Positions 1-64,000 of a stretch of DNA of 64,000 nucleotides are shown in pieces. Each line of letters opens with the position of its first letter. Positions within the stretch are counted from its first letter, which is position 1. A program made the translations under genes and the position numbers. The notes under the pieces are model-generated. The model saw nothing but the letters and a program-made list of their open reading frames with translations. It was not told the DNA's origin and did no database searches. The stretch covers positions 1,550,001-1,614,000 of the forward strand of contig NZ_FSRT01000001.1 in NCBI RefSeq assembly GCF_900143015.1, in the 5' to 3' direction. Origin of the DNA: Fibrobacter sp. UWB11 (GTDB lineage: Bacteria > Fibrobacterota > Fibrobacteria > Fibrobacterales > Fibrobacteraceae).

Positions 1-772
1 ACATTTCCCGATTCTGTTCGGCATACGAGAAACCGCGGCCCTTTTGCGTATGGATATGCACCACAACCGGATGAGTAGAATCCTTTACGGACTTGAACGC
101 TTCGATGAGAGACGCAATATCATTACCTTGTTCCAAATACTTGTAATCAAAACCGAGAGACTTGAAGTAATTATTTTCGGACTTACCGCCCGTGGCACGA
201 AGTTCTGCCAAGGACTTGTAAAGTCCGCCATGATTTTCGGCAATAGACATTTCGTTGTCGTTCACCACTACGATAAAGTTCGTCGCATATTCGCCCGCAT
301 TATCGAGACCTTCAAATGCTTCGCCACCGCTCAAGGAACCGTCACCAATTACAGCAATCACATTGCCTGATTCACGCAGCACATCGCGAGCTGTTGCAAG
401 GCCTAGCGCAAGACTAACAGACGTAGAAGTATGCCCCACCATGAAATGGTCATGTTCGCTTTCGGTCGGTTCCGTATACCCCGTCACATCACCGAAATGT
501 TCAGCCTCCAAGAATGCCTGAGCACGCCCAGTGAGCATCTTATGGCTATAGCTCTGGTGACTCACGTCATAAACAATCTTGTCTTTCGGGGACTCAAAAA
601 CGTAATGGAGCGCAATCGTCGCTTCCACAAAGCCAAGGTTAGGCCCCACATGTCCACCGCGCTGCGAAAGTTTGTTGATAAGAGCCGTACGCATTTCTGC
701 AGCAAGTTGTTCAAGACTTTGGATATCCAACGCTTTCACGTCGGCAGGGGACTTGATTTTTTCTAGGAACAT
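1..772 (-). CDS. dxs: 1-deoxy-D-xylulose-5-phosphate synthase-like protein, N-terminal part (cut by window edge)
   Basis: The reading frame stays open from the ATG at 772 to the window edge, giving about 257 N-terminal residues. It starts MFLEKIKSPADVKAL and contains the pattern of the TPP-binding Pyr/PP domain of DXS: GGHVGPNLG, then YDVSHQSYSHKMLTGR, then the thiamine-diphosphate motif GDGSLSGGEAFEGLDNAG and a VNDNEMSI segment. DXS condenses pyruvate with glyceraldehyde 3-phosphate, the first step of the MEP isoprenoid pathway. The motif differs slightly from the classical DXS form (GDGALTGG...NNAG), so a DXS-like transketolase-family enzyme is possible. The start is supported by a GAGG four bases upstream; a TATATATTAT box lies at 831-840 on the same strand. 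The C-terminal half is outside the window. Confidence 0.85.
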   Translation of the reverse strand, partial: MFLEKIKSPADVKALDIQSLEQLAAEMRTALINKLSQRGGHVGPNLGFVEATIALHYVFESPKDKIVYDVSHQSYSHKMLTGRAQAFLEAEHFGDVTGYTEPTESEHDHFMVGHTSTSVSLALGLATARDVLRESGNVIAVIGDGSLSGGEAFEGLDNAGEYATNFIVVVNDNEMSIAENHGGLYKSLAELRATGGKSENNYFKSLGFDYKYLEQGNDIASLIEAFKSVKDSTHPVVVHIHTQKGRGFSYAEQNREM

Positions 773-900
773 GAGACCTCATGATGCCCGTCAAGCGGGG
801 ATAATACATTGCGGTAGAAAAACTTTTAAAATAATATATACAAAAAACGCCCGCAAAAATTGAGATTTCCGCGGGATTTTGTTACATAAGTATATAGAAG

Positions 901-1167
901 CTACAGCACGTAAAGCGCAAGAACAACAACGAGCGCGATAAACGGGAGCGCAAAAAGCGCAAGGAATCGCAAGCAATAAAGAGCGACTTTCGCATTCCAG
1001 AAGAAGAGGCGCCACCTACCCTGCTTGGTCTTGCGAATTTCGGCCTGACAATCAGGGCAAATATTGCCGATTTTATTGCGATAACGGATGGCAAGGTTAC
1101 TTTCCATCGGGGACATTCCCACCTTGTCATTAAATTCCTTTTTACAAATTGAACACTTACTTAGCAT
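901..1167 (-). CDS. Small zinc-ribbon membrane protein
   Basis: This 88-residue protein has two CxxC pairs, CSIC near residue 5 and CPDC near residue 37. They are spaced like a treble-clef or zinc-ribbon metal site. A basic stretch follows, then one strongly hydrophobic C-terminal span (about residues 62-88). It is therefore probably a membrane-anchored protein with a cytoplasmic zinc ribbon. The ATG at 1167 has no Shine-Dalgarno; a TATATT box ends six bases before it, suggesting a leaderless transcript. I do not recognise the family and assign no function. Confidence 0.7.
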   Translation of the reverse strand: MLSKCSICKKEFNDKVGMSPMESNLAIRYRNKIGNICPDCQAEIRKTKQGRWRLFFWNAKVALYCLRFLALFALPFIALVVVLALYVL

Positions 1168-1173
1168 ACTGCT

Positions 1174-1179
1174 AATATA
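1174..1179 (-). promoter_or_regulatory. Predicted -10 box (TATATT), leaderless arrangement
   Basis: TATATT on the minus strand lies six bases upstream of the ATG at 1167, with no ribosome-binding site between them. Initiation 6-7 bases after the box would put the first transcribed base at or next to the start codon. Confidence 0.5.
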
Positions 1180-1187
1180 ACAATTTA

Positions 1188-1281
1188 GTTATTAGTCATT
1201 AGTCTTTAGTCAGTAGATTTAAGTTTGGCGCCAATGGCGCGGTTATAAAACCATTGACTATTAACCAATGACCAAAGTCTA
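1188..1281. repeat. Interspersed palindromic repeat, TAGT/ACTA family (copy 1)
   Basis: Runs of TTAGTC/TAGT words on the left and GACTA/GACCA words on the right flank a small GC hairpin (GCGCC-aat-GGCGC, 1228-1240). Related copies lie at 7095-7190 and 13401-13455, with partial copies at 33515-33562 and about 40207-40240. This copy touches the stop codon of the lipoprotein gene to its right. Confidence 0.65.
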
Positions 1282-2337
1282 AATTCCCTTAAAGAGCGTA
1301 GTTATTTCTAACGAGTCGCTATTTCCTTTAAAATAATGTCCCTCATAATATCTGTATTTCAATTTCCAAGTAATCAAGGTATCTTTTTCTAAAGGTGCTT
1401 CAAGACTATTCCAAAGATGGAAGGGCTTCAGCGTGTATGACGAAGGATAAATCGTTGCCACATCTAGTTTTAGGGTATATAAATCTTCATTAGTTAGAAC
1501 CACGCAAACACGTAGAGAATCATTCGTCGTGCATTTAGATCGATTCGACGCCCAGTCCGGCAAGCCCTCCACTGTAACGGTATATGCCGAGAACAAAGTA
1601 TCTATTCCAAAGATTGGCTTTTGCGTGTCGAGCGTATCCAGCGCATTGTGGAATGCAGCCGTATCAAATGCGGGCGCATTGATGGCAGGAACATAATCCG
1701 TCCAAGCTCTTGGACCATAATTCAAGAAAGTTGTGTCACGAGCAATTGTTCGATATGTTTTATGAAGAACATCATGGAAAACAGTATCACGCACACAGCG
1801 ATACCCCGGTTGAGAACACAGTGGCTCATTCGTTATTAATACAGGATCTAAACGAACGACAGCAACCTCGGCAGAACTCGTTGCAAGATTATCTGTCTGA
1901 TTATACATATAACACATACTGGAAATTTCGCAACTAAACGTCTTTTGCGTATCAGAGGAATCAAGATTACAATAAACAGGAACTCTACCGCATGGGCCTG
2001 AAGTCCCACTTTTTGCAGCACTTTGCTTAGTAAGTGTATCGTATTTTTCCGTATAACGATCAAAATAAATAAAGCTGGTGTACTTTTCATTGCCTGTAAT
2101 CAAAGTATCGTCGTAAACAGAGTCCTTATAAACATTCAAGACACTATGAACAAAAATGGTATCACAAAAAGTACGCAACGAGTCCAACTGTTCCTGAGTT
2201 TTGTACTTTAACATATCAATCGTACATTTACCATCCAAAGCAGAACTTGATGGTTCAGGGCCAAACATTGAGTTATTGCACGACGCAAATAGCGCCGCTA
2301 CCAAAGAAAGCAAAAGAAATCGGAACAAGCTTTTCAT
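1279..2337 (-). CDS. Putative lipoprotein, unknown function
   Basis: The protein has 352 residues and starts at the ATG at 2337 (MKSLFRFLLLSLVAALFASC). An upstream in-frame start would put 31 residues before a clear signal peptide, so it was rejected. The lipobox is FASC, with the lipidated Cys at about residue 20, followed by a Ser-rich stretch. The body is hydrophilic and rich in Thr/Asp/Tyr, with repeated 'DT(I/L/V)' words (VYDDTLIT, YDTLTK, RDTVFHDV, ARDTTF) and several cysteines, typical of Fibrobacter exported proteins. No domain is recognised. It appears to be a single gene between two intergenic repeats and the EamA transporter. Confidence 0.75.
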   Translation of the reverse strand: MKSLFRFLLLSLVAALFASCNNSMFGPEPSSSALDGKCTIDMLKYKTQEQLDSLRTFCDTIFVHSVLNVYKDSVYDDTLITGNEKYTSFIYFDRYTEKYDTLTKQSAAKSGTSGPCGRVPVYCNLDSSDTQKTFSCEISSMCYMYNQTDNLATSSAEVAVVRLDPVLITNEPLCSQPGYRCVRDTVFHDVLHKTYRTIARDTTFLNYGPRAWTDYVPAINAPAFDTAAFHNALDTLDTQKPIFGIDTLFSAYTVTVEGLPDWASNRSKCTTNDSLRVCVVLTNEDLYTLKLDVATIYPSSYTLKPFHLWNSLEAPLEKDTLITWKLKYRYYEGHYFKGNSDSLEITTLFKGI

Positions 2338-2453
2338 GTAAATAAAACTATATAAGCGGAATTTATAACGAACTAAAAAATTGAAGTAAAAACGCGGAAA
2401 TTTGCGAGAATTACAGCCGAAAAAGTACAAAGTGTATTATATAGAATTTCCAA

Positions 2454-3347
2454 CTACTTTTTTACAGCCACAAGCATGACGGCGCCGAGGATCAAAATGA
2501 TCCCTGCGATAAGGCGGGTGGTAAGCGTTTCTCCGAAGACAGTTACGCCAATTGCTACAGCAGTCACGGGTTCCAAAGCGCCAAAAATTGCCGTAGGCGT
2601 AGAGCCAATAATTTTCACAGCCTTAACCATAAAAATAAGCGAAAGCACCGTCGGCACAAAGCCAAGCATAAAGCCCCAGCCCCACGAACTTGCCTGCGTA
2701 AAAATCGGCGGAAATCCAGAGCCAAGCGTCACAGAGTAAAGCAACAAAAAACACAAGCAAAAGCAAATGGCGTAAAAAGTCATCTTCACGGAGCCCATCT
2801 GGAGGTTCACGCGATTCGCCATGACGATGTAAATGGCGTAAGTAAAAGACGAAATAAAGACCAACAGCCAACCGATGGAACTTACAGAAAAGCCTTTATC
2901 ACCGTTGTACAAAAGCGAGACACCCACCATCGAAACTGCGATAGACGCTATCACGCTCTTTTTCATTTTTTCTCTGAAAAATAGCGACATGATGACCGCG
3001 ACTTCAAGCGGATACAAGAAGAGGAGCGTTGAGGCAAGCCCCGCATCCATGTACTTGAACGAGGCGTAATACAGCAGAGAACTGATTGCAAAAAAGAAAC
3101 CGAACGCCACGAGAATTTTGCATTCACGAACATTGATTTTGAAGCTCATTTTTTGCAACAGCATTATTGCAAAAAGAATAATCGCCCCCGTAAAGAAACG
3201 ATAAAAAAGGACCGTTTCTGTCGAATAGCCTTGCGCATAGAGATGCAACGCACCCAGCGGATTCGTGCCGTAGCAAATGGCGGACGCAGCCGCGAGAGCG
3301 AAACCTTTCAGAGAAGGCAGACGAGAGACGAAAGACGAGAGAATCAT
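2454..3347 (-). CDS. EamA/DMT-superfamily transporter
   Basis: The protein has 297 residues and about ten hydrophobic spans, arranged as two homologous halves of five (EamA domains at about 15-145 and 155-295). N-terminal ICYGTNPLGALHLY and C-terminal GALEPVTAVAIGVTVFGETL are typical of drug/metabolite transporters of the RhaT/YdcZ/EamA type. In the second half, the Glu-Pro of 'ALEPV' and 'GE' are the conserved family positions. The substrate cannot be predicted. It sits in the inner membrane. The gene stands alone between the lipoprotein gene and smc, with the same strand and wide spacing. Confidence 0.9.
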   Translation of the reverse strand: MILSSFVSRLPSLKGFALAAASAICYGTNPLGALHLYAQGYSTETVLFYRFFTGAIILFAIMLLQKMSFKINVRECKILVAFGFFFAISSLLYYASFKYMDAGLASTLLFLYPLEVAVIMSLFFREKMKKSVIASIAVSMVGVSLLYNGDKGFSVSSIGWLLVFISSFTYAIYIVMANRVNLQMGSVKMTFYAICFCLCFLLLYSVTLGSGFPPIFTQASSWGWGFMLGFVPTVLSLIFMVKAVKIIGSTPTAIFGALEPVTAVAIGVTVFGETLTTRLIAGIILILGAVMLVAVKK

Positions 3348-3359
3348 AAAACTTTACTA

Positions 3360-3403
3360 GATCCTTCGACTACGATGCTACGCATCTTCGCTCAGGATGA
3401 CAC
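3360..3403. repeat. CCTTCGACT...CAGGATGACAC intergenic repeat (copy 1)
   Basis: The ends read GATCCTTCGACTAC and TTCGCTCAGGATGACAC, around a short variable middle. A second copy with the same ends lies at 31513-31551. ATCCT at one end and AGGAT at the other make it an imperfect palindrome. Confidence 0.6.
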
Positions 3404-3462
3404 AAAGAATCATGCAGCCATCGTGAGCCACAAGCGGCACTGAGCAAACGTGCCGTGGTGGC

Positions 3463-3514
3463 AAGAGCGAGGCGAAGAAGGAATATTTCCATCAGCGATA
3501 GAGATGAGCGGTCT
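3463..3514. repeat. GAGCGAGGCGAAGAAG repeat at the smc stop codon (copy A)
   Basis: GAGCGAGGCGAAGAAG, an A/T-rich piece, then GAGCGGTCT. The same order is found at 19056-19105 and 38922-38974. This copy overlaps the end of smc, whose TAG stop is 3513-3515. Confidence 0.6.
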
Positions 3515-6500
3515 ATATAGCAAACTTAGTTGCGTCGGCGAGCTGTACGCTAGCGATACGAGAAATACCCTTAATTTCTTGGGTCACACCGTAGAGCATA
3601 TCGGCTTCGGCCATGGTACGCTTGTTATGCGTCACGACGATGAACAAGGTCTGCTTACTGAATTCGCGGAGGAGCGCCATGAAGCGACCCACGTTAGCAT
3701 CATCAAGCGGACCGTCAACTTCGTCCAGCACGCAATACGGAGACGGCTTTTCCATGTAAATAGCGAACAGGAGCGCCGTTGCAGTAAGAGCGTGTTCACC
3801 ACCGGAAAGCGCCTTGATACCGCGCATCTTCTTGCCGGTCGGACGAACGTTGATTTCGATGTCAGCATCGAGAATGTCCATGGGCTTGCCCATTTCATCG
3901 ACCTTTTCGACGAGACTCATCTTCGTTTCGCCATTGAGGAACAGCTTACTGAACACGAACTGGAAGTTCTTCTGGATGCGGGCAAACGTATCGAGGTATC
4001 GCTGGCGGGCAATGTCATCGAGCTTCGTAATCGTGCGGTCGAGCGAGGCGCGAGCGCGATCGAGGTCGTCGAACTGCTTTTCGACTTCTTCCAAGCGCTT
4101 CTTTTCGTCTTCGTAATCTTCCATCACGTTGACGTTGATCGGGCCCAGTTCCTTGATCTTGCCGCGGAGTTCTCGAATCTCGCGGTCGGCTTCAGGCTGC
4201 GTGTATTCCACACGTTCGACATTTTCTGGATTATCCAAATCGACGGACCATTCATTCGTGATGCGTTCGCGGAGGCGGTCGAGATTGTTCTGGAGAGATT
4301 CCTGACGACGGCCGACGTCATTCAGTTCCTTCATCTTTTCAATCATGTCATCGCGGAGACGGTTGACTTCATCACGCCAGCCTTCCAAATCGCCACTCAC
4401 GAGGTCATAGCGTTCACGAGCGAGGTCGCGGTTGCGTTCGAGTTCGCGGAGCGCATTATCCTTGACCTGGGCTTCGTCGGCGAGCTTGTTGCAATCCGTT
4501 TCAAACTTTTCAATAGAAACCGTATTCTTTTCGATTTCGTCACGGCGGTTGCGAATCGTATTTTCCAAGAAGTCCATTTGGTCGGCAATGGCGACCAAGC
4601 GGTTCTGGTTTTGCTTTAAGCGAGAAGTCTTGTCTTGCGCACTGCGTTCGAGTTCGCGGACATCTTCTTCTTTTTCGCGAAGCATCGTCTCGTTTTCACC
4701 AAGCTGGTCCGAAATCGTCTGGTAACGTTCTTCGACCTTTTCGACTTCGCTTTCGGCTTCGGCAAGTTCAGCATCGCTGTTCTTGGACTGCGCCGCCGCA
4801 TCAATTCTGTTCTGCGCGTTCGTCACTTCGCCATTCAACTGGTTCAAGCGACGGGTGCAGTTTTCAACCGTATTCCTATGAATACGGATAGAAGCATCAC
4901 CACCGCGCAGAGAATCACGCTTTTCGCGGATTTCATCGACCAAAGACGAGAGCATTTGAGCGTCTTCTTCAGTCAATTCACGCAAACGATCGACGTTTTC
5001 TTCACCGGCAGAAATGTCGCCAAGCACCTTCTCTAACAGAGCTTCGGCATCTGCAATTTCGTTCTTACGAGAGAGCGCACCCGACGTCGAAACGCCAAAC
5101 GACACAAGGCCGCTTGTACGTACAATCGTATCGGCGGTGACAAAATTCAAGTCTTCGCCACGGTATTCCTTCGCCAAGTTAAGTGCGGTCTGCAAGGAAT
5201 CCACAACAAAATAGCGAGAGAGGATACCCGAGAGCCACGGAGAAACTTCGTCATCAGTTTTAACAAAATCTTTAAGCGAACCGACAACACCCGGATTGTT
5301 CACCGGCTTGTCGTAAGCAGGAGCGGCACTCGAAACAAGCGACATGAGCACCTTGCCCACGTTTTCGCTCTTGAGTGCATCCACAATTTCGTTCACGGCA
5401 CTGTCGCCATTCACGACAACTGAATCAAGAATTTCACCGAGAGCTGCTTCGACGCTCGATGCGTATTCCGGCGTTGCCTCGATGCGTTCCGAAACAAGAC
5501 CTCCAATGAGGTTCGCCTTGTTTTCCTTGAGGTAACGGTTGGCATCAGAGCCCTCGTTCATCACGCTCTGGAGCACGTCAATTCGAGACTGCAAACGCGC
5601 TTCTTCGTTCTTTAGGCCCAGCAACTTCTGCTGTGCTTCGGTCAGTTCTGCACGTTCCGATTCCAAGCGTTCTTCACGCGTGGCGCGCTGTTCTTCAAGA
5701 TTCTCGATTTCACGGTTCGTGTCTTCGATGCCCGCCTGGATTTCGGCAATGTTCGCTTCGGCATCGGACTTTTGTTTGTCGAGGCCTTCGATTTCGGTCT
5801 GCCACTTCGCGATGTTCGTCTGGAGCATGTTGACTTCGGCGTCCATGCGTTCAAAGCGACCACGGAGGGAGTTCACGCGGTTCGTCGCCTGCAAGCGTTC
5901 GTTCGAAAGCTCACGGGACTGCGTACGCAAGTCATCGACCTTGTCGCGCATGACCAGGAGCGTTTCGCGTTCGCGTTCCAAAAGTTCATTGAGCTCGTCC
6001 ATGTCGTTTTCGCTACCGAGAACGGCAATTTCTTCTTCGAGACGAGCTTTTTCTTGAGAAAGTTCCTGGGACTTGAGTTCGCTGCGTTCAATTTCGCCCT
6101 GCGCCTTTTCATTCGAAGACTGGAGGGTCGACATAGAATCACGCAAACGAACAATATTGTTGTTCAAGTCATTAAGTGCAATTGTTGCCGCCTGAACTTC
6201 GCGTTCCAAATCGCGATAGGCGTTTTCGTCTTCGCTGATGGCGAGTTTCTTTTCTTCAATCTTCGCCTGGAGTTCAGTGGCCTGCGTCTTGGAAGATTCC
6301 ACTTCATGATTCATACGCTTGGTCGTTGAATCTAGCGTGGCCAAACCTTCTTTATAATCTTCAAACTTATCGAGACTTACAGACAAATCGAGTTCGCGGA
6401 GGCGCGTATTCAATTTCTTGTAAGCATTGACCTTTTCGGCCTGAGTTTCATAGAGACGGACAGAACGGCGCACACTGCGCAAGTTGTCTTCGACACGTTC

Positions 6501-7067
6501 CATATCCATCTGCACACGTTCGAGCTGGCGGCGCGTTTCCTTGCGCTGCTGTTTGTACTTGCTCACACCGGCGGCTTCTTCAAAAAGCACTCGGCGGTCA
6601 TCCGCCTTGTCCGAAAGCACCGCCTTGATCATGTCGGCATTCATCTGCGAATAAGTACTGGAACCAAGACCCGAGTCAAAGAGCAAAGCGTGAACATCAC
6701 GCAGACGGCATTCTTGGTTATTGATGAGGTACTCGCCCGAACCATCGCGGTGCACACGGCGCGTCACAATGACTTCGGAATAATCAGAAGCAAGCGTGCC
6801 ATCGCTATTATCGATGACGATAGAAACTTCGGCAAGACTCATGGCGGCACGTTCTTCGGTACCGCTAAAGATAACGTCTTGCATTTTCCCCATACGCAAA
6901 GCAGCGGCTTTCTGTTCACCAAGCACCCAGCGGATGGCGTCCGTAATATTGGACTTGCCACAGCCGTTCGGCCCAACGACAGCCGTAAGACCCTTCGTCG
7001 GGAAGTTAATTTCCGTTCTCTGCGCGAAGGATTTAAAACCAAAAATCTTTAACTTAGTTATCTGCAC
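3513..7067 (-). CDS. smc: Chromosome segregation protein SMC
   Basis: The protein has 1184 residues, the normal SMC length. The N-terminal ATPase half starts MQITKLKIFGFKSFA, with Walker A GPNGCGKS at residues 32-39. Two long coiled coils (about 170-500 and 670-1000) enclose a hinge around 510-650 (NLIGGLVSERI...). The C-terminal head has the ABC signature LSGGEHALTATALL and Walker B YCVLDEVDGPLDDANV. SMC dimers with ScpA/ScpB compact and segregate the chromosome; no scpA/scpB lies next to it here. The start is a GTG at 7067, chosen because it gives the conserved SMC N-terminus exactly. TAAATT lies nine bases upstream and no good Shine-Dalgarno is seen. Confidence 0.97.
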   Translation of the reverse strand: MQITKLKIFGFKSFAQRTEINFPTKGLTAVVGPNGCGKSNITDAIRWVLGEQKAAALRMGKMQDVIFSGTEERAAMSLAEVSIVIDNSDGTLASDYSEVIVTRRVHRDGSGEYLINNQECRLRDVHALLFDSGLGSSTYSQMNADMIKAVLSDKADDRRVLFEEAAGVSKYKQQRKETRRQLERVQMDMERVEDNLRSVRRSVRLYETQAEKVNAYKKLNTRLRELDLSVSLDKFEDYKEGLATLDSTTKRMNHEVESSKTQATELQAKIEEKKLAISEDENAYRDLEREVQAATIALNDLNNNIVRLRDSMSTLQSSNEKAQGEIERSELKSQELSQEKARLEEEIAVLGSENDMDELNELLERERETLLVMRDKVDDLRTQSRELSNERLQATNRVNSLRGRFERMDAEVNMLQTNIAKWQTEIEGLDKQKSDAEANIAEIQAGIEDTNREIENLEEQRATREERLESERAELTEAQQKLLGLKNEEARLQSRIDVLQSVMNEGSDANRYLKENKANLIGGLVSERIEATPEYASSVEAALGEILDSVVVNGDSAVNEIVDALKSENVGKVLMSLVSSAAPAYDKPVNNPGVVGSLKDFVKTDDEVSPWLSGILSRYFVVDSLQTALNLAKEYRGEDLNFVTADTIVRTSGLVSFGVSTSGALSRKNEIADAEALLEKVLGDISAGEENVDRLRELTEEDAQMLSSLVDEIREKRDSLRGGDASIRIHRNTVENCTRRLNQLNGEVTNAQNRIDAAAQSKNSDAELAEAESEVEKVEERYQTISDQLGENETMLREKEEDVRELERSAQDKTSRLKQNQNRLVAIADQMDFLENTIRNRRDEIEKNTVSIEKFETDCNKLADEAQVKDNALRELERNRDLARERYDLVSGDLEGWRDEVNRLRDDMIEKMKELNDVGRRQESLQNNLDRLRERITNEWSVDLDNPENVERVEYTQPEADREIRELRGKIKELGPINVNVMEDYEDEKKRLEEVEKQFDDLDRARASLDRTITKLDDIARQRYLDTFARIQKNFQFVFSKLFLNGETKMSLVEKVDEMGKPMDILDADIEINVRPTGKKMRGIKALSGGEHALTATALLFAIYMEKPSPYCVLDEVDGPLDDANVGRFMALLREFSKQTLFIVVTHNKRTMAEADMLYGVTQEIKGISRIASVQLADATKFAI

Positions 7068-7094
7068 TGTAGCAAAAATTTAATAATTATTATC

Positions 7095-7190
7095 AGTCTC
7101 TAGTCTATAGTCATTAGTCAATAGTTGTCTATAATCGCGGCAACGCCGCCAAACTTTAAACCAAAAACTACTGACCAACAACTAATTACT
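7095..7190. repeat. Interspersed palindromic repeat, TAGT/ACTA family (copy 2)
   Basis: TAGTC/TAGT words, then a GC hairpin (GCGGC-aac-GCCGC, 7137-7149), then ACTA/GACCAA words. Relative to copy 1 it is in reverse orientation. The hairpin stem differs in sequence but keeps pairing. It fills the gap between the smc start and the next gene's stop. Confidence 0.65.
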
Positions 7191-7693
7191 TATTTCAACT
7201 TAAAAGCCACTTTCCCGTTTTCGTCTTGCGAGACTATGAGGTACTGGCTGCCACCTTCGAAATCAAGTTCTATATAAGAATTATTTTCTTTTCTAACAAT
7301 GGTGCATTCAGTAATCTCTGTAACATTAATTTCTTTTACTACAGATTTAGTTTCCTTAGCGAGATTCACAACATTACCGGAATCGCCATTCTTCAACAAG
7401 CGAGTTTCACACTTGCCGTCTTTCACGTAAACAAAACCGCCCCACCGCACTCTCACGCGGAATGTTCCAACCCAGTCTTCTTCGACCACGCGACTCTTTT
7501 CGCCCGGTTCAACCGCATCGCGAATCCAAGGGCTCACAGAAGAACCATCATCGGAAATAATATCGAGACCCAAAATCGTAACATCGGTCTTGTTTTCGAC
7601 CTGGAGTCTCGTTGTCGTATCCGTAAACACATGACTCATGCAAGCGGTGAGCGACAATGCCACCAAACAAAGGAACATACGCAAATATTTCAT
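7190..7693 (-). CDS. Putative lipoprotein, unknown function
   Basis: The protein has 167 residues. MKYLRMFLCLVALSLTAC is a lipoprotein signal with lipobox LTAC (Cys18). The rest looks like a small beta-sandwich: alternating hydrophobic strands, an N-terminal LQVENKTDVTILGLDI stretch, and a C-terminal YIELDFEGGSQYLIVSQDENG. The start codon overlaps the stop of the upstream barrel gene in a TAATG arrangement, so the two are translationally coupled and probably work together at the outer membrane. No family is recognised. Confidence 0.75.
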   Translation of the reverse strand: MKYLRMFLCLVALSLTACMSHVFTDTTTRLQVENKTDVTILGLDIISDDGSSVSPWIRDAVEPGEKSRVVEEDWVGTFRVRVRWGGFVYVKDGKCETRLLKNGDSGNVVNLAKETKSVVKEINVTEITECTIVRKENNSYIELDFEGGSQYLIVSQDENGKVAFKLK

Positions 7694-8931
7694 TAGTTGC
7701 CTCCCTGTGTTGCAGAACCATCGACCTTTTCGTAGCGAATTCCCTTCGCTTCAATAACCTTGTTTCCCTGAGCATCAACGGTCGGAGTTCCAATATTCCG
7801 CAATTCCGAACGGTAATTTAAGCCTTTATTCGGGTCTCTGCTCTTCTGGGTTGTTTCCATGGGAGCAGCTTTCGAAGCGCCACGACCAAACCTATTGCTT
7901 CCAATAGAACCCACATCTATATGGATTTCTGCGATGAAGGTTCCTTTTGCCCCGAACATGTTGTCATAATCAAAGGCCGAATTGTACCCCAAGCGGAGAA
8001 TGATAAAGTCAATAGCGCCCCCCCAAAGCAATTCCCTAGAGCCGCCAATTTCATTACGACGCAAACACGAAGCCTCAAATCCAATCAATCGAGAAAAATT
8101 TGCCGGATAATATTTCAAAATAGCTGAATGAAAACCGCCCTTCGGAAAATCATACGACACATCTGCATAAAGCTGTTGCTCATAAAGATTTTGTTCTAAA
8201 TTCAAACGAACAAAGTTATCATCATCGCCATTATTCTTACGACGATAAATCGTAGCACTCAAGTTCGGCAAATACGTTTTGTATCCGCTCCCGACACCAC
8301 CGTAAAGTTCACGAGATTCCAAATCCAACGAAAGTCGAAGCGTCTGGAATGAATTACGGTAAAAACTTCCTTGAATACTTATGTTCTTGTAACGAGCATG
8401 TCCCCAATAGAACAACAGAGAATCGCTTTCGTTCGGGTAAACCCTCTTACTTGCCAATTCCAAATTCTGGTGCTGCAAGCCAAGCGCAGCCGTAACATCA
8501 TATTTCGTATTCGTATATGAAAAGCCCCATGTAAACGCCGACGAAATATGGGCAAACTTTCCATAATGCGGGAAAAAGAAAAAGTCTTGCGTATCCCAAC
8601 CGGCACGGTCAAACCACGTCAAAAAGCCCAAGTGCGAAGTCGAATCAAGAGCCCAGCTACCAAAAATGCCATAATGGTGCCTAAACGCAAAACCATCATG
8701 AACACCATACTTACTTTTCAACTGTAACTGTTCTGACGACGGCGTGAAAGTATAACCGATATCAAAAAAACCGCCTCGCCCACCACGCATCACAAGACCA
8801 ATATCTCGGAGCTGACGATCGCGCATGACAAGGCCCCCCTGCGTAAGAGCCTCTGTAGGAATCGGGTCAGCAAAGGCAACACTCGCCGCTAATGCGAGCC
8901 AGAAGAATATCTTATTAATACCATTTTTCAT
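7693..8931 (-). CDS. Exported outer-membrane barrel-like protein
   Basis: The protein has 412 residues. The signal peptide ends about ...ASVAFA|DPIP. The body (about 40-350) alternates aromatic and small residues in strand-like stretches (GFFDIGYTFTPSSEQ, IYRRKNNGDDDNFVRLN), as in outer-membrane beta-barrels. The C-terminal 60 residues are polar and probably unstructured or periplasmic. No named family is recognised. It is followed by a coupled lipoprotein gene through a TAATG overlap. The ATG at 8931 has no Shine-Dalgarno; TATATT lies seven bases upstream. Confidence 0.7.
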   Translation of the reverse strand: MKNGINKIFFWLALAASVAFADPIPTEALTQGGLVMRDRQLRDIGLVMRGGRGGFFDIGYTFTPSSEQLQLKSKYGVHDGFAFRHHYGIFGSWALDSTSHLGFLTWFDRAGWDTQDFFFFPHYGKFAHISSAFTWGFSYTNTKYDVTAALGLQHQNLELASKRVYPNESDSLLFYWGHARYKNISIQGSFYRNSFQTLRLSLDLESRELYGGVGSGYKTYLPNLSATIYRRKNNGDDDNFVRLNLEQNLYEQQLYADVSYDFPKGGFHSAILKYYPANFSRLIGFEASCLRRNEIGGSRELLWGGAIDFIILRLGYNSAFDYDNMFGAKGTFIAEIHIDVGSIGSNRFGRGASKAAPMETTQKSRDPNKGLNYRSELRNIGTPTVDAQGNKVIEAKGIRYEKVDGSATQGGN

Positions 8932-8938
8932 GGATTAT

Positions 8939-8944
8939 AATATA
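8939..8944 (-). promoter_or_regulatory. Predicted -10 box (TATATT), leaderless arrangement
   Basis: TATATT, then seven bases (ATAATCC), then the ATG at 8931. No Shine-Dalgarno. It lies in the 31-base gap after the MBOAT gene, so the barrel/lipoprotein pair can be transcribed separately. Confidence 0.5.
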
Positions 8945-8962
8945 GTAAAGGAAATGTGTAGG

Positions 8963-10381
8963 CTAGAACTGGAAATAAAGGAACGGATTGTAGCTCTGGG
9001 TAAAGAGCGCAAGCGTTGCCAAAATAAACAAAGCCAGAGCCAAAAGCGACTTTTTAAACGAGACTTCTACGCACCAGTCATAACTGCGGTACTTCCAGAA
9101 CGAGAATAGTCCCGCAAGAGCCATGAACACAACGCAAGTCGGCGTGAAAATTTCAGCAGACAAAATAACATCAGAAGCGGCCGTAGCGCCAAGGCCAAGC
9201 ATATTCTTCCACATGCGGACGGCATCGCCAATAGAATCTGCACGGAAAAGCACCCAGCCAAAGAGCACAATCACCTGAGTCAAAAGAATCTGCACCACAC
9301 GCGGAGCCTTGTAATACCAAGCATTCTTGTTATTCGCACGTTCAACAATCATGAAAAAGGCGTGGTAAAGCCCCCAGCACACGAATGTCCAGTTGGCGCC
9401 ATGCCAAACACCGCTCACAAACATCACAAGGAAAAGGTTGAAGTACATGCGACCCGTCGGCACGCGGTTTCCGCCCAGCGGGATGTACAGATAATCGCGG
9501 AACCAGCTCGTGAGGGAAATATGCCAGCGCTTCCAGAAGTCCGTAATGCTGACAGAGCGGTACGGGCCGTTGAAGTTACGCGGGAAATGGAACCCGAGCA
9601 TAAGGCCAAGACCAATCGCCATATTCGAGTATGCCGAGAAGTCAAAATAAATCTGGAACATGTAGGCTAGCGAGCCCCACCAGCTATTGATGACGCCCGG
9701 AGCATCCGCCGCAAAAACGCGGTCTGCGATAATGCCCACCTGATTTGCAAGGAAAATCTTTTCGACAAAGCCGAAACAGAAAAACGCAATACCGCGAACA
9801 AAGTTTTCGAGCGTATGCGTACGAGTTTCAAGTTCTTCGGCAACCGTATTGTAACGCACAATCGGGCCCGCAACAAGTTGCGGGAAAAGCGCCACATAGC
9901 AAGCGAAAGTCGCAAAATTCTTGACCGGAGGAGCGGTGCCGCGCCATACGTCAATCGCATAACTCATGGACTGGAACGAGTAGAACGAAATACCCACCGG
10001 CAAAAGCACGGTCATAATCGAGAACGGCTCACAGCCCAGCATGGTCGCAAAATCATTCACAATCCCCATGCCAAACATATAATACTTGAAGAATCCGAGC
10101 GCACCAAGGTTTACTGCAATTGCAGCCCCAAGCGCCACGTTCCGTTGCAACTTAGATGCACCCGGAGCCGAAATAAAACGCCCAGCTACATACACCACCA
10201 AGGTGCAGCCGAACATGAGGAACACAAGCCACGGTTCCAGCCAGCCGTAAAAAACGTAGCTGAAAATGGTAATGAACAAGTTCAAGAACGAATGCTTGGC
10301 CCCGAGCTTGAACAGAACAAAGTAGCCAACCAAAAAGGTCGGCAAGAAGTAGAAAAGAAAGATTTGGGAAGAGAAGACCAT
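8963..10381 (-). CDS. MBOAT-family O-acyltransferase (AlgI/DltB-like)
   Basis: The protein has 472 residues and many membrane spans. Conserved MBOAT features are LPVGISFYSFQSMSYAIDV, FPQLVAGPIVRY, DFSAYSNMAIGLGLMLGF, FWKRWHISLTSWFRDYLYI, and the WHGANW motif with the catalytic His. Proteins of this type (AlgI, PatA, DltB) move acetyl or alanyl groups across the inner membrane onto extracytoplasmic polysaccharide or peptidoglycan. The upstream gene, three bases away, encodes a small exported protein that could be a partner. No SGNH/AlgJ-type transferase is beside this copy; two are beside the second MBOAT gene at 45067-46917. The target glycan is unknown. Confidence 0.93.
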   Translation of the reverse strand: MVFSSQIFLFYFLPTFLVGYFVLFKLGAKHSFLNLFITIFSYVFYGWLEPWLVFLMFGCTLVVYVAGRFISAPGASKLQRNVALGAAIAVNLGALGFFKYYMFGMGIVNDFATMLGCEPFSIMTVLLPVGISFYSFQSMSYAIDVWRGTAPPVKNFATFACYVALFPQLVAGPIVRYNTVAEELETRTHTLENFVRGIAFFCFGFVEKIFLANQVGIIADRVFAADAPGVINSWWGSLAYMFQIYFDFSAYSNMAIGLGLMLGFHFPRNFNGPYRSVSITDFWKRWHISLTSWFRDYLYIPLGGNRVPTGRMYFNLFLVMFVSGVWHGANWTFVCWGLYHAFFMIVERANNKNAWYYKAPRVVQILLTQVIVLFGWVLFRADSIGDAVRMWKNMLGLGATAASDVILSAEIFTPTCVVFMALAGLFSFWKYRSYDWCVEVSFKKSLLALALFILATLALFTQSYNPFLYFQF

Positions 10382-10384
10382 TAA

Positions 10385-10786
10385 TTACTCATTCACTTCA
10401 ATAGCCAAGTAGCGCGGGGATTCATCGTCAAAGTATTCGTCTTCGACAGCACCATCCCAGTTGCCTTCAAGCGGAATGAGCTTGAGCGTGTACTTCGACT
10501 TGGCCTTGAACTCGCCTACGTTGCCCTTGGACTTGTCGGCCATTTTATCCTTGACCTTGCCGCGAGCGATAAGCGGGTTGTAGACACCCACGAGAACTTC
10601 CTTGGCATCGAGCTTACCCGAAACGACCTTTGCAACCTTGTACTTAAATACATAGACATAGCTGTACAGGTCATTGCTCGGCATTTTGCCCGGAATTTCG
10701 GTCAAACGCCCTTCAATGGTGATCGGGTCGGCGGCAAACACAAAAGCGGCCGCAAGGAACAGAGAAAGTATGATTTTCTTAAGCAT
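10385..10786 (-). CDS. Small exported protein, unknown function
   Basis: The protein has 133 residues. The signal peptide MLKKIILSLFLAAAFVFA is cut before ADPITIEG. The start was set at the ATG at 10786 because the longer frame adds 12 residues ahead of a clean signal peptide. The mature part is Lys/Tyr/Val rich with strand-like alternation and ends in RYLAIEVNE. The stop is three bases before the MBOAT start, so the two form an operon; a periplasmic role in glycan acylation is inference only. The start has no Shine-Dalgarno and TATTTT lies six bases upstream. Confidence 0.7.
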   Translation of the reverse strand: MLKKIILSLFLAAAFVFAADPITIEGRLTEIPGKMPSNDLYSYVYVFKYKVAKVVSGKLDAKEVLVGVYNPLIARGKVKDKMADKSKGNVGEFKAKSKYTLKLIPLEGNWDGAVEDEYFDDESPRYLAIEVNE

Positions 10787-10792
10787 AAGATT

Positions 10793-10798
10793 AAAATA
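10793..10798 (-). promoter_or_regulatory. Predicted -10 box (TATTTT), leaderless arrangement
   Basis: TATTTT, then AATCTT, then the ATG at 10786. No Shine-Dalgarno. Confidence 0.4.
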
Positions 10799-10940
10799 GT
10801 AAAAAAAATGCGGAACGCCCACTTAGTAAGCGGGAAACGCCCACAAAATGTATTAGGAGAAATTATCGTTCCTATCGCGACGTTCCAGGATGACAGCATC
10901 ATCAAAACAATTATTTTTCCTTCAAAAAGTTCATAAAACA

Positions 10941-10959
10941 GAAATTTAGTCTAAATTTC
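10941..10959. promoter_or_regulatory. Perfect 9+9 inverted repeat upstream of ilvB
   Basis: GAAATTTAG-T-CTAAATTTC. The length and symmetry suit a dimeric regulator operator, but it lies about 215 bases before ilvB in AT-rich DNA, so chance is possible. Confidence 0.35.
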
Positions 10960-11173
10960 ATCAATTTTTACTTTATTCAAAGTGTGATTTTTCAAAATTT
11001 AACTAAAATTTTTCAATTTTCATACCAAAACAGGTCGTTTCAAAATAAAATTTCACTAAAAATTTCAAAAAATTTCACAAAAGTCAGTCTTTACCTCTTG
11101 CCACCCTCAAAAATTACTCCTATATTTCAACCTATCTAAATTTTCATCTATTTTTTAAAAGACAGGATAAATT

Positions 11174-12892
11174 ATGGCAAATAAGACCTTAAGTGGTGCC
11201 GAAGTGATTATCGAATGCCTCAAGCGTGAAGGCGTTGATACTATTTTCGGCTATCCCGGTGGATCGGCCATTCCGATGTTCGATGCCATCCTCGACTCCA
11301 GCATCAAAGTTGTGCTCAGCCGTCATGAACAGGGCGCAACCCACATGGCTGACGGTTATGCCCGCCAGACCGGTAAGGTCGGTGTAGCTCTTGTCACTAG
11401 CGGTCCGGGTGCAACGAACACGTTTACAGGTATTTATACAGCTCTCATGGATTCTAGCCCGATCGTCGTGCTCACGGCACAGACGACGACTCCGAACTTG
11501 GGCAAGGACGCTTTCCAGGAATGCGATACGAGCGGTATGACTTTTGCAACCGTCAAGCATTCTTACTTGGTGAAGGACACGAATGACCTCCCGCGCGTGA
11601 TGAAGGAAGCTTTCCACATCGCACGTACAGGCCGTCCGGGTCCGGTGCTTATTGACCTCCCGAAAGACGTGACTGCAGGCCCCTGCACCGCTCCGTTCAC
11701 GGATCAGATGGACCTTCCGGGTTACAAGATTCCGACCTACGCTTCTACAGAAAGCGTTGAAAAGGCCGCTGAATACCTCAAGAACTCCAAGAAGCCGCTT
11801 TTGCTCGTGGGCCACGGAGCCATGATTTCTGGCGCACACCGCCAGGTGAAGGAACTCGCCGAAAAGCTCGGCGCTCCGGTAGCATGTACAATGCTTGGCC
11901 TCGGCGCATTCCCGACTGACCATGAACTTTCTCTCGGCATGCTCGGCATGCACGGTACAATTTACGCCAACAAGGCTGTCCTCGAATGCGACTTGATCCT
12001 TTCGATCGGTAGCCGTTGGGACGACCGCATTACCGGTAAGCTCAGCGAATTCTGCAAGAACGCCGTGAAGATGCACATCGACATCGACCCAGCCGAAGAA
12101 GGCAAGGTGTTGCAGCCGGATGTGTTCATGTGCGGTGACGCGAAGCTCGTCTTGGAACAGCTCCTCCCGATGGTGAACAAGCTTGATACCGCCGACTGGA
12201 TCAAGACTTGCCAGACCTGGAAGAAGCGCTATCCGCTTACCTACGCCAAGCAGGGCGGCCTCCGTATGCAGCACATCGTTGCTACCGTGAGCGAACTGAC
12301 GCAGGGCAAGGCAATTGTCACGACAGACGTGGGCCAGCACCAGATGTGGGTTGCACAGTTCTTCCACATCAACTATCCGCGTCAGCTCCACTCCAGCGGT
12401 GGCGCAGGCACGATGGGCTTTGGCTTCCCTGCTGCTATCGGTGCCGCATTCGGCAACGAAACCGGTTGGCCGGTTTGCAGCTTCAGCGGTGACGGTGGTT
12501 TCCAGATGACCGAAGCAGAACTTGCAACGGCAGCCATCCACAAACTCCCCATCAAGATTTTCGTGATGGACAACAAGTACCTCGGCATGGTGCGCCAGTG
12601 GCAGGAACTCTTCTACGACCACCGCTATTCCAGCGTGGACATGAAGGGCAACCCGGACTTCGTGAAGCTCGCCGAAGCTTACGGCATCCCGGGTCTCCGT
12701 ATCAAGCGCCCGGCCGACGCCGAACGCGTGATCCAGAAGGCTTTGGACTACAACGACGGCCCGATCCTCATCCACTGCGAATGCGAAAAGGAAGACAACG
12801 TGTTCCCGATGATTCCGGCAGGCGCTCCGATCACTAGCATGATCACCGAACAGCCGAAGACGCAGCTCGAAAAACCCACCGGATCGACGTAA
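11174..12892 (+). CDS. ilvB: Acetolactate synthase large subunit
   Basis: The protein has 572 residues, the usual length for the catalytic AHAS subunit. It condenses two pyruvates, or pyruvate with 2-oxobutyrate, in the first common step of Val/Leu/Ile synthesis. Seen in order: N-terminal TPP Pyr domain with YPGGSAIPMFDA and the catalytic Glu in VLSRHEQGATHMADGYAR; a central FAD/NAD-like domain (about 195-330); and a C-terminal PP domain with GDGGFQMTEAELATA followed by MDNKYLGMVRQWQELFY, where Mg-TPP binds. ilvN follows 15 bases later. The ATG has a weak AGGA upstream. The long promoter region is described separately. Confidence 0.97.
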   Translation: MANKTLSGAEVIIECLKREGVDTIFGYPGGSAIPMFDAILDSSIKVVLSRHEQGATHMADGYARQTGKVGVALVTSGPGATNTFTGIYTALMDSSPIVVLTAQTTTPNLGKDAFQECDTSGMTFATVKHSYLVKDTNDLPRVMKEAFHIARTGRPGPVLIDLPKDVTAGPCTAPFTDQMDLPGYKIPTYASTESVEKAAEYLKNSKKPLLLVGHGAMISGAHRQVKELAEKLGAPVACTMLGLGAFPTDHELSLGMLGMHGTIYANKAVLECDLILSIGSRWDDRITGKLSEFCKNAVKMHIDIDPAEEGKVLQPDVFMCGDAKLVLEQLLPMVNKLDTADWIKTCQTWKKRYPLTYAKQGGLRMQHIVATVSELTQGKAIVTTDVGQHQMWVAQFFHINYPRQLHSSGGAGTMGFGFPAAIGAAFGNETGWPVCSFSGDGGFQMTEAELATAAIHKLPIKIFVMDNKYLGMVRQWQELFYDHRYSSVDMKGNPDFVKLAEAYGIPGLRIKRPADAERVIQKALDYNDGPILIHCECEKEDNVFPMIPAGAPITSMITEQPKTQLEKPTGST

Positions 12893-12907
12893 TAGGAGAA
12901 TTAGAAA

Positions 12908-13402
12908 ATGAAAGATATTGCACATTCTATTAGCTTGTTAGTGGCAAACCGCCCGGGCGTGCTCGTGCGTATTGCACTCGTGTTCTCCCGCCGTGGCTAC
13001 AACATCGATTCTCTCGTCGTCTCCCCCACGCTCGACCCGAACTTCAGCCGCATGAACATCATCGCTCACGGCAATCCCGAAATCTTGATGCAGATCATCA
13101 AGCAGCTCGAGAAGCTCGTGGACGTGGTACAGGCCAAGGACCATACCGGTACGGACGCCGTGGAAAAGGAACTCGCCCTCATCAAGGTTCGTTGCACTGC
13201 AGAACAGCGCACCGAAATCTTGCAGCTTTGCGACCATTTCCATGCCAACACGGTGGATATGACGATGACGTCCATGATTATCCAGATTACGGGCAACAGC
13301 CAGAAGGTCGATACCCTCAAGAGCTTGTTGCAGAAGTTCGAAATCGTGGAATACATCCGCACGGGCAAGGTCATCATGCTCCGCGGTGAAGATAAAACGT
13401 AG
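12908..13402 (+). CDS. ilvN: Acetolactate synthase small (regulatory) subunit
   Basis: The protein has 164 residues. An N-terminal ACT domain (residues 4-80: HSISLLVANRPGVLVRIALVFSRRGYNIDSLVVSPT) is followed by the C-terminal IlvN domain with two conserved stretches, VRCTAEQRTEI and VEYIRTGKVIMLRGE. The subunit activates IlvB and makes it sensitive to valine feedback. A GGAG Shine-Dalgarno lies eight bases before the ATG. A repeat touches the stop codon and an intrinsic terminator follows. Confidence 0.97.
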   Translation: MKDIAHSISLLVANRPGVLVRIALVFSRRGYNIDSLVVSPTLDPNFSRMNIIAHGNPEILMQIIKQLEKLVDVVQAKDHTGTDAVEKELALIKVRCTAEQRTEILQLCDHFHANTVDMTMTSMIIQITGNSQKVDTLKSLLQKFEIVEYIRTGKVIMLRGEDKT

Positions 13403-13455
13403 TTCGCGACTTCGTCGCAGTTACTAGTTATTAGTTAATAGTTACTAGTTAAGAG
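13401..13455. repeat. Interspersed palindromic repeat, TAGT/ACTA family (copy 3)
   Basis: The hairpin GCGAC-ttc-GTCGC (13406-13418) is followed by tandem TTACTAGTTA/TTAGTTAA words. It begins at the ilvN stop codon. The hairpin has the same five-pair, three-base-loop form as copies 1 and 2 but a different sequence. Confidence 0.6.
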
Positions 13456-13469
13456 AACTTAATTACAAA

Positions 13470-13500
13470 AGACGCTCGGGAAACCGGGCGTTTTTTCTTT
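13470..13500 (+). terminator. Intrinsic terminator of ilvBN
   Basis: GACGCTCGG-GAAA-CCGGGCG hairpin followed by TTTTTTCTTTT. Confidence 0.85.
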
Positions 13501-13590
13501 TGCCCCCTCTATATGCAACGGATGCAACAAAAACGTTCAGAGACAATCACAAAAAAAGCCCAAAATTTCGCTTTATATTCCAAAACAAAC

Positions 13591-13624
13591 TATATTAGCA
13601 TACGGTAATAAACAAGTAAGGAGG
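13591..13624 (+). promoter_or_regulatory. Predicted -10 box and strong Shine-Dalgarno for the lipoprotein/radical SAM operon
   Basis: TATATT at 13591-13596 is a likely -10. AAGGAGGA at 13618-13625 lies at good distance before the ATG at 13632. Unlike many neighbours, this gene has a clear leader. Confidence 0.55.
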
Positions 13625-13631
13625 AAAAATT

Positions 13632-14189
13632 ATGAAAATCGAAAAGAAGAAGGTTACCGGAAATTCACGTCTGTCTAGTGCCACTAAGGTTGGTGTTGCC
13701 TCAGTGCTTGGCATGTCCACCGTTTTTATGAGCGGATGTTTAAGCGATGCTGAAAGTGGTCAAGTTATGGGCCCAGCAAACGAGCCGAATAGCAGCGACG
13801 CCTCCCAAACTCCGGAAATACAGTCCAGTTCCTCAGTAGCCGATATTCCACTGAGCCACGAACGCCTTAGCAGCGAAGCCATCGAAGTGCTTTCTTCTTC
13901 GTCTGTACAAACGCCGAGCAGTTCTCCTGTTGCGCCAATTCAAAGCAGTTCGTCAGAAGAAATCGTCAGCAGCTCATCCGAAAGTTCCAGCAGCACATTT
14001 GTCGAAAAGCCCCGCAGTTCGTCGAGCGTCAAGGAAGAATCTAGCAGTTCCACAGAAGTTGTTCCACCATGGCCAAGAGATTGCAACAAAATTGATTCCA
14101 TGGGCGTCAACGTCATTATGTGCCATGACGACGATGATTTTCCGCTAGTGAGCATGGTTTCGACATACGAGATGTTCGACAACGTTTAA
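13632..14189 (+). CDS. Serine-rich lipoprotein, candidate radical SAM substrate (1 of 2)
   Basis: The protein has 185 residues. The N-terminus MKIEKKKVTGNSRLSSATK is unusually long and basic before the hydrophobic core, which ends in lipobox MSGC (Cys36). Residues 64-141 are a poly-Ser linker with SSS(S) blocks and the segment HERLSSEAIEVLSS. The C-terminal tail (about 145-185) has Cys151 and Cys164, an HDDDD run and SMVSTYEMFDNV at the very end. The next gene repeats the same plan: MKIEKKKV start, ERLSSEAIE segment, two tail cysteines and a final SMV(S/T)T(Y/F)E. Two tandem small proteins next to a radical SAM/SPASM enzyme suggest a modified substrate anchored at the membrane and displayed on a flexible stalk. 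That function is inference. Confidence 0.8.
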   Translation: MKIEKKKVTGNSRLSSATKVGVASVLGMSTVFMSGCLSDAESGQVMGPANEPNSSDASQTPEIQSSSSVADIPLSHERLSSEAIEVLSSSSVQTPSSSPVAPIQSSSSEEIVSSSSESSSSTFVEKPRSSSSVKEESSSSTEVVPPWPRDCNKIDSMGVNVIMCHDDDDFPLVSMVSTYEMFDNV

Positions 14190-14213
14190 AAATCGCTATT
14201 GCTAAGAGTAACC

Positions 14214-14852
14214 ATGAAAATCGAGAAGAAAAAAGTCGTCAAGAGCTCAAAATTGAGCAATTTTGCCAAAAGTGCCGTCGCAACGGCCCTTGGAATTGCA
14301 GCATCCTTCGGAACGACCGCCTGCGACGACAGCATTTCTGCAACAGGCAGCGCCAATAAAACGCAAGAACCAGAACCGACATGCGGTGAAGTCGCATGCG
14401 GAGATCAATTCAGCAGTTCAAGCTATACCGACATTCCTTCTAGCGGAGAGCGCCTCAGCAGCGAAGCCATCGAAGCACTTTCATCCGCAAAACAACCGAG
14501 CAGTTCTTCAATAGACACCCCGATTTCCTCGGGAGTACCTCATATTTCCTCACCTTCATCCTCTGAACGTCTCAGCAGTTCTTCCGTCGAAAAACCAAGC
14601 AGTTCGTCTTACGAGCCTATTATAGAAGCTGGCGTTCTCCCACCGTACGAAGAATCATCTTCAAGCGAAACGCCATCAAGCTCGTCCGAGGAAAAGTCTA
14701 GTAGCAGCGAAGCCGATATCCCAGATCCACGGATTATACCTGTCATAGACACGCTCAGCCCCCGCATCCACCTCTGCGAAGACCCAAACAATCCAGGTTG
14801 CCTTATAGAAAGCATGGTGACGACATTCGAGCAGGACGACGTTCAAGCATGA
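14214..14852 (+). CDS. Serine-rich lipoprotein, candidate radical SAM substrate (2 of 2)
   Basis: The protein has 212 residues. The ATG at 14214 gives MKIEKKKVV, matching its paralog; a TTG five codons upstream was rejected. The lipobox is GTTAC (Cys37). A short region with Cys57 and Cys62 follows, then a poly-Ser linker (about 67-165) with GERLSSEAIEALSS. The tail PDPRIIPVIDTLSPR has Cys188 and Cys196 and ends SMVTTFEQDDVQA. Its TGA stop overlaps the ATG of the radical SAM gene (ATGA), so the two are translationally coupled. It is clearly paralogous to the upstream gene through N-terminus, linker segment and C-terminal motif, although the linkers have diverged. Confidence 0.8.
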   Translation: MKIEKKKVVKSSKLSNFAKSAVATALGIAASFGTTACDDSISATGSANKTQEPEPTCGEVACGDQFSSSSYTDIPSSGERLSSEAIEALSSAKQPSSSSIDTPISSGVPHISSPSSSERLSSSSVEKPSSSSYEPIIEAGVLPPYEESSSSETPSSSSEEKSSSSEADIPDPRIIPVIDTLSPRIHLCEDPNNPGCLIESMVTTFEQDDVQA

Positions 14853-15937
14853 ATTTAGTCCTTTGCCTTACAGAACAATGTAATTTACGTTGTATCTACT
14901 GCTATTACAAGGAATCGCAAGCGGACCGCAAGACGGTCATGGACGATGCGACACTTGAACAGGCAATCCGCATCGGACTGGAACGCACGATTTTCTTTAA
15001 GCAGTCGTATTTCAACATCACGTTTTTCGGTGGCGAACCACTTTTACGCAGGGACGCCATTTACAAAGGTGTCGAATTCGCTAAGGCAATTGTCGATGAT
15101 GCAATGGATAACGGCAGAATCGCACGCAATTTTAAATTGCAATTTGCGGTCAACACGAACGGCACGCTGTTCGACGATGAATTTTTCGATTTTTGTGAAA
15201 AAGAACATTTTCGCATCTTCCTATCGCTAGACGGACCGGAACACCACCACGATATTGCACGCCGCACAGTCAACAATACGGGAAGTTTCAAAGCAATAGA
15301 AAAGCACATTCCTCGATTTGCAAAACTCGGCGCTGTCGCATTAAGCACAGTCACGCGAGCGCACGTCAACACACTTTTCGAAAGCGTCAAGTGGCTGCAC
15401 GAGCAAGGATTCCAAAGCCTTACTACAAGCGTTGATTTCGATGGGAAATGGACTGGCGAAGATTTTGACAAACTCGCTTTGCAATACAAAAAAATGGCGG
15501 ACTACTGGAAAGCATGCCGTGAAAAAGGCGACAAATTTTTCCTCGGCACAATACACGACAAGATAAAAATTGCACTTATCAATTCGCGATACAGACTTTA
15601 TTCGTGCCATGTGTACAATGGAGCCATCGGTGTCGCGACAAACGGAAATATGTTCCCTTGCACACGGTTCATCACATCAAACCCAAACACCAACTATGTG
15701 CAGGGGAACGTTTTCACAGGTTTTAATGAAGCCGCCTGCGAAGAAATCCGGAACTTCTTAGACAACGACAAAAAAGAATGTGAAGGATGCGATATCCGCT
15801 ACCGCTGTTGCGCGCATGAATGCGCCTGCACAAGCTATTACACAACGGGGACAATAGAAGGAGTGTCGCCCGAAGTCTGCACGCACGAAAGAATGCTCGC
15901 AGAAATATGTGATACGTTGTTAGAAAAAATTGCTTAG
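14849..15937 (+). CDS. Radical SAM/SPASM-type protein, putative peptide/lipoprotein maturase
   Basis: The protein has 362 residues. The ATG at 14849 overlaps the previous stop and puts the 4Fe-4S motif CNLRCIYC (Cys11, Cys15, Cys18) right at the N-terminus, as normal. TFFGGEPLL is the GGEP SAM-binding motif. AVNTNGTL and FLSLDGPEHHHD are further barrel motifs. The C-terminal third has SPASM-like auxiliary cluster cysteines: YSCHVYNGAIGVATNGNMFPC, then CEGCDIRYRCC, HECAC and a late Cys. Such enzymes modify ribosomally made peptides (thioether, C-C or epimerised links) or activate sulfatases as anSMEs. Coupling to two small lipoproteins, and no sulfatase here, favours a maturase. The exact reaction is unknown. 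Confidence 0.88.
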   Translation: MNLVLCLTEQCNLRCIYCYYKESQADRKTVMDDATLEQAIRIGLERTIFFKQSYFNITFFGGEPLLRRDAIYKGVEFAKAIVDDAMDNGRIARNFKLQFAVNTNGTLFDDEFFDFCEKEHFRIFLSLDGPEHHHDIARRTVNNTGSFKAIEKHIPRFAKLGAVALSTVTRAHVNTLFESVKWLHEQGFQSLTTSVDFDGKWTGEDFDKLALQYKKMADYWKACREKGDKFFLGTIHDKIKIALINSRYRLYSCHVYNGAIGVATNGNMFPCTRFITSNPNTNYVQGNVFTGFNEAACEEIRNFLDNDKKECEGCDIRYRCCAHECACTSYYTTGTIEGVSPEVCTHERMLAEICDTLLEKIA

Positions 15938-16070
15938 GAGGAAACCGGGCTCATGAGCCCCAATTTTACACCTAAGTATGCATTTCAGCGCTTATTTTTC
16001 CCTAAAATTCACCCAAAATACATTTTATCAAAAAGAAATATTAGAAGTAAATAAAACAAATACCAGTTGT

Positions 16071-16076
16071 TATATT
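16071..16076 (+). promoter_or_regulatory. Predicted -10 box (TATATT), leaderless arrangement
   Basis: TATATT, then eight bases, then the ATG at 16085. No Shine-Dalgarno. It lies in the 147-base gap after the radical SAM gene, so the three downstream genes may be transcribed separately. Confidence 0.45.
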
Positions 16077-16084
16077 TGTGACCA

Positions 16085-16870
16085 ATGAAAACCTGGTCTT
16101 TGATTTTATTGCTATGTATTTCGGCTTTCTGCGCCATACCAAACGGAACGATTCCGGACAACGGAAGCGAAATTCACGATACCGTTTACGTGGAGCAAAT
16201 CATTCGCGATACCGTTTATATTCCTATAAAATCAAGAACAGACACCATCTACTATACCAAAAACACATGTTGCGCCCCAACTAAAGAAAATCCACTCGGA
16301 TTGGACACTACAAAATACCTCCGCAACGACACAAACTACACCCATCATCTCATTTATTTGCACTTCGATCTCATTTCAATCCCGTGGCTCATAGACACTT
16401 CATTTACTTCGGTAGGTGGAAATATCGAATTTTCGACAAGCCGCAAAAACTCGGCCATATTAAATTTCCGCTACAGCAAAATGTCACTTAACAACTCCAT
16501 ATACGAAGGCAATATTTCGCAAAAAGACATTGGCTTAGGCTACCGCCATTACTTTAGACCCTCAAAATACAGCTTTTATTTCGATGTAGGTGGAAACTGG
16601 CTTATACGCAAATACGACTATATAAACACTTGGGACGACAAACCCTATTTGCACAACGACAGGCCACATTCTCGACACGATACAGCAACATTATTCGCGC
16701 CATACTTGCATGCAGGCCACGCATTTAGAGGGGAACGAGCCACATTCGGAATTGAATACGGAATCTCGTATGGGGCATCCGACAAGGACTTGCTCCAAAA
16801 AGAAATCTCCTACATTTCAGCAGGCGTCCAACTTGATTTGAGATTGAATATTGGCGTGGGGATTTTCTAA
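16085..16870 (+). CDS. Exported barrel-like protein with DT(V/I)Y repeats (1 of 3)
   Basis: The protein has 261 residues. A signal peptide MKTWSLILLLCISAFC is followed by a periodic segment (HDTVYVEQ, RDTVYIPI, TDTIYYTK), then a Cys-Cys pair (TCCAP), then a strand-rich region with aromatic alternation (YRHYFRPSKYSFYFDVGGNW) ending VQLDLRLNIGVGIF, typical of outer-membrane barrels. The TAA stop overlaps the next ATG by one base (TAATG). No named family is recognised. Position after the radical SAM/lipoprotein unit hints at a surface-related function, but a link is not shown. Confidence 0.7.
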   Translation: MKTWSLILLLCISAFCAIPNGTIPDNGSEIHDTVYVEQIIRDTVYIPIKSRTDTIYYTKNTCCAPTKENPLGLDTTKYLRNDTNYTHHLIYLHFDLISIPWLIDTSFTSVGGNIEFSTSRKNSAILNFRYSKMSLNNSIYEGNISQKDIGLGYRHYFRPSKYSFYFDVGGNWLIRKYDYINTWDDKPYLHNDRPHSRHDTATLFAPYLHAGHAFRGERATFGIEYGISYGASDKDLLQKEISYISAGVQLDLRLNIGVGIF

Positions 16871-17742
16871 TGAAACAATTTAAAAATATCAGATGGATTT
16901 TCGTCGCGATTTTGGCGTTCATGGCAAGTCCGACACTTGCTGTAACAGATACAATCTACGTCCAAAAGAGAATCACCGACACGCTTTACGTAGCCTCCCC
17001 ACCGGATACGGTCTACATTCAAGAATCGGCATCTCAGCAGCCCCAAGAGCAAGCAACACTCACACAACAGAAAAATGAATATCTTCTGGATTACAATACG
17101 GATACAATCGCGCCGGGAAGAAAATTCTATATCAACATCATAAGCGGATTTAGCCTTTTTTCAATATGGGGCGGCGCACCCTTGTTTGACCTGAGTTGGG
17201 AAATCGAAAACAAACATCGAGGATCCACCATTTTTAACATTTCCACAATCATGCTCTTTGGAGACCACTCCATTAAAATCAGTAGTGATGATGAAAAAAC
17301 ATGGGAAGGATTCAGGAGTATTATAAGCCCGGGTATTGGATACAGACAATACCTGCTCACATTCTCTATCGACAAAACTAATCCAGAAAAACTCGAAGTT
17401 ATACATAGAAACACACCTCTCAACAGTTCTTCTTTTTATATTCAAGCCTTAGGAAACCCAACTTTCAAAATTGCTTACGACAAGAACCTCAAACGCGATA
17501 AGAACATGAAAGGCAGTTTTGATGCTGGTTTTTCGACAAAAGCCACACTGGGATACATAAGAAATATGGGAAATATGCTATGGGATTTTGGTATAACATT
17601 CGGTTACCAATACTGGAGCGACAAAGCCCGTCAATATCTCAATTGGTGCGAATACAAGAACGAAGGCTTCAGCTATCACTTTCTTAACGGGATGACTGGC
17701 AAAGGTTTATTCTTCGGCACCGAATTTAACATAGGATTCTAA
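16870..17742 (+). CDS. Exported barrel-like protein with DT(V/I)Y repeats (2 of 3)
   Basis: The protein has 290 residues. The signal peptide ends about ...FMASPTLA. The periodic segment is TDTIYVQK, TDTLYVAS, PDTVYIQE, as in the gene before. A Gln-rich spacer and a strand-rich domain follow, closing with GLFFGTEFNIGF (a terminal aromatic as in outer-membrane barrels). The start overlaps the upstream stop, and the next gene begins one base after its stop, so all three form a tight operon. Family unknown. Confidence 0.7.
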   Translation: MKQFKNIRWIFVAILAFMASPTLAVTDTIYVQKRITDTLYVASPPDTVYIQESASQQPQEQATLTQQKNEYLLDYNTDTIAPGRKFYINIISGFSLFSIWGGAPLFDLSWEIENKHRGSTIFNISTIMLFGDHSIKISSDDEKTWEGFRSIISPGIGYRQYLLTFSIDKTNPEKLEVIHRNTPLNSSSFYIQALGNPTFKIAYDKNLKRDKNMKGSFDAGFSTKATLGYIRNMGNMLWDFGITFGYQYWSDKARQYLNWCEYKNEGFSYHFLNGMTGKGLFFGTEFNIGF

Positions 17743-17743
17743 T

Positions 17744-18553
17744 ATGCGATACTTACTTGTTATTCTTTTGTTCTGCGTTGCAAGTGCATTTTCTCAAGAA
17801 CAAATCGTTGACACCATTTACACAGATACACATAAAGTCACATACATTGACAACACACTCAACAATACATTTCAAAATTCAAAGTCTGATGCCTCAGCCG
17901 CACCTGAAGATACTGTTGACTTAGTAGGATTGAGCGCAGTTCCAAATAATTATCATCGAATATCACTCTTTTTGACAGCACAGAGCTTGAGTTTTTCTTT
18001 GGGTTACGAATATTTGTTCAGCGATTTTTGGAGTGCTAGACTACGATTCGGATATATCGGATACAATAAGACAGACATCAAAAAACATACTGATACAGAA
18101 GGAACCATGGACATTTTCACAGCACCCCTAACCGTGAAATGGTATTGGGCACGTCGCAACATGGGAACTTATCAATACGTAGACGCCTTAGGGAATAACC
18201 ACAAAAAAAGCCAAAGCCAAGCAGAAGGTTTTATTCATCTCCAAGCCGTTCCGACACTTTACAACATTGACATTCATCGCGACTCCAATTCCGTCTCCAA
18301 CGGAATGCATTTAAAAGAAAAAGAATTAGCGCTTTATTTAACTGCCGGTTTCGGTTTCAACTTATGCTATGAGAGATTTATCCTCACAACGGAACTAAAC
18401 TTGGGAACATTCGTGAAATCTCCCAAATTCCAAAAGGGTACCAACGTACATCATACTACTTACGAGATTTACGTGGATAACAACAATTCAGGCACTCATC
18501 TTTTAGAAAAGACGGTTCTCGAATCCATCATTGCTATCGGCTGGATGTTCTAA
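17744..18553 (+). CDS. Exported barrel-like protein with DT(V/I)Y repeats (3 of 3)
   Basis: The protein has 269 residues. The signal peptide MRYLLVILLFCVASAFS is probably cut before Gln-Glu-Gln. The repeat segment VDTIYTDTHKVTYIDNT is shorter than in its two neighbours. The rest is strand-rich (SLSFSLGYEYLFSDFW, RLRFGYIGYN) and ends IIAIGWMF. An N-terminal Gln after cleavage could become pyroglutamate. Its end overlaps the convergent minus-strand gene by four bases. Confidence 0.7.
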   Translation: MRYLLVILLFCVASAFSQEQIVDTIYTDTHKVTYIDNTLNNTFQNSKSDASAAPEDTVDLVGLSAVPNNYHRISLFLTAQSLSFSLGYEYLFSDFWSARLRFGYIGYNKTDIKKHTDTEGTMDIFTAPLTVKWYWARRNMGTYQYVDALGNNHKKSQSQAEGFIHLQAVPTLYNIDIHRDSNSVSNGMHLKEKELALYLTAGFGFNLCYERFILTTELNLGTFVKSPKFQKGTNVHHTTYEIYVDNNNSGTHLLEKTVLESIIAIGWMF

Positions 18554-18963
18554 AATCCTAGAACTGCTTCGGAAATTTCGTTTGCTTCGTCAGAACCGTC
18601 ATCAGCACGGTCGGCGTTAAATTCGCCCCAGCCTTCGCTAGTACCACAACCTACCCCAACATCCATCGTAGACCACTTGAACACGGCATACACGCGTTCG
18701 AAGCGTTCTAAAATTTCGGTCAAGACATCCTCTGGAGGTTCGTTTTCAACAAGGAACGTTCCATCGACCGCATACAGTTCTGATTCAGGAAGTTCCTCGA
18801 AACGGCACTCATACTCGTCCGTCATGAAATCCTCAACGGAATACCATTCGCCGGAATCCACGCTAGGAAGCTCCGCTTCCGGAAAATGTTCCATGAAAGC
18901 ATCCCACAAGGCTTCTAAATCCTGTTGGATTCCAATGAAACGAACTAAGATTCGACAATCCAT
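18550..18963 (-). CDS. Small acidic protein, unknown function
   Basis: The protein has 137 residues and is very acidic. The ATG at 18963 (MDCRILVRFIGIQQDLEALW) was chosen over a TTG two codons earlier because GGAGG lies six bases before it. The predicted alpha/beta pattern begins with a hydrophobic strand, then a helix (LEALWDAFMEHF), and ends in DGSDEANEISEAVLGF. There is no signal peptide, so it is cytoplasmic. It looks like a single gene. Family not recognised. Confidence 0.75.
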   Translation of the reverse strand: MDCRILVRFIGIQQDLEALWDAFMEHFPEAELPSVDSGEWYSVEDFMTDEYECRFEELPESELYAVDGTFLVENEPPEDVLTEILERFERVYAVFKWSTMDVGVGCGTSEGWGEFNADRADDGSDEANEISEAVLGF

Positions 18964-19028
18964 ATCCAACCTCCTTTTGAATTTAATTTAGAAAGATTTT
19001 TTGAAATTTACTTCTGTGAGCGATAAGC

Positions 19029-19105
19029 GACCCGTATTAACGGGTCGTGTTCGCGAAAGCGAGGCGAAGATGGATTTTTCCAATTGCACAAGAGCCGAGC
19101 GGTTC
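19029..19105. repeat. Hairpin plus GCGAGGCGAAGA repeat (copy B)
   Basis: GACCCGT-atta-ACGGGTC hairpin (19029-19046), then GCGAGGCGAAGA, a T-rich piece and AGAGCCGAGCGGT (to about 19105). The same two parts recur before mdh's stop (38814-38835 and 38922-38974). This copy lies just beyond the tmRNA terminator. Confidence 0.6.
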
Positions 19106-19115
19106 TTATAAAACA

Positions 19116-19156
19116 GAAAAGAAAAGGGCTCTCATGGAGAGCCCTTTTCTTTTCTG
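19116..19156 (-). terminator. Intrinsic terminator of ssrA
   Basis: A perfect 19-base-pair stem (19116-19134 with 19138-19156), three-base loop ATG. On the minus strand the 3' arm ends in CCCTTTTCTTTTCT. It directly follows the mature tmRNA 3' end, and the stem slightly overlaps it. Confidence 0.8.
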
Positions 19157-19512
19157 GAGGTGAGGGGAGTCGAACCCCTGTCCAAAATCACGTCCATGTA
19201 CGTTCCTACAAGCATTCCCTTCGAATTTAAGATCTCGTCTTATCCACGCCCAAGAAGGTCGGCGCGGAGTTTGACCAGCCTAGTAAATCTCGGGAAATGC
19301 CCCCAGGCATGACACTTCCCTATCCCATATTGCGTCCGGACGTACACCCCGATGGGAGCGGGATGAGGCCCGGCGTTGCCGTTAATTAGGCAGCGAGTGC
19401 GTAGTTTTCGTCAGCACTTATTTTTTTTCAGACTTTTTAACGAGTTGCCCTCGTCTGAGACCTCGACTTGCAACTAACACTTCGGTAACCCTGTCGAAAC
19501 CAGAGCACCCCC
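19155..19512 (-). ncRNA. ssrA: Transfer-messenger RNA (tmRNA)
   Basis: About 358 nt. tmRNA rescues stalled ribosomes with SmpB and adds a degradation tag. The 5' end GGGGGUG pairs with CACCUCC at the 3' end to form a seven-pair acceptor stem, followed by discriminator A at 19155; CCA is not encoded. The 5' region has CUCUGGUUUCGACAGG, the usual tmRNA start pattern. The 3' region carries the T-arm GGGGUUCGACUCCCC. The tag frame (separate entry) encodes ADENYALAA. The arrangement is one-piece, not permuted. Immediately upstream, sequence complementary to its 5' end could form a large hairpin in a precursor (see findings). Confidence 0.96.
19386..19415 (-). other. ssrA: tmRNA tag reading frame (ADENYALAA)
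   Basis: GCU GAC GAA AAC UAC GCA CUC GCU GCC then UAA. The resume codon GCU follows AAUAAGU. The peptide ends in the LAA degron recognised by ClpXP-type proteases. Confidence 0.93.
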
Positions 19513-19540
19513 GGTGCCTGCACCGGGGGTGCTCTGGTTG
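19497..19540. repeat. Perfect 20-bp inverted repeat spanning the tmRNA 5' end
   Basis: Arms 19497-19516 and 19521-19540 are exact reverse complements around the loop CCTG. The lower arm contains the first 16 bases of mature tmRNA. Confidence 0.9.
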
Positions 19541-19656
19541 AGACCCGTCGATTAAACGCGACCTTAAGGAGCGTTTAAGCCTTTGAGAGCGCAAGCTCGA
19601 AAAGCCCGTAGGGTGAGAATAACGCGAACAGCGTTATTCGAAGCAAACCAGAGCAC
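19529..19656. repeat. Structured repeat unit upstream of ssrA (copy 1)
   Basis: The outer stem is GTGCTCTGGTT (19529-19539) with AACCAGAGCAC (19646-19656). Inside are TTAAACGC/GCGTTTAA, a GAGC/GCTC hairpin and GAATAACGC-gaaca-GCGTTATTC. A second, shorter copy lies at 19711-19812 with changes that keep pairing. Confidence 0.6.
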
Positions 19657-19710
19657 ATACCAGTGCTTTAGTGCTCCAAATATATAAAGTTCGAAGAAAT
19701 TTGTAAAGTA

Positions 19711-19812
19711 ACCGTTTGGATTGAGACAGGCCTGTCGATTAAATGCGAACTAGCGAGCATTTAGGCCATTGAGAACGCATGCGTTCGTAAAGCCCGAAGA
19801 GTGAGAATAACG
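19711..19812. repeat. Structured repeat unit upstream of ssrA (copy 2)
   Basis: Same order of conserved words as copy 1 (TTGAGAC, GTCGATTAAA, AAGCCCG, GTGAGAATAACGCGAA). The first hairpin is AAATGC/GCATTT where copy 1 has AAACGC/GCGTTT, and the second is GAACGC/GCGTTC. The outer stem and last hairpin are missing. Confidence 0.6.
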
Positions 19813-19862
19813 CGAATCAAGAAAGACATCTATTCATCCTATTAGAACAGACTCTATTTTTG

Positions 19863-19868
19863 TATATT
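19863..19868 (+). promoter_or_regulatory. Predicted -10 box (TATATT), leaderless arrangement
   Basis: CTATTTTTGTATATTC, then the ATG at 19875, six bases after the box. The next gene has nearly the same T-rich string (CTCTTTTTGTATATTC at 21275-21291). Confidence 0.5.
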
Positions 19869-19874
19869 CCGCTT

Positions 19875-21248
19875 ATGTTTCGCAGTTGGAAAAATAAAAA
19901 GTTCTGGATTTACATTGCCGCCACATCCATCGCCTTTTTGTCGCTTATAATCGTTACAGATTTGTCAAGCATAAAAAGATTCAACCTCAATCGAGACTCA
20001 TTAAACGCCGAAACTTGGCTCGAAGTTGAAAAGAACGAGACTATCAAAATTTGCATGGACTCAAAAGTTCGCGGATGGGAAACTACGCTGGATACTAAAA
20101 TTCTTAATGATTCGTGCTTAAAAGTTCAAGTACCAACGCTTATTGGACTCTCCCCCATCATGGTGAAATTTTCCGACTCTGACAGTTCATATAAAATCAA
20201 TCTTGCAGTCGGAATGAAGTATCTTGATTTCAAAAAAGAAGAAGCTTTATATGGCAATGACCTTCGTCAAATGCGACCTCATGAAAAGAAGATTGTGTCC
20301 GTTTCAGGAACTTATCTGGTAGATGAATACCCCGTGACTAATTGCGAAATCACTCAGCAAATGTGGGATGAGATCCCCTTGAATCCAAAGGATTATCAAA
20401 TAGAAAAAGAATGGGCGCAAAGAAAAAAGTCTAGCATACGTAACGAAAAATGCGACACCCATGACTCTGCTGCAAATATGATTTCTTTGTATATGGCAAT
20501 GAAGTACGCCAATGCGCGCAGCATTCGAGAAGGATTGAAGCCATATTATCGTTTCTCAGCAACTAAAGAAAAGCACATACATATCATTACGCCTTATCAC
20601 AAACAGCGTAAAGACATTACAGTCAAACCGAGATACCAATACATTGAAATTTTTTATAAATTCACAGGATACGAGGAACCGACACATCAATATGTTATAG
20701 CTCAATACGATTTCACAAATCATGAAGATTCAACAATTCTTGTGATGGTAGATTCTACATCAGATGGTTATCGGCTGCCATATTATGACGAATGGATGAT
20801 GCTTGCTCGCGGCGGAGAAAAAGAGGCTATGACGCCTTGGTGCAATAATTCCGCTAAAATTAAAGACGTTTCAAAATATGCAAGATTTGCCAAATATAAG
20901 GATGAAGTCAAATCAGAACCTGTAGGCCAGCTACAACCTAATGAATATGGTTTATACGACATGTTAGGTTTAGTAGAAGAACATGTTCTTTTAGAAGAGC
21001 ACAATTGGCCAAGACCTATGGTAGATCTAATTTATACCTTAATCCCTTTTAGCCAAGAAAAAGAATCTTTCAAGTGCTATGATGAGGACTGTCCTTCCTG
21101 TTTAAAAGGTGGTGGACTTTTAAGCGATTGGAAAAAAATCAGCTACAGTTATTCAGCCATTGACTATTATAATGGTTACTCCGGCGGTTTCCGCCTAATC
21201 CGCAACATTGGCAACAACGCCAAATGGACCGAAGTAAAATCTAAATGA
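19875..21248 (+). CDS. SUMF1/FGE-like exported protein (1 of 3)
   Basis: The protein has 457 residues. The ATG at 19875 (MFRSWKNKKFWIY) was preferred to a TTG five codons earlier. The N-terminus is a membrane anchor or uncleaved signal (about 12-30). A domain of unknown type (about 40-140, ETWLEVEKNETIKIC) is shared with the next two genes. The C-terminal half resembles formylglycine-generating-enzyme/SUMF1 folds: YLVDEYPVTNCE, SDGYRLPYYDEWMMLARGG, YGLYDMLGLVEEHVL, GGFRLIRNIG. The catalytic Cys region of true FGE (CRSA.R) is not seen, so it is probably a non-catalytic relative, as in GldK/GldJ-type proteins. A Cys pair (CPSC) precedes the Gly-rich end. Confidence 0.75.
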   Translation: MFRSWKNKKFWIYIAATSIAFLSLIIVTDLSSIKRFNLNRDSLNAETWLEVEKNETIKICMDSKVRGWETTLDTKILNDSCLKVQVPTLIGLSPIMVKFSDSDSSYKINLAVGMKYLDFKKEEALYGNDLRQMRPHEKKIVSVSGTYLVDEYPVTNCEITQQMWDEIPLNPKDYQIEKEWAQRKKSSIRNEKCDTHDSAANMISLYMAMKYANARSIREGLKPYYRFSATKEKHIHIITPYHKQRKDITVKPRYQYIEIFYKFTGYEEPTHQYVIAQYDFTNHEDSTILVMVDSTSDGYRLPYYDEWMMLARGGEKEAMTPWCNNSAKIKDVSKYARFAKYKDEVKSEPVGQLQPNEYGLYDMLGLVEEHVLLEEHNWPRPMVDLIYTLIPFSQEKESFKCYDEDCPSCLKGGGLLSDWKKISYSYSAIDYYNGYSGGFRLIRNIGNNAKWTEVKSK

Positions 21249-21284
21249 CAAATGAAGGACCAAGCTATTCCAGTTCTCTTTTTG

Positions 21285-21290
21285 TATATT
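21285..21290 (+). promoter_or_regulatory. Predicted -10 box (TATATT), leaderless arrangement
   Basis: TATATT, then seven bases, then the ATG at 21298. No Shine-Dalgarno. Confidence 0.5.
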
Positions 21291-21297
21291 CAATTGT

Positions 21298-22722
21298 ATG
21301 AAAATATTTTTGTTGTTCCTAACGATGTGCTTTGCACTTGCGAATGCTCAACTCTATTACGACAAGCATGGAGAAAGCCGCGGTGCGTATAAGGATAGCT
21401 TGGAGTATTCAAAGCTTGTTGCGCTTGCAAAAAGATTTCATGGTTCGATTTTGGTCAAAAAGCCGGTTGAAGGCGTCAAGCCGAGAAAGAATCTGGAAAA
21501 GTTTCCCGAAAATAAAATTCAAAGAACATTTTATGTGAGCCGCGATACTTTGGACAAAGAAAACTGGCTCGAAGTAGAAAAAAACGAAATCGTTAAAATT
21601 TGTGTTGACGATCCTGTTGTCGCATGGGAAACATCCTTAAAAGCGATTATATCTAGCGATTCGTGCCTAGCTTTCCAAGCACCGACGCTTATTGGTGTTG
21701 AAACGCTTAGGGTGCATTTCTATAAAGAATACATGCCTTACTACATCAACTTCTATAACGATGTATATTCCTACAAAATCAATCTTGCCATCGGGATGAA
21801 ATATCTCGATTTCAAGAACGAAGAAGTGCTATTAGGTTTTAATGTGTATGGATTGAATCAATTTTGGGGCATGCCTATAGAAAATCCCGAAAAAAAAGAA
21901 ACAATTACAGCCACATACTTAGTCGACAAATATCCCGTCACAAACTGCGAATTCCTGCAACTGATGTGGGACAGTATTCCAGAAAAATCATCATATCGCC
22001 ACTCTGGAGCAAAAAGAAAACAAGAAGCTTGGTTTTCAAGAAAAAGAACAAGTATTCGCAATGAAAACTGTTCAGTCCATGACTCAGCAGCATCAGCAGT
22101 TTTCTTGTACCAAGCAATGGAATTCGCGAACACCCGCAGCGTTAGAGAAGGACTAAAGCCTTATTATATTTTTTCAGAAACTGAAATTCTTAGGTCTCAA
22201 ATTTTATCCAAAAATAAATATATCATAGGTTATTACGGATTCTCTCCATACAATCATAAAACCATTCAAGTATCCATAGATTCTTCATCTGATGGCTATA
22301 GGCTCCCCTATTATGATGAATGGATGATGTTGGCTCGTGGAGGAGATAAAAAGAATAAAGCTCCATGGGGAGAAGCCTCTTCAGTCGATGAAGCATTAAA
22401 GTATGCAAACTTTGGAACCGCAAAGGAATTATACGATTCCGCCCCTGTCGGTCTATTAAAATCCAACGGATACGGATTATATGATGTATTTGGCCTTGTT
22501 GGGGAACACGTCCTTTTTGAGGAACGCAATCCCTTTACAATTCTTCGCGGCTCACCATCTTGTTTAAAAGGCGGAGATGCAAGCATCGACACAGAAGGCT
22601 CTTTTTGGAAAGCAGTTAACTACGGATATTTTGAAGATAATTTCAGTGGATTTGCAAGAGGCGGTTTCCGCCTTGTCCGCAACATCGGCAACAACGCCAA
22701 ATGGGAAAATAGAATTGAATAG
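21298..22722 (+). CDS. SUMF1/FGE-like exported protein (2 of 3)
   Basis: The protein has 474 residues. Signal peptide MKIFLLFLTMCFALANA, cut before Gln-Leu. It has an extra N-terminal segment compared with the other two, then the shared domain (ENWLEVEKNEIVKICV) and the SUMF1-like half (YLVDKYPVTNCE, SDGYRLPYYDEWMMLARGG, YGLYDVFGLVGEHVL, GGFRLVRNIG). A single Cys (SPSCLKGG) remains where gene 1 has CPSC. Sulfatase activation is unlikely because the FGE cysteine motif is missing. The next gene starts one base after its stop. Confidence 0.78.
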   Translation: MKIFLLFLTMCFALANAQLYYDKHGESRGAYKDSLEYSKLVALAKRFHGSILVKKPVEGVKPRKNLEKFPENKIQRTFYVSRDTLDKENWLEVEKNEIVKICVDDPVVAWETSLKAIISSDSCLAFQAPTLIGVETLRVHFYKEYMPYYINFYNDVYSYKINLAIGMKYLDFKNEEVLLGFNVYGLNQFWGMPIENPEKKETITATYLVDKYPVTNCEFLQLMWDSIPEKSSYRHSGAKRKQEAWFSRKRTSIRNENCSVHDSAASAVFLYQAMEFANTRSVREGLKPYYIFSETEILRSQILSKNKYIIGYYGFSPYNHKTIQVSIDSSSDGYRLPYYDEWMMLARGGDKKNKAPWGEASSVDEALKYANFGTAKELYDSAPVGLLKSNGYGLYDVFGLVGEHVLFEERNPFTILRGSPSCLKGGDASIDTEGSFWKAVNYGYFEDNFSGFARGGFRLVRNIGNNAKWENRIE

Positions 22723-22723
22723 T

Positions 22724-23986
22724 ATGAAAATTTTTTTGTTGTTCCTGACGATGTGCGTTGCGTTTGCGAATGCCCAAGGCATCAATCCTAGTAAAGATTT
22801 GAAAAACATTCCAGAAGATAAAATTCAAAGAACGTTTAAGGTAAGCCGCGATTCCCTGCGAAAAGAACTTTGGCTCGAAGTGGAGAAAAACGAAATCGTC
22901 AAAGTCTGCATAGACAAAAAAGTTAAGGATTGGAAAGCTTCATTGAAATCAAGTATTTTCAATGATTCATGTTTAGTGCTCCAATTGCCAACTCTTATTG
23001 GGGTTGAAACACTTAATGTGTATTTCTCGGATGTGAAGATTTCTCATAAAATTAATTTAGCGGTCGGGATGAAATATCTGGACTTCAAAAATGAAGAAGT
23101 CAAACTCGGATTCAATAGAAAAAGTAACAAATTTTGGACTTTGGATGATGCCGGAGAAGAAGATCCCGAAAGATTTGTTTCAATTACGGGAACATATTTA
23201 GTTGACAAATACCCTGTAACAAACTGCGAATTGATTCAGGTATTGTGGGATAGTATTCCAGCCACTTCGACTTATAAAAATCCTCAATATAGGAAAATGC
23301 ATCATGAAGATTGGTTTGCCAGAAAAATGGCTAGTACCCGTAACGCATATTGTGCAGCACATGATACCATAGCGAATACGGTAACTCTTTACCAATCGAT
23401 GGTATATGCAAACACCCGTAGTATTCGCGAAGGATTAAAACCATATTACATTTTTTCAGTTCCGGATGATTTATATCTATACGAAGGTTTCGTGAAGAAG
23501 GCTTATATTATTGGGTTTTGGGATTTTTCCGGCACTCACAATACAATTAACATTATGGTAACAATCAATGCAAAATCAGATGGCTATAGGCTCCCGTTTT
23601 ATGATGAATGGATGATGCTTGCTCGCGGTGGTGATAAGGAAAAAAAGGCACCATGGGGCAGTCCAGCGACTCCGTTAAATGAAATTCAAAAATATGCACG
23701 ATTTGAATCATCATATGCAATGGAAGAAACAAGTGATTATATTTCTGAACCTGTTGGTCAGCTTTTGCCAAATGGATACGGTTTATACGATATGTTTGGT
23801 CTAGCAGCTGAGCATGTTCTTTTGAAAGACAATAGGTTTATTGGAAATTCAGACCATCCTTCCGTTTTAAAAGGTGGAGAGCTATCCTATGGATTTTATG
23901 ATGTTGGCGCATCTGGTGTTGGTGCCGGTTTCCGCTTAATCCGCAACATCGGCAATAACGCCAAGTGGGAAGAACGCGGTTTTTAG
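22724..23986 (+). CDS. SUMF1/FGE-like exported protein (3 of 3)
   Basis: The protein has 420 residues. The start was set at the ATG at 22724, whose first 12 residues MKIFLLFLTMCV almost equal those of gene 2. The signal peptide is cut before Gln-Gly. It has the shared N-terminal domain (ELWLEVEKNEIVKVC) and the SUMF1-like half (SDGYRLPFYDEWMMLARGG, YGLYDMFGLAAEHVL, GAGFRLIRNIG). The C-terminal Cys is replaced by Val (HPSVLKGG). No Shine-Dalgarno; it is one base after the previous stop. Its end overlaps the convergent glutaminyl cyclase gene by four bases. Confidence 0.78.
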   Translation: MKIFLLFLTMCVAFANAQGINPSKDLKNIPEDKIQRTFKVSRDSLRKELWLEVEKNEIVKVCIDKKVKDWKASLKSSIFNDSCLVLQLPTLIGVETLNVYFSDVKISHKINLAVGMKYLDFKNEEVKLGFNRKSNKFWTLDDAGEEDPERFVSITGTYLVDKYPVTNCELIQVLWDSIPATSTYKNPQYRKMHHEDWFARKMASTRNAYCAAHDTIANTVTLYQSMVYANTRSIREGLKPYYIFSVPDDLYLYEGFVKKAYIIGFWDFSGTHNTINIMVTINAKSDGYRLPFYDEWMMLARGGDKEKKAPWGSPATPLNEIQKYARFESSYAMEETSDYISEPVGQLLPNGYGLYDMFGLAAEHVLLKDNRFIGNSDHPSVLKGGELSYGFYDVGASGVGAGFRLIRNIGNNAKWEERGF

Positions 23987-24741
23987 AACTTGACTTTATA
24001 AATCTGCGGCCAGAGCTTGCCTGTAATCCAAAAATCTTTGCCATCGTAGGCAATGCCGTTCAGAACATCTACGCCGGGGTACCGGTCACGAATCTCCCCC
24101 GCTTTTTTCGAGAAGTCAATATAACGCAACACCTTCCCGCTCGGGAGTTCGATTTCGGCAATCAAGTCAGTCTGCCAAATATTCGCATACAAAGTATTCC
24201 CAACAATTTCAAGTTCGTTCAAAAGTTTAATTGAATAGCGACCATCGCGGACACCTATAATTCCCGTCAACGAAAAGCTGCCCGGTGCAATTTGCAAAAG
24301 TTCATCAGTGCCATTACTCATCAAAAGCTGGTCGCGCCAAAGCGTAAGGCCCCAGCCTTCCGTCGGAATACGGAACTCGCCCTTCTTTTTAAACGGCTTG
24401 CGGGAATAAATAAAAGCCTTGTGAGATTTCCAGGTCAGATAATAGATTTCATCACCCACAACAACAGAACCTTCGCCAAAATATCGTTCTTGAATGCGCG
24501 CGGAATCAAGAATTTTTCCATCTAACGTGCGACGGTACAAGCCCGATTTTCCATACAGTCCAGTCGTTTCAATCAAATCATCACCATCAAAGGAAAGCCC
24601 TTGCGTAAAGTGCGATGTCTCATGCGGAACAGAATCAAGAATTGTCGGCACCACCCGCGGAGCCTCGGCGTGCACCGACGAGAGTGTAAAGACTAGAGAC
24701 AAAAGGATAAAAGCAAAAAACGAGCGTCCAGAAAATTTCAT
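23983..24741 (-). CDS. Glutaminyl-peptide cyclotransferase (plant/bacterial type)
   Basis: The protein has 252 residues with a signal peptide (MKFSGRSFFAFILLSLVFTLSSVHA). The body is a five-bladed propeller-like protein with family motifs: PHETSHFTQGLSFDGD, YFGEGSVVVGDEIYYLTW, EGWGLTLW, SNGTDELLQI, NELEIVGNTLYANIW, and DVLNGIAYDGKDFWITGKLWPQIY. The enzyme turns N-terminal Gln of exported proteins into pyroglutamate in the periplasm. Two of the convergent neighbours have Gln at the predicted mature N-terminus. TATTTT lies six bases before the ATG, and only 26 bases separate this start from the divergent gene's start. Confidence 0.9.
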   Translation of the reverse strand: MKFSGRSFFAFILLSLVFTLSSVHAEAPRVVPTILDSVPHETSHFTQGLSFDGDDLIETTGLYGKSGLYRRTLDGKILDSARIQERYFGEGSVVVGDEIYYLTWKSHKAFIYSRKPFKKKGEFRIPTEGWGLTLWRDQLLMSNGTDELLQIAPGSFSLTGIIGVRDGRYSIKLLNELEIVGNTLYANIWQTDLIAEIELPSGKVLRYIDFSKKAGEIRDRYPGVDVLNGIAYDGKDFWITGKLWPQIYKVKF

Positions 24742-24747
24742 GTTTGA

Positions 24748-24760
24748 AAAATACTAAATT
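24748..24760. promoter_or_regulatory. Divergent face-to-face -10 boxes in a 26-bp intergenic region
   Basis: TATTTT (minus, 24748-24753) is six bases before the ATG at 24741. TAAATT (plus, 24755-24760) is seven bases before the ATG at 24768. Any -35 elements must lie in the opposite coding region. Confidence 0.4.
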
Positions 24761-24767
24761 TGCGGCC

Positions 24768-25334
24768 ATGGGTGAAATTAGAACTCCAGCCAAAGTGAAA
24801 ATTATCGTGGGCATTCTCGCGAAAGATGCCGAAGCCGTGAATGCGGTTCGCGGTGTTCTCAAGGCAAAATTCGGCGAAGAAGACCTGAACTTGGAACCGT
24901 TTCCGTTCACGTTCACCAACTACTACAAAGAAGAAATTGGCGAAGCTCCTGTGCGAGCGTTCTTCAGCTACGAACAGCTCGTGGATCGCGAAACGATTGT
25001 CGACATCAAGCTTTGGACAAACGACATTGAACTTGAAATCGCTAAAGAAAACGGCACGCCGGGACTACGCCCTGTGAATCTCGATCCGGGCTACATGACG
25101 CTTGGGCAGTTCTTTTTGGCAACGACCAAGGACCAACGCCAGCGCGTTTATATGCAGCGCGGGATTTTCGTAGAGCCGACGCTATATTTCCAAAATGGAC
25201 ATTTCCACGCTTTTGACTGGACGTATCGCGACTACCAGAGTGAAAATTACATCAAGTATCTCGAAGAAGTGCGCAAGCGACTCGCCTACCAAATGACGAC
25301 GGGAAAACCGTATAGTCAAAGAAACAAGAAATAA
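24768..25334 (+). CDS. DUF4416 family protein
   Basis: The protein has 188 residues. The ATG at 24768 (MGEIRTPAKVKIIVGILA) matches the usual N-terminus of DUF4416; an upstream TTG was rejected. Further family-like features are FPFTFTNYYKEEIG, NLDPGYMTLGQFFLATTKDQ and FDWTYRDYQS. There is no signal peptide, so it is cytoplasmic. The function of this family is not established. The DUF486 gene follows after three bases, so the two are probably co-transcribed. Confidence 0.85.
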   Translation: MGEIRTPAKVKIIVGILAKDAEAVNAVRGVLKAKFGEEDLNLEPFPFTFTNYYKEEIGEAPVRAFFSYEQLVDRETIVDIKLWTNDIELEIAKENGTPGLRPVNLDPGYMTLGQFFLATTKDQRQRVYMQRGIFVEPTLYFQNGHFHAFDWTYRDYQSENYIKYLEEVRKRLAYQMTTGKPYSQRNKK

Positions 25335-25337
25335 ATT

Positions 25338-25709
25338 ATGAAAGCTGGTATTTTTACAATTCTCCTCCTCTGCTGTTCCAACATTTTCATGACGTTCGCT
25401 TGGTACGGCAACCTCAAGCTCAAAGAAATGCACATCAGCACCGACTGGCCGCTGATTCTCGTGATTCTCGCCTCTTGGGGCCTAGCCTTCCTTGAATACT
25501 GCTTTATGATTCCCGCAAACAGCATCGGCAGCCGCATCAACGGCGGGCCATTCAGCCTGATGCAATTGAAGATTATCCAAGAAGCGATTTCACTCACGGT
25601 ATTCACGACGATTGCTGTAACAGTTTTCCATACAGAAACGCTCCAGTGGAATCACATTGTCGCATTTCTGCTAATCATCGCTGCAGTTTTCTTCGCGTTC
25701 TTGAAATAG
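25338..25709 (+). CDS. DMT-like small membrane protein (DUF486)
   Basis: The protein has 123 residues with four predicted membrane spans (about 3-22, 34-54, 70-90, 102-121). MTFAWYGNLKLK and the central AFLEYCFMIPANSIGS are typical of the DUF486 group of small multidrug-resistance-like proteins. The substrate is unknown. It starts three bases after the DUF4416 stop and is followed by a terminator. Confidence 0.88.
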   Translation: MKAGIFTILLLCCSNIFMTFAWYGNLKLKEMHISTDWPLILVILASWGLAFLEYCFMIPANSIGSRINGGPFSLMQLKIIQEAISLTVFTTIAVTVFHTETLQWNHIVAFLLIIAAVFFAFLK

Positions 25710-25729
25710 CGATATTTTTTAACAACATT

Positions 25730-25760
25730 AAAACGCCGCTGCACTTAGCAACGGCGTTTT
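25730..25760 (+). terminator. Intrinsic terminator of the DUF4416-DUF486 unit
   Basis: AAAACGCCG/CGGCGTTTT stem with an inner TGC/GCA pair, then TTTAATTTT. It could also act on the convergent lipoprotein gene. Confidence 0.8.
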
Positions 25761-25784
25761 TAATTTTATACAAATTTATCTAGT

Positions 25785-27185
25785 TTAATTAGAATTGCAG
25801 ATTTTATCGGCTCCAGAAATATCTGCGACATTGTACGGTTCAGTCCATTCACTCCAATCGGTAGCACCTTTACCCTTACCATTAATATTGTCTTTCCAAA
25901 CCAAGCGGAATTGCACATAATAGCCGCAAAGCTTTCTAACATAACTTTCTAGGCAATAAGCAAAATTTTTCTCAGACCCAGAATTGTCATAACAATATTC
26001 ATAGTATGTTGTCTTTCTAGCAGCATCCTGGAAGTCTTCCATAGCATCGAAGCGCTTCGAAATAGAGGGTTCCTGATACGGGAATGTTTCAGTCCAATAG
26101 CAGCTATCGCATGCATCAACCGTTTGCTTACCCTTACAATCTTCTTTGTAATTGTTGTATTTTTCGTAAGAAGTAAACCAACGGGCTTCGTAATAGACGG
26201 TATCCGTGTATTCCGATTCAACAATATATTTGCTAACGTTGTTCATAATCGTATAAGTTCCAACGGCCCTAACAATCGTTGAATCATCTGTTTCGGGATC
26301 GTCATCTCTATCGATACCTGTTATATAAGTCATCGTAATCCTAGGCGATGGAGCAGGAATTTCAGGAGACATGTATTTACGATATTCAATATCAGGTGTC
26401 AACTGGACTGCTTCGGTAAAGGCCGAAGTATCACCGCTATTGACGACTGCCAAACGATAATAAGTTTCAATCTTATCGCGGCCTTCGATGTAATAGTGGC
26501 GAACGTTGCCTTCAATCGGCGACTTGAGACCAGTCCACTTGAAATCCTTGAGTTTAGAAGTCTGGATAATAAACTTCCTATTCGGGTCATCCTTAGTTTC
26601 GCTGTATTTCCAGCTGAGTTCCCAAACGCTTGGTGCAATACGAGTTATTGCGACATCAGTCGGCATATCCGATTGAACCACGGTTGTCGAATCTACGTTT
26701 GTGTAACCATCGGCTTTAATTTGGACGCGATTACTTTCTTTGGAAATTCCGCAACCATCATACGCAATAACGCGATAATACTTGCCTGCCTTTTTCGCAC
26801 CCTTTAACTTGTAAATGGTAACATCGGCGTTAGTCGTACCTTCGCCTTCCCAATCCGGAGATTTAGCCTCCAAATCAAGAGACTGGATTTCAAAACCGGA
26901 TTCGCCACGAGAATCATTACGAACGTAATCCCAAGAAAGAGTCCAAGAGGAATCAGTGTCCTTGGTTACGGCGAAATTCGTCGGTGCAGAAAGAGATTCC
27001 TTGAGCATGCTGCAACTAATGGTTCCTGCAGCAGAAGAACTAGACCTCTTTGTGGAGTTAGAAGAAGTAGTCGTGGGAATATCATCATATTCGTCGTCAT
27101 CCGGCGAGGCCGAATTAGAGCAAGCATCCATAGCGAACAGGAACGCTGCAGCGGCCGTAAACTTCCAAATACTGTTTATTTTCAT
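25785..27185 (-). CDS. Lipoprotein with fibronectin-III-like domains
   Basis: The protein has 466 residues. Signal peptide with lipobox MDAC (about Cys22). A short Asp/Ser/Thr linker contains SSSS. Two FN3-like modules follow: about 65-155 (PTNFAVTKDTDSSWTLSWDY ... GKYYRVIAYDGCG) and about 170-265 (PTDVAITRIAPSVWELSWKY ... ETYYRLAVVNSG). The C-terminal 200 residues are Cys/Tyr-rich with CKGKQTVDACDSCYW, and end in an FN3-like strand (YVQFRLVW). It is likely anchored at the outer membrane. It lies next to the GH43 cluster on the same strand, but a terminator separates them. GGGAG precedes the ATG. Confidence 0.82.
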   Translation of the reverse strand: MKINSIWKFTAAAAFLFAMDACSNSASPDDDEYDDIPTTTSSNSTKRSSSSAAGTISCSMLKESLSAPTNFAVTKDTDSSWTLSWDYVRNDSRGESGFEIQSLDLEAKSPDWEGEGTTNADVTIYKLKGAKKAGKYYRVIAYDGCGISKESNRVQIKADGYTNVDSTTVVQSDMPTDVAITRIAPSVWELSWKYSETKDDPNRKFIIQTSKLKDFKWTGLKSPIEGNVRHYYIEGRDKIETYYRLAVVNSGDTSAFTEAVQLTPDIEYRKYMSPEIPAPSPRITMTYITGIDRDDDPETDDSTIVRAVGTYTIMNNVSKYIVESEYTDTVYYEARWFTSYEKYNNYKEDCKGKQTVDACDSCYWTETFPYQEPSISKRFDAMEDFQDAARKTTYYEYCYDNSGSEKNFAYCLESYVRKLCGYYVQFRLVWKDNINGKGKGATDWSEWTEPYNVADISGADKICNSN

Positions 27186-27292
27186 AAAAGCTCCCTTTTA
27201 GAAAAATATGTTTTACATTCTAATATATTTTAATTGCGTAAAAAAAGATTACAAAAAACAATTTTTTCCCATAATATGGCAAAAAACGTGCA

Positions 27293-27319
27293 AAAACGCA
27301 CCTTTAGATGCGTTTTTTT
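27293..27319 (-). terminator. Intrinsic terminator after the GH43 genes
   Basis: AAACGCA/TGCGTTT stem; on the minus strand it is followed by TTTTTG. Confidence 0.65.
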
Positions 27320-27338
27320 ATGAAAATTTCTGAAAAGG

Positions 27339-29324
27339 TTACCGGTTGATGCGAAGGGTGCGGTTCGACGAACGCACAAGATACATACCGCGTGTAACGG
27401 AATTTAAGCGAATTTCGTGACCATAGCCCTGCTTGACAACAACTCCATTCATGTCGAACAGAGACCACGGAGCATCGTTCGCCAACTGAACCACTGCGTT
27501 GGACCGGTCATAGGTCATTCCAGGCATCGAACTGAGAGCTCTAGATCCTTCGCGAATTTCGACAGAGCCCGTATCCGCTTCGCTAAACTTGATGTTTCCC
27601 ACGAGAGTTTCGCCACCAAGACCGTCCGCGGTCAGATAAAAATCTTGAACGCCTTCGAGCTTGGGCATGCTGGAACACTTTACTTCAACCCACTTGGATT
27701 CGCCTGCGGTGGGCAATTCGCATTTAGAAATCACATCGCCTTTTTTGCTTTCTTTACGGAGGTTCAGCACGCCACCTGCGCTATTTTTCACTTGCACACT
27801 CACGCCCGCGCCCACGATGGAATCCGTAATCACGTTTTCGAAGATTGCATAGCCACCGTCCTTGATGGCAAGTTCATCCTTGTCCGTAAGACGCACGCGT
27901 ATGCCGTTATCAAAGCCGTTTGCCGGAATCGTATCGCGGATGATGCGCAAGAAATCGAGACGGTCAAGTTCGGCGTAATGTTTGCCCTTCGTAATTTCGA
28001 TAAAGTTCGAACCGCGTTTGAGCTTTGTCGGGATGTACACGACAGACTTTTCGGGGAATTCACTCCAGGCACCCGTTAGCGGCAACTGCACTTCTTGCGT
28101 TTTGCCGTTGATATCCACAAAATGCGAGCTGCCGTTTGCGCCGTCTTCGGTCCAGTTGTTGTCGTAACGGTAACGGATAAGGTAATCACCCGCCTGCGGG
28201 ATAATCATTGGCAAACGAATCTTGCTGTCATCGTAGTTGATGTACGCGCAGAATTCCCCGTTCGAAGCCTTGGAACTGCTCGAAATATCGACATGCGTGA
28301 GAATGCCGTGTTCCGCTTCGGCGCTCAGGTAACGGCCAAGGAAAGGCTGTCCCATTTCGGGCCAGTTGTCTTCAGTAAATACGAGATCGCGCACTTGGAT
28401 GTAAGAATTACCACCATCATTCTTGTCATAATAGTGGTTCACAAAACGCAAACGATTCACGTCTTCAAAAGCTTCACCGCCAGCGGGTCCGTAATAACGA
28501 CCATAACGATTGAGGAGAATCGTTCCTCCCCCATCAAGCAAAGCCTTGCCACTGCGGTCTACATAGCCGCCATCAATACGATTGGAGCGTCCGACGGTTG
28601 TCTTGTAAGAATTATTTTCGAGGTCTGCGCCTTTTTTGCAGCAGTTGTCCCAAGCGGTAAAGAGGAAATATTTTCCGTTGTGTTCAATAAGGCTTGCGCC
28701 TTCGACGCCCGCGCCACCGCGATTCGCGATGTTCTTCATTTTTGCGCCATCTTTCACCTTGCCGGATTTTTCGTCCAGTTCGAGAATGTGAATGCCCGTG
28801 CCCCACGAACCAAACGCCATCCAAACTTTTCCGTCAAGGTCCTTGAGCACAGCCGCGTCGATTGCATTGTACGAATCGCTTTTGACAGTATGAATGACTT
28901 CGCCTTGGTCTGTCCAGCCGTAACCGGGCTTTGTCGGGTCAATTTCCTTACTCGACATAAAGCCCATACCCGACGAGCGGATACCCATTTCGGAACCGCA
29001 ATAGTACATGCGATATTCGCCACCGACGTAATGAATATCCGGCGCCCAAATATCAATCATGTTCGGAGCGTATTTATAAAGCCATTTCGAGAATTCGGGC
29101 ATGGCGGGGTCGCCATTTTTCCAGTTCAGAGCGTCTTCGGAAAACTGCATGAGCATGTGGTTGTCCGTTGTCGCAAGCGCATAACCATCTTCGTAGCGGA
29201 TAATGTCTGGATCATGGCCCGCCCAACGGTGCTCCTTCGCGTACCAATCGGCAGCAAAAGCGGCCTCAAACGAGAGGCCTGCAAAGAGGAATGCAGCGGT
29301 GCAAATTTTAGAACAACGAATCAT
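27339..29324 (-). CDS. Glycoside hydrolase family 43 (arabinanase-like) with carbohydrate-binding modules
   Basis: The protein has 661 residues. Signal peptide ...EAAFAADWYAKE. The GH43 five-bladed propeller (about 25-335) has the three acidic positions: Asp in GHDPDIIRY (base), Asp in YNAIDAAVL, Glu in GVEGASLIEH (acid). IWAPDIHYVGGEYRMYY is typical of arabinan-type GH43. A CBM6-like region follows (about 340-470), then a second sandwich module (GFDNGIRVRLTDKDELAIKD, about 475-585) shared almost word for word with the next gene. The last 60 residues (WSLFDMNGVVVKQGYGHEIR...GMYLVRSSNRTLRINR) resemble a T9SS sorting tail. Likely acts on arabinan or arabinoxylan outside the cell. Confidence 0.9.
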   Translation of the reverse strand: MIRCSKICTAAFLFAGLSFEAAFAADWYAKEHRWAGHDPDIIRYEDGYALATTDNHMLMQFSEDALNWKNGDPAMPEFSKWLYKYAPNMIDIWAPDIHYVGGEYRMYYCGSEMGIRSSGMGFMSSKEIDPTKPGYGWTDQGEVIHTVKSDSYNAIDAAVLKDLDGKVWMAFGSWGTGIHILELDEKSGKVKDGAKMKNIANRGGAGVEGASLIEHNGKYFLFTAWDNCCKKGADLENNSYKTTVGRSNRIDGGYVDRSGKALLDGGGTILLNRYGRYYGPAGGEAFEDVNRLRFVNHYYDKNDGGNSYIQVRDLVFTEDNWPEMGQPFLGRYLSAEAEHGILTHVDISSSSKASNGEFCAYINYDDSKIRLPMIIPQAGDYLIRYRYDNNWTEDGANGSSHFVDINGKTQEVQLPLTGAWSEFPEKSVVYIPTKLKRGSNFIEITKGKHYAELDRLDFLRIIRDTIPANGFDNGIRVRLTDKDELAIKDGGYAIFENVITDSIVGAGVSVQVKNSAGGVLNLRKESKKGDVISKCELPTAGESKWVEVKCSSMPKLEGVQDFYLTADGLGGETLVGNIKFSEADTGSVEIREGSRALSSMPGMTYDRSNAVVQLANDAPWSLFDMNGVVVKQGYGHEIRLNSVTRGMYLVRSSNRTLRINR

Positions 29325-29407
29325 ATGACTCCTTCAACCACACACCAGCATACACTATTTAATCTATATTCCGAAAGGATTTTTCGGTACAATTTAATTG
29401 CAAAAAA

Positions 29408-31489
29408 TCACTTCACTTTTACAACGTATCGGCCTTTGGGAAGATTATTAAATTCGATATCAGTACCGTAAGTTTTTTTATGGGAGACAATTTGTCCCAT
29501 CGGATTCAAGAGGTAAGCTTGATGAACGCCAGCATTATCAAAGTGTACGCGGTAACCATTAGGGATTTGTGTCACCGAGTAGTTCAATGTCGGACGGAAA
29601 GCCGGGAGCGCCACGGAGGATTCGCTCGAACTGCTCACGACAATTTCGCTGGAGCTCGATTCCGCAACAGCACTGCTAGAACTTGATTCCGGCAAGGGGG
29701 CACTCTTGAAGAGAATGTTTCCGACAATCGCTTCGCCAGAGACGCCCGAAGCGGTCAAATAAAAGTCCTTGATGCCCGTTTTGCTTTTGAGCGTTCCGCA
29801 GTTTGCCTCAGACCAGCCATTGGCTGCAGCCTTAGCCGTTGAAAGGTCGCACTCAGCAAGGACGGTTCCGTTCTTTGCGCCATCGCGAATGCTGAGTTTG
29901 CCGCCAGTAAGACTTTTCACCTCAATAGCCACTTCCGTAGACTTGATAGAATCCGTCACGACGTTTTCAAAAATGGCGTAACCGCCGTCCTTGATAGCAA
30001 ATTCATCCTTGTCCGTGAGGCGCACGCGGATGCCGTTGTCAAAGCCGTTTGCCGGAATCGTATCGCGAATCACGCGCAAAAAGTCAATGCGGTCCAGTTC
30101 CGAGAAATAGCCGTTCGGCTGCGGTTCGATTTCGATGAAGTTGCCACCACGCTTAAGCGTTGCAGGAATCATCACGATAGACTTTTCTGGAAACGTGCCC
30201 CAAGAACCTGTCGGCGGAAGCGTCACAGTTTGCGACTTGCCATTGACAGTGACTTTGTGCGTAGCATCGCCTTCACCGCCGTTTGCATAGCGGTAACGCA
30301 ACAGATACTCGCCCGCTTGCATGATGTTCATCGGCAAGCGAATCTTGGAGCCAGCCGTGTTGATGTAAGCAAGATATTCGCCGTTCGAAGCGGTATTGCT
30401 GCGGGTAATCGCAAGATCGCCAGAAACCGCACGAGTGAGCACGCCGTGTTCGACTTCGGCACTCAAATAACGTCCGAGGAAGGGCTGTCCCATCTCAGCC
30501 CAGTTATCCTCGGTAAACACAACATCACGAATGTGGATGTGGTTGAACTTGTCACCGTTAAGATCATAATAGTGATGCACAAAACGTACGCGGTTCAAGT
30601 CTTGGAAAGCTTCGCCGCCGCCCGGACCGACATAACGTCCGTAACGTTCCATAAGGATTGTGCCACCGCCATTAGCCATATCGTAACCTGCACGGTCTTT
30701 ATACGGACCGGTTACTTTATCAGCACGGCCATAAGCAGTTTTGTAAGTTGTCTTTTCAATATCATTGCCCTGCTGGCAGCAGATATCCCACGCAGTAAAC
30801 AAGAAATACTGGCCGCCATGTTCAATCAAACTCGGACCTTCTTCGGCACCGTTACTCGCCTTGCTCGTGCGTCGTGCAATGTTATAAACGGTCTTATCGT
30901 CACTCGCCTGATAGCCCGTCTTTGCATCCAACTTAATCAACTGAATTCCAAGACCGAACGAGCCAAAAGCCATCCAATAAATGCCTTCGGTATCACGAAC
31001 GACATCGGCATCAATCGCATTGTACTTGTCCGATGCCACCGTATGGAAAACGTGGCCATGGTCCGTCCAGCCGTAGCCCGTTGTGCCAGGCATAATCGAC
31101 TTTGTGGACTGATAGCCAATCGCAGATGTGCGCTTGCCGAAAACGGAAACGCAATAATACACACGGTATTCACCGTTCATGTAATAAATGTCAGGCGCCC
31201 AAATGCCTTCGGTCGTTGGCGCATACGTGTAAGCCCACTGCGGAATTTTGCTCACCGTTGACTTGTGGTTTTGCCATGTGTAAGCATCTTCGGATGTCCA
31301 CAGTTGCAAATTATTATTCGTGCTCATGAGGGCGTAACCGTCCTCGAAGCGCACCATGCTCGGGTCATGACCCGGCTGCAAGTTGTCCTTGGCGTACCAA
31401 TCGGCAGCCGATACCGCGGAGACGCCAAAAGCGCCAATCGTTGCGAGAGTCGCGCTGTTCACAAGATTCGCAAAATTCAAAATCTTCAT
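29408..31489 (-). CDS. Glycoside hydrolase family 43 (arabinanase-like), paralog with Ser linker
   Basis: The protein has 693 residues. The ATG at 31489 (MKILNFANLV) was chosen because GGAG lies seven bases before it; the ATG two codons upstream is too close. It has the same plan as the neighbouring GH43: catalytic Asp in GHDPSMVRF, Asp in YNAIDADVV, Glu in EEGPSLIEH; a CBM6-like region; and the shared GFDNGIRVRLTDKDEFAIKD module. Then comes a poly-Ser linker (PESSSSSAVAESSSSE) and a sorting-tail-like end (YLLNPMGQIVSHKKTYG...LPKGRYVVKVK). An arabinan/arabinoxylan substrate is inferred from the family. Confidence 0.9.
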   Translation of the reverse strand: MKILNFANLVNSATLATIGAFGVSAVSAADWYAKDNLQPGHDPSMVRFEDGYALMSTNNNLQLWTSEDAYTWQNHKSTVSKIPQWAYTYAPTTEGIWAPDIYYMNGEYRVYYCVSVFGKRTSAIGYQSTKSIMPGTTGYGWTDHGHVFHTVASDKYNAIDADVVRDTEGIYWMAFGSFGLGIQLIKLDAKTGYQASDDKTVYNIARRTSKASNGAEEGPSLIEHGGQYFLFTAWDICCQQGNDIEKTTYKTAYGRADKVTGPYKDRAGYDMANGGGTILMERYGRYVGPGGGEAFQDLNRVRFVHHYYDLNGDKFNHIHIRDVVFTEDNWAEMGQPFLGRYLSAEVEHGVLTRAVSGDLAITRSNTASNGEYLAYINTAGSKIRLPMNIMQAGEYLLRYRYANGGEGDATHKVTVNGKSQTVTLPPTGSWGTFPEKSIVMIPATLKRGGNFIEIEPQPNGYFSELDRIDFLRVIRDTIPANGFDNGIRVRLTDKDEFAIKDGGYAIFENVVTDSIKSTEVAIEVKSLTGGKLSIRDGAKNGTVLAECDLSTAKAAANGWSEANCGTLKSKTGIKDFYLTASGVSGEAIVGNILFKSAPLPESSSSSAVAESSSSEIVVSSSSESSVALPAFRPTLNYSVTQIPNGYRVHFDNAGVHQAYLLNPMGQIVSHKKTYGTDIEFNNLPKGRYVVKVK

Positions 31490-31512
31490 TTCCATACTCC
31501 TTAAAAATTCAC

Positions 31513-31551
31513 TGGATCCTTCGACTCCACTACGTTTCGCTCAGGATGACA
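31513..31551. repeat. CCTTCGACT...CAGGATGACAC intergenic repeat (copy 2)
   Basis: GGATCCTTCGACTCCACTAC ... TTTCGCTCAGGATGACAC. Same ends as 3360-3403. It sits between two GH43 genes and could form a hairpin in the transcript. Confidence 0.6.
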
Positions 31552-31559
31552 CAGTAGCA

Positions 31560-33221
31560 TTACCTTACCATAACCATCGCGATGGTGTGGGCGGTGCGGA
31601 CAAAGTACATTCCCGAACGAGCGGAATGCACTTGGATTTCACGGCCATAACCACGACGCACAACAACACCATTCACATCAAGCAAAGCCCAAGACGCTTC
31701 TATGCCCAAACGAATTACGCGAGCACCAGCATCGTAGTGAACCTGTTGCAAAGCCGACGCATTCAAAGTACTGCGTGCAAGCCCAGTCGTCCCACCATTG
31801 CCTGAATCCGTCGGCGGTTCAACTTTCGGCAGTTCCGCCTTCGCAAATTGCACCTTCTGATTGTCCGTTCCTGTGCGAACCCACGTGATGACCGGCATCC
31901 CGACTTCCTTCGAAATGTTCAGCACATCGCCGAGGTAATCGCTATCGTAATCCGCAAACAAGAAGTACCCCTTCTTTGCCGATGCATTTTCAATGCGAAT
32001 TTCACAAGATGTTTCAGAAGTTGTCACCGTATCCAACAACGTCTTGGGCGGGCAATAGTAACGGCCCGTTGCAAAATTCTTGAGCGTGTAATAACGTGCC
32101 GAATCGCCATGAGAAAGCACCCAAAGCTGCGCTTCGTTCTTTTCGTCTGCGGTTTGCTGCACCACAATGCCATCGCTATCTTCGAGTGCCAAATTGCTAT
32201 GCGAAACCGTCAAGCGGTAACCGCCCTCTTCGAGAAGCGCATTGTTCACCGGATCCACGCCACTCGTGCGCTTGACTTTTTGGATGTTTCCATCACGGTC
32301 GTAATAGAGATAATCGATGTTCACAGAACGGCGGTACGTCCAGCCGCCCGGAGAATTAGCACCGTGATACATGAAATACCAGTGTCCGAGATACTTGAAA
32401 ATCGCCTGATGGTTCGTCTCGGAATTGTCCATTTTGTCGTTGATGACGCCTTTTTGTGTCCACGGTCCGTTCAAGCTCGGAGCCATGGAATAATTCGTCG
32501 TCGAGGGGTAACCCGAGGCATAGCTAAAGTAATAATTGCCACGGAAAAAGTGCATCCACGGGGCTTCGAAAAAGTCCTTGATCTTGATATCTTCGGGCGT
32601 ACTTGCAAGCTCAATCATATTTTCCTTGAGTTTCACGCGTCGGCCCGCATTCCACGAGCCCCAATACATCCAAATATCGTCGCCATCGTAGAAAATCGCG
32701 GGGTCAATGTTCAATTTCACATCGTTCGGCGTATTGTCGGTGATAAGCGCCTGCCCAATCGCGTCTTTCCACGGTCCGGACGGATGGTCCGCGACAGCAA
32801 CGCCAATCGCAAAGCCTTCACTTCCATTTTCCTTGATGGTCCCATGATGAACGGCCACATACCAATAAAACTTGCCATTTCGGTATTCGCAGTGGCCCGC
32901 AAAAGCGCTCGCATTTGCCCACTTGAACGTTTTTACGCTCAGAACCGCCCCGTAATCGTGATAATGTTCCATATCATCGGTCACAAGCACATGCCAATCA
33001 TTCATAATGAACGATTTATTGTTATTGCCTTGCGGCCCCTGCTCATCGTGCCCAGCAAAAATAAAGAGCGAATCGTTATGCACGAGTGCCGCCGCATCCG
33101 CAGAATAAAAATCAGTCGTAAGCGGATTAGCGGCAAAAGCCGACTGTGCCCCAATCACGCTAAATACGCCAAAAACGGCGCATTCCAACATCGTAAAAAA
33201 AACAGAACTCTTCGTTCCCAT
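31560..33221 (-). CDS. Glycoside hydrolase family 43 (xylosidase/arabinofuranosidase type)
   Basis: The protein has 553 residues. The ATG at 33221 (MGTKSSVFF) has GGAG six bases upstream; longer frames start at weak codons. Signal peptide ends ...GAQSAFA. The GH43 propeller (about 35-330) has Asp in FYSADAAALVH, Asp in LNIDPAIFYDG and Glu in DFFEAPWMHFFRG. A ricin-like or CBM-like sandwich follows (about 335-465). The C-terminal tail (SWALLDVNGVVVRRGYGREI...SGMYFVRTAHTIAMVMVR) is close to that of the GH43 at 27339-29324, so both probably use the same sorting system. The subfamily differs from the other two. Confidence 0.9.
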   Translation of the reverse strand: MGTKSSVFFTMLECAVFGVFSVIGAQSAFAANPLTTDFYSADAAALVHNDSLFIFAGHDEQGPQGNNNKSFIMNDWHVLVTDDMEHYHDYGAVLSVKTFKWANASAFAGHCEYRNGKFYWYVAVHHGTIKENGSEGFAIGVAVADHPSGPWKDAIGQALITDNTPNDVKLNIDPAIFYDGDDIWMYWGSWNAGRRVKLKENMIELASTPEDIKIKDFFEAPWMHFFRGNYYFSYASGYPSTTNYSMAPSLNGPWTQKGVINDKMDNSETNHQAIFKYLGHWYFMYHGANSPGGWTYRRSVNIDYLYYDRDGNIQKVKRTSGVDPVNNALLEEGGYRLTVSHSNLALEDSDGIVVQQTADEKNEAQLWVLSHGDSARYYTLKNFATGRYYCPPKTLLDTVTTSETSCEIRIENASAKKGYFLFADYDSDYLGDVLNISKEVGMPVITWVRTGTDNQKVQFAKAELPKVEPPTDSGNGGTTGLARSTLNASALQQVHYDAGARVIRLGIEASWALLDVNGVVVRRGYGREIQVHSARSGMYFVRTAHTIAMVMVR

Positions 33222-33456
33222 AAACATCTCCAAATCCACACCAACAACTGCTCTAAATATATATCAAAAATTATAAAAAGTCCACATATTTATTTATGAC
33301 ATCGAGTATTTTTAGAGAAAAATTCATAAATAGCCCACATTTTCACGAATTAAATGTCAACAGTTTAGATTAAACGGCAGGAATCGCCACCCCCAACAGA
33401 ATCACTTCTGTTCAAAGTCGAAGGAGGCTAACACAACGTTCTCGTTTTTGTAAAAG

Positions 33457-33487
33457 GGAGATTCCCGATTAAATCGGGAATGACATT
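33457..33487. repeat. GGAGATTCCCG...CGGGAATGACAT repeat (copy 1)
   Basis: GGGAGATTCCCGATT-aaa-TCGGGAATGACAT. The inner part pairs (ATTCCCGAT/ATCGGGAAT). A close copy is at 38690-38714 and a degenerate one at about 37370-37403. Confidence 0.6.
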
Positions 33488-33514
33488 TTAAATCGGAAAC
33501 AACAACCCGTGTCG

Positions 33515-33562
33515 AATGACTAAAGACCAACGACTATCGACGAATAATTGACCAACAACAGA
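33515..33562. repeat. Partial TAGT/ACTA family repeat
   Basis: GACTAAAGACCAACGACTA and ATTGACCAACAAC words, as in the right half of copy 2, without the central hairpin. Confidence 0.4.
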
Positions 33563-33693
33563 CAAAGCGTATCATTAAGATTGCATATGATTCAGCTGTA
33601 AAAAAATTTCATTTATTTGAAAATTATTTATGGGAAACAAGCATAAAAGTAAATATATTTTACGTTGGGTAGATTTGATTAGGAGAGTGGATT

Positions 33694-35382
33694 ATGAAAA
33701 GATCTTTGTTGGTCGCACTTTGCGCAACGTCAGTCATTTACGCAGGTTCATTCGAAACCTGGGATGCAGCCAAAATTTATGAAGAATTCCTTCCAGAGTT
33801 TCAGATCCATACAGGTCTTGGCAATGGACTCGAAACAGAAGGCTACTGGTATTCTTACAACGATAACAACAACTTGGGAACATCTAAAATCGCTTGGCCA
33901 GCACAGATAGATGCATACGACAACATCAATCAATCTTTAGATCCCGTCATCGAGGAATGCAAAGGCCTTGCTGGCACAGCGATTCTAAGCAAAGAATCTT
34001 ATGAACACGATCCGTATGTCGGTGTGGGCTTCAATGTTGTCGGCGAAACCTCAGAAACAAACCCAGCGCCAGATATTGGTGATGCATCAGCCTGGGGCGG
34101 GCTCTGCGTGACCTACATGTCAGACACAGATATAGCCTTGGAACTCGGTCTTGGCGAAACCGTTGATTCAACAATTAACTACGCGAATCCAGCGGTAACG
34201 CTCCCTGCCGCAAAAGCTCCAAACATTCTATCGCCCAACGGAAAATACGGAAACAAAGTCGTCGTCAACTGGTCCGACTTTAAACAGCCTTCATGGTACG
34301 ATGGAGCCATTAAAATCGACGGCGAGACGGCAGCAAAACAGCTTGCCGCCGTACACTTTAAAATTCAGGCGGAACCAGGCGAATACAATTTCAACATCTG
34401 TGCCATCGGCCCGAAAGACGGAACATGCCCGGAAAAATGCGGAAAGTCAACAGCGACATCCGCAAAACAGTTTATCACATGGAACGGAGCCGATGAATAT
34501 GCTAACGACCAAGTTCAAACAGGACTTGGCAACGAAACAGAAACGAGCGGATTCTGGTTCTCCTACGGAGACGATGGTGATGGAGGTGCGTCAGCAGTCC
34601 GTTGGGACGTCTATACAGATCCTGAACCACCACATGTACTCGAACCCATCGTCTTGGAGTGCAAAGGAATATGCGGAACAGCCCAACTCAGAAAAGGCAT
34701 TTTAACCTACACACCTTTCATAGGTTTAGGCTTCAGTGTTGTCGGACAAATTTCATATGAAGATTTTTCCTATGCCACAGGCGACGCCTCTTCTTGGGGT
34801 GGACTCTGCGTAACCTACACTTCCGATGCAGACATACAACTTGAACTCGGCCTTGGCAAAGCTACCGATTCCACAATCAATTACGCAAATCCGGCTGTCA
34901 ATCTCCCCGCATCCAAGACAAGCAACAGAATGGTTTTCAGTTGGTCAGACTTTAAGCAACCTTCGTCATACGACGGGGCCGTCAAAATCGAAGGTAAAGC
35001 CGCAGCAAAGCAACTCGCCATGGTCAAATTCAAGATACAGGCAGAGGACGGCGATTACCATTTTAACATTTGCGCGGTCGGTCCGAAAGACGGGACATGC
35101 CCGGAACAATGCGGAACGCCAAGTGCAGGGATTCAAATTGCTCGTGGAACATCCGCAGTCAAAGCAATTTTGAACGGGCGCACGCTTGGATTCACGGGAA
35201 TCAAGTCCACTGCAACAGCTGAAGTGATGAATTCTCTTGGGCAAGTCGTGATGAAGGGCGCCATTAACAACGCCACGAATAACGCCACAACGATTAGCCT
35301 TGCATCGCTTAAAGCGGGAATTTATATGGTGCGTGTGAGCGGAACAAACGTCAATATAGCAAAGAAGATTATATTGAGGTAA
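33694..35382 (+). CDS. Secreted two-module protein with T9SS-type sorting tail
   Basis: The protein has 562 residues. Signal peptide MKRSLLVALCATSVIYA. Two copies of a sandwich-like module follow (about 20-255 and 262-490). Each has SSWGGLCVTY or SAWGGLCVTY, LELGLG, STINYANPAV, W/S-SDFKQPS and a closing ICA.GPKDGTCPE.CG with cysteines. The second module opens FITWNGADE, the same words that open the mature next protein, so this gene looks like a fusion of two family members. The C-terminal 75 residues (LNGRTLGFTGIKSTATAEVM...AGIYMVRVSGTNVNIAKKIILR) resemble a type A T9SS tail. Binding or adhesion to plant polysaccharide is a guess. AGGAG precedes the ATG. Confidence 0.85.
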   Translation: MKRSLLVALCATSVIYAGSFETWDAAKIYEEFLPEFQIHTGLGNGLETEGYWYSYNDNNNLGTSKIAWPAQIDAYDNINQSLDPVIEECKGLAGTAILSKESYEHDPYVGVGFNVVGETSETNPAPDIGDASAWGGLCVTYMSDTDIALELGLGETVDSTINYANPAVTLPAAKAPNILSPNGKYGNKVVVNWSDFKQPSWYDGAIKIDGETAAKQLAAVHFKIQAEPGEYNFNICAIGPKDGTCPEKCGKSTATSAKQFITWNGADEYANDQVQTGLGNETETSGFWFSYGDDGDGGASAVRWDVYTDPEPPHVLEPIVLECKGICGTAQLRKGILTYTPFIGLGFSVVGQISYEDFSYATGDASSWGGLCVTYTSDADIQLELGLGKATDSTINYANPAVNLPASKTSNRMVFSWSDFKQPSSYDGAVKIEGKAAAKQLAMVKFKIQAEDGDYHFNICAVGPKDGTCPEQCGTPSAGIQIARGTSAVKAILNGRTLGFTGIKSTATAEVMNSLGQVVMKGAINNATNNATTISLASLKAGIYMVRVSGTNVNIAKKIILR

Positions 35383-35393
35383 TTTGGAGGTCG

Positions 35394-36365
35394 ATGGTGA
35401 AAAAGATTACATTGGCAGCACTTTGCGCAGCAACATCAACTTTTGCAGGGCCGTTTATCACATGGAACGGAGCTGATGAAGATGTTTACGACCAAGTTCA
35501 AACAGGACTCAACACCGAATGGGGCGGATTTTGGTTCACCTACGGAGACGATGGCGATGGCGGAGCATCCATGGTTCATTGGGATATGCCCCTCAACCCA
35601 GAATACCCATATACACTAGACCCCATCATCTATGAATGCAAAGGAATATGCGGGACAGCCATGCTCAACAAATGGAATTTAACCTACACTCCATTTGTGG
35701 GTTTAGCATTCAGTGTCGTCGGAAAACTTTCAGAAAAAGATCGGACACTAGTCACAGGCGATGCCTCTTCTTGGGGCGGACTCTGCGTGACCTATACATC
35801 GGATACAGACATATCTCTGGAACTCGGCCTTGGCGAAGTTACCGATTCCACAATCAATTACGCAAATCCAGCCGTTCCATTGCCCGCCTCCAAGACTAGC
35901 AATAGAATGGTTTTCAGTTGGTCAGACTTTAAGCAACCTTCGTCATACGACGGGGACGTCAAAATCGAAGGTGAAGCCGCTGCAAAGCAACTCGCCATGG
36001 TCAAATTCAAGATACAGGCAGAGGATGGCGATTACCGTTTTAACATTTGTGCAGTCGGACCAAAAGACGGAACATGCCCGGAGAAATGCGGCATCCCCAC
36101 CCCACCGGACGATATCAAGGCCGTTCGCGGAACATCCACAGTCAGCGCAATTTTGAACGGTCGCACGCTTGGATTCACGGGAATCAAGACCACAGCCACC
36201 GTCGAAGTTTTGAATTCTCTTGGGCAAGTCATGATGAAGGGCGTTATTAACGGCGCTATGGATAACGCCGCAACGATTAGCCTTGCATCACTTAACGCGG
36301 GAATTTATATGGTGCGTGTGAGCGGGAAAAACGTGAATTTTGCAAAGAAGATTGTATTGAGGTAA
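35394..36365 (+). CDS. Secreted single-module protein with T9SS-type sorting tail
   Basis: The protein has 323 residues. Signal peptide, mature start GPFITWNGADE, one copy of the module (SSWGGLCVTYTSDTDISLEL, STINYANPAVPLPASK, GPKDGTCPEKCG) and the sorting tail ending AKKIVLR. GGAGG lies three bases before the ATG and six before an adjacent GTG; initiation at GTG (35397) is equally likely and would remove one residue. It follows the two-module gene after 11 bases, so they are an operon. Much of its module is near identical to the second module of that protein. Confidence 0.85.
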   Translation: MVKKITLAALCAATSTFAGPFITWNGADEDVYDQVQTGLNTEWGGFWFTYGDDGDGGASMVHWDMPLNPEYPYTLDPIIYECKGICGTAMLNKWNLTYTPFVGLAFSVVGKLSEKDRTLVTGDASSWGGLCVTYTSDTDISLELGLGEVTDSTINYANPAVPLPASKTSNRMVFSWSDFKQPSSYDGDVKIEGEAAAKQLAMVKFKIQAEDGDYRFNICAVGPKDGTCPEKCGIPTPPDDIKAVRGTSTVSAILNGRTLGFTGIKTTATVEVLNSLGQVMMKGVINGAMDNAATISLASLNAGIYMVRVSGKNVNFAKKIVLR

Positions 36366-36376
36366 TTTGGAGGTCG

Positions 36377-37360
36377 ATGGTGAAAAAGATTACATTGGCA
36401 GCACTTTGCGCAGCATCGGCTACCTTCGCAGGACCGTTCATCACATGGAACGGAGCCGACGGAGTCCCCGCTGTAGAAACCGGACTAGGCAACGAAACCA
36501 ATACTTACGGAATATGGTACGATTTTAATGATTCCTTCAATGGCGGTGAATCAAAAATCGTTTATCCAGTTCAACCATGTCACGAATATTATTCATGCGA
36601 ACCTCACTATATGGATGGGGTTATTGAGCATTGTGAAGGAGTATGCGGGACAGCCACTCTCTATAGCGGCACATCAACTCAAAAACCGTTCTCCGGCATG
36701 GGATTCAACATCGTCGGGGAAGCATCCCCCACGGACAACACGATAGTCGCAGGCGACGCATCCGCTTGGGACGGACTCTGCGTGACCTACACATCGGATA
36801 CAGACATATCCTTAGAACTCGGTCTTGGCGATACCATCGATTCAACGATGAATTATGCAAACCCAGCAGTAAACCTTCCGGCATCAAAAACCGACAAGAA
36901 AATTGTAGTGTCGTGGTCCGACTTTAAGCAACCTTCATGGTACGACGGATCAGTCAAATTTGACGGTGAAACAGCAGCAAAGCAACTTGTCGGAATTCAT
37001 TTTAAGATTCAGGCGGAACCAGGTGATTACAAATTCAGAATTTGCGCCGTCGGGCCAAAAGACGGGACCTGCCCAGAAAAATGCGGAATCCCCACACCAC
37101 CGGACGATATCAAGGTCGTTCGCAGGGTTTCCGCAGTCAACGCAATTCTGAACGGACGCACGCTTGGATTCACAGGAATCAAGTCCTCAGCAACAGTCGA
37201 AGTTTTGAATTCTCTTGGGCAAGTCGTGATGAAGGGCGTTATTAACGGCGCTATGGATAACGCCGCAACAATTAGCCTTGCATCACTTAACGCGGGAATT
37301 TATATGGTGCGTGTGAGCGGGAAAAACGTGAATTTTGCAAAGAAGATTGTACTAAAGTAA
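36377..37360 (+). CDS. Secreted single-module protein with T9SS-type sorting tail
   Basis: The protein has 327 residues. Its upstream 11 bases, Shine-Dalgarno and first 12 codons are the same as those of the gene before (with the same ATG/GTG ambiguity), and its 3' end is also nearly the same, while the middle differs (GIWYDFNDSFNGGESKIVYP, extra Cys-containing CHEYYSCEPHYM). This points to recent duplication with conversion at both ends. The module keeps SAWDGLCVTYTSDTD, FKQPSWYDG and GPKDGTCPEKCG. The tail ends AKKIVLK. Confidence 0.85.
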   Translation: MVKKITLAALCAASATFAGPFITWNGADGVPAVETGLGNETNTYGIWYDFNDSFNGGESKIVYPVQPCHEYYSCEPHYMDGVIEHCEGVCGTATLYSGTSTQKPFSGMGFNIVGEASPTDNTIVAGDASAWDGLCVTYTSDTDISLELGLGDTIDSTMNYANPAVNLPASKTDKKIVVSWSDFKQPSWYDGSVKFDGETAAKQLVGIHFKIQAEPGDYKFRICAVGPKDGTCPEKCGIPTPPDDIKVVRRVSAVNAILNGRTLGFTGIKSSATVEVLNSLGQVVMKGVINGAMDNAATISLASLNAGIYMVRVSGKNVNFAKKIVLK

Positions 37361-37367
37361 AGCAAAT

Positions 37368-37405
37368 ACGAGAAGGCGATTCCGGCTCGGAGGCCGACAT
37401 AACTA
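37368..37405. repeat. Degenerate GGAGATTCCCG-type repeat
   Basis: GAGAAGGCGATTCCGGCTCGGAGGCCGACAT resembles 38690-38714. It lies directly after the previous stop codon. The rest of the 297-base gap is AT-rich and holds a TATATC box (37613-37618). Confidence 0.4.
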
Positions 37406-37657
37406 ATGCGAAAGAGTCAACGAGTTTACTATCCGCGGGCTTTTTTTAAGAAAGTTTTTTCGACCAAACGTAAAAATCTTCTATATAGCACACAACGTAT
37501 CATATAAATACTTTATATCACATATGACACGTATCTTAAGAATACATTTCATAATAAATTCATACTTTTTCATTTTATCTGACATTTCCTCAAAACATTT
37601 ATACAAAACGAGTATATCTTATTTATAGTTCCATTTTGGGACTAGGGAGGAAACATC

Positions 37658-38599
37658 ATGAGACACACAATCACGCTGGCAACAGCTATTTTCGCTGCAT
37701 CTGCAGCATACGCCGGAGCATTTCAAACATGGAACGGCGAAGATGGAATATCACAGGTCAATACCGGACTTGACAACGGTTCCGAAACTTCAGGTTATTG
37801 GTTCAGCTATGCCGATGACGGAGACGGAGGTGAATCGAAAGTCACATGGCCTGTAGATACAAGAACCGAAACCGGGACATCACTAGACTCAGTAATTACG
37901 CACTGCAAAGGAGTCTGTGGCGTCGCATCGCTATCTAAGGGCTCATTAAAATACAATCCCTTTGTAGGCATTGGCTTTAACATTGTCGGAGAAGGTATTG
38001 ACGGAGACCCCGAAGCCGGAGATGCTACGGATTGGGGCGGGCTCTGCATCACATACACATCAGACATAGCAGCCGATCTCGAGCTTGGCCTCGGAGCATT
38101 CGATGCGACTATCGAATATGCAAACCCGATATTCAAGCTTAATAAAGCAACCACCACCCCCGTAACCCAAGCCATACCTTGGTCTAAATTCACACAACCC
38201 ACTTGGTATAGCGGCACAACAAAAATTTCCGGTCCAGACGCAGCTAAGCAACTGGTTGCAGTCAAATTCAAGATTCAAGCCGTTAATGGAGACTACAACT
38301 TCAATATTAAACAAATTGGGCCATACACAGGCTGTGGTCTTGAAGGAAGCAATGCCATCAAGACAATTCGCAATGTATCATCAGCCAAGGCAACTCTTGC
38401 GGGCCGCACACTTAACTTTACGGGAATCAAATCCAAAGCGACAGTCAATATCATAAATACCCAAGGTCAAACTGTCGTCAAGGGAACAATTGATATCACA
38501 ACAGCTTCGCTCGATCTAGCTTCACTCGATGCAGGAGTCTACATGGTTCACGTCAACGGGAAAAACGTCAATTTCGCAAAGAAGATTATATTGAAGTAA
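37658..38599 (+). CDS. Secreted single-module protein with T9SS-type sorting tail (divergent member)
   Basis: The protein has 313 residues. Signal peptide MRHTITLATAIFAASAAYA, module (FQTWNGEDGISQVNTGLDNG, TDWGGLCITYTSDIAADLEL, FTQPTWYSG) and the tail (LAGRTLNFTGIKSKATVNII ... AGVYMVHVNGKNVNFAKKIILK). It lacks the GPKDGTCPEKCG end and has GPYTGCG instead. It is the most divergent of the four, has its own promoter (TATATC about 40 bases before the start) and a strong GGGAGGAA Shine-Dalgarno, and is closed by a terminator. Confidence 0.85.
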   Translation: MRHTITLATAIFAASAAYAGAFQTWNGEDGISQVNTGLDNGSETSGYWFSYADDGDGGESKVTWPVDTRTETGTSLDSVITHCKGVCGVASLSKGSLKYNPFVGIGFNIVGEGIDGDPEAGDATDWGGLCITYTSDIAADLELGLGAFDATIEYANPIFKLNKATTTPVTQAIPWSKFTQPTWYSGTTKISGPDAAKQLVAVKFKIQAVNGDYNFNIKQIGPYTGCGLEGSNAIKTIRNVSSAKATLAGRTLNFTGIKSKATVNIINTQGQTVVKGTIDITTASLDLASLDAGVYMVHVNGKNVNFAKKIILK

Positions 38600-38645
38600 A
38601 ACAATACATGATAGCAGCCCCATAATAGCGTCTGGGGTAAAAGAA

Positions 38646-38676
38646 AACGCCCACGGGTTTCCCCGTGGGCTGTTTT
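38646..38676 (+). terminator. Intrinsic terminator
   Basis: GCCCACGGG-ttt-CCCCGTGGGC followed by TGTTTTGC. Confidence 0.75.
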
Positions 38677-38689
38677 GCTAAGAAGGAGA

Positions 38690-38714
38690 TTCCCGCTCGG
38701 AGGCGGGAATGACA
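38690..38714. repeat. GGAGATTCCCG...CGGGAATGACAT repeat (copy 2)
   Basis: AGATTCCCGCTCGGAGGCGGGAATGACAT: CCCGC pairs with GCGGG around a short loop. Confidence 0.6.
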
Positions 38715-38813
38715 TACAAGGTTAGACAGCACGAACGCTTGCGTTCGTATTGGATAACCGCAGAGTCAAGCCTCGAAGAGGAATGACATCTAATAGATTA
38801 CCCGTGAACAACA

Positions 38814-38974
38814 AACGCCTCGTATTAACGAGGCGTGGTTGACGCCTACGGCGTCCGCGGCTTCACTCGGTCATGAAATTACGCAGGCATAATTTCGCGA
38901 CTCTCGTTTTGCACGCTTTTGTGAGAGCGAGGCGAAGAAGAAATTTTTCATCGCCACACTAGAGCCGAGCGGTC
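38814..38974. repeat. Hairpin plus GAGCGAGGCGAAGAAG repeat (copy C)
   Basis: ACGCCTCG-tattaa-CGAGGCGT (38814-38835) and, after 86 bases, GAGCGAGGCGAAGAAG...AGAGCCGAGCGGTCT (38922-38974). The end lies three bases before the mdh stop codon. Copy B has the same two parts in the same order. Confidence 0.6.
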
Positions 38975-38977
38975 TGA

Positions 38978-40258
<1,281 letters not shown>

Positions 40259-41542
40259 ATGAGTATTGCAATTCCTCAACTGCCTAAAGGCACACGTGAT
40301 TTTTACCCGGAAGCTGAACGCATCCAGAACTATATTTTTGACACTTGGCGCAAGGTCGCCGAAAGTTTCGCCTACGAAGAATATGAAGGCCCGATGTTTG
40401 AACATCTGGAACTTTACACCGGAAAATCCGGCGAAGAAATCGTAAGCCAGCTCTATAACTTTAAGGACAAGGGCGACCGCGAAATTGCACTCCGCCCCGA
40501 AATGACGCCGACGCTCGCCCGCCTCGTGATCCAGAAGGCCCGCGAACTCAAGAAGCCGTTCAAGTGGTTCTCCATGCCGCGCCTGTTCCGTTACGAAAAG
40601 GCTCAGAAGGGTCGCCTCCGCGAATTCTTCCAGCTGAACATGGACATCATCGGTACCGAAAGCATCTACGCCGAAGCAGACTTGCTCGCTTCTATCGCAA
40701 CGATGTTGCGCAAATTCGGCCTCAAGGACAGCGACTTTGCGATTGGCGTTTCGAGCCGCAAGCTCCTCGCCACTTACCTCGAAGAAATTGGCGCCCCGAA
40801 CCCGGCACTCGTTTACCCGGTTCTTGACCGTCGCTTGAAAATCGGTCCGGAAGCTTTTGCCAAGGCTCTTACCGAAGCAGGACTTTCCGAAGCTCAGATT
40901 AAGCAACTCGACGATTTCATGAGTTGTAAGTCTATCGAAGAAGTGCGCGCCGCCGTGAAGAGCGAAAACGCAACCGCCGCCCTCAAGGAAATCGAAGACC
41001 TCTTTGCAACGCTTGCCGCCGCAGGCTTTAGCGAATGCGTGAACCTCGACCTTTCCATTGTGCGCGGTCTCGCCTATTATACGGGCATCGTATTTGAAGT
41101 GTTCGACAAAGGCAAATCCATGCGCGCTATCGCAGGCGGTGGACGTTACGACAGCCTCACCGAAAAGCTCGGTGGCGACCGCATCCCGGGCGTTGGCTTT
41201 GGCATGGGCGACGTTGTGCTTGCCGACCTCCTCCGCGAACGCGGACTTTTGCCGAGCCCGAAGCAGCATGTGGACTTCTACATCGCAAGCTTCACGAACG
41301 ACATGAAGAAGATTTTCGAAACGGCCCAGGTGTTCCGCGCAAACGGAAACTCTGTCTCTCACCCGCTTGCAACAATGAAAATGGGTAAGCAGTTGGAACA
41401 GGCTAACTACCAAGGCGCATCGATTGTCGTTTATGTCGATGGCGACAAGGCGGCTGCCGGTCAGTTCGAATTCAAGGACCTCCGCGATGGCACGATGCAC
41501 GTGGGCGATGTCGCCGCGATTGTTGAACAGCTGAAAGCTTAA
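40259..41542 (+). CDS. hisS: Histidyl-tRNA synthetase
   Basis: The protein has 427 residues, the usual bacterial length. Class II core: LPKGTRDFYPEAERIQ, motif 2 PRLFRYEKAQKGRLREFFQLNMDIIG, histidine-binding GLAYYTGIVFEVF, AGGGRYDSL, and motif 3 VGFGMGDVVL. The C-terminal anticodon-binding domain starts at about residue 335 (HVDFYIASF). It charges tRNA-His. It has no Shine-Dalgarno and a short predicted leader. The next gene starts two bases after its stop, placing it in front of a polysaccharide-modification operon. Confidence 0.97.
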   Translation: MSIAIPQLPKGTRDFYPEAERIQNYIFDTWRKVAESFAYEEYEGPMFEHLELYTGKSGEEIVSQLYNFKDKGDREIALRPEMTPTLARLVIQKARELKKPFKWFSMPRLFRYEKAQKGRLREFFQLNMDIIGTESIYAEADLLASIATMLRKFGLKDSDFAIGVSSRKLLATYLEEIGAPNPALVYPVLDRRLKIGPEAFAKALTEAGLSEAQIKQLDDFMSCKSIEEVRAAVKSENATAALKEIEDLFATLAAAGFSECVNLDLSIVRGLAYYTGIVFEVFDKGKSMRAIAGGGRYDSLTEKLGGDRIPGVGFGMGDVVLADLLRERGLLPSPKQHVDFYIASFTNDMKKIFETAQVFRANGNSVSHPLATMKMGKQLEQANYQGASIVVYVDGDKAAAGQFEFKDLRDGTMHVGDVAAIVEQLKA

Positions 41543-41544
41543 CT

Positions 41545-43182
41545 ATGACACCAGTAAAAGTATTACTCACCATCCTTTCTTTGTTCCTCACCCTTGGGGT
41601 GATGGCGCTCGCCTACCCCGAGGACGGAATCCACATTGGCGACACGACGCTTCGCTATCCGAAGCTTTCACAAGTTTTCGAGAAGGCCGAAACAACAACG
41701 GACTCCGCCGGAAACGAAGTCAAGGTCGAGCAAGTCGATCCGGAAGAAGCTATCCGCCAGATGATGGAAGAAACAAAGGCTAAGCAGTTTGCTGCATTCT
41801 CGGATTCCCTCAAATATTACGAGGACTTCTTCAGGGAAGGTCGCACACGCTTTGAATTGCCGAACGACGACCTCACGTGGTTTGACAGGTTCTTCCAAAG
41901 CTTGCAGAACGCACAGAAGGATTCGTCCACGATCCACGTAATTCACTACGGTGACTCGCAGCTCGAAGAAGACCGCATTTCTTCGACTATCCGCGAAGAC
42001 TTGCAAACGGAATTCGGCGGTAACGGTCCGGGCTTGCTCCCTGCCGTCATGCATATTCCGTCGCAGTCGACATCGCAGTGGAACAATGGCAACATGCAGC
42101 GTTACATTATCTTTGGACCCAAAGAAGAACAAGCAACGCACAACCGCTATGGACCGTTGGCACAGGTGGGTGAACTCAATGGTTCCGCAGTTGTCGGCAT
42201 CAAGAAACGCGAAAATAAGAAGGACATGTTCCCGCATGTCGGTGGCTATTCGACAATCAAGGTACTTGCTGGTAAAAAGGGCAACTTGAAGTTGCGCCTC
42301 ACATACGAACACATGGTATCTGATTCCGTAGGCGTTAACGCAGATGGTTCAACCAAGTACAAATTAAAGAACAAGAAAGAAACCGCAGAAGCACCGGCAT
42401 ACGAAGAATTCACGAAGTTGAGAGTTTATACGTGGAAACTCCCGGATACAACTTCCAACATCAAGCTTTATATGAGCGGCCGCACCGAAATCTACGGTAT
42501 TTCCGTCGATGGTGCTTATGGTGTTGCTGTAGACAACGTTGCCATGCGCGGAAGTTCGGGCACAATCTTCCACAAAATCGATAGCCAGCTCCTTGCCGAA
42601 TCTTACAAGGCAATGAACGCAAAGCTTATCATCATGGAATACGGCGGCAATTTGGTGCCGGGCATGACACCTAAGGGCTTGGACTACAACAAGAACCTTA
42701 TCACCAGACAAATTAAAGCAGTACAAAGGGCTAACCCCGATGCAGACATTCTCTTTATCGGTCCGGCCCACATGGCAAAACAAATTAACGGAAGATGGCA
42801 AACTTATCCGGGTCTTGGCATCACTATCAAGATGTTGCGCGAAGTGGCACTTGAAAACGGCCTTGCTTATTGGGATATGCACCGCGTGATGGGCGGCGAA
42901 GGTTCCATGATCAAGTGGGTGAAAAAGTCTCCCCCGCTTGGATTTACCGACCACGTCCACTTTACACGCCGTGGCGCAGCCTACATGGGCGACCTGTTCT
43001 GTTCGTCTCTCCACATGTATTACGATTACTACCTGTTCCGCGGCAGACACAACTTGAACGATTCAAAGCTCAAGGACATCCGCAAGTATTCGGATAAAAA
43101 GAAATCTGACGCAGACACAACCAACGTAATTGACCTGAACGCAGAAAAAGCTAAATCCACAAAAACCGGAGGGGGTTTATAA
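41545..43182 (+). CDS. SGNH-hydrolase-like exported protein (1 of 2)
   Basis: The protein has 545 residues with an N-terminal signal/anchor (about 5-24). SGNH signs: HYGDSQ (about 134-139), with Ser138 as the likely nucleophile in block I, and DHVH (Asp469, His472) as the catalytic Asp/His in the C-terminal block. The central part (about 180-340) is an inserted beta-rich domain. Such proteins (AlgJ/AlgX, PatB) transfer or remove O-acetyl groups on glycans. With the second SGNH gene and an MBOAT gene downstream it suggests a polysaccharide or peptidoglycan O-acetylation machine. The next gene begins directly after its stop. Confidence 0.85.
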   Translation: MTPVKVLLTILSLFLTLGVMALAYPEDGIHIGDTTLRYPKLSQVFEKAETTTDSAGNEVKVEQVDPEEAIRQMMEETKAKQFAAFSDSLKYYEDFFREGRTRFELPNDDLTWFDRFFQSLQNAQKDSSTIHVIHYGDSQLEEDRISSTIREDLQTEFGGNGPGLLPAVMHIPSQSTSQWNNGNMQRYIIFGPKEEQATHNRYGPLAQVGELNGSAVVGIKKRENKKDMFPHVGGYSTIKVLAGKKGNLKLRLTYEHMVSDSVGVNADGSTKYKLKNKKETAEAPAYEEFTKLRVYTWKLPDTTSNIKLYMSGRTEIYGISVDGAYGVAVDNVAMRGSSGTIFHKIDSQLLAESYKAMNAKLIIMEYGGNLVPGMTPKGLDYNKNLITRQIKAVQRANPDADILFIGPAHMAKQINGRWQTYPGLGITIKMLREVALENGLAYWDMHRVMGGEGSMIKWVKKSPPLGFTDHVHFTRRGAAYMGDLFCSSLHMYYDYYLFRGRHNLNDSKLKDIRKYSDKKKSDADTTNVIDLNAEKAKSTKTGGGL

Positions 43183-45045
43183 GTGAGAAAAAAGCTTGCC
43201 GCTATAGCTGCTTTTCTTGGCATTTTTAGCATCGGTTCCATTTCCGCAAAGGATATGGAGATTACTCCGGGCTACTATGACGTAGATTTTGCGAAATACG
43301 ATTTTATTGATACGTCGCTAAACACAATCCAATTCCCGCAAGGAAACGCTAGTTTCGAGACTTTCTTCAAGAAACTTGATACGCTTGTTTTCGAGAACAG
43401 GGGCAAAGTGAGAATTCTCCACATCGGTGGTTCGCACTTGCAGGCAGACGTTATTTCCGGCCGCATCCGCGAGCACCTTATCAAGGAATACCCGGGTGCT
43501 TCGGCAGGTCGTGGATTTGTATTTCCATATTCGGCAGCAAGAACAAATACACCGGCAAGCTATGCAAGCTCTTACAAAGGCATTTGGGACAAGAACAAGA
43601 ATGTCCAGCGCGAAATCACAAAACCGCTTGGCCTCCTTGGCATTGCAATTAGCACCAGCGACCCGCGTGCAGAGCTCACTCTCCTTTTAGACAAGTATAA
43701 CAGCGAACCCATCTGGGGCGAAACAAGCTTTAGAGTGTTCGGATTTAGCGACAGCAACAATGTGGAACCGGTGCTCCGCATCGATTCGATGGATGTTTTC
43801 GGAACGTTCGATGCCTCTAGCCAGAGCTACGTTTTCACAAGTCCGCGCCCGATAGATACCATTCAAATTGCATTCCGCTGGGCAGATACAACCAAGCAGG
43901 CCGAAATCGCCGCGTTCATCACGGACTCGCTCTTTAAAGACTCTGTTGCACGAGCAGACTCACTCGCCCGCGTAGCAGACTCCATACGCCTCGATTCCCT
44001 TGGACTTTTGCCTTCTTCAAGTTCAGTGCCTCAAGCAGCTGCAGCAGCCGATTCCATGTTCCAAGGCGACTGCGAAGATGTTCTCGACACGAATTGCCTC
44101 AACCGTGACGAAGACTTGCAAGCCGCTTTGAAGGATTCAGCGGCAGTCGATACTATTCCTCCACGTCCGCGCTTTACGCTTACCGGTATTCTTGCCGAAA
44201 ACAACGCCCCCGGCATCACCTATACAAACGTAGGTATCAACGGTGCCAAAGTGGCAAACTACTTCGAAGAAACATGCCCGCTCTTTGAAAAGGAAATGTC
44301 TTATTACAAGCCGGACCTCGTAATTTTTGCAATCGGCATCAACGATGCAAACGTCGAAGTCTTTAACGACAAGCAATTCCGCGACGAATACGACATGCTC
44401 ATCAAGCGCATCCGCAAAGTGAGCCCGAAAACAGCGTTCATCTTTGAAACGAACAACGACTCTTACCGCAAAATCCGCAAGAAAAAATATGTGCAGCACC
44501 CGAACGGCGAAATCGCACGCAAGGCATTTTTTATGCTTGCCGACAAGCACAAGGCCGGAGTCTGGGACAAGTTCTCCATCATGGGGGGCTTAGGTTCCAT
44601 GGCGAAGTGGGAAAAAGCAGACCTCGCCAAAAAAGACAAGGTGCATTTCAAGACCGCCGGTTACCAATTGCTCGGCGACATGTTCTACAAGGCTTTGATG
44701 CAGGCCTATTTTGAGCACATCGCAAACCTCCCTGCCGAAGCCCCCGTAATTGCAAAAGCTGAACCGCAAGCACCTGCGTCTACACTCCCAGCAAAGCAGG
44801 CCGCCAGCGTCCAGTCCATTACGACATCAACGACAAAGCCTTTAGCTGTTCAATCTTCTGCAAAGGTAACAGCGCCTGCTACAAAGACCGCGCCGCAAAT
44901 GCCAAAAGTAGCATCGGCAGCCAAGGCCGACGTGCCTATGCCTAAAGTTTTACAGCAAGCGTCTCAAAACACGCAAAAACAAATTCAAATTCCATTGAAA
45001 CCGCAATCTCAAAATACGGAATCAACAGCACCCAAGGACAAATAA
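43183..45045 (+). CDS. SGNH-hydrolase-like exported protein (2 of 2)
   Basis: The protein has 620 residues. The GTG start follows the previous stop without a gap and has GGAGGGGG nearby. A signal peptide (about 1-23) precedes HIGGSH (Ser84 in block I), AIGINDANVE (Asn387, block III-like GxND) and DKVH (Asp485, His488), so the SGNH residue set is complete. A large insertion (about 245-320) is Asp/Ala/Ser-rich. The last 115 residues are Ala/Pro/Gln/Lys-rich and of low complexity, perhaps crossing the cell wall. A paralog of the gene before; both precede an MBOAT gene. Confidence 0.85.
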   Translation: MRKKLAAIAAFLGIFSIGSISAKDMEITPGYYDVDFAKYDFIDTSLNTIQFPQGNASFETFFKKLDTLVFENRGKVRILHIGGSHLQADVISGRIREHLIKEYPGASAGRGFVFPYSAARTNTPASYASSYKGIWDKNKNVQREITKPLGLLGIAISTSDPRAELTLLLDKYNSEPIWGETSFRVFGFSDSNNVEPVLRIDSMDVFGTFDASSQSYVFTSPRPIDTIQIAFRWADTTKQAEIAAFITDSLFKDSVARADSLARVADSIRLDSLGLLPSSSSVPQAAAAADSMFQGDCEDVLDTNCLNRDEDLQAALKDSAAVDTIPPRPRFTLTGILAENNAPGITYTNVGINGAKVANYFEETCPLFEKEMSYYKPDLVIFAIGINDANVEVFNDKQFRDEYDMLIKRIRKVSPKTAFIFETNNDSYRKIRKKKYVQHPNGEIARKAFFMLADKHKAGVWDKFSIMGGLGSMAKWEKADLAKKDKVHFKTAGYQLLGDMFYKALMQAYFEHIANLPAEAPVIAKAEPQAPASTLPAKQAASVQSITTSTTKPLAVQSSAKVTAPATKTAPQMPKVASAAKADVPMPKVLQQASQNTQKQIQIPLKPQSQNTESTAPKDK

Positions 45046-45066
45046 CAGTTCCTAAAGTCCCAAACC

Positions 45067-46917
45067 ATGCTTGACTACATCATCCCCTACCTAACTCGCA
45101 CATTCGCATTTGACCCGAACTCCCCGCTTCTCTTTACCCAGTTCTATTTCTGGGGGTTCTTCGCGGTAGTATTCGCCATCTTCTCGTTCGTACATAGCAA
45201 GCTTTTACTCCGCAACGCGTTCCTCTTTGCGACAAGCTTGTTCTTCTACTACAAGACGAGCGGAAGTTACGTGTGCATTCTCATCTTCTGCGTCATCGCA
45301 AACTTTTTCATTGGCAAGTGGATTGAAAAATCTACGGAAAAATGGAAAAAGAAGATGCTGATGATCATTGTAGTCATCATCGACTTGCTCGTTCTCTGCT
45401 ATTACAAGTATTCCTACTTCTTCTTGGACGCCCTTTACGACTTTACAGGTATCGAACTTCACGTTTACAATTTCTTTGCTGCAGCAAGCAACGCCATGTT
45501 CGGCACGCATTCGCTCGTCGACCAGATTATCCTCCCGGTGGGCATTTCGTTCTTCACGTTCCAGGCGATGAGCTACTGCATCGACATTTACCGCGGCAAA
45601 ATCAAGGCTGTCGATAACATTCTGAACTTCGGCTTTTACCTTTCGTTCTTCCCGCAGCTCGTGGCTGGCCCGATTGTGCGCGCCGACAAATTCGTTCCGC
45701 AACTTTACAAGCCGTATTTCCTCCCCCGTCGTGCATTTGGCATGGCTGTGTTCTGGATTTTGAACGGTCTTGCAAAGAAGATTATCTTGAGCGACTACCT
45801 CGCCACAAACTTTGTAGACCGCGTTTTCGACACACCGCTCCTCTTTACCGGCCTCGAAAACCTGATTGCCCTTTTCGCTTACTCGCTGCAAGTTTATGCC
45901 GACTTTTCGGGTTACACGGATATCGCCATTGGCGTTGCCCTCCTCATGGGTTTCCGCCTGCCGCAGAACTTCAACAGCCCGTACAAAGCAAAGAGCCCGA
46001 CCGAATTCTGGCGCCGTTGGCACATTTCGCTTTCTAGCTGGTGGCGCGATTACTTGTACATTCCTCTTGGCGGTAACAGAAATGCAACCGCAGGCACGTT
46101 CTTCTGGATGGGCTTCTTGAGCCTTGTGGCCATTCTTCTTTCAGGAAGCGTGTGGGTCGGTATCGCTCTCGGCGTGTTCTTCCTTTACATTGGCATTTTC
46201 GCTTACTTCAAGCCGGAATCCCGCAAGACCATTACCACGAACATGAACGCCATGGCAACGCAAATCGTTGGCGGTTGGTGGCATGGTGCTAGCTGGAACT
46301 TTATCATTTGGGGCGGTTTGAACGGCTTTGGCCAAGTATTCAACAAGCTCTGGGTCAAGCGCAGCGCAACGGTACGTGCATCAATTGCCCTTGGATTCTT
46401 TGCATTGAGCGCCATTCTCTACAAGCACTACACAATTCCTATATGTGCAATTACCGCCGTGTGGTTCGGTGTACTTTTCGTGGGTATTTACTCGACCATC
46501 ATTTTCCACCTGTTCAGCGACAAGAAAATGGAATGGCTCAAGACAGCCTGGAACGTTTCGCTCACGTTTGTGTTCATCACCTTTACACGTCTTTTCTTCC
46601 GTGCAGGTTCTAACCTCGACCCGGCAGAAGCAAATGAAGTCGCATGGAACACAGCAAAGAACATGGTGAACCAGATGGGCACCGCATGGCGCTGGGAAAC
46701 GATTCTCCCGATAGCCTGGGAACACATCAATATCATTCTCGTGTTTATCGCTGGTATGCTTATCCACTGGATTCCAAAGAAGTTTAAGTCCCGTTATCGC
46801 ATCACGTTCGCTTCGCTCCCGATTCCTGCGATGGTTGCAGCGACGGCGTTCATCATCTTCGTGATTTACCAATTCATGAGCGCAGATTCTTGCCCGTTCA
46901 TTTACTTCCAGTTCTAA
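45067..46917 (+). CDS. MBOAT-family O-acyltransferase (AlgI-like)
   Basis: The protein has 616 residues, longer than the usual 460-520. Motifs: LPVGISFFTFQAMSYCIDIYRG, FFPQLVAGPIVRADKF, VYADFSGYTDIAIGVALLMGF, FWRRWHISLSSWWRDYLYIPLGG, and WWHGASW with the catalytic His. Two extra hydrophobic segments are inserted before the WHG motif (about 340-375) and after it. It would pass acyl groups through the membrane to the two SGNH-type proteins encoded just upstream. It is the last gene of the hisS operon and is followed by a terminator. Confidence 0.93.
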   Translation: MLDYIIPYLTRTFAFDPNSPLLFTQFYFWGFFAVVFAIFSFVHSKLLLRNAFLFATSLFFYYKTSGSYVCILIFCVIANFFIGKWIEKSTEKWKKKMLMIIVVIIDLLVLCYYKYSYFFLDALYDFTGIELHVYNFFAAASNAMFGTHSLVDQIILPVGISFFTFQAMSYCIDIYRGKIKAVDNILNFGFYLSFFPQLVAGPIVRADKFVPQLYKPYFLPRRAFGMAVFWILNGLAKKIILSDYLATNFVDRVFDTPLLFTGLENLIALFAYSLQVYADFSGYTDIAIGVALLMGFRLPQNFNSPYKAKSPTEFWRRWHISLSSWWRDYLYIPLGGNRNATAGTFFWMGFLSLVAILLSGSVWVGIALGVFFLYIGIFAYFKPESRKTITTNMNAMATQIVGGWWHGASWNFIIWGGLNGFGQVFNKLWVKRSATVRASIALGFFALSAILYKHYTIPICAITAVWFGVLFVGIYSTIIFHLFSDKKMEWLKTAWNVSLTFVFITFTRLFFRAGSNLDPAEANEVAWNTAKNMVNQMGTAWRWETILPIAWEHINIILVFIAGMLIHWIPKKFKSRYRITFASLPIPAMVAATAFIIFVIYQFMSADSCPFIYFQF

Positions 46918-46944
46918 TTTAGACAACAAATGCGTAAGGCAAAA

Positions 46945-46970
46945 GAGGCGTGCTAAGCACGCCTTTTTTT
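46945..46970 (+). terminator. Intrinsic terminator of the hisS-MBOAT operon
   Basis: AGGCGTGC-taa-GCACGCCT followed by TTTTTTTATA. Confidence 0.9.
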
Positions 46971-47147
46971 ATAGACAAGCAAAGATAGAGATTACGGGGA
47001 CATCATCAATAAGATTGTTCTATATAATACATTTATCCAAATAAATTCAGAATAGCACTCAAGAAACTATGCTTTTGGGATCAATTCTTACATTTCTTTA
47101 CATCCCATTAATTTATTTTTATACAGTAAGTGATGAGGAGGAAATTT

Positions 47148-47801
47148 ATGCTCAAAAAAATCCACAACATTCTTGGAAAAATGTTCCTTTCGGGAGCTTC
47201 ATTCTTTTGGGCCAGTTGCGATCCGGGAACGTCCGCAGAAAATCCTTCTGCCACAATCGACATAGACCAAGAATTGGCTAAAATCAAGCAACCGGATACG
47301 ACCGGTTTGATAGGGCAATGTATTTCGGCAGAATCTTACTGCCATGATGTAACAGCCTATAATGCATACTACCTTCATGCCGCTGCAGCGGGCTCTATCG
47401 CACGAGAAAAAATTGACACACTCCTCAATGCAAATAAAATTTCCAAAGCAAAGTATGATTGTTTTAAGGAATCCATTGAAATAGAAAATATGCCCTTATA
47501 TGGGGTCTCTTCATGCTATGAATTAAGTCATTTTGAAGTAGTCCCAATTTTTGAAACATACCCAGACGAGATGGACTCTCTAGAAATAGAATATTTAAAA
47601 ACGCGTCAAAAAGAAAAGCAAGATGGATATCAAAATTTTCTGAGAAAATACAATCTAACGGAATGCGATACCTCGGAACATAAAGTTTTCATTAATGACC
47701 AATACATTAACGAGATTTTCAAAAACGACCAATACGAGCGTGAAACAATACGAGCCAAATTAGAGGAAATCAACGAAAAATTTGAAAAATGTGACATGTA
47801 A
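47148..47801 (+). CDS. Putative lipoprotein, unknown function
   Basis: The protein has 217 residues. The ATG at 47148 is used because GAGGAGGAA lies right before it; longer frames start inside that Shine-Dalgarno. The signal MLKKIHNILGKMFLSGASFFW has lipobox WASC (about Cys24). The mature part is rich in Glu/Lys and mainly helical, with several cysteines and a C-terminal segment KNDQYERETIRAKLEEINEKFEKCDM that could form a coiled coil. Single gene with its own terminator. No family recognised. Confidence 0.75.
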   Translation: MLKKIHNILGKMFLSGASFFWASCDPGTSAENPSATIDIDQELAKIKQPDTTGLIGQCISAESYCHDVTAYNAYYLHAAAAGSIAREKIDTLLNANKISKAKYDCFKESIEIENMPLYGVSSCYELSHFEVVPIFETYPDEMDSLEIEYLKTRQKEKQDGYQNFLRKYNLTECDTSEHKVFINDQYINEIFKNDQYERETIRAKLEEINEKFEKCDM

Positions 47802-47865
47802 GTCGTTGATACTCCGAGAGTTACAAAAAATTTTATAGACAAAAATGTCAATTTTCAAGAAATCG

Positions 47866-47893
47866 GCCTTGTTCCGCTTGGGACAAGGCTTTT
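47866..47893 (+). terminator. Intrinsic terminator
   Basis: GCCTTGTTCC-gcttg-GGACAAGGC (one bulge) then TTTTG. The remaining gap to 48093 is AT-rich with a TATAAT box at 48075-48080. Confidence 0.65.
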
Positions 47894-48092
47894 GAACAAT
47901 ATTTTACATTTGCAGAATACGACTTTTTGACCAATTTAAGCCGTTTTTACGCCAATTTCGCCCAATACTTTGTTACAACAAACTTACTTCATTGTTTCTT
48001 GTTAATAACTCGTTAAAAAACGCCCGAAAACTAGTGACAAAATCAAACAAAATGTGTATTTTTAGACCCATATATATAATACCGCTATTTTT

Positions 48093-49127
48093 ATGAAGAT
48101 CAAAACTATACTCATTGCAGGAGTCCTGCCTATCGCGCTTTTCGCAAAAGACGACGATATGGCCGGAAAAATTGTTCCTCGCCTGGTTGATTCTAAAACT
48201 ACAGAATTAACTCAAAATATCGAAGATCTCGCTAACATCGAGACTCAGGATCCTTCCGTTGGAAAGTTCGTCATCACCGAAAGCAACTTTTCCAGCAAAA
48301 AAATCAAGCCCAAAAAGCAAAGCAAAGCAAGTGCTCCGGCCAAGGTTTCCAAGGTCGAAGTAACTGATTTGGGAACCGAAGAAGGCATCAATAGCGATAG
48401 CCTCGATACCGAAGAAGCCGCACGCGAATATGCAGAAGCGGATGCCGACATCAAGGCTACAACGGACTCCGCCTCGACAGGCGCTCCAGAAAAGCTCTTT
48501 GTTCTCGACATGACGACTTCTATCATCCCGACAGAAAGCCGTCGTATTGCAGGCCATTATGGCCCGCGCAAGCACCGTATGCATCGTGGTGTTGACCTCG
48601 GTCTCTGCCACGGAGAAAACCGCGCTATCGTCGCCGCATTTGCAGGCAAGGTCGTCAAGGTCAGAAACCAGGGCCGTCGCAAGGGCTATGGTCGCTATGT
48701 GATCTTGGACCACGGCAACGGACTCACCACGCTTTACGCACACCTCGAACGCTGGAAGGTGAAAGTCGGTGACGAACTCCAGGCCGGCGATACACTCGGA
48801 ATTGGAGGCAACTCCGGTCGCTCGTTTGGCGCCCATTTGCATTTTGAAATGCGCTACAACGGCATTTACATCAACCCGGAAACCGTTTACGATTTTGCCG
48901 AAGGCACTTTCAGAGATATTTCCGTCACGCTCGACACAGACAAGCTCCAGGAAATCGAATCGGCTTACCAGAAAGAAATCGGCAAGAGCAAGTTCTACAA
49001 AGTTCGTCGTGGAGATTGCCTTGGAAAGATCGCCCACAAGTATGGCACATCGGTCCAACAGATTATGCGTTTGAACAATTTGAAGTCCGAAAAGATTCGT
49101 CCGGGTCAAGTTCTCCGCTGCTCGTAA
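48093..49127 (+). CDS. M23 family metallopeptidase with C-terminal LysM domain
   Basis: The protein has 344 residues. Signal peptide MKIKTILIAGVLPIALFAK. A charged, helical or disordered stretch (about 25-140) precedes the M23 domain: GHYGPRKHRMHRGVDLG has the zinc ligands His164 and Asp168, and AHLHFE has His250 (third ligand) and His248. A LysM domain fills the C-terminus (about 302-343: YKVRRGDCLGKIAHKYGTSV). It probably cleaves cross-links in peptidoglycan, or activates such enzymes as NlpD does. The order is the reverse of NlpD, where LysM is N-terminal. TATAAT lies 12 bases before the ATG, so the leader is very short. A terminator follows. Confidence 0.93.
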   Translation: MKIKTILIAGVLPIALFAKDDDMAGKIVPRLVDSKTTELTQNIEDLANIETQDPSVGKFVITESNFSSKKIKPKKQSKASAPAKVSKVEVTDLGTEEGINSDSLDTEEAAREYAEADADIKATTDSASTGAPEKLFVLDMTTSIIPTESRRIAGHYGPRKHRMHRGVDLGLCHGENRAIVAAFAGKVVKVRNQGRRKGYGRYVILDHGNGLTTLYAHLERWKVKVGDELQAGDTLGIGGNSGRSFGAHLHFEMRYNGIYINPETVYDFAEGTFRDISVTLDTDKLQEIESAYQKEIGKSKFYKVRRGDCLGKIAHKYGTSVQQIMRLNNLKSEKIRPGQVLRCS

Positions 49128-49166
49128 ACCGCAGGCAACTCACAGCAGTATTTCTATACTCCATTT

Positions 49167-49196
49167 AACAGCCCCTGAATTTCGGGGGCTGTTTTT
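49167..49196 (+). terminator. Intrinsic terminator of the M23/LysM gene
   Basis: ACAGCCCC-tgaatttcg-GGGGCTGT followed by TTTTGC. Confidence 0.85.
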
Positions 49197-49246
49197 GCAT
49201 TTGAAGGACGTTTTGAAAGACGTTTAGAGCGATTTTGCCGTTTTTT

Positions 49247-49286
49247 GATACCAAAATTCATTTTTCTGCTTATTTGGCACCATTTT
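49247..49286. repeat. TACCAAA-TTTGG element (copy 1 of 3)
   Basis: GATACCAAAATTCATTTTT, five bases, then ATTTGGCACCATTT. ACCAAA and TTTGG pair. Confidence 0.6.
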
Positions 49287-49331
49287 TTTTACTTTATTCG
49301 CTACATTTTTCACCCGATAACGAGTTCACAT

Positions 49332-49371
49332 GCTACCAAATTCCATTTTTCCCCCATTTGGTACCACAATT
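49332..49371. repeat. TACCAAA-TTTGGTA element (copy 2 of 3)
   Basis: GCTACCAAATTCCATTTTT, five bases, then ATTTGGTACCACAATT. Confidence 0.6.
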
Positions 49372-49425
49372 ACTGAGAACAATACGATATTTCAGCTCAA
49401 AAGACTTAATTTATCCATAAAAAAT

Positions 49426-49466
49426 GATACCAAAATTCATTTTTAAACGGATTTGGTAACAAAATT
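49426..49466. repeat. TACCAAA-TTTGGTA element (copy 3 of 3)
   Basis: GATACCAAAATTCATTTTT (the first 19 bases equal copy 1), then GATTTGGTAACAAAATTT. Confidence 0.6.
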
Positions 49467-49508
49467 TCGAAAAAAAACTCCTCCACAGCAAACCTAACAG
49501 CGATCCGC

Positions 49509-50879
49509 TTACTGTTTACTGATTTTATCGTATGCTTGGAGAAGTTCGCGATCCATGTCACGGCGATGCGCAGGAGAAGCAAACTTATTGAGCACCTGAC
49601 TCTTGTAGATGGTCCAGTTGCGCGAGAAAGCCATATGCATGACCGCCGCAATCAAAAGCCCCGGCAACAAGCTATAACTCCCTGTCATTTCACAAACCAT
49701 CACGACACCTGCAATCGGAGCCTTTGACGCCCCTGCAAAAAATGCAGCCATTCCGACAAGAATAAACATTTCCGGCATGCGAATAAATCCGGGAGCAACA
49801 AGTTCACATATTCCAGCAAACATGGCCCCCACCACGCCACCGATAAATAGCGACGGACCAAAGACACCACCCGAACCACCGGAGCCAACCGTCAAGGCTG
49901 TCGCCACAATCTTTGCAAGCACAACCCCAAGCAACAGCAGCACACCTACGCCCGAATGAGGAACAAGCCCAGACATCAAACGGTCGATAAAGTCAAAACC
50001 GCCGCCAGAGACTTCGGGATACACAAGGACCAAAAGCGAAATAAGCGCACCACCCACCGCAGGCTTGAGCCACGCAGGAGCAGTCCACTTGTTAAACCGA
50101 CGTTCCGCAGCATAATAGCAACGCACGTACATATAAGAAAACGGGAAACAGAAAATTCCGAGGAGCGCACACGCCAAAAGTTCTACACCATTTGTAAACG
50201 GGAAAGCCGACACACCGCTAATAATCGGTGCCGTCCCCACAAACGCAATATAGACCGTAAACGAAACAACAGACGAAACAATTGAAGTTGCAAAGGCATT
50301 CGATTCAAAGTCTTCGCGGTAAAGCATTTCGACCGACGTGAGCGCACCAGCCAACGGGGCCTTGAAAATAGCCCCTAGCCCAGCAGCAGTCCCTGCCAGC
50401 AAGAACTGCCCGCGCAACATCCGCGGCATCTTGAAAAACTTGCAGATGGTCGATGCAATCCCCGAGCCAATCTGCGAAATCGGTCCTTCGTACCCTGCAG
50501 AACCGCCCGTCGAAAGCGTAATGATACTTGCGATAAACTTAACCGGCGCCACGCGCGCACGAACGTTTCCACCCTGGTGGTGGAAAGAATAAATCATCTT
50601 GTCGGTGCCCTGCCCCGCCGTTTCTGGCGCACGTGCCACCTTGTGAATGAAAAGCCCGACGGCAAGCCCGCCAATTGCAGGAACAACCGCAAAAGCCCAC
50701 CACGGGAGCATTCCCAGCGTCCACGGCAAGCGCACAAATTCCATCGCGGCCCACAGCCCAAAATGGAACGCCACAGCCACAAGCCCAGTCACGCCCCCTA
50801 TAACTGCCGCAAGTGCAAGCTTGGGCATATAGCCATTCACCACGAGAAGTTTCGCTATCGTTCTATGAAATCGCTTCAC
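49509..50879 (-). CDS. ClC-family chloride channel/transporter
   Basis: The protein has about 456 residues from a GTG at 50879, which TATCTT precedes by seven bases; an upstream GTG at 50918 would add 13 residues. Ten or more membrane spans. Family selectivity motifs: GGSAGYEGPISQIGSG (in place of G(K/R)EGP.V), AGLGAIFKAPLAGALTSVE, and GSGGSGGVFGPSLFIGG (GxFxP). In the first motif Tyr precedes Glu-Gly-Pro, a variant. No CBS or TrkA_C domain is present. Channel or H+/Cl- antiporter cannot be told apart. It is a single gene on the minus strand. Confidence 0.92.
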   Translation of the reverse strand: MKRFHRTIAKLLVVNGYMPKLALAAVIGGVTGLVAVAFHFGLWAAMEFVRLPWTLGMLPWWAFAVVPAIGGLAVGLFIHKVARAPETAGQGTDKMIYSFHHQGGNVRARVAPVKFIASIITLSTGGSAGYEGPISQIGSGIASTICKFFKMPRMLRGQFLLAGTAAGLGAIFKAPLAGALTSVEMLYREDFESNAFATSIVSSVVSFTVYIAFVGTAPIISGVSAFPFTNGVELLACALLGIFCFPFSYMYVRCYYAAERRFNKWTAPAWLKPAVGGALISLLVLVYPEVSGGGFDFIDRLMSGLVPHSGVGVLLLLGVVLAKIVATALTVGSGGSGGVFGPSLFIGGVVGAMFAGICELVAPGFIRMPEMFILVGMAAFFAGASKAPIAGVVMVCEMTGSYSLLPGLLIAAVMHMAFSRNWTIYKSQVLNKFASPAHRRDMDRELLQAYDKISKQ

Positions 50880-50965
50880 GGGCCGCAAGATAGAAATTTT
50901 ATATAGCCTCACCAACACATTTTTTATATATTATTCCTCCAAAAGCGAAATGCTGTAAGAAAATT

Positions 50966-51553
50966 ATGCGAATTGAAGTACATCCAGAAAATCCGCAAGC
51001 ACGAGTTGTGAAGCAAGCGGCAGAAATTCTCGAAGACGACGGACTCGTCCTTTACCCCACCGAATCAGGCTATGCCATCGGCTGCAACGCCGAATCGCCC
51101 AAGGCCATCCACAAGCTCTATGCGCTCAAGAAGCCCATGAAAAAGTTCGTCATGGCGCTGATTGTTCCAGACATACGCTTTGCCACCGGCTACGCCCACG
51201 TGAGCAATTTTGCGTTCAACATCATCAAGCAGCGAGTGCCAGGGCCGTACACGTTCATTCTCCCGGCCGATCCGCATATTGCACGCAAGCTTGATGTCAA
51301 GCGCCCGGAAATCGGCATCCGCATTCCGACGCATCCGTTTTTCAAGGAACTTTTCCAGCATTTCGACAAGCCGATTCTCAGCACGGCCGCCAAGCTCAGC
51401 GAAGAAGACATTTACGAAACCGATGACATTTGGAAAACGTTCCAACATTCCGTGGACATGATGGTTGATTGCGGCAACATCGAAATCAATCCGACGAACA
51501 TCGTAAGTCTCGTTGGTGATTCTGTCGAAATCATCCGCGGCGAATTGCTGTAA
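50966..51553 (+). CDS. YciO/Sua5/YrdC-family protein (threonylcarbamoyl-AMP synthase-like)
   Basis: The protein has 195 residues, covering only the YrdC domain. LYPTESGYAIGCNAESPKAI corresponds to the ATP-binding start of the family (PTDT.YGLG in TsaC). KLYALKKPMKKFVMAL, GPYTFILPA, RPEIGIRIPTHPFFKEL and PILSTAAKLS follow. The KxR/SxN pattern of true TsaC is partly changed, so it is nearer to YciO than to the essential tRNA t6A enzyme; TsaC activity is uncertain. Predicted leader of about 28 bases with a TATATT box at 50927-50932. A hairpin terminator follows. Confidence 0.88.
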   Translation: MRIEVHPENPQARVVKQAAEILEDDGLVLYPTESGYAIGCNAESPKAIHKLYALKKPMKKFVMALIVPDIRFATGYAHVSNFAFNIIKQRVPGPYTFILPADPHIARKLDVKRPEIGIRIPTHPFFKELFQHFDKPILSTAAKLSEEDIYETDDIWKTFQHSVDMMVDCGNIEINPTNIVSLVGDSVEIIRGELL

Positions 51554-51610
51554 AAAACGCTGCAAGATTCCGCCATAGAAATCCCGCGAAGTCTTTGCAA
51601 TACAGAAATA

Positions 51611-51633
51611 GCCCCGCCGAAGCGGGGCCTTTT
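51611..51633. terminator. Hairpin terminator between convergent genes
   Basis: GCCCCGC-cgaa-GCGGGGC, followed on the plus strand by CTTTT. Confidence 0.7.
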
Positions 51634-51674
51634 AGCATTAACGTTTTCCCGCATCCGCGGGAATCACAACCGTA

Positions 51675-52160
51675 TTATTCTTCGCCATCTTCTTCGGCAT
51701 CATCGCTAGCAGTAGCAGCAGCGAAGTTGCCAAGCAAGACGCTCACGTCAACGGACTGCAAATCAGCAAGGCTCTTCACGCCCGTCTTCTTGTCTTCTTC
51801 GACTTTGCCGAAGGTAGAGACAATAACGTTTGCAGAACTAGCTTCAAAGCGACGCGTCTTGTTTGCGATGCTGTTGGAACCCTTGGTGGCCGGGAAGAAC
51901 TTGGCTTCGAGCCTTGCCATGTCCTGAGAATTCTTGACCGTCTGGAGAGCCTGGCAAGCGATCGCCCAAGTCTGCTTGTTCATGTCAATTGCATTATTGA
52001 CAAGTTCAAGAACCATAGAATTGCCCTTGAAGGACTTGGCGGTCGTGGCTTCGTAATGTTCCTTGGCCTGGTTGACATAGTTACCCTTCTGCATAAAGAG
52101 CATAGCGATAACGCCAAAGACGAGAACGGTAAGTGCAATGGAAATATTCTTTAAATTCAT
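51675..52160 (-). CDS. Single-span membrane protein, unknown function (pair member 1)
   Basis: The protein has 161 residues. N-terminal span (about 6-24) then KGNYVNQAKEHYEATTAK and a helical body (KTWAIACQ-like ALQTVKNSQDMARLEAKFF), ending in an acidic tail (DDAEEDGEE). The gene before it has the same plan (span, KGGYEEQAKR, helix), so the two look like diverged paralogs. They are 11 bases apart and co-transcribed. There is no cleavage site, so it is probably anchored in the inner membrane with the body outside. Family not recognised. Confidence 0.78.
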   Translation of the reverse strand: MNLKNISIALTVLVFGVIAMLFMQKGNYVNQAKEHYEATTAKSFKGNSMVLELVNNAIDMNKQTWAIACQALQTVKNSQDMARLEAKFFPATKGSNSIANKTRRFEASSANVIVSTFGKVEEDKKTGVKSLADLQSVDVSVLLGNFAAATASDDAEEDGEE

Positions 52161-52171
52161 GACGTTCTCCC

Positions 52172-52732
52172 TTATTCGAAATGGTATTCACCCGGTTTTT
52201 CAATCTTGAGGGTGTTAGCAAGGTTGTACTGGACCAAAGCGCTGTAATCAACGTTCTTGAGTTTGCCCTTAGCAAAGCTGAACTTCACGACGCAATTTTT
52301 ACCGCAAGCCACTTCCTTTGTACCTTTTTCGTTCTTGATAAGGATAGAGCCTTCGGCAAGGCCAGCCTTCTGGAAGATGCCGTTTTGCACAGCATCATTG
52401 ATGCCAGCACCTGTGTAAAGGTGAGAAATCTGTTTAAAGCGAGCGTCCTTGTCACCCTCGATTGCAGCGAGGTTGCTCTTGAAAGCAGCTTCGGTCTTTG
52501 CACCGGAGAGCATGGAATAAACAAGTTTCCAAGCCATGCTGTACTGGTCTACAGAACGCCACTGTTCTACGAGAACCTGAGTATTCTTTTCCAAATAAGC
52601 CGATTCCTGTTCGTTCGCAGTGCGCTTAGCCTGTTCCTCATAGCCGCCCTTGAGCGTCATCAGGATAATGATAAGAGCGACGAGGATGACAACGTCAACC
52701 ACGACGAGGATCTTCATTTTCTTTTTATCCAT
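52172..52732 (-). CDS. Single-span membrane protein, unknown function (pair member 2)
   Basis: The protein has 186 residues. MDKKKMKILVVVDVVILVALIIILM is a membrane anchor. Then KGGYEEQAKRTANEQESAYLEKN, a helical part, and a C-terminal beta-rich part with two cysteines four apart (VACGKNCVVKFSF). ATAA precedes the start and there is no strong Shine-Dalgarno. Paralog-like to the following gene. Function unknown; the body is probably periplasmic. Confidence 0.78.
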   Translation of the reverse strand: MDKKKMKILVVVDVVILVALIIILMTLKGGYEEQAKRTANEQESAYLEKNTQVLVEQWRSVDQYSMAWKLVYSMLSGAKTEAAFKSNLAAIEGDKDARFKQISHLYTGAGINDAVQNGIFQKAGLAEGSILIKNEKGTKEVACGKNCVVKFSFAKGKLKNVDYSALVQYNLANTLKIEKPGEYHFE

Positions 52733-52834
52733 AATATTCCTTTAAAAAAAGACGTTTCAAAAACAATCTAAACTTTAATTTAAAAAAATCAAGAAAATTT
52801 AAAGTAATAATCAAGAACAAACACGCCTATTTTT

Positions 52835-52840
52835 TATATT
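52835..52840 (+). promoter_or_regulatory. Predicted -10 box (TATATT), leaderless arrangement
   Basis: CTATTTTTTATATTC, eight bases, then the ATG at 52849. No Shine-Dalgarno. Confidence 0.5.
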
Positions 52841-52848
52841 CTTCGTAT

Positions 52849-53379
52849 ATGAGCGAAAATGTACTCAAGTTACCGTCCCAGATTATCTTTGACAACCTCA
52901 AAGAATTGATGCGCGCAAAGAACACCGCGCACGAATCGATTTTCAAGTTCCACTGGAAAAAAATGTGGCCGTTCAGCCTCATTTGGCCGCAAGTAGATTA
53001 TATCCGAATCGTTAGACTTATGGGTGAGCTGCGAAACAACGTCGCTTCGCAGAAAAAACTTGCCAAAGAAGCAAAGTCCAAAGCCAAACCATACGAAAAG
53101 ACATTTCTTGATACCGTGCCTGCGTACTTGGACAGCTTTGACACCTCTTGCAAGTACCTCGCCGACGTAGCACAATGGAAGCAGGACTTGCTCGAAAAGA
53201 AGGTCCGCCACGAAGTCAAGATGATGCGCGATGTTTCGGAATACAACCAAATTCTTAAGGCTTACGAAAAAGCGCAAAACGATTTAGTTCAGGCAGGTGC
53301 ATTTGTCCGCGCCGGTTGGATCGAAGTTGTCAAAGGCATTGCCGACGAAACCGAAAGCAAAACAGACAAAGGCGAATAA
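52849..53379 (+). CDS. Helical protein of unknown function, first gene of a glycosyltransferase operon
   Basis: The protein has 176 residues, Lys-rich and mostly helical, with no signal peptide and no membrane span. KMWPFSLIWPQVDYIRIV is a conserved-looking Trp/Pro patch; two long helices with heptad-like spacing follow (LDTVPAYLDSFDTSCKYLAD, YNQILKAYEKAQNDLVQAG). It could be a coiled-coil partner. The TAA stop overlaps the ATG of the GT2 gene (TAATG), so they are coupled. Family not recognised. Confidence 0.75.
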   Translation: MSENVLKLPSQIIFDNLKELMRAKNTAHESIFKFHWKKMWPFSLIWPQVDYIRIVRLMGELRNNVASQKKLAKEAKSKAKPYEKTFLDTVPAYLDSFDTSCKYLADVAQWKQDLLEKKVRHEVKMMRDVSEYNQILKAYEKAQNDLVQAGAFVRAGWIEVVKGIADETESKTDKGE

Positions 53380-54341
53380 TGCCCGCAGTAAGCGTAATCA
53401 TCCCGATGTACAACACCGAGGCATTCATCAAGGATTGCCTCGATAGCCTTGTTGCACAGACCTTCTCAGATTTTGAAGCCATTATCATTGATGATGGCTC
53501 CACAGACGAAAGTGCAAGAATCGCCGCAAGTTACGCCTCGTCCGATGCACGATTCAGGTTGATTGGCCAACCGAACAAAGGTCCGTCAGAAGCCCGCAAT
53601 ACGGGACTCAAGATTATGCGTGGCGATTACGTGACCTTCATCGATAGCGATGATTGCGTTGCCCCCAATTTTCTCGAAACGTTGTTCTTTTTAGCACAAT
53701 TGCATCAGGCCGATGTTGTCTGCAGTGCAGCCCAAAATATAGACGAAGCATTCAAGACTGACGGAAGCACGCCCGATACAGCAATTTCAAAAATCATTTC
53801 TGCCGAAGAGGCAGCAAGGATTTCGCTTTATCAGGATTCTCTGCCCGACTATTCTGCATGGAATAAGTTGTACAGAGCAAGCCTTTGGAAAGGAAAGCAA
53901 TTCCCCGCAGGAACGATTTACGAAGATCTCGCCGTAATTCCTGAAATTTTGTTTGAAGCAAACAAAGTAGCAACGACAAAATCAAAACTTTACTTTTACC
54001 GCAAGCGTTCAGGCAGTGAATTAGCAACGCAAATTGACAAGCAAAAGATTGTACAGCTACTCGACATTGCCGAAAACGTCTTTGAAAAAATGAAACCGGT
54101 ATCGAAGCCGCTATACAAAGCAGCCCGCAGCATGCTCGTGAGCGCCGGTTTCAGCGTTCTGATGCGAACCAAAGACACCGAAGAGACCGCAGAATTCCGC
54201 AAAAAAGCTTTGGCACATATTCGCAAGTACCGCTTTAGCACATTTTTCGATTTGAAAATACGCATGCGCAACCGCATTGCCATTATGCTTTCTTACCTCC
54301 CCCGCGCTCTATTTTTAAAGTTGTTGAAAAAAGGCATTTAA
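53379..54341 (+). CDS. Glycosyltransferase family 2
   Basis: The protein has 320 residues. The start at 53379 gives the GT2 N-terminus PAVSVIIPMYNTEAFI. GT-A signs: DDGSTDESARI, NKGPSEARNTGL and the DxD-like FIDSDDCVAP at about residue 90. The C-terminal third is helical and basic and ends near LPRALFLKLLKKGI, which may touch the membrane. It probably adds a sugar to a surface glycan. Coupled to both neighbours through TAATG overlaps. Confidence 0.92.
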   Translation: MPAVSVIIPMYNTEAFIKDCLDSLVAQTFSDFEAIIIDDGSTDESARIAASYASSDARFRLIGQPNKGPSEARNTGLKIMRGDYVTFIDSDDCVAPNFLETLFFLAQLHQADVVCSAAQNIDEAFKTDGSTPDTAISKIISAEEAARISLYQDSLPDYSAWNKLYRASLWKGKQFPAGTIYEDLAVIPEILFEANKVATTKSKLYFYRKRSGSELATQIDKQKIVQLLDIAENVFEKMKPVSKPLYKAARSMLVSAGFSVLMRTKDTEETAEFRKKALAHIRKYRFSTFFDLKIRMRNRIAIMLSYLPRALFLKLLKKGI

Positions 54342-55399
54342 TGATTCCCATGACGCCCAAAGAAGCCGTTATCCGCATTGCGCGGCACGTTCTCGGAGAA
54401 GAACGCGTTCACGACCATCTGATAAAGCGTGGAATTAAATTACGCCACCTGAGAGACGATTACATAGAAAAAAGTGAAAGCGATTTCAACGGAAAAAGCC
54501 GCGAAGCAGACGAGAATCGCGAAGAATGTCGCCAACTTGAAGATAGCAGCAACAAACGCCAAGTGCTCATTTACATGGCCGATGGCAAATGGATGCACGG
54601 AGGACTAACAGACCGCCTCCGCGGAATGGCTAGTGCCTATAAATTCGCAACCGAGCACAATCTTGATTTCAAGATTTATCACACTTCGCCATTTTTATTG
54701 CAAGAAATCTTGGAACCGAACAAAGTTAATTGGATTATTGACGAAAAGCAAATCAGCAAGAACTGTTCCGTAGCAAAGCCAGTATTGCTCTATCGCGAAG
54801 ACTTCAATAACGATTCCGCTTTGGAACGGCAGCTCGACAAAACGCACCAGCAATTTCATCTGTATTCCTGCGTTGATACACTCGGTGAAAAATTTGCGGA
54901 ATATTTCAACGATTTATTCAAGCCTTCAGAGGTCCTTGCGCAAGAGCTTATCCACTATGAAAGCCTGCTAGGAACAAATTACTCGGCATTTTCATTCCGC
55001 TTTCAGAACAAGCTCGGAGATTTCAAGGAATTTACTTTCAACGAATTGCCAAGTGCAGGCAAACAAAAATTGCTGAACGCAGCACTCAACGCTATAAAGC
55101 GAGAAATCGCAACGGGCTGCCAAAACAAAATACTTGTGACAGCAGACAGCCCGACGTTCCTTGCCGAAGCAGAAAAATTGCCGAACGTCGTTACTGTCAA
55201 AGGGAAAAGCATTCACATAGACTTCAACAGTTCCAAGAAAGCTACAGATTACTTGAAAGCGTTCACGGAATTTTTCCTCATTTCAAAAGCATCAAGTGCA
55301 AAGCTCTATCGCAACCGCAAATATAAAACGTACCCGTCGAACTTCCCGAAATACGCAGCCAGCCTTGGGAACGTACCATACGAAATTATAGAAGAATAA
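54341..55399 (+). CDS. Putative glycosyltransferase (fucosyltransferase-like region), function uncertain
   Basis: The protein has 352 residues. The central part contains WMHGGLTDRLRGMASAYKFA, which resembles the GG(L)xDR(L)RG donor-binding stretch of NodZ/fucosyltransferase-type GT-B enzymes, and later ILVTADSPTFLAEAEKLPN, as in their C-terminal donor domain. The N-terminal 75 residues are charged. It is last in a three-gene coupled operon with a GT2. The fucosyltransferase idea is only a motif resemblance. Confidence 0.6.
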   Translation: MIPMTPKEAVIRIARHVLGEERVHDHLIKRGIKLRHLRDDYIEKSESDFNGKSREADENREECRQLEDSSNKRQVLIYMADGKWMHGGLTDRLRGMASAYKFATEHNLDFKIYHTSPFLLQEILEPNKVNWIIDEKQISKNCSVAKPVLLYREDFNNDSALERQLDKTHQQFHLYSCVDTLGEKFAEYFNDLFKPSEVLAQELIHYESLLGTNYSAFSFRFQNKLGDFKEFTFNELPSAGKQKLLNAALNAIKREIATGCQNKILVTADSPTFLAEAEKLPNVVTVKGKSIHIDFNSSKKATDYLKAFTEFFLISKASSAKLYRNRKYKTYPSNFPKYAASLGNVPYEIIEE

Positions 55400-55410
55400 T
55401 CTATTCTCCA

Positions 55411-55446
55411 AAAAAAATAGCCGGAGTTTATTCCGGCCTCAAAAAA
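55411..55446 (-). terminator. Terminator between convergent glycan operons
   Basis: GCCGGA-ATAAAC-TCCGGC hairpin; on the minus strand TATTTTTTTT follows. Confidence 0.75.
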
Positions 55447-56331
55447 CTAATACTTCAGCAACTTTCGCGGAATAAAAAGTTTTGGAAGTCTAAGCCAAAA
55501 ACGCGGGGAAAGCGAAATCACCTTGGGAATCAAACGAAGAGCCCCTAGTTTACTCTGCGCAGCTTCTGCCGAAAACCAATTTGCCTTCCAAGCGCGAACG
55601 GCCTGCTTATAAAGCGGATGCTTGCTATAATCATCCGACAACACGCGCAGAATTTCACCATAAATACGTTCATGATTCACATGCATGTTATCGCCATGTT
55701 CACGATAATAGCAACATAAAAAATCTTTCGAAACAGGCTGCGGACCGTAATTATAAAGGATTTTCAGATAAAGCGGATAATCTTCAAATGCGTATCGCAT
55801 ATCGTAGCCGCCAATAGCTAGAATTTTTTCGCGCACAAACATTTCAGCACAACCATGCAACGCCTTTTTTCCAAGAAACGATTCTTCAAACGTTATCTGA
55901 GGCACACTGCGGAGATAACGTTCATCCATTTCCGTTCCGATTTCATCGTCTTTATAAAAAGGAACAACCTGTCCAAAACAAGCAACAGCTTCCGGATGCG
56001 CATCCAAAAAGTCGCTCTGTTTTTTCAAGCGTTCCGGAGGCATAATATCATCCGACGAAAACGAACAAACATATCGCCCGGTCGCTAAAGACAGCGCTTC
56101 TTTTAGCGTTTCCATCACACCTTTATTGGGGCGATGGACATAAGTAAATCCAAGTTCATCGGCCAAGTGCTTTAGAATTTCTGGAGAATGGTCTTTGCTA
56201 CCATCATCCACGACAATCAACTCAAAATCAACGCCAGACTGCCCCATCACAGAACGTACCGCCTTTTCTACGTACGCTTCATGATTATAGCTAGCCAAGA
56301 TTACAGAAACTTTCGGAGCCATTTTTACCAT
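55447..56331 (-). CDS. Glycosyltransferase family 2
   Basis: The protein has 294 residues. The ATG at 56331 overlaps the flippase stop (TAATG). GT-A features: PKVSVILASYNHEAYVEKAV, ELIVVDDGSKDHSPEIL, PNKGVMETLKEAL and CSFSSDDIMPPERL (the DxD-like SDD). GGYDMRYAFEDYPLY is the acceptor/ED site. It probably builds the same glycan as the flippase and aminotransferase upstream. Last gene of its operon. Confidence 0.93.
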   Translation of the reverse strand: MVKMAPKVSVILASYNHEAYVEKAVRSVMGQSGVDFELIVVDDGSKDHSPEILKHLADELGFTYVHRPNKGVMETLKEALSLATGRYVCSFSSDDIMPPERLKKQSDFLDAHPEAVACFGQVVPFYKDDEIGTEMDERYLRSVPQITFEESFLGKKALHGCAEMFVREKILAIGGYDMRYAFEDYPLYLKILYNYGPQPVSKDFLCCYYREHGDNMHVNHERIYGEILRVLSDDYSKHPLYKQAVRAWKANWFSAEAAQSKLGALRLIPKVISLSPRFWLRLPKLFIPRKLLKY

Positions 56332-57620
56332 TATTTTTTTGCCCAATCTAAGCGACTAACGATAATGAACGAAGCCACAAGCGTAAGGAAATTTTCAAGC
56401 GCGTAAGCCATCATCGGACCATTAAATTCATACAATTTCACAAAGCCGTATGTTGCAGAAGCAAGAACAACTTCAGAACAAATTTCAAGAATCAGGAATT
56501 TTTTTGTTTCACGGCGCGCAACCAGCACAAGCCCCAAAGCCCAACCGCCCACACGGAAAAAATCGCCCAACAACTGCATCGGCATGTAATCAGCCGCGCC
56601 AGCATATGCTGAAGAAAGCATCACCGTTACAAGCAACGAGCGGCCTAAATAAAGAATTGCAACCGCTACAAGCGCAAGCGCGAGTGTCTTAACAAGAACC
56701 GGCCTAAACATTCCCCAAAATTCTGACTGCGTCAATTTTGCAGAAACTTTCGGCAAGATAATAACACCAAGAATTGCAGAGAAAAACGTCGTCAAGAAAT
56801 CAGAAATTTTCCAAATTCCCTGCCAAATACCGGCCGCATTCCAGCCCAAATTTTCGCCAATTGTAAGTCGCATAAATGTAAGCACCACAGGCGTCAAAAC
56901 CATAGGAACAATACCCATGAGCGCATACGACATCCACGGAGAACGAATATCCAACGCGGACTTACGAATTTCGCGCAAACTGAATCCAGCACGAGATGCA
57001 ATTTGCGTTGCAAAAATACCCGCTATTACAGACTGCGTTGCCACTATAGAAAGAACACTTAACCGCCCCGTATAAAGGAAGAACGCCACCCACAGCATTT
57101 GCCACAGCGAGGTCACCATGTTTATAAGCGCCCAACGGCGATAATGACCAAGACCGTTCATTACAGACGAGGTAATCGTAATGATATTCGTTGCAAAAAC
57201 GCCCGGCAAAGCAAAAATAACCGCAGCCTGGACAAGACGAGGATGAATATCCGGGAAGAATTTTTCAAGCGGAACGATAAAGCAAAGAACAAGAGCAACC
57301 GCGAACGTAACGATACTAGCAAACGTCGTCAATCGAAAACCGCCACGCCACACGCCACGTAACTGTTCAAAATTACTCTTATTCTGCGCGGTAAGGCTTA
57401 CCCAGCCGTTCTGGAGAGCCAGTGAAGAAGTCGCCTGCCCCATCGTCATAAAGTTCATAAACTGCCCCACGCATGCAAATGCAGACGGCGGGAGAAATAC
57501 GGCCAGCAATTTATTTACAACAAAAACGCGCACGGCATTCAGGAACGTCACCATTCCCGAGCCTAAAAACAATTTCATGAAATTCGCAGATTCTTGCGAT
57601 GTCTTATCTTTAGAACTCAT
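56331..57620 (-). CDS. Wzx-type polysaccharide flippase
   Basis: The protein has 429 residues with about 12 predicted spans and no large soluble domain. The ATG at 57620 ([20 protein letters not shown]) overlaps the end of the aminotransferase gene by 11 bases. Short N-terminal loops contain [13 protein letters not shown] and [21 protein letters not shown], typical of O-antigen translocases of the WzxE group. It flips lipid-linked oligosaccharide to the periplasmic side. The flippase plus DegT plus GT2 set suggests a glycan with an amino sugar. Confidence 0.9.
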
Positions 57621-58722
57621 TAATTGCACCAATTACTTCGGAGACTTCGTCATCGGTAAGCACAGGGCTCATCGGAATACTGAGAATCGTCTTGGCCATC
57701 GATTCTGCAATCGGATACTCTCCGTTGAATTCATTAGCATACGCTTCTTGCAAATGCGGAGGAATCGGATAATGAATCAATGTTTCTATACCGCGCTTTT
57801 TCAAGTACGCCTGCATTTCATTTCGAGAATTCTCGCTCTTGAGGCGAATCACAAACACATGATAAACATGTTCCGAAGGCACCGAAGGAAGTTCAGGCAA
57901 CAAGACCTTTGAATTCTTGATTTCGTTGCAATAACGCACAGCAATTTCACGACGTCGTTCGTTCCATTCGTCCAAATGCGGAAGCTTTGCAAGCAAAAGC
58001 GCGGCCTGCATTTCGTCAAGGCGCGAATTTACGCCCTTAAACCTATTCACGTACTTTTGCTCGGAGCCGTAATTGCCAAGCGCTCGAACAATATTGGCAA
58101 CATCGGCATCGTTTGTAAGAACCATGCCAGCATCGCCAAGCGCTCCCAAATTCTTGGTCGGATAAAAGCTAAAAGCCGCCGCCGAACCAAATGTCCCTGC
58201 AGAACGTCCATCACTGAGACGCGCCCCATGAGCCTGCGCGCAGTCTTCAAAAAGGAGCAAGTCATGCGAATTGGCAAATTCACAAATTTCATCCATAGCG
58301 CAAAGGCGACCATACAGATGAACAACCAAAATTGCACGAGTACGAGCACCACAAGCATCCTTCAAACATTTCGGATCCATGTTGTAGCTATTTTCGGCAG
58401 GTTCCACAAGCACTGGTTTAAGCCCCACAGCGCTAACGGCAAGAACTGTAGCGATATACGTATTCGCCGGAACAAGAATTTCGTCACCTTCATGAAGGCG
58501 CCCCAATTCTATCGAAGCACGCAACATGAGCGTAAGTGCATCCAAGCCGTTCCCGACGCCCACAGCAAACTTTACGCCACAATATTGAGCAAAAGCGCGT
58601 TCAAACTGTTCGCCATAACGCCCTCGGATATACCAACCCGATTCGACCACGTCTACCGCGGCTCTATCTAGTTCATTCTTGTATGGTTCATTTATTCTTT
58701 TCAGGTCCAAGAAAGGAACCAT
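57610..58722 (-). CDS. DegT/DnrJ/EryC1-type sugar aminotransferase (FdtB/WecE-like)
   Basis: The protein has 370 residues from the ATG at 58722 ([18 protein letters not shown]), which has CAGGAG upstream; longer frames lack support. PLP Lys190 in [24 protein letters not shown] and [10 protein letters not shown] are further cofactor-site motifs; [11 protein letters not shown] is the N-terminal cofactor loop. It transfers an amino group to a keto-sugar nucleotide, with FdtB (3-amino-3,6-dideoxy-galactose) as the closest type by pattern. The exact sugar is unknown, and no dehydratase is nearby. First gene of the operon with flippase and GT2. Confidence 0.92.
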
Positions 58723-58764
58723 AAAGGCACTCCTGCTTGTGGTTATAACGCTACCAATCAATAT

Positions 58765-58797
58765 AAAAAAAATCGGCTCCATTAAATGGAACCGATT
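58765..58797 (-). terminator. Intrinsic terminator of tRNA-Lys
   Basis: AATCGGTTCCATT-ta-ATGGAGCCGATT (near-perfect stem) then TTTTTT on the minus strand. It begins a few bases after the tRNA. Confidence 0.85.
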
Positions 58798-58799
58798 AC

Positions 58800-58872
58800 T
58801 GAGCTACGAAGGGCTCGAACCTTCGACCCACGCCTTAAAAGGGCGTTGCTCTACCAACTGAGCTAGTAGCCC
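58800..58872 (-). tRNA. tRNA-Lys (anticodon UUU)
   Basis: 73 nt. The acceptor stem GGGCUAC pairs with GUAGCUC, followed by discriminator A. The D arm carries AGCUCAGUUGGUAGAGC. The anticodon stem ACGCC/GGCGU encloses CUUUUAA with anticodon UUU. The T arm is GAAGGUUCGAGCCCUUC. CCA is not encoded. Confidence 0.96.
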
Positions 58873-58987
58873 GAGCAGGAGCAAATATATAAAAACATTT
58901 TTGTATTGTAAAGGCTTCGCACGCCATATTAAATAAAAAAACGCACTTATAGTGCATTTATTGCAAAATTTTTCTTTGACTTTTTTA

Positions 58988-58993
58988 TAAATT
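58988..58993 (+). promoter_or_regulatory. Predicted -10 box (TAAATT), leaderless arrangement
   Basis: CTTTTTTATAAATT, six bases (TACATC), then the ATG at 59000. No Shine-Dalgarno. Confidence 0.45.
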
Positions 58994-58999
58994 TACATC

Positions 59000-60013
59000 A
59001 TGGATTTATTGAAAAAACTATCAGCAATTGCAGCACTCGCTATCGCATGTCCAGCATCAGATTTAGGTTACTTTTCAAAGCACGATGCAGGGCAAGAAGT
59101 TTTTTCGTTCCTTTCAACTTTTGACAGCCCGCGCAATGCGGCTCTCGAAAAATCTGCGTCGGCGCTCCCTTCTACCGATCCGACCATTGTCCAGCTAAAC
59201 CCGGCTGCAATCCTTATGACTGAAGGGAAAAAGCGTGTCATCGAAGCCCACTGGCAAACCGGTGAATTTGCAGACAACCAAGGTACGCTTTCGTACACAA
59301 CGGAGTTCAAGAAATTCATCCTTCAGTTTTCATACAACTGGATTTCGTACGGCACGATTGTAGGCTATAACGAGTATGGCGACGAGAACGGCAGCGAATA
59401 CAAGCCATTCAGCCAGCTCACGACTTTAAGCGTCGCTTATCCGATGAAACATATCCGAGTCGGTGCAGCGCTCAAGTTCGCCTCGGACAAATTGACCGGA
59501 GATGCAAGCGATCAAACCGCCATGGCAGCAGCATTCGACTGGGGCATCACCTGGATGTCCGACAGCAAGAACTACGGTTTTTCGTTTGTTGCAAGGGACT
59601 TCGGCACCATGCTTCGCGGTTACGTTAAAGACGACGCGGATGACACGTACCCATTGTCCCAGACGTTTGCCATTGGCGGATTCCTCAAGCCCCGTAGCAT
59701 CCCGCGCTTAACCGTTTTCGCAGAAACAGATTTTCCGCGTTACGCCGAACCGGATTTGAATCTCGGTGCAGAATATGCATTGGGTGAATTTTTCCGCATC
59801 CGCGCTGGTTTCACGCGCACTTGGCTCGACATCTCACGCGACATCAAGGAGTTGGCGAATTCCTCCGACAGACCTGACGAAACAAACGAAGCACGCATGT
59901 TCAGCCTAGGTCTCGGTTACACCTCTAACATGTTCGCCTTCGACTATGCGTTCTCGGTCCTCGCACAAAGTTTAGGCTACGAGCACAGGCTCGGTCTTCG
60001 CGTAGAGTTCTAA
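59000..60013 (+). CDS. PorV/UPF0164-like outer-membrane barrel protein
   Basis: The protein has 337 residues. Signal peptide followed by a FadL/PorV-like N-terminal part: SFLSTFDSPRNAALEKSASAL ... TIVQLNPAAILMTEGK, where 'NPA' matches the conserved (W)NPA of the PorV/PorQ group. The rest is 12-14 strands with aromatic alternation, ending LGYEHRLGLRVEF. In T9SS, PorV sits at the outer membrane and helps deliver cargo. Cargo-like proteins in this window make this reading attractive, but a general barrel of the same superfamily is not excluded. Confidence 0.75.
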   Translation: MDLLKKLSAIAALAIACPASDLGYFSKHDAGQEVFSFLSTFDSPRNAALEKSASALPSTDPTIVQLNPAAILMTEGKKRVIEAHWQTGEFADNQGTLSYTTEFKKFILQFSYNWISYGTIVGYNEYGDENGSEYKPFSQLTTLSVAYPMKHIRVGAALKFASDKLTGDASDQTAMAAAFDWGITWMSDSKNYGFSFVARDFGTMLRGYVKDDADDTYPLSQTFAIGGFLKPRSIPRLTVFAETDFPRYAEPDLNLGAEYALGEFFRIRAGFTRTWLDISRDIKELANSSDRPDETNEARMFSLGLGYTSNMFAFDYAFSVLAQSLGYEHRLGLRVEF

Positions 60014-60027
60014 GAATAAGGCAAACG

Positions 60028-60816
60028 ATGCGGCAGTTCGACGTTTTTGTTTTTGACGAAAACTTTGACGAATCGCAAGGCAATCCCCAACCGCCATTTA
60101 CGGACCCCGAACTCGGCTGGTTCTTCACAAGCGATTGGAACAAGCACTTAAACGAGATTGAGGGAGAATGGGTCGTTTTCGCGCACCCCTGCATCAAGAT
60201 CGACCGCGCCTTTTTGAACAACGTTGCAGAAGTCACCGATAGTTTTCCGATGGTTGATGCATTTGCACCGCGCATTCGCACAAACAAAGGAACATTTTTA
60301 GGCGGATATTTGCTAAAGCCCGCATCCAAAGGTTCTGGCTTTGTCGAAATTGACGAGAACGCACCACTGCGCTATGTTGCCGCACCGCACCCTTATTTGG
60401 GGATTTTCTCGAGGCGCATCATCCAACGTACCGGCGGGTTCGACACGACACTCCCGGAGAGCGCAAGGCTTGCAGACTTTACGCTCCGCATGATGCATGC
60501 AGGCGGCAGAATGTTTTCCGTTCCATATCTCGTAGCGCAGACAATAGCAGATAACGTTGCTAGCGAAAGTACATCAGAAGCAAATACAAAAAATGACGCG
60601 AATACCATAGCTTGCGGAATTGCGCCTAATCTTAAAGCAACTGCAATTATTTTGTCTAAAGCATTTGGAATCGAAGCCTCGTTGCCGTTCGCCCTCCACC
60701 ATCCGTCTGTCATTCCCACATTGTTCCGCAACAGAAGCATAATCAAAGAAAAGCGCAAAGCGGCAACTCTACTCTCCAAGCTCAAAGCAGATTTTTTGAA
60801 AGAAGTGACGTTGTGA
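60028..60816 (+). CDS. Glycosyltransferase-like protein lacking the classical N-terminus
   Basis: The protein has 262 residues. GEWVVFAHPCIKIDRAFLNNV resembles the post-DxD part of GT2 enzymes; LGIFSRRIIQRTGGFDTTLPESARLADFTLRMMHAGG resembles their acceptor site (GGFDE...ED.DL..R....G). The usual N-terminal VSVIIP...DDGS part is missing, so it is a variant or degenerate GT2. It follows the barrel gene after 14 bases. A bidirectional hairpin lies after its stop. Confidence 0.6.
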   Translation: MRQFDVFVFDENFDESQGNPQPPFTDPELGWFFTSDWNKHLNEIEGEWVVFAHPCIKIDRAFLNNVAEVTDSFPMVDAFAPRIRTNKGTFLGGYLLKPASKGSGFVEIDENAPLRYVAAPHPYLGIFSRRIIQRTGGFDTTLPESARLADFTLRMMHAGGRMFSVPYLVAQTIADNVASESTSEANTKNDANTIACGIAPNLKATAIILSKAFGIEASLPFALHHPSVIPTLFRNRSIIKEKRKAATLLSKLKADFLKEVTL

Positions 60817-60842
60817 TGGTGACCCCAGGCAGAGTCCGGGGT

Positions 60843-60890
60843 AAAAAAAATCGTCCCGCTCGATTGAGCGGGACTTAAATTTTTTAGCGG
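60843..60890. terminator. Bidirectional terminator
   Basis: GTCCCGCTC-gatt-GAGCGGGAC flanked by AAAAAAAATC on the left and TTAAATTTTTT on the right. It serves the plus-strand gene before and, on the minus strand (T-run from the left flank), gapA. Confidence 0.85.
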
Positions 60891-60953
60891 AGGTGTGGGA
60901 ATCTATTTTGCTTTAGGCAGTTGCGCCCACACCACTAACACTAGTTAAAAATC

Positions 60954-61973
<1,020 letters not shown>

Positions 61974-62123
61974 TTATTGTTGAAATTGCTACCCACCTAC
62001 ACGGTGGAGCTTTGCTGGCTGGAAAGATACAAAAAAACGGGTTATTTGTGTAGTAATAATCTCAAAAAAAAGCGACTAAAAAGACCAAAGACCGCCATGT
62101 GAGGTCGTGCCACCTCTCCCCCG

Positions 62124-62891
62124 CTATTTATCCATGACTTCAAGAACTAGCTTTTCGAGCATTTCGAAGCTCGGAGCCCCGCTCCAGACTCGCTTGATAT
62201 AGCCATTTGAATCAAGGAGCATGAGCGTCGGAACCGCATGGATGCCATAACGGCGCCAGAGTCCCTGGTCTGCATCGCGATACAGTGGATACGGAGAAGC
62301 GTGTTGTTTCTTGTAGAATGCGAGAAGCGGCTTGGTCTGTTCAGACGAAATGCCGATAATTTCGAGCCCTTGGCTAGAATACTTATTGTACAGTTTTTCA
62401 AGTACAGGAAGCGTTTGGCGGCAGGGGCCGCACCAAGTCGCCCAGAAGTCCAAAAGCGTTGCCTTCGGAGTTTCTTGCCTTTTTTCGGCATTCATATAGA
62501 AGTTATCACCAAACTTCGCTATCTTACTCCCAATTGCAGACCCCGTGAGGCTAGAAATATCGTCCGGGCGTTCCGTAAGCGTCACCGTGAGCGGAATGCG
62601 TTTTCCATCGCGGAAAATCTCTATTTTGACTTTCGAACCGACCTTCGATTTTTTCATGACATTCTGGAGTTGCGCAACGTTCTCCAAGGCCTTACCGTCA
62701 ATACCTATGACCAAGTCGCCCGAGACAACGCCCGCAGCAAGGCACCCCGATTCAGGATGCACGCCCGAAACATGAAGCGCCAGGTGATTTTCAAAAGTAT
62801 CCTTCTTATAAATAAGCCCAAGCCACGGCCCCGCAAAAGCAGAAACCGAAAGCAACAAGAGTATACTAATAGCACGTACAATTTTTAACAT
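62124..62891 (-). CDS. PDZ-thioredoxin fusion (TlpA/ResA-like exported disulfide protein)
   Basis: The protein has 255 residues. Signal peptide MLKIVRAISILLLLSVSAFA. A PDZ domain (about 22-108; GCLAAGVVSGDLVIGIDGKAL) precedes a TlpA-like thioredoxin domain (about 118-252) with WATWCGPCRQTLP (Cys154, Cys157) and HAVPTLMLLD (the cis-Pro loop). TlpA-like proteins reduce or rearrange disulfides in exported proteins. PDZ fused to TlpA is uncommon. The last of three genes, nine bases after the barrel gene. Confidence 0.9.
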   Translation of the reverse strand: MLKIVRAISILLLLSVSAFAGPWLGLIYKKDTFENHLALHVSGVHPESGCLAAGVVSGDLVIGIDGKALENVAQLQNVMKKSKVGSKVKIEIFRDGKRIPLTVTLTERPDDISSLTGSAIGSKIAKFGDNFYMNAEKRQETPKATLLDFWATWCGPCRQTLPVLEKLYNKYSSQGLEIIGISSEQTKPLLAFYKKQHASPYPLYRDADQGLWRRYGIHAVPTLMLLDSNGYIKRVWSGAPSFEMLEKLVLEVMDK

Positions 62892-62900
62892 GAGACACTC

Positions 62901-63458
62901 CTAAAACAGGTAAAAACCGATATTCAAAGCCGCTGTAAAATGGGCTTCTCGACCGAAAAAGTCATCATCGTTGTGCTCGACGAGCGCACGCCCCATTATA
63001 TAGCTAGCATCCAGTTCTATACGGCATAAGAAACTTGCATTCTTAAAAAACGTGATATCGCGACCATACCCGAACGTTAAACGTGGCGGGAAATAGCTTT
63101 TGTCGTAACGTTCAAACGAGATAAACGAAATGCCCAAGCGCAAAAAATCGTCTTCGCGCGTACCACGGAAAAAGAATCTCCAATCGGCGCCAATCTCAAA
63201 GTAGTCCCCCGAAAACAAGGCTACCGCGAACAAATCCGCCGAATGATGTTTATGAAAGCGATATTCACCACTCAACAAAAGTCCTGGATGTATGGAACTC
63301 AAATAATAAACAAGTTCCAGTTCACCACCAAAAGAAAGCGAAGCAAGAGAATCCTTTGCAGGAGCTTCTTCGTAGGATTGCTCAATAAAGAATCCAGCAA
63401 AAGACTGGACACAAGCAAGCAAAAGTGCCGCGAAGAATATTTTAACGCTTCGGACCAT
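62901..63458 (-). CDS. Small exported barrel-like protein
   Basis: The protein has 185 residues. Signal peptide ...LLACVQSFA. Strands such as LELVYYLSSIHPGLLLSGEYRF, DYFEIGADWRFFF and HFTAALNIGFYLF, ending in an aromatic residue, suggest a small outer-membrane barrel of about eight strands. It lies nine bases after pyrD and nine before the PDZ-thioredoxin gene, so it shares their transcript. Family unknown. Confidence 0.72.
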   Translation of the reverse strand: MVRSVKIFFAALLLACVQSFAGFFIEQSYEEAPAKDSLASLSFGGELELVYYLSSIHPGLLLSGEYRFHKHHSADLFAVALFSGDYFEIGADWRFFFRGTREDDFLRLGISFISFERYDKSYFPPRLTFGYGRDITFFKNASFLCRIELDASYIMGRALVEHNDDDFFGREAHFTAALNIGFYLF

Positions 63459-63467
63459 CAGCTTTCT

Positions 63468-64000
63468 TTAGCCCTTCGGATTTTTGGAATCGTAATCGGC
63501 GAGAGTCTTGAAACCGTCTTTCGAAAGCGCTTCTTGAAGTTCCTTGCGCATCGCATGAGCAGCCATCCAGCGGAAAGCCACTACAGAATAGCACTGCACC
63601 GCATCAACGCCGAGCTTGATAAGATCGTAAATTTTGTAGCCATGGTCAATACCGCCGCAAGCCATCACGCTCATCTGCGGATAATGTTCACGGATAAACT
63701 TGACATTTTTGACCATGTTTTCGTAAAGCGGACGACCCGACATGCCACCGCAATCACCATCAGCACGGAGCGGAGTCAGTTCATTATACTTGACGCGGAC
63801 CGGGAGATTTTCGATTTTCTTGGTCGGATATGTGTTACCGATGACAACGCCGTTGACTCCCGCCTTTACAAGCGCATCCATAATCGTTGCCGTGTGAGCC
63901 TCTTCCATATCCGGGCTAAGCTTGGCATAAACCGCCTTGCGATAGCTCTGGGCATCGCGATAATTCTTGATTTCAGAGAAAATCTTGTCGATGAACGACA
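63468..64000 (-). CDS. pyrD: Dihydroorotate dehydrogenase, C-terminal part (cut by window edge)
   Basis: The frame is open from the window edge to the stop at 63468, giving about 177 C-terminal residues. YAKLSPDME is the conserved Lys-containing FMN site; GVNGVVIGNTYP carries the conserved Asn-Thr; GGMSGRPLYENMVKNVKFI, MACGGIDHGYKIYDLIKLGVDAVQCYS are the FMN phosphate-binding loops. The enzyme oxidises dihydroorotate to orotate in pyrimidine synthesis. The class cannot be decided without the N-terminus. Two exported-protein genes follow after nine-base gaps. Confidence 0.9.
   Translation of the reverse strand, partial: SFIDKIFSEIKNYRDAQSYRKAVYAKLSPDMEEAHTATIMDALVKAGVNGVVIGNTYPTKKIENLPVRVKYNELTPLRADGDCGGMSGRPLYENMVKNVKFIREHYPQMSVMACGGIDHGYKIYDLIKLGVDAVQCYSVVAFRWMAAHAMRKELQEALSKDGFKTLADYDSKNPKG

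Follow-up and report, generated by a model that had tools for sequence, protein, structure and literature searches.

A radical SAM/SPASM enzyme of Fibrobacter and the serine-stalk lipoproteins that are its putative substrates

The window analyzed here, a 64-kb stretch of a Fibrobacter genome (G000 C1:1550001-1614000), contains a gene set in which a PapB/CteB-like maturase probably modifies two lipoproteins encoded just before it. We give this reading, which is predicted from sequence and treats the three genes together as a small operon, a probability of roughly 0.7. The sequence-only reading of this DNA had described two tandem paralogous lipoproteins and a radical SAM enzyme with an ATGA overlap, and the open reading frames and their translations confirm this arrangement, with the ATGA at 14849-14852 providing both the stop of lipoprotein 2 and the start of the enzyme. 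The genes are as follows.

13632-14189, plus strand: lipoprotein 1, putative substrate, 185 aa (open reading frame and translation; orthologs at other Fibrobacter loci)
14214-14852, plus strand: lipoprotein 2, putative substrate, 212 aa (open reading frame and translation; ATGA overlap with the enzyme gene)
14849-15937, plus strand: putative radical SAM/SPASM peptide maturase, PapB/CteB-like, 362 aa (family scores, Cys pattern, AlphaFold model)

The enzyme harbors a CX3CX2C motif at residues 11-18 (CNLRCIYC), GGEP at 61-64, and SPASM-type cysteines at positions 253, 271, 311, 314, 320, 325, 327, and 344. All of these elements, which had been picked out from the letters, are invariant among 29 aligned relatives. 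Pfam Radical_SAM matches at 58 bits, above its cut-off, while Pfam SPASM scores 17.2 bits, under its cut-off of 21.5; the SPASM assignment is therefore based on the Cys pattern and on alignments with CteB and anSME. The nearest named family in NCBIfam is that of the PapB ranthipeptide maturases (NF047865), which scores 206.5 bits against a cut-off of 340, with enzyme residues 3-336 aligning full-length to model positions 5-327 of 330; each of the 29 aligned sequences matches this model (best E 5.8e-67). Scores for CteB (TIGR03974; 122.6 bits, cut-off 425), anSME (93, cut-off 349), and GrrM/OscB-type enzymes (73 bits, cut-off 310) are lower, and the remaining top family matches are mostly peptide or protein maturases. 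Judged by its CX3CX2C core and SPASM Cys pattern, the enzyme is a member of the general class of SPASM radical SAM peptide maturases. The gene set agrees with the general picture of a SPASM-modified RiPP system, and the enzyme lies outside PapB, CteB, and anSME by their cut-offs.

The AlphaFold model of the enzyme (pLDDT 86.8, pTM 0.87) has CteB as its best PDB fold match (TM 0.76 on query), followed by anSMEcpe and ChlB, making CteB (PDB 5wgg/5why) the closest solved structure by both sequence and fold. The two enzymes agree in the Cys pattern of their SPASM regions. However, CteB contains ~90 more residues ahead of its radical SAM core, described in the literature as an RRE, and the neighbors of the present enzyme are lipoproteins, with no SCIFF peptide. 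No N-terminal RRE is present in the enzyme, as its first Cys comes after only 10 residues (residue 11 of 362) and the model reveals no extra N-terminal domain; leader recognition would thus need another site. The enzyme also has no signal peptide.

The two lipoproteins were confirmed as paralogs (BLASTP 46% across the N-terminal ~90 aa at E 3e-10), each with a lipobox-like sequence, FMSGC in lipoprotein 1 (Cys36) and GTTAC in lipoprotein 2 (Cys37). The lipoboxes proposed earlier, MSGC and TTAC, are therefore present; TTAC is weak, with Thr at −3, yet relatives show LSAC, LNAC, or MTAC at the equivalent position. Beyond what the sequence-only reading described, the two proteins have a conserved leader in common, an invariant C-terminal motif, and Gly-containing repeats in their stalks, and the enzyme has relatives with partners of other kinds. 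The features of the pair are given below.

13632-13739, plus strand: leader/signal peptide of lipoprotein 1, MKIEKKKV...LGMSTVFMSGC (family profile A2, E 5.4e-16)
13755-13766, plus strand: Gly motif SGQV of lipoprotein 1, possible target (motif class enriched in stalks relative to shuffles)
14121-14123, plus strand: pre-tail Cys of lipoprotein 1 (MCHDDDD)
14151-14186, plus strand: C-terminal motif SMVSTYEMFDNV of lipoprotein 1 (alignment of 60 relatives' tails; DNA pattern match)
14214-14324, plus strand: leader/signal peptide of lipoprotein 2, MKIEKKKV...FGTTAC (family profile A2, E 4.8e-15)
14529-14540, plus strand: Gly motif SGVP in the stalk of lipoprotein 2 (same enriched class)
14628-14639, plus strand: Gly motif AGVL (IIEAGVLPPYE) in the stalk of lipoprotein 2 (same enriched class)
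14811-14849, plus strand: C-terminal motif SMVTTFEQDDVQA of lipoprotein 2 (same alignment; DNA pattern match)

The tips of the two proteins are near-identical. Their stalks consist of 37.5% (lipoprotein 1) and 33.6% (lipoprotein 2) Ser, encoded by all six Ser codons, which rules out a recent simple repeat. A mid-stalk motif, IPxSxERLSSEAIEALS, is found in 11 of 60 lipoproteins, and its core in 15. Lipoprotein 1 had no Pfam match up to E 1 and its NCBIfam matches were weak and far under their cut-offs. No RiPP precursor family matched either lipoprotein, and the contrast that had been drawn with the usual short RiPP precursors is a fair one.

A search for relatives of the enzyme gave 52 locations spread over 29 of 61 near genomes, and members of the enzyme family occur in 47 of the 61 Fibrobacter genomes. 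The system, for which the sequence-only reading had proposed a search for three-gene clusters in Fibrobacterota, recurs beyond the window genome. Among 151 genomes drawn more widely, enzyme relatives were found in four genera, all belonging to the family of the window genus. The DNA around the relatives was fetched and the neighboring genes were read, revealing four clades that differ in their partners. Clade A contains 35 enzymes, including that of the window, and every one is preceded by one to four tandem lipoproteins whose C termini read SMV(T/S)T(F/Y)ExxD or nearly so; the substrates described earlier as paired are thus two here, and pairing is not a general feature. Clade B, three enzymes on the tree plus one more locus (G116), is accompanied by lipoproteins ending in SMxSxxGHIxxPL. 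The lipoproteins of clade C (10 enzymes) have the same leader type and no SM tail, and instead carry repeats such as PLAGDPI and TSGEVIPPE, with one shorter protein as the exception. The 15 clade-D enzymes have no lipoprotein, and a Lys/Ala-rich protein of 72-168 aa is encoded just downstream. On a tree of 63 enzymes the partner label changes five times, compared with 26.3 times in shuffles; two clade-A rows (L067 and L070) were labeled "none" by the gene filter, and both do have a lipoprotein with the clade-A tail. This match between enzyme sequence type and partner type across the family suggests chemical modification by a reaction not yet known.

The tail itself was searched as a degenerate DNA pattern in the 61 Fibrobacter genomes and compared with the enzyme positions there. 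Each of the 56 matches has a clade-A enzyme 19-2966 bp downstream of it. The pattern is present in 33 of the 34 genomes that encode a clade-A enzyme and in none of the 27 without (Fisher 1.8e-16, although related genomes are not independent events); the sole miss, G010, arises because its tail reads SMATTFE. Among the 24 genomes that were not used to define the motif, the tail occurs in 13/13 with the enzyme and 0/11 without, and a reversed-pattern control gave three matches. Synonymous codons vary across the matches, indicating that the motif is kept at the protein level, and the complete lack of tail matches away from clade-A enzymes rules out a general sorting signal. Because the genes lie in one operon and the genomes are related, this co-occurrence shows association and does not thereby establish catalysis. 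The earlier claim that the enzyme modifies the tails hence stands as an association, in which tail types track the enzyme tree and the tail never occurs without the enzyme.

A leader profile (A2) built from 17 leaders gave 59 matches in the 61 near genomes, about 50 of which, inspected by eye, lie beside family enzymes, with no match in near genomes that have no clade A, B, or C enzyme. The leader, thus rare and enzyme-linked, is not the signal peptide that lipoproteins of this genus ordinarily carry. Together these findings correspond to the general pattern of a RiPP system, an adjacent precursor with a conserved leader and a clade-matched core. In the window genome the profile has three significant places, two of them at this locus. 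The third belongs to a lone 114-aa lipoprotein (L141:5814-6158, minus strand; G000 C1 near 1309047) with no adjoining family enzyme, which contains PGPLGGIVRLP near its C terminus, similar to the clade-C repeats. By its sequence it may be a substrate encoded elsewhere and acted on in trans. Leader-bearing lipoproteins that lie away from any such enzyme, of which this is one, count against the maturase reading.

In the mechanism that we favor, the enzyme, which lacks a signal peptide and would carry Fe-S clusters, would work in the cytoplasm, before export. Recognition would involve both the C-terminal motif specific to the clade and the N-terminal leader (MKIEKKKV...LG...C), which is at the same time the signal peptide of the lipoprotein. 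The enzyme would install a radical modification in or next to the tail, at the Gly-[V/I/D]-[I/V/P] motifs in the stalk, or at both. The lipoprotein would then be exported and lipidated, with signal peptidase II removing the leader, and the Ser-rich stalk would carry the modified tip away from the membrane.

If this enzyme is PapB-like in its chemistry, the clade-A members could link a pre-tail Cys to a nearby Asp or Glu, producing a ranthipeptide-like ring on the tip. PapB is the nearest named family, in both cases the precursor gene adjoins the enzyme, and the clade-A tails contain Cys followed by acids: a Cys lies within 20 aa before SM in 60/60 tails, and an Asp or Glu within seven residues after a Cys in 53/60. 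PapB accepts Cys-Xn-Asp with n of 0-6 (PMC9413430). However, the putative substrates here are lipoproteins of 170-250 aa with Ser stalks, whereas PapA is a short Cys-rich peptide, and the repeated CX3D/E motifs expected of a PapB precursor are missing from the lipoproteins, which have a few pre-tail cysteines at variable spacing, with no conserved CX3D. The Cys positions, mostly even in number, fit disulfides as well; seven of the 60 clade-A tails have no nearby acid, and the PapB cut-off is missed. Moreover, Cys is absent from the clade-C tails, two of four clade-B tails, and 12/18 clade-D partners; most partners outside clade A have none. A common Cys-based chemistry is ruled out by the clade-C tails and most clade-D partners, and for the same reason a Cys-Asp/Glu thioether, possible in clade A, cannot be general. 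Overall, we regard the thioether variant as a doubtful candidate even for clade A.

No obvious target residue type is common to all of the partner proteins, which counts against the maturase reading; a Gly motif is a possible target. The pattern [ASTGP]G[VIDEQ][VILP] occurs in stalks more often than in shuffles in clade A (62 versus 14), clade C (51 versus 5), and the other genera (12 versus 1.7), and the fraction of Gly in a G[VIDEQ][VILP] context is 17.5% in clade A, 50% in clade C, and 13.5% in clade D, compared with 6.9% in neighboring genes. In the clade-D partners the lipoprotein-derived motif is modestly enriched (15 versus 8.0 in shuffles, with 13 of 1000 shuffles as high). All of these statistics are optimistic because the motif was picked after viewing the sequences, which are also related. 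The small proteins downstream of the clade-D enzymes (L083, L086, L092-L101, L103, L156, and L157) mostly have one or two motifs of Gly-Ile-Pro/Gly-Asp-Pro type, and from their sequences the clade-D enzymes and these proteins look like a separate, unnamed maturase-substrate pairing.

A tentative extension of the favored mechanism, which we would not press, is a system spanning the Fibrobacteraceae in which the lipoprotein signal peptide doubles as a radical SAM leader cut by signal peptidase II, leaving a lipid-anchored Ser stalk that is chemically altered at its tip, at repeated Gly sites, or at both. Related enzymes would have moved on to small Lys-rich proteins of the cytoplasm, which contain a similar Gly-Ile/Asp-Pro site, and the reaction would be new and independent of Cys.

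The lipoproteins might instead be partners of the enzyme, for example a sensor or binding protein, with the co-inherited enzyme acting on something else. Co-inheritance in one operon by itself produces much of the tail/enzyme co-occurrence, and ilvB and ilvN, which precede the three-gene set (Pfam), are like other neighbors also syntenic in relatives. In contrast, the partner type changes with the enzyme clade, each partner is small and of low complexity, two to four lipoprotein copies can stand beside one enzyme, and no other gene was found conserved beside all clades. This explanation is thus rather unlikely.

More improbable still is oxidation of formylglycine type, in which the invariant Ser of SM[V/P/A][T/S] would be oxidized as by anSME to place an aldehyde on the tip. 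The clade-B S-M-P-S/T does resemble the (C/S)-x-(P/A)-x-R sulfatase motif and anSMEcpe is among the nearest solved structures, but there is no Arg at +4, clade C has no such Ser motif, and the anSME model is missed by a wide score. In addition, the residue that follows the SPASM Cys is Asp in anSMEcpe (PCDFY), known as the catalytic Asp277, and Thr or Ser in the present family (PCTRF), Thr272 in the window enzyme. That the gene set is an ordinary anaerobic sulfatase maturase with unrelated Ser-rich lipoproteins nearby is scarcely credible: the SPASM architecture is common to both and the window genome does encode sulfatases elsewhere, but the catalytic Asp is replaced, the nearest named family is PapB, and the sulfatases listed in 37 genomes are all more than 10 kb from any family member, with clade D having the nearest (~14 kb), so that the consistent sulfatase neighbors named by the sequence-only reading as pointing to an anSME were not seen.

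Bacteroidetes have radical SAM/lipoprotein pairs (TIGR04133/TIGR04134), which are alike in placing a radical SAM enzyme beside a lipoprotein and belong to a different phylum. TIGR04133 is absent among the best 25 of 69 NCBIfam matches to the enzyme, and TIGR04134 matches neither lipoprotein in their complete NCBIfam match lists. The repeated short Gly motifs of the clade-C partners resemble the multi-core precursors of the GrrM/OscB systems, with a different repeat and here a lipoprotein scaffold. We found no description of the system in open-access papers. If the lipoproteins are modified, peptide maturation would reach beyond short secreted peptides and include anchored surface proteins, and the enzyme family would offer naturally matched, diverged substrates for studying site choice. 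To our knowledge, fiber attachment by Fibrobacter, which are important rumen cellulose degraders, is still poorly explained.

Several further observations concern the loci themselves. At two of the other-genus relatives (L152 and L154) the lipoproteins show a leader that has diverged and Ser runs interspersed with Gly repeats, and at two others (L151 and L153) no lipoprotein was evident. At L041 and L054, two clade-A enzymes stand in tandem, each with lipoproteins of its own. At L059, one upstream lipoprotein has no SMVTTFE tail and ends in SNVTTSNATKSLLK, perhaps through a frameshift. Promoter and terminator scans gave nothing above shuffles, and the downstream genes show no conservation with the enzyme across relatives. 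These include a run of three secreted-looking proteins (16085-18553; 261-290 aa, no Pfam match), which follow the enzyme in some relatives only. Approximately 4 kb downstream of the putative operon, 19860-21248 encodes an FGE-sulfatase (SUMF1-like) domain protein (Pfam PF03781, 61 bits).
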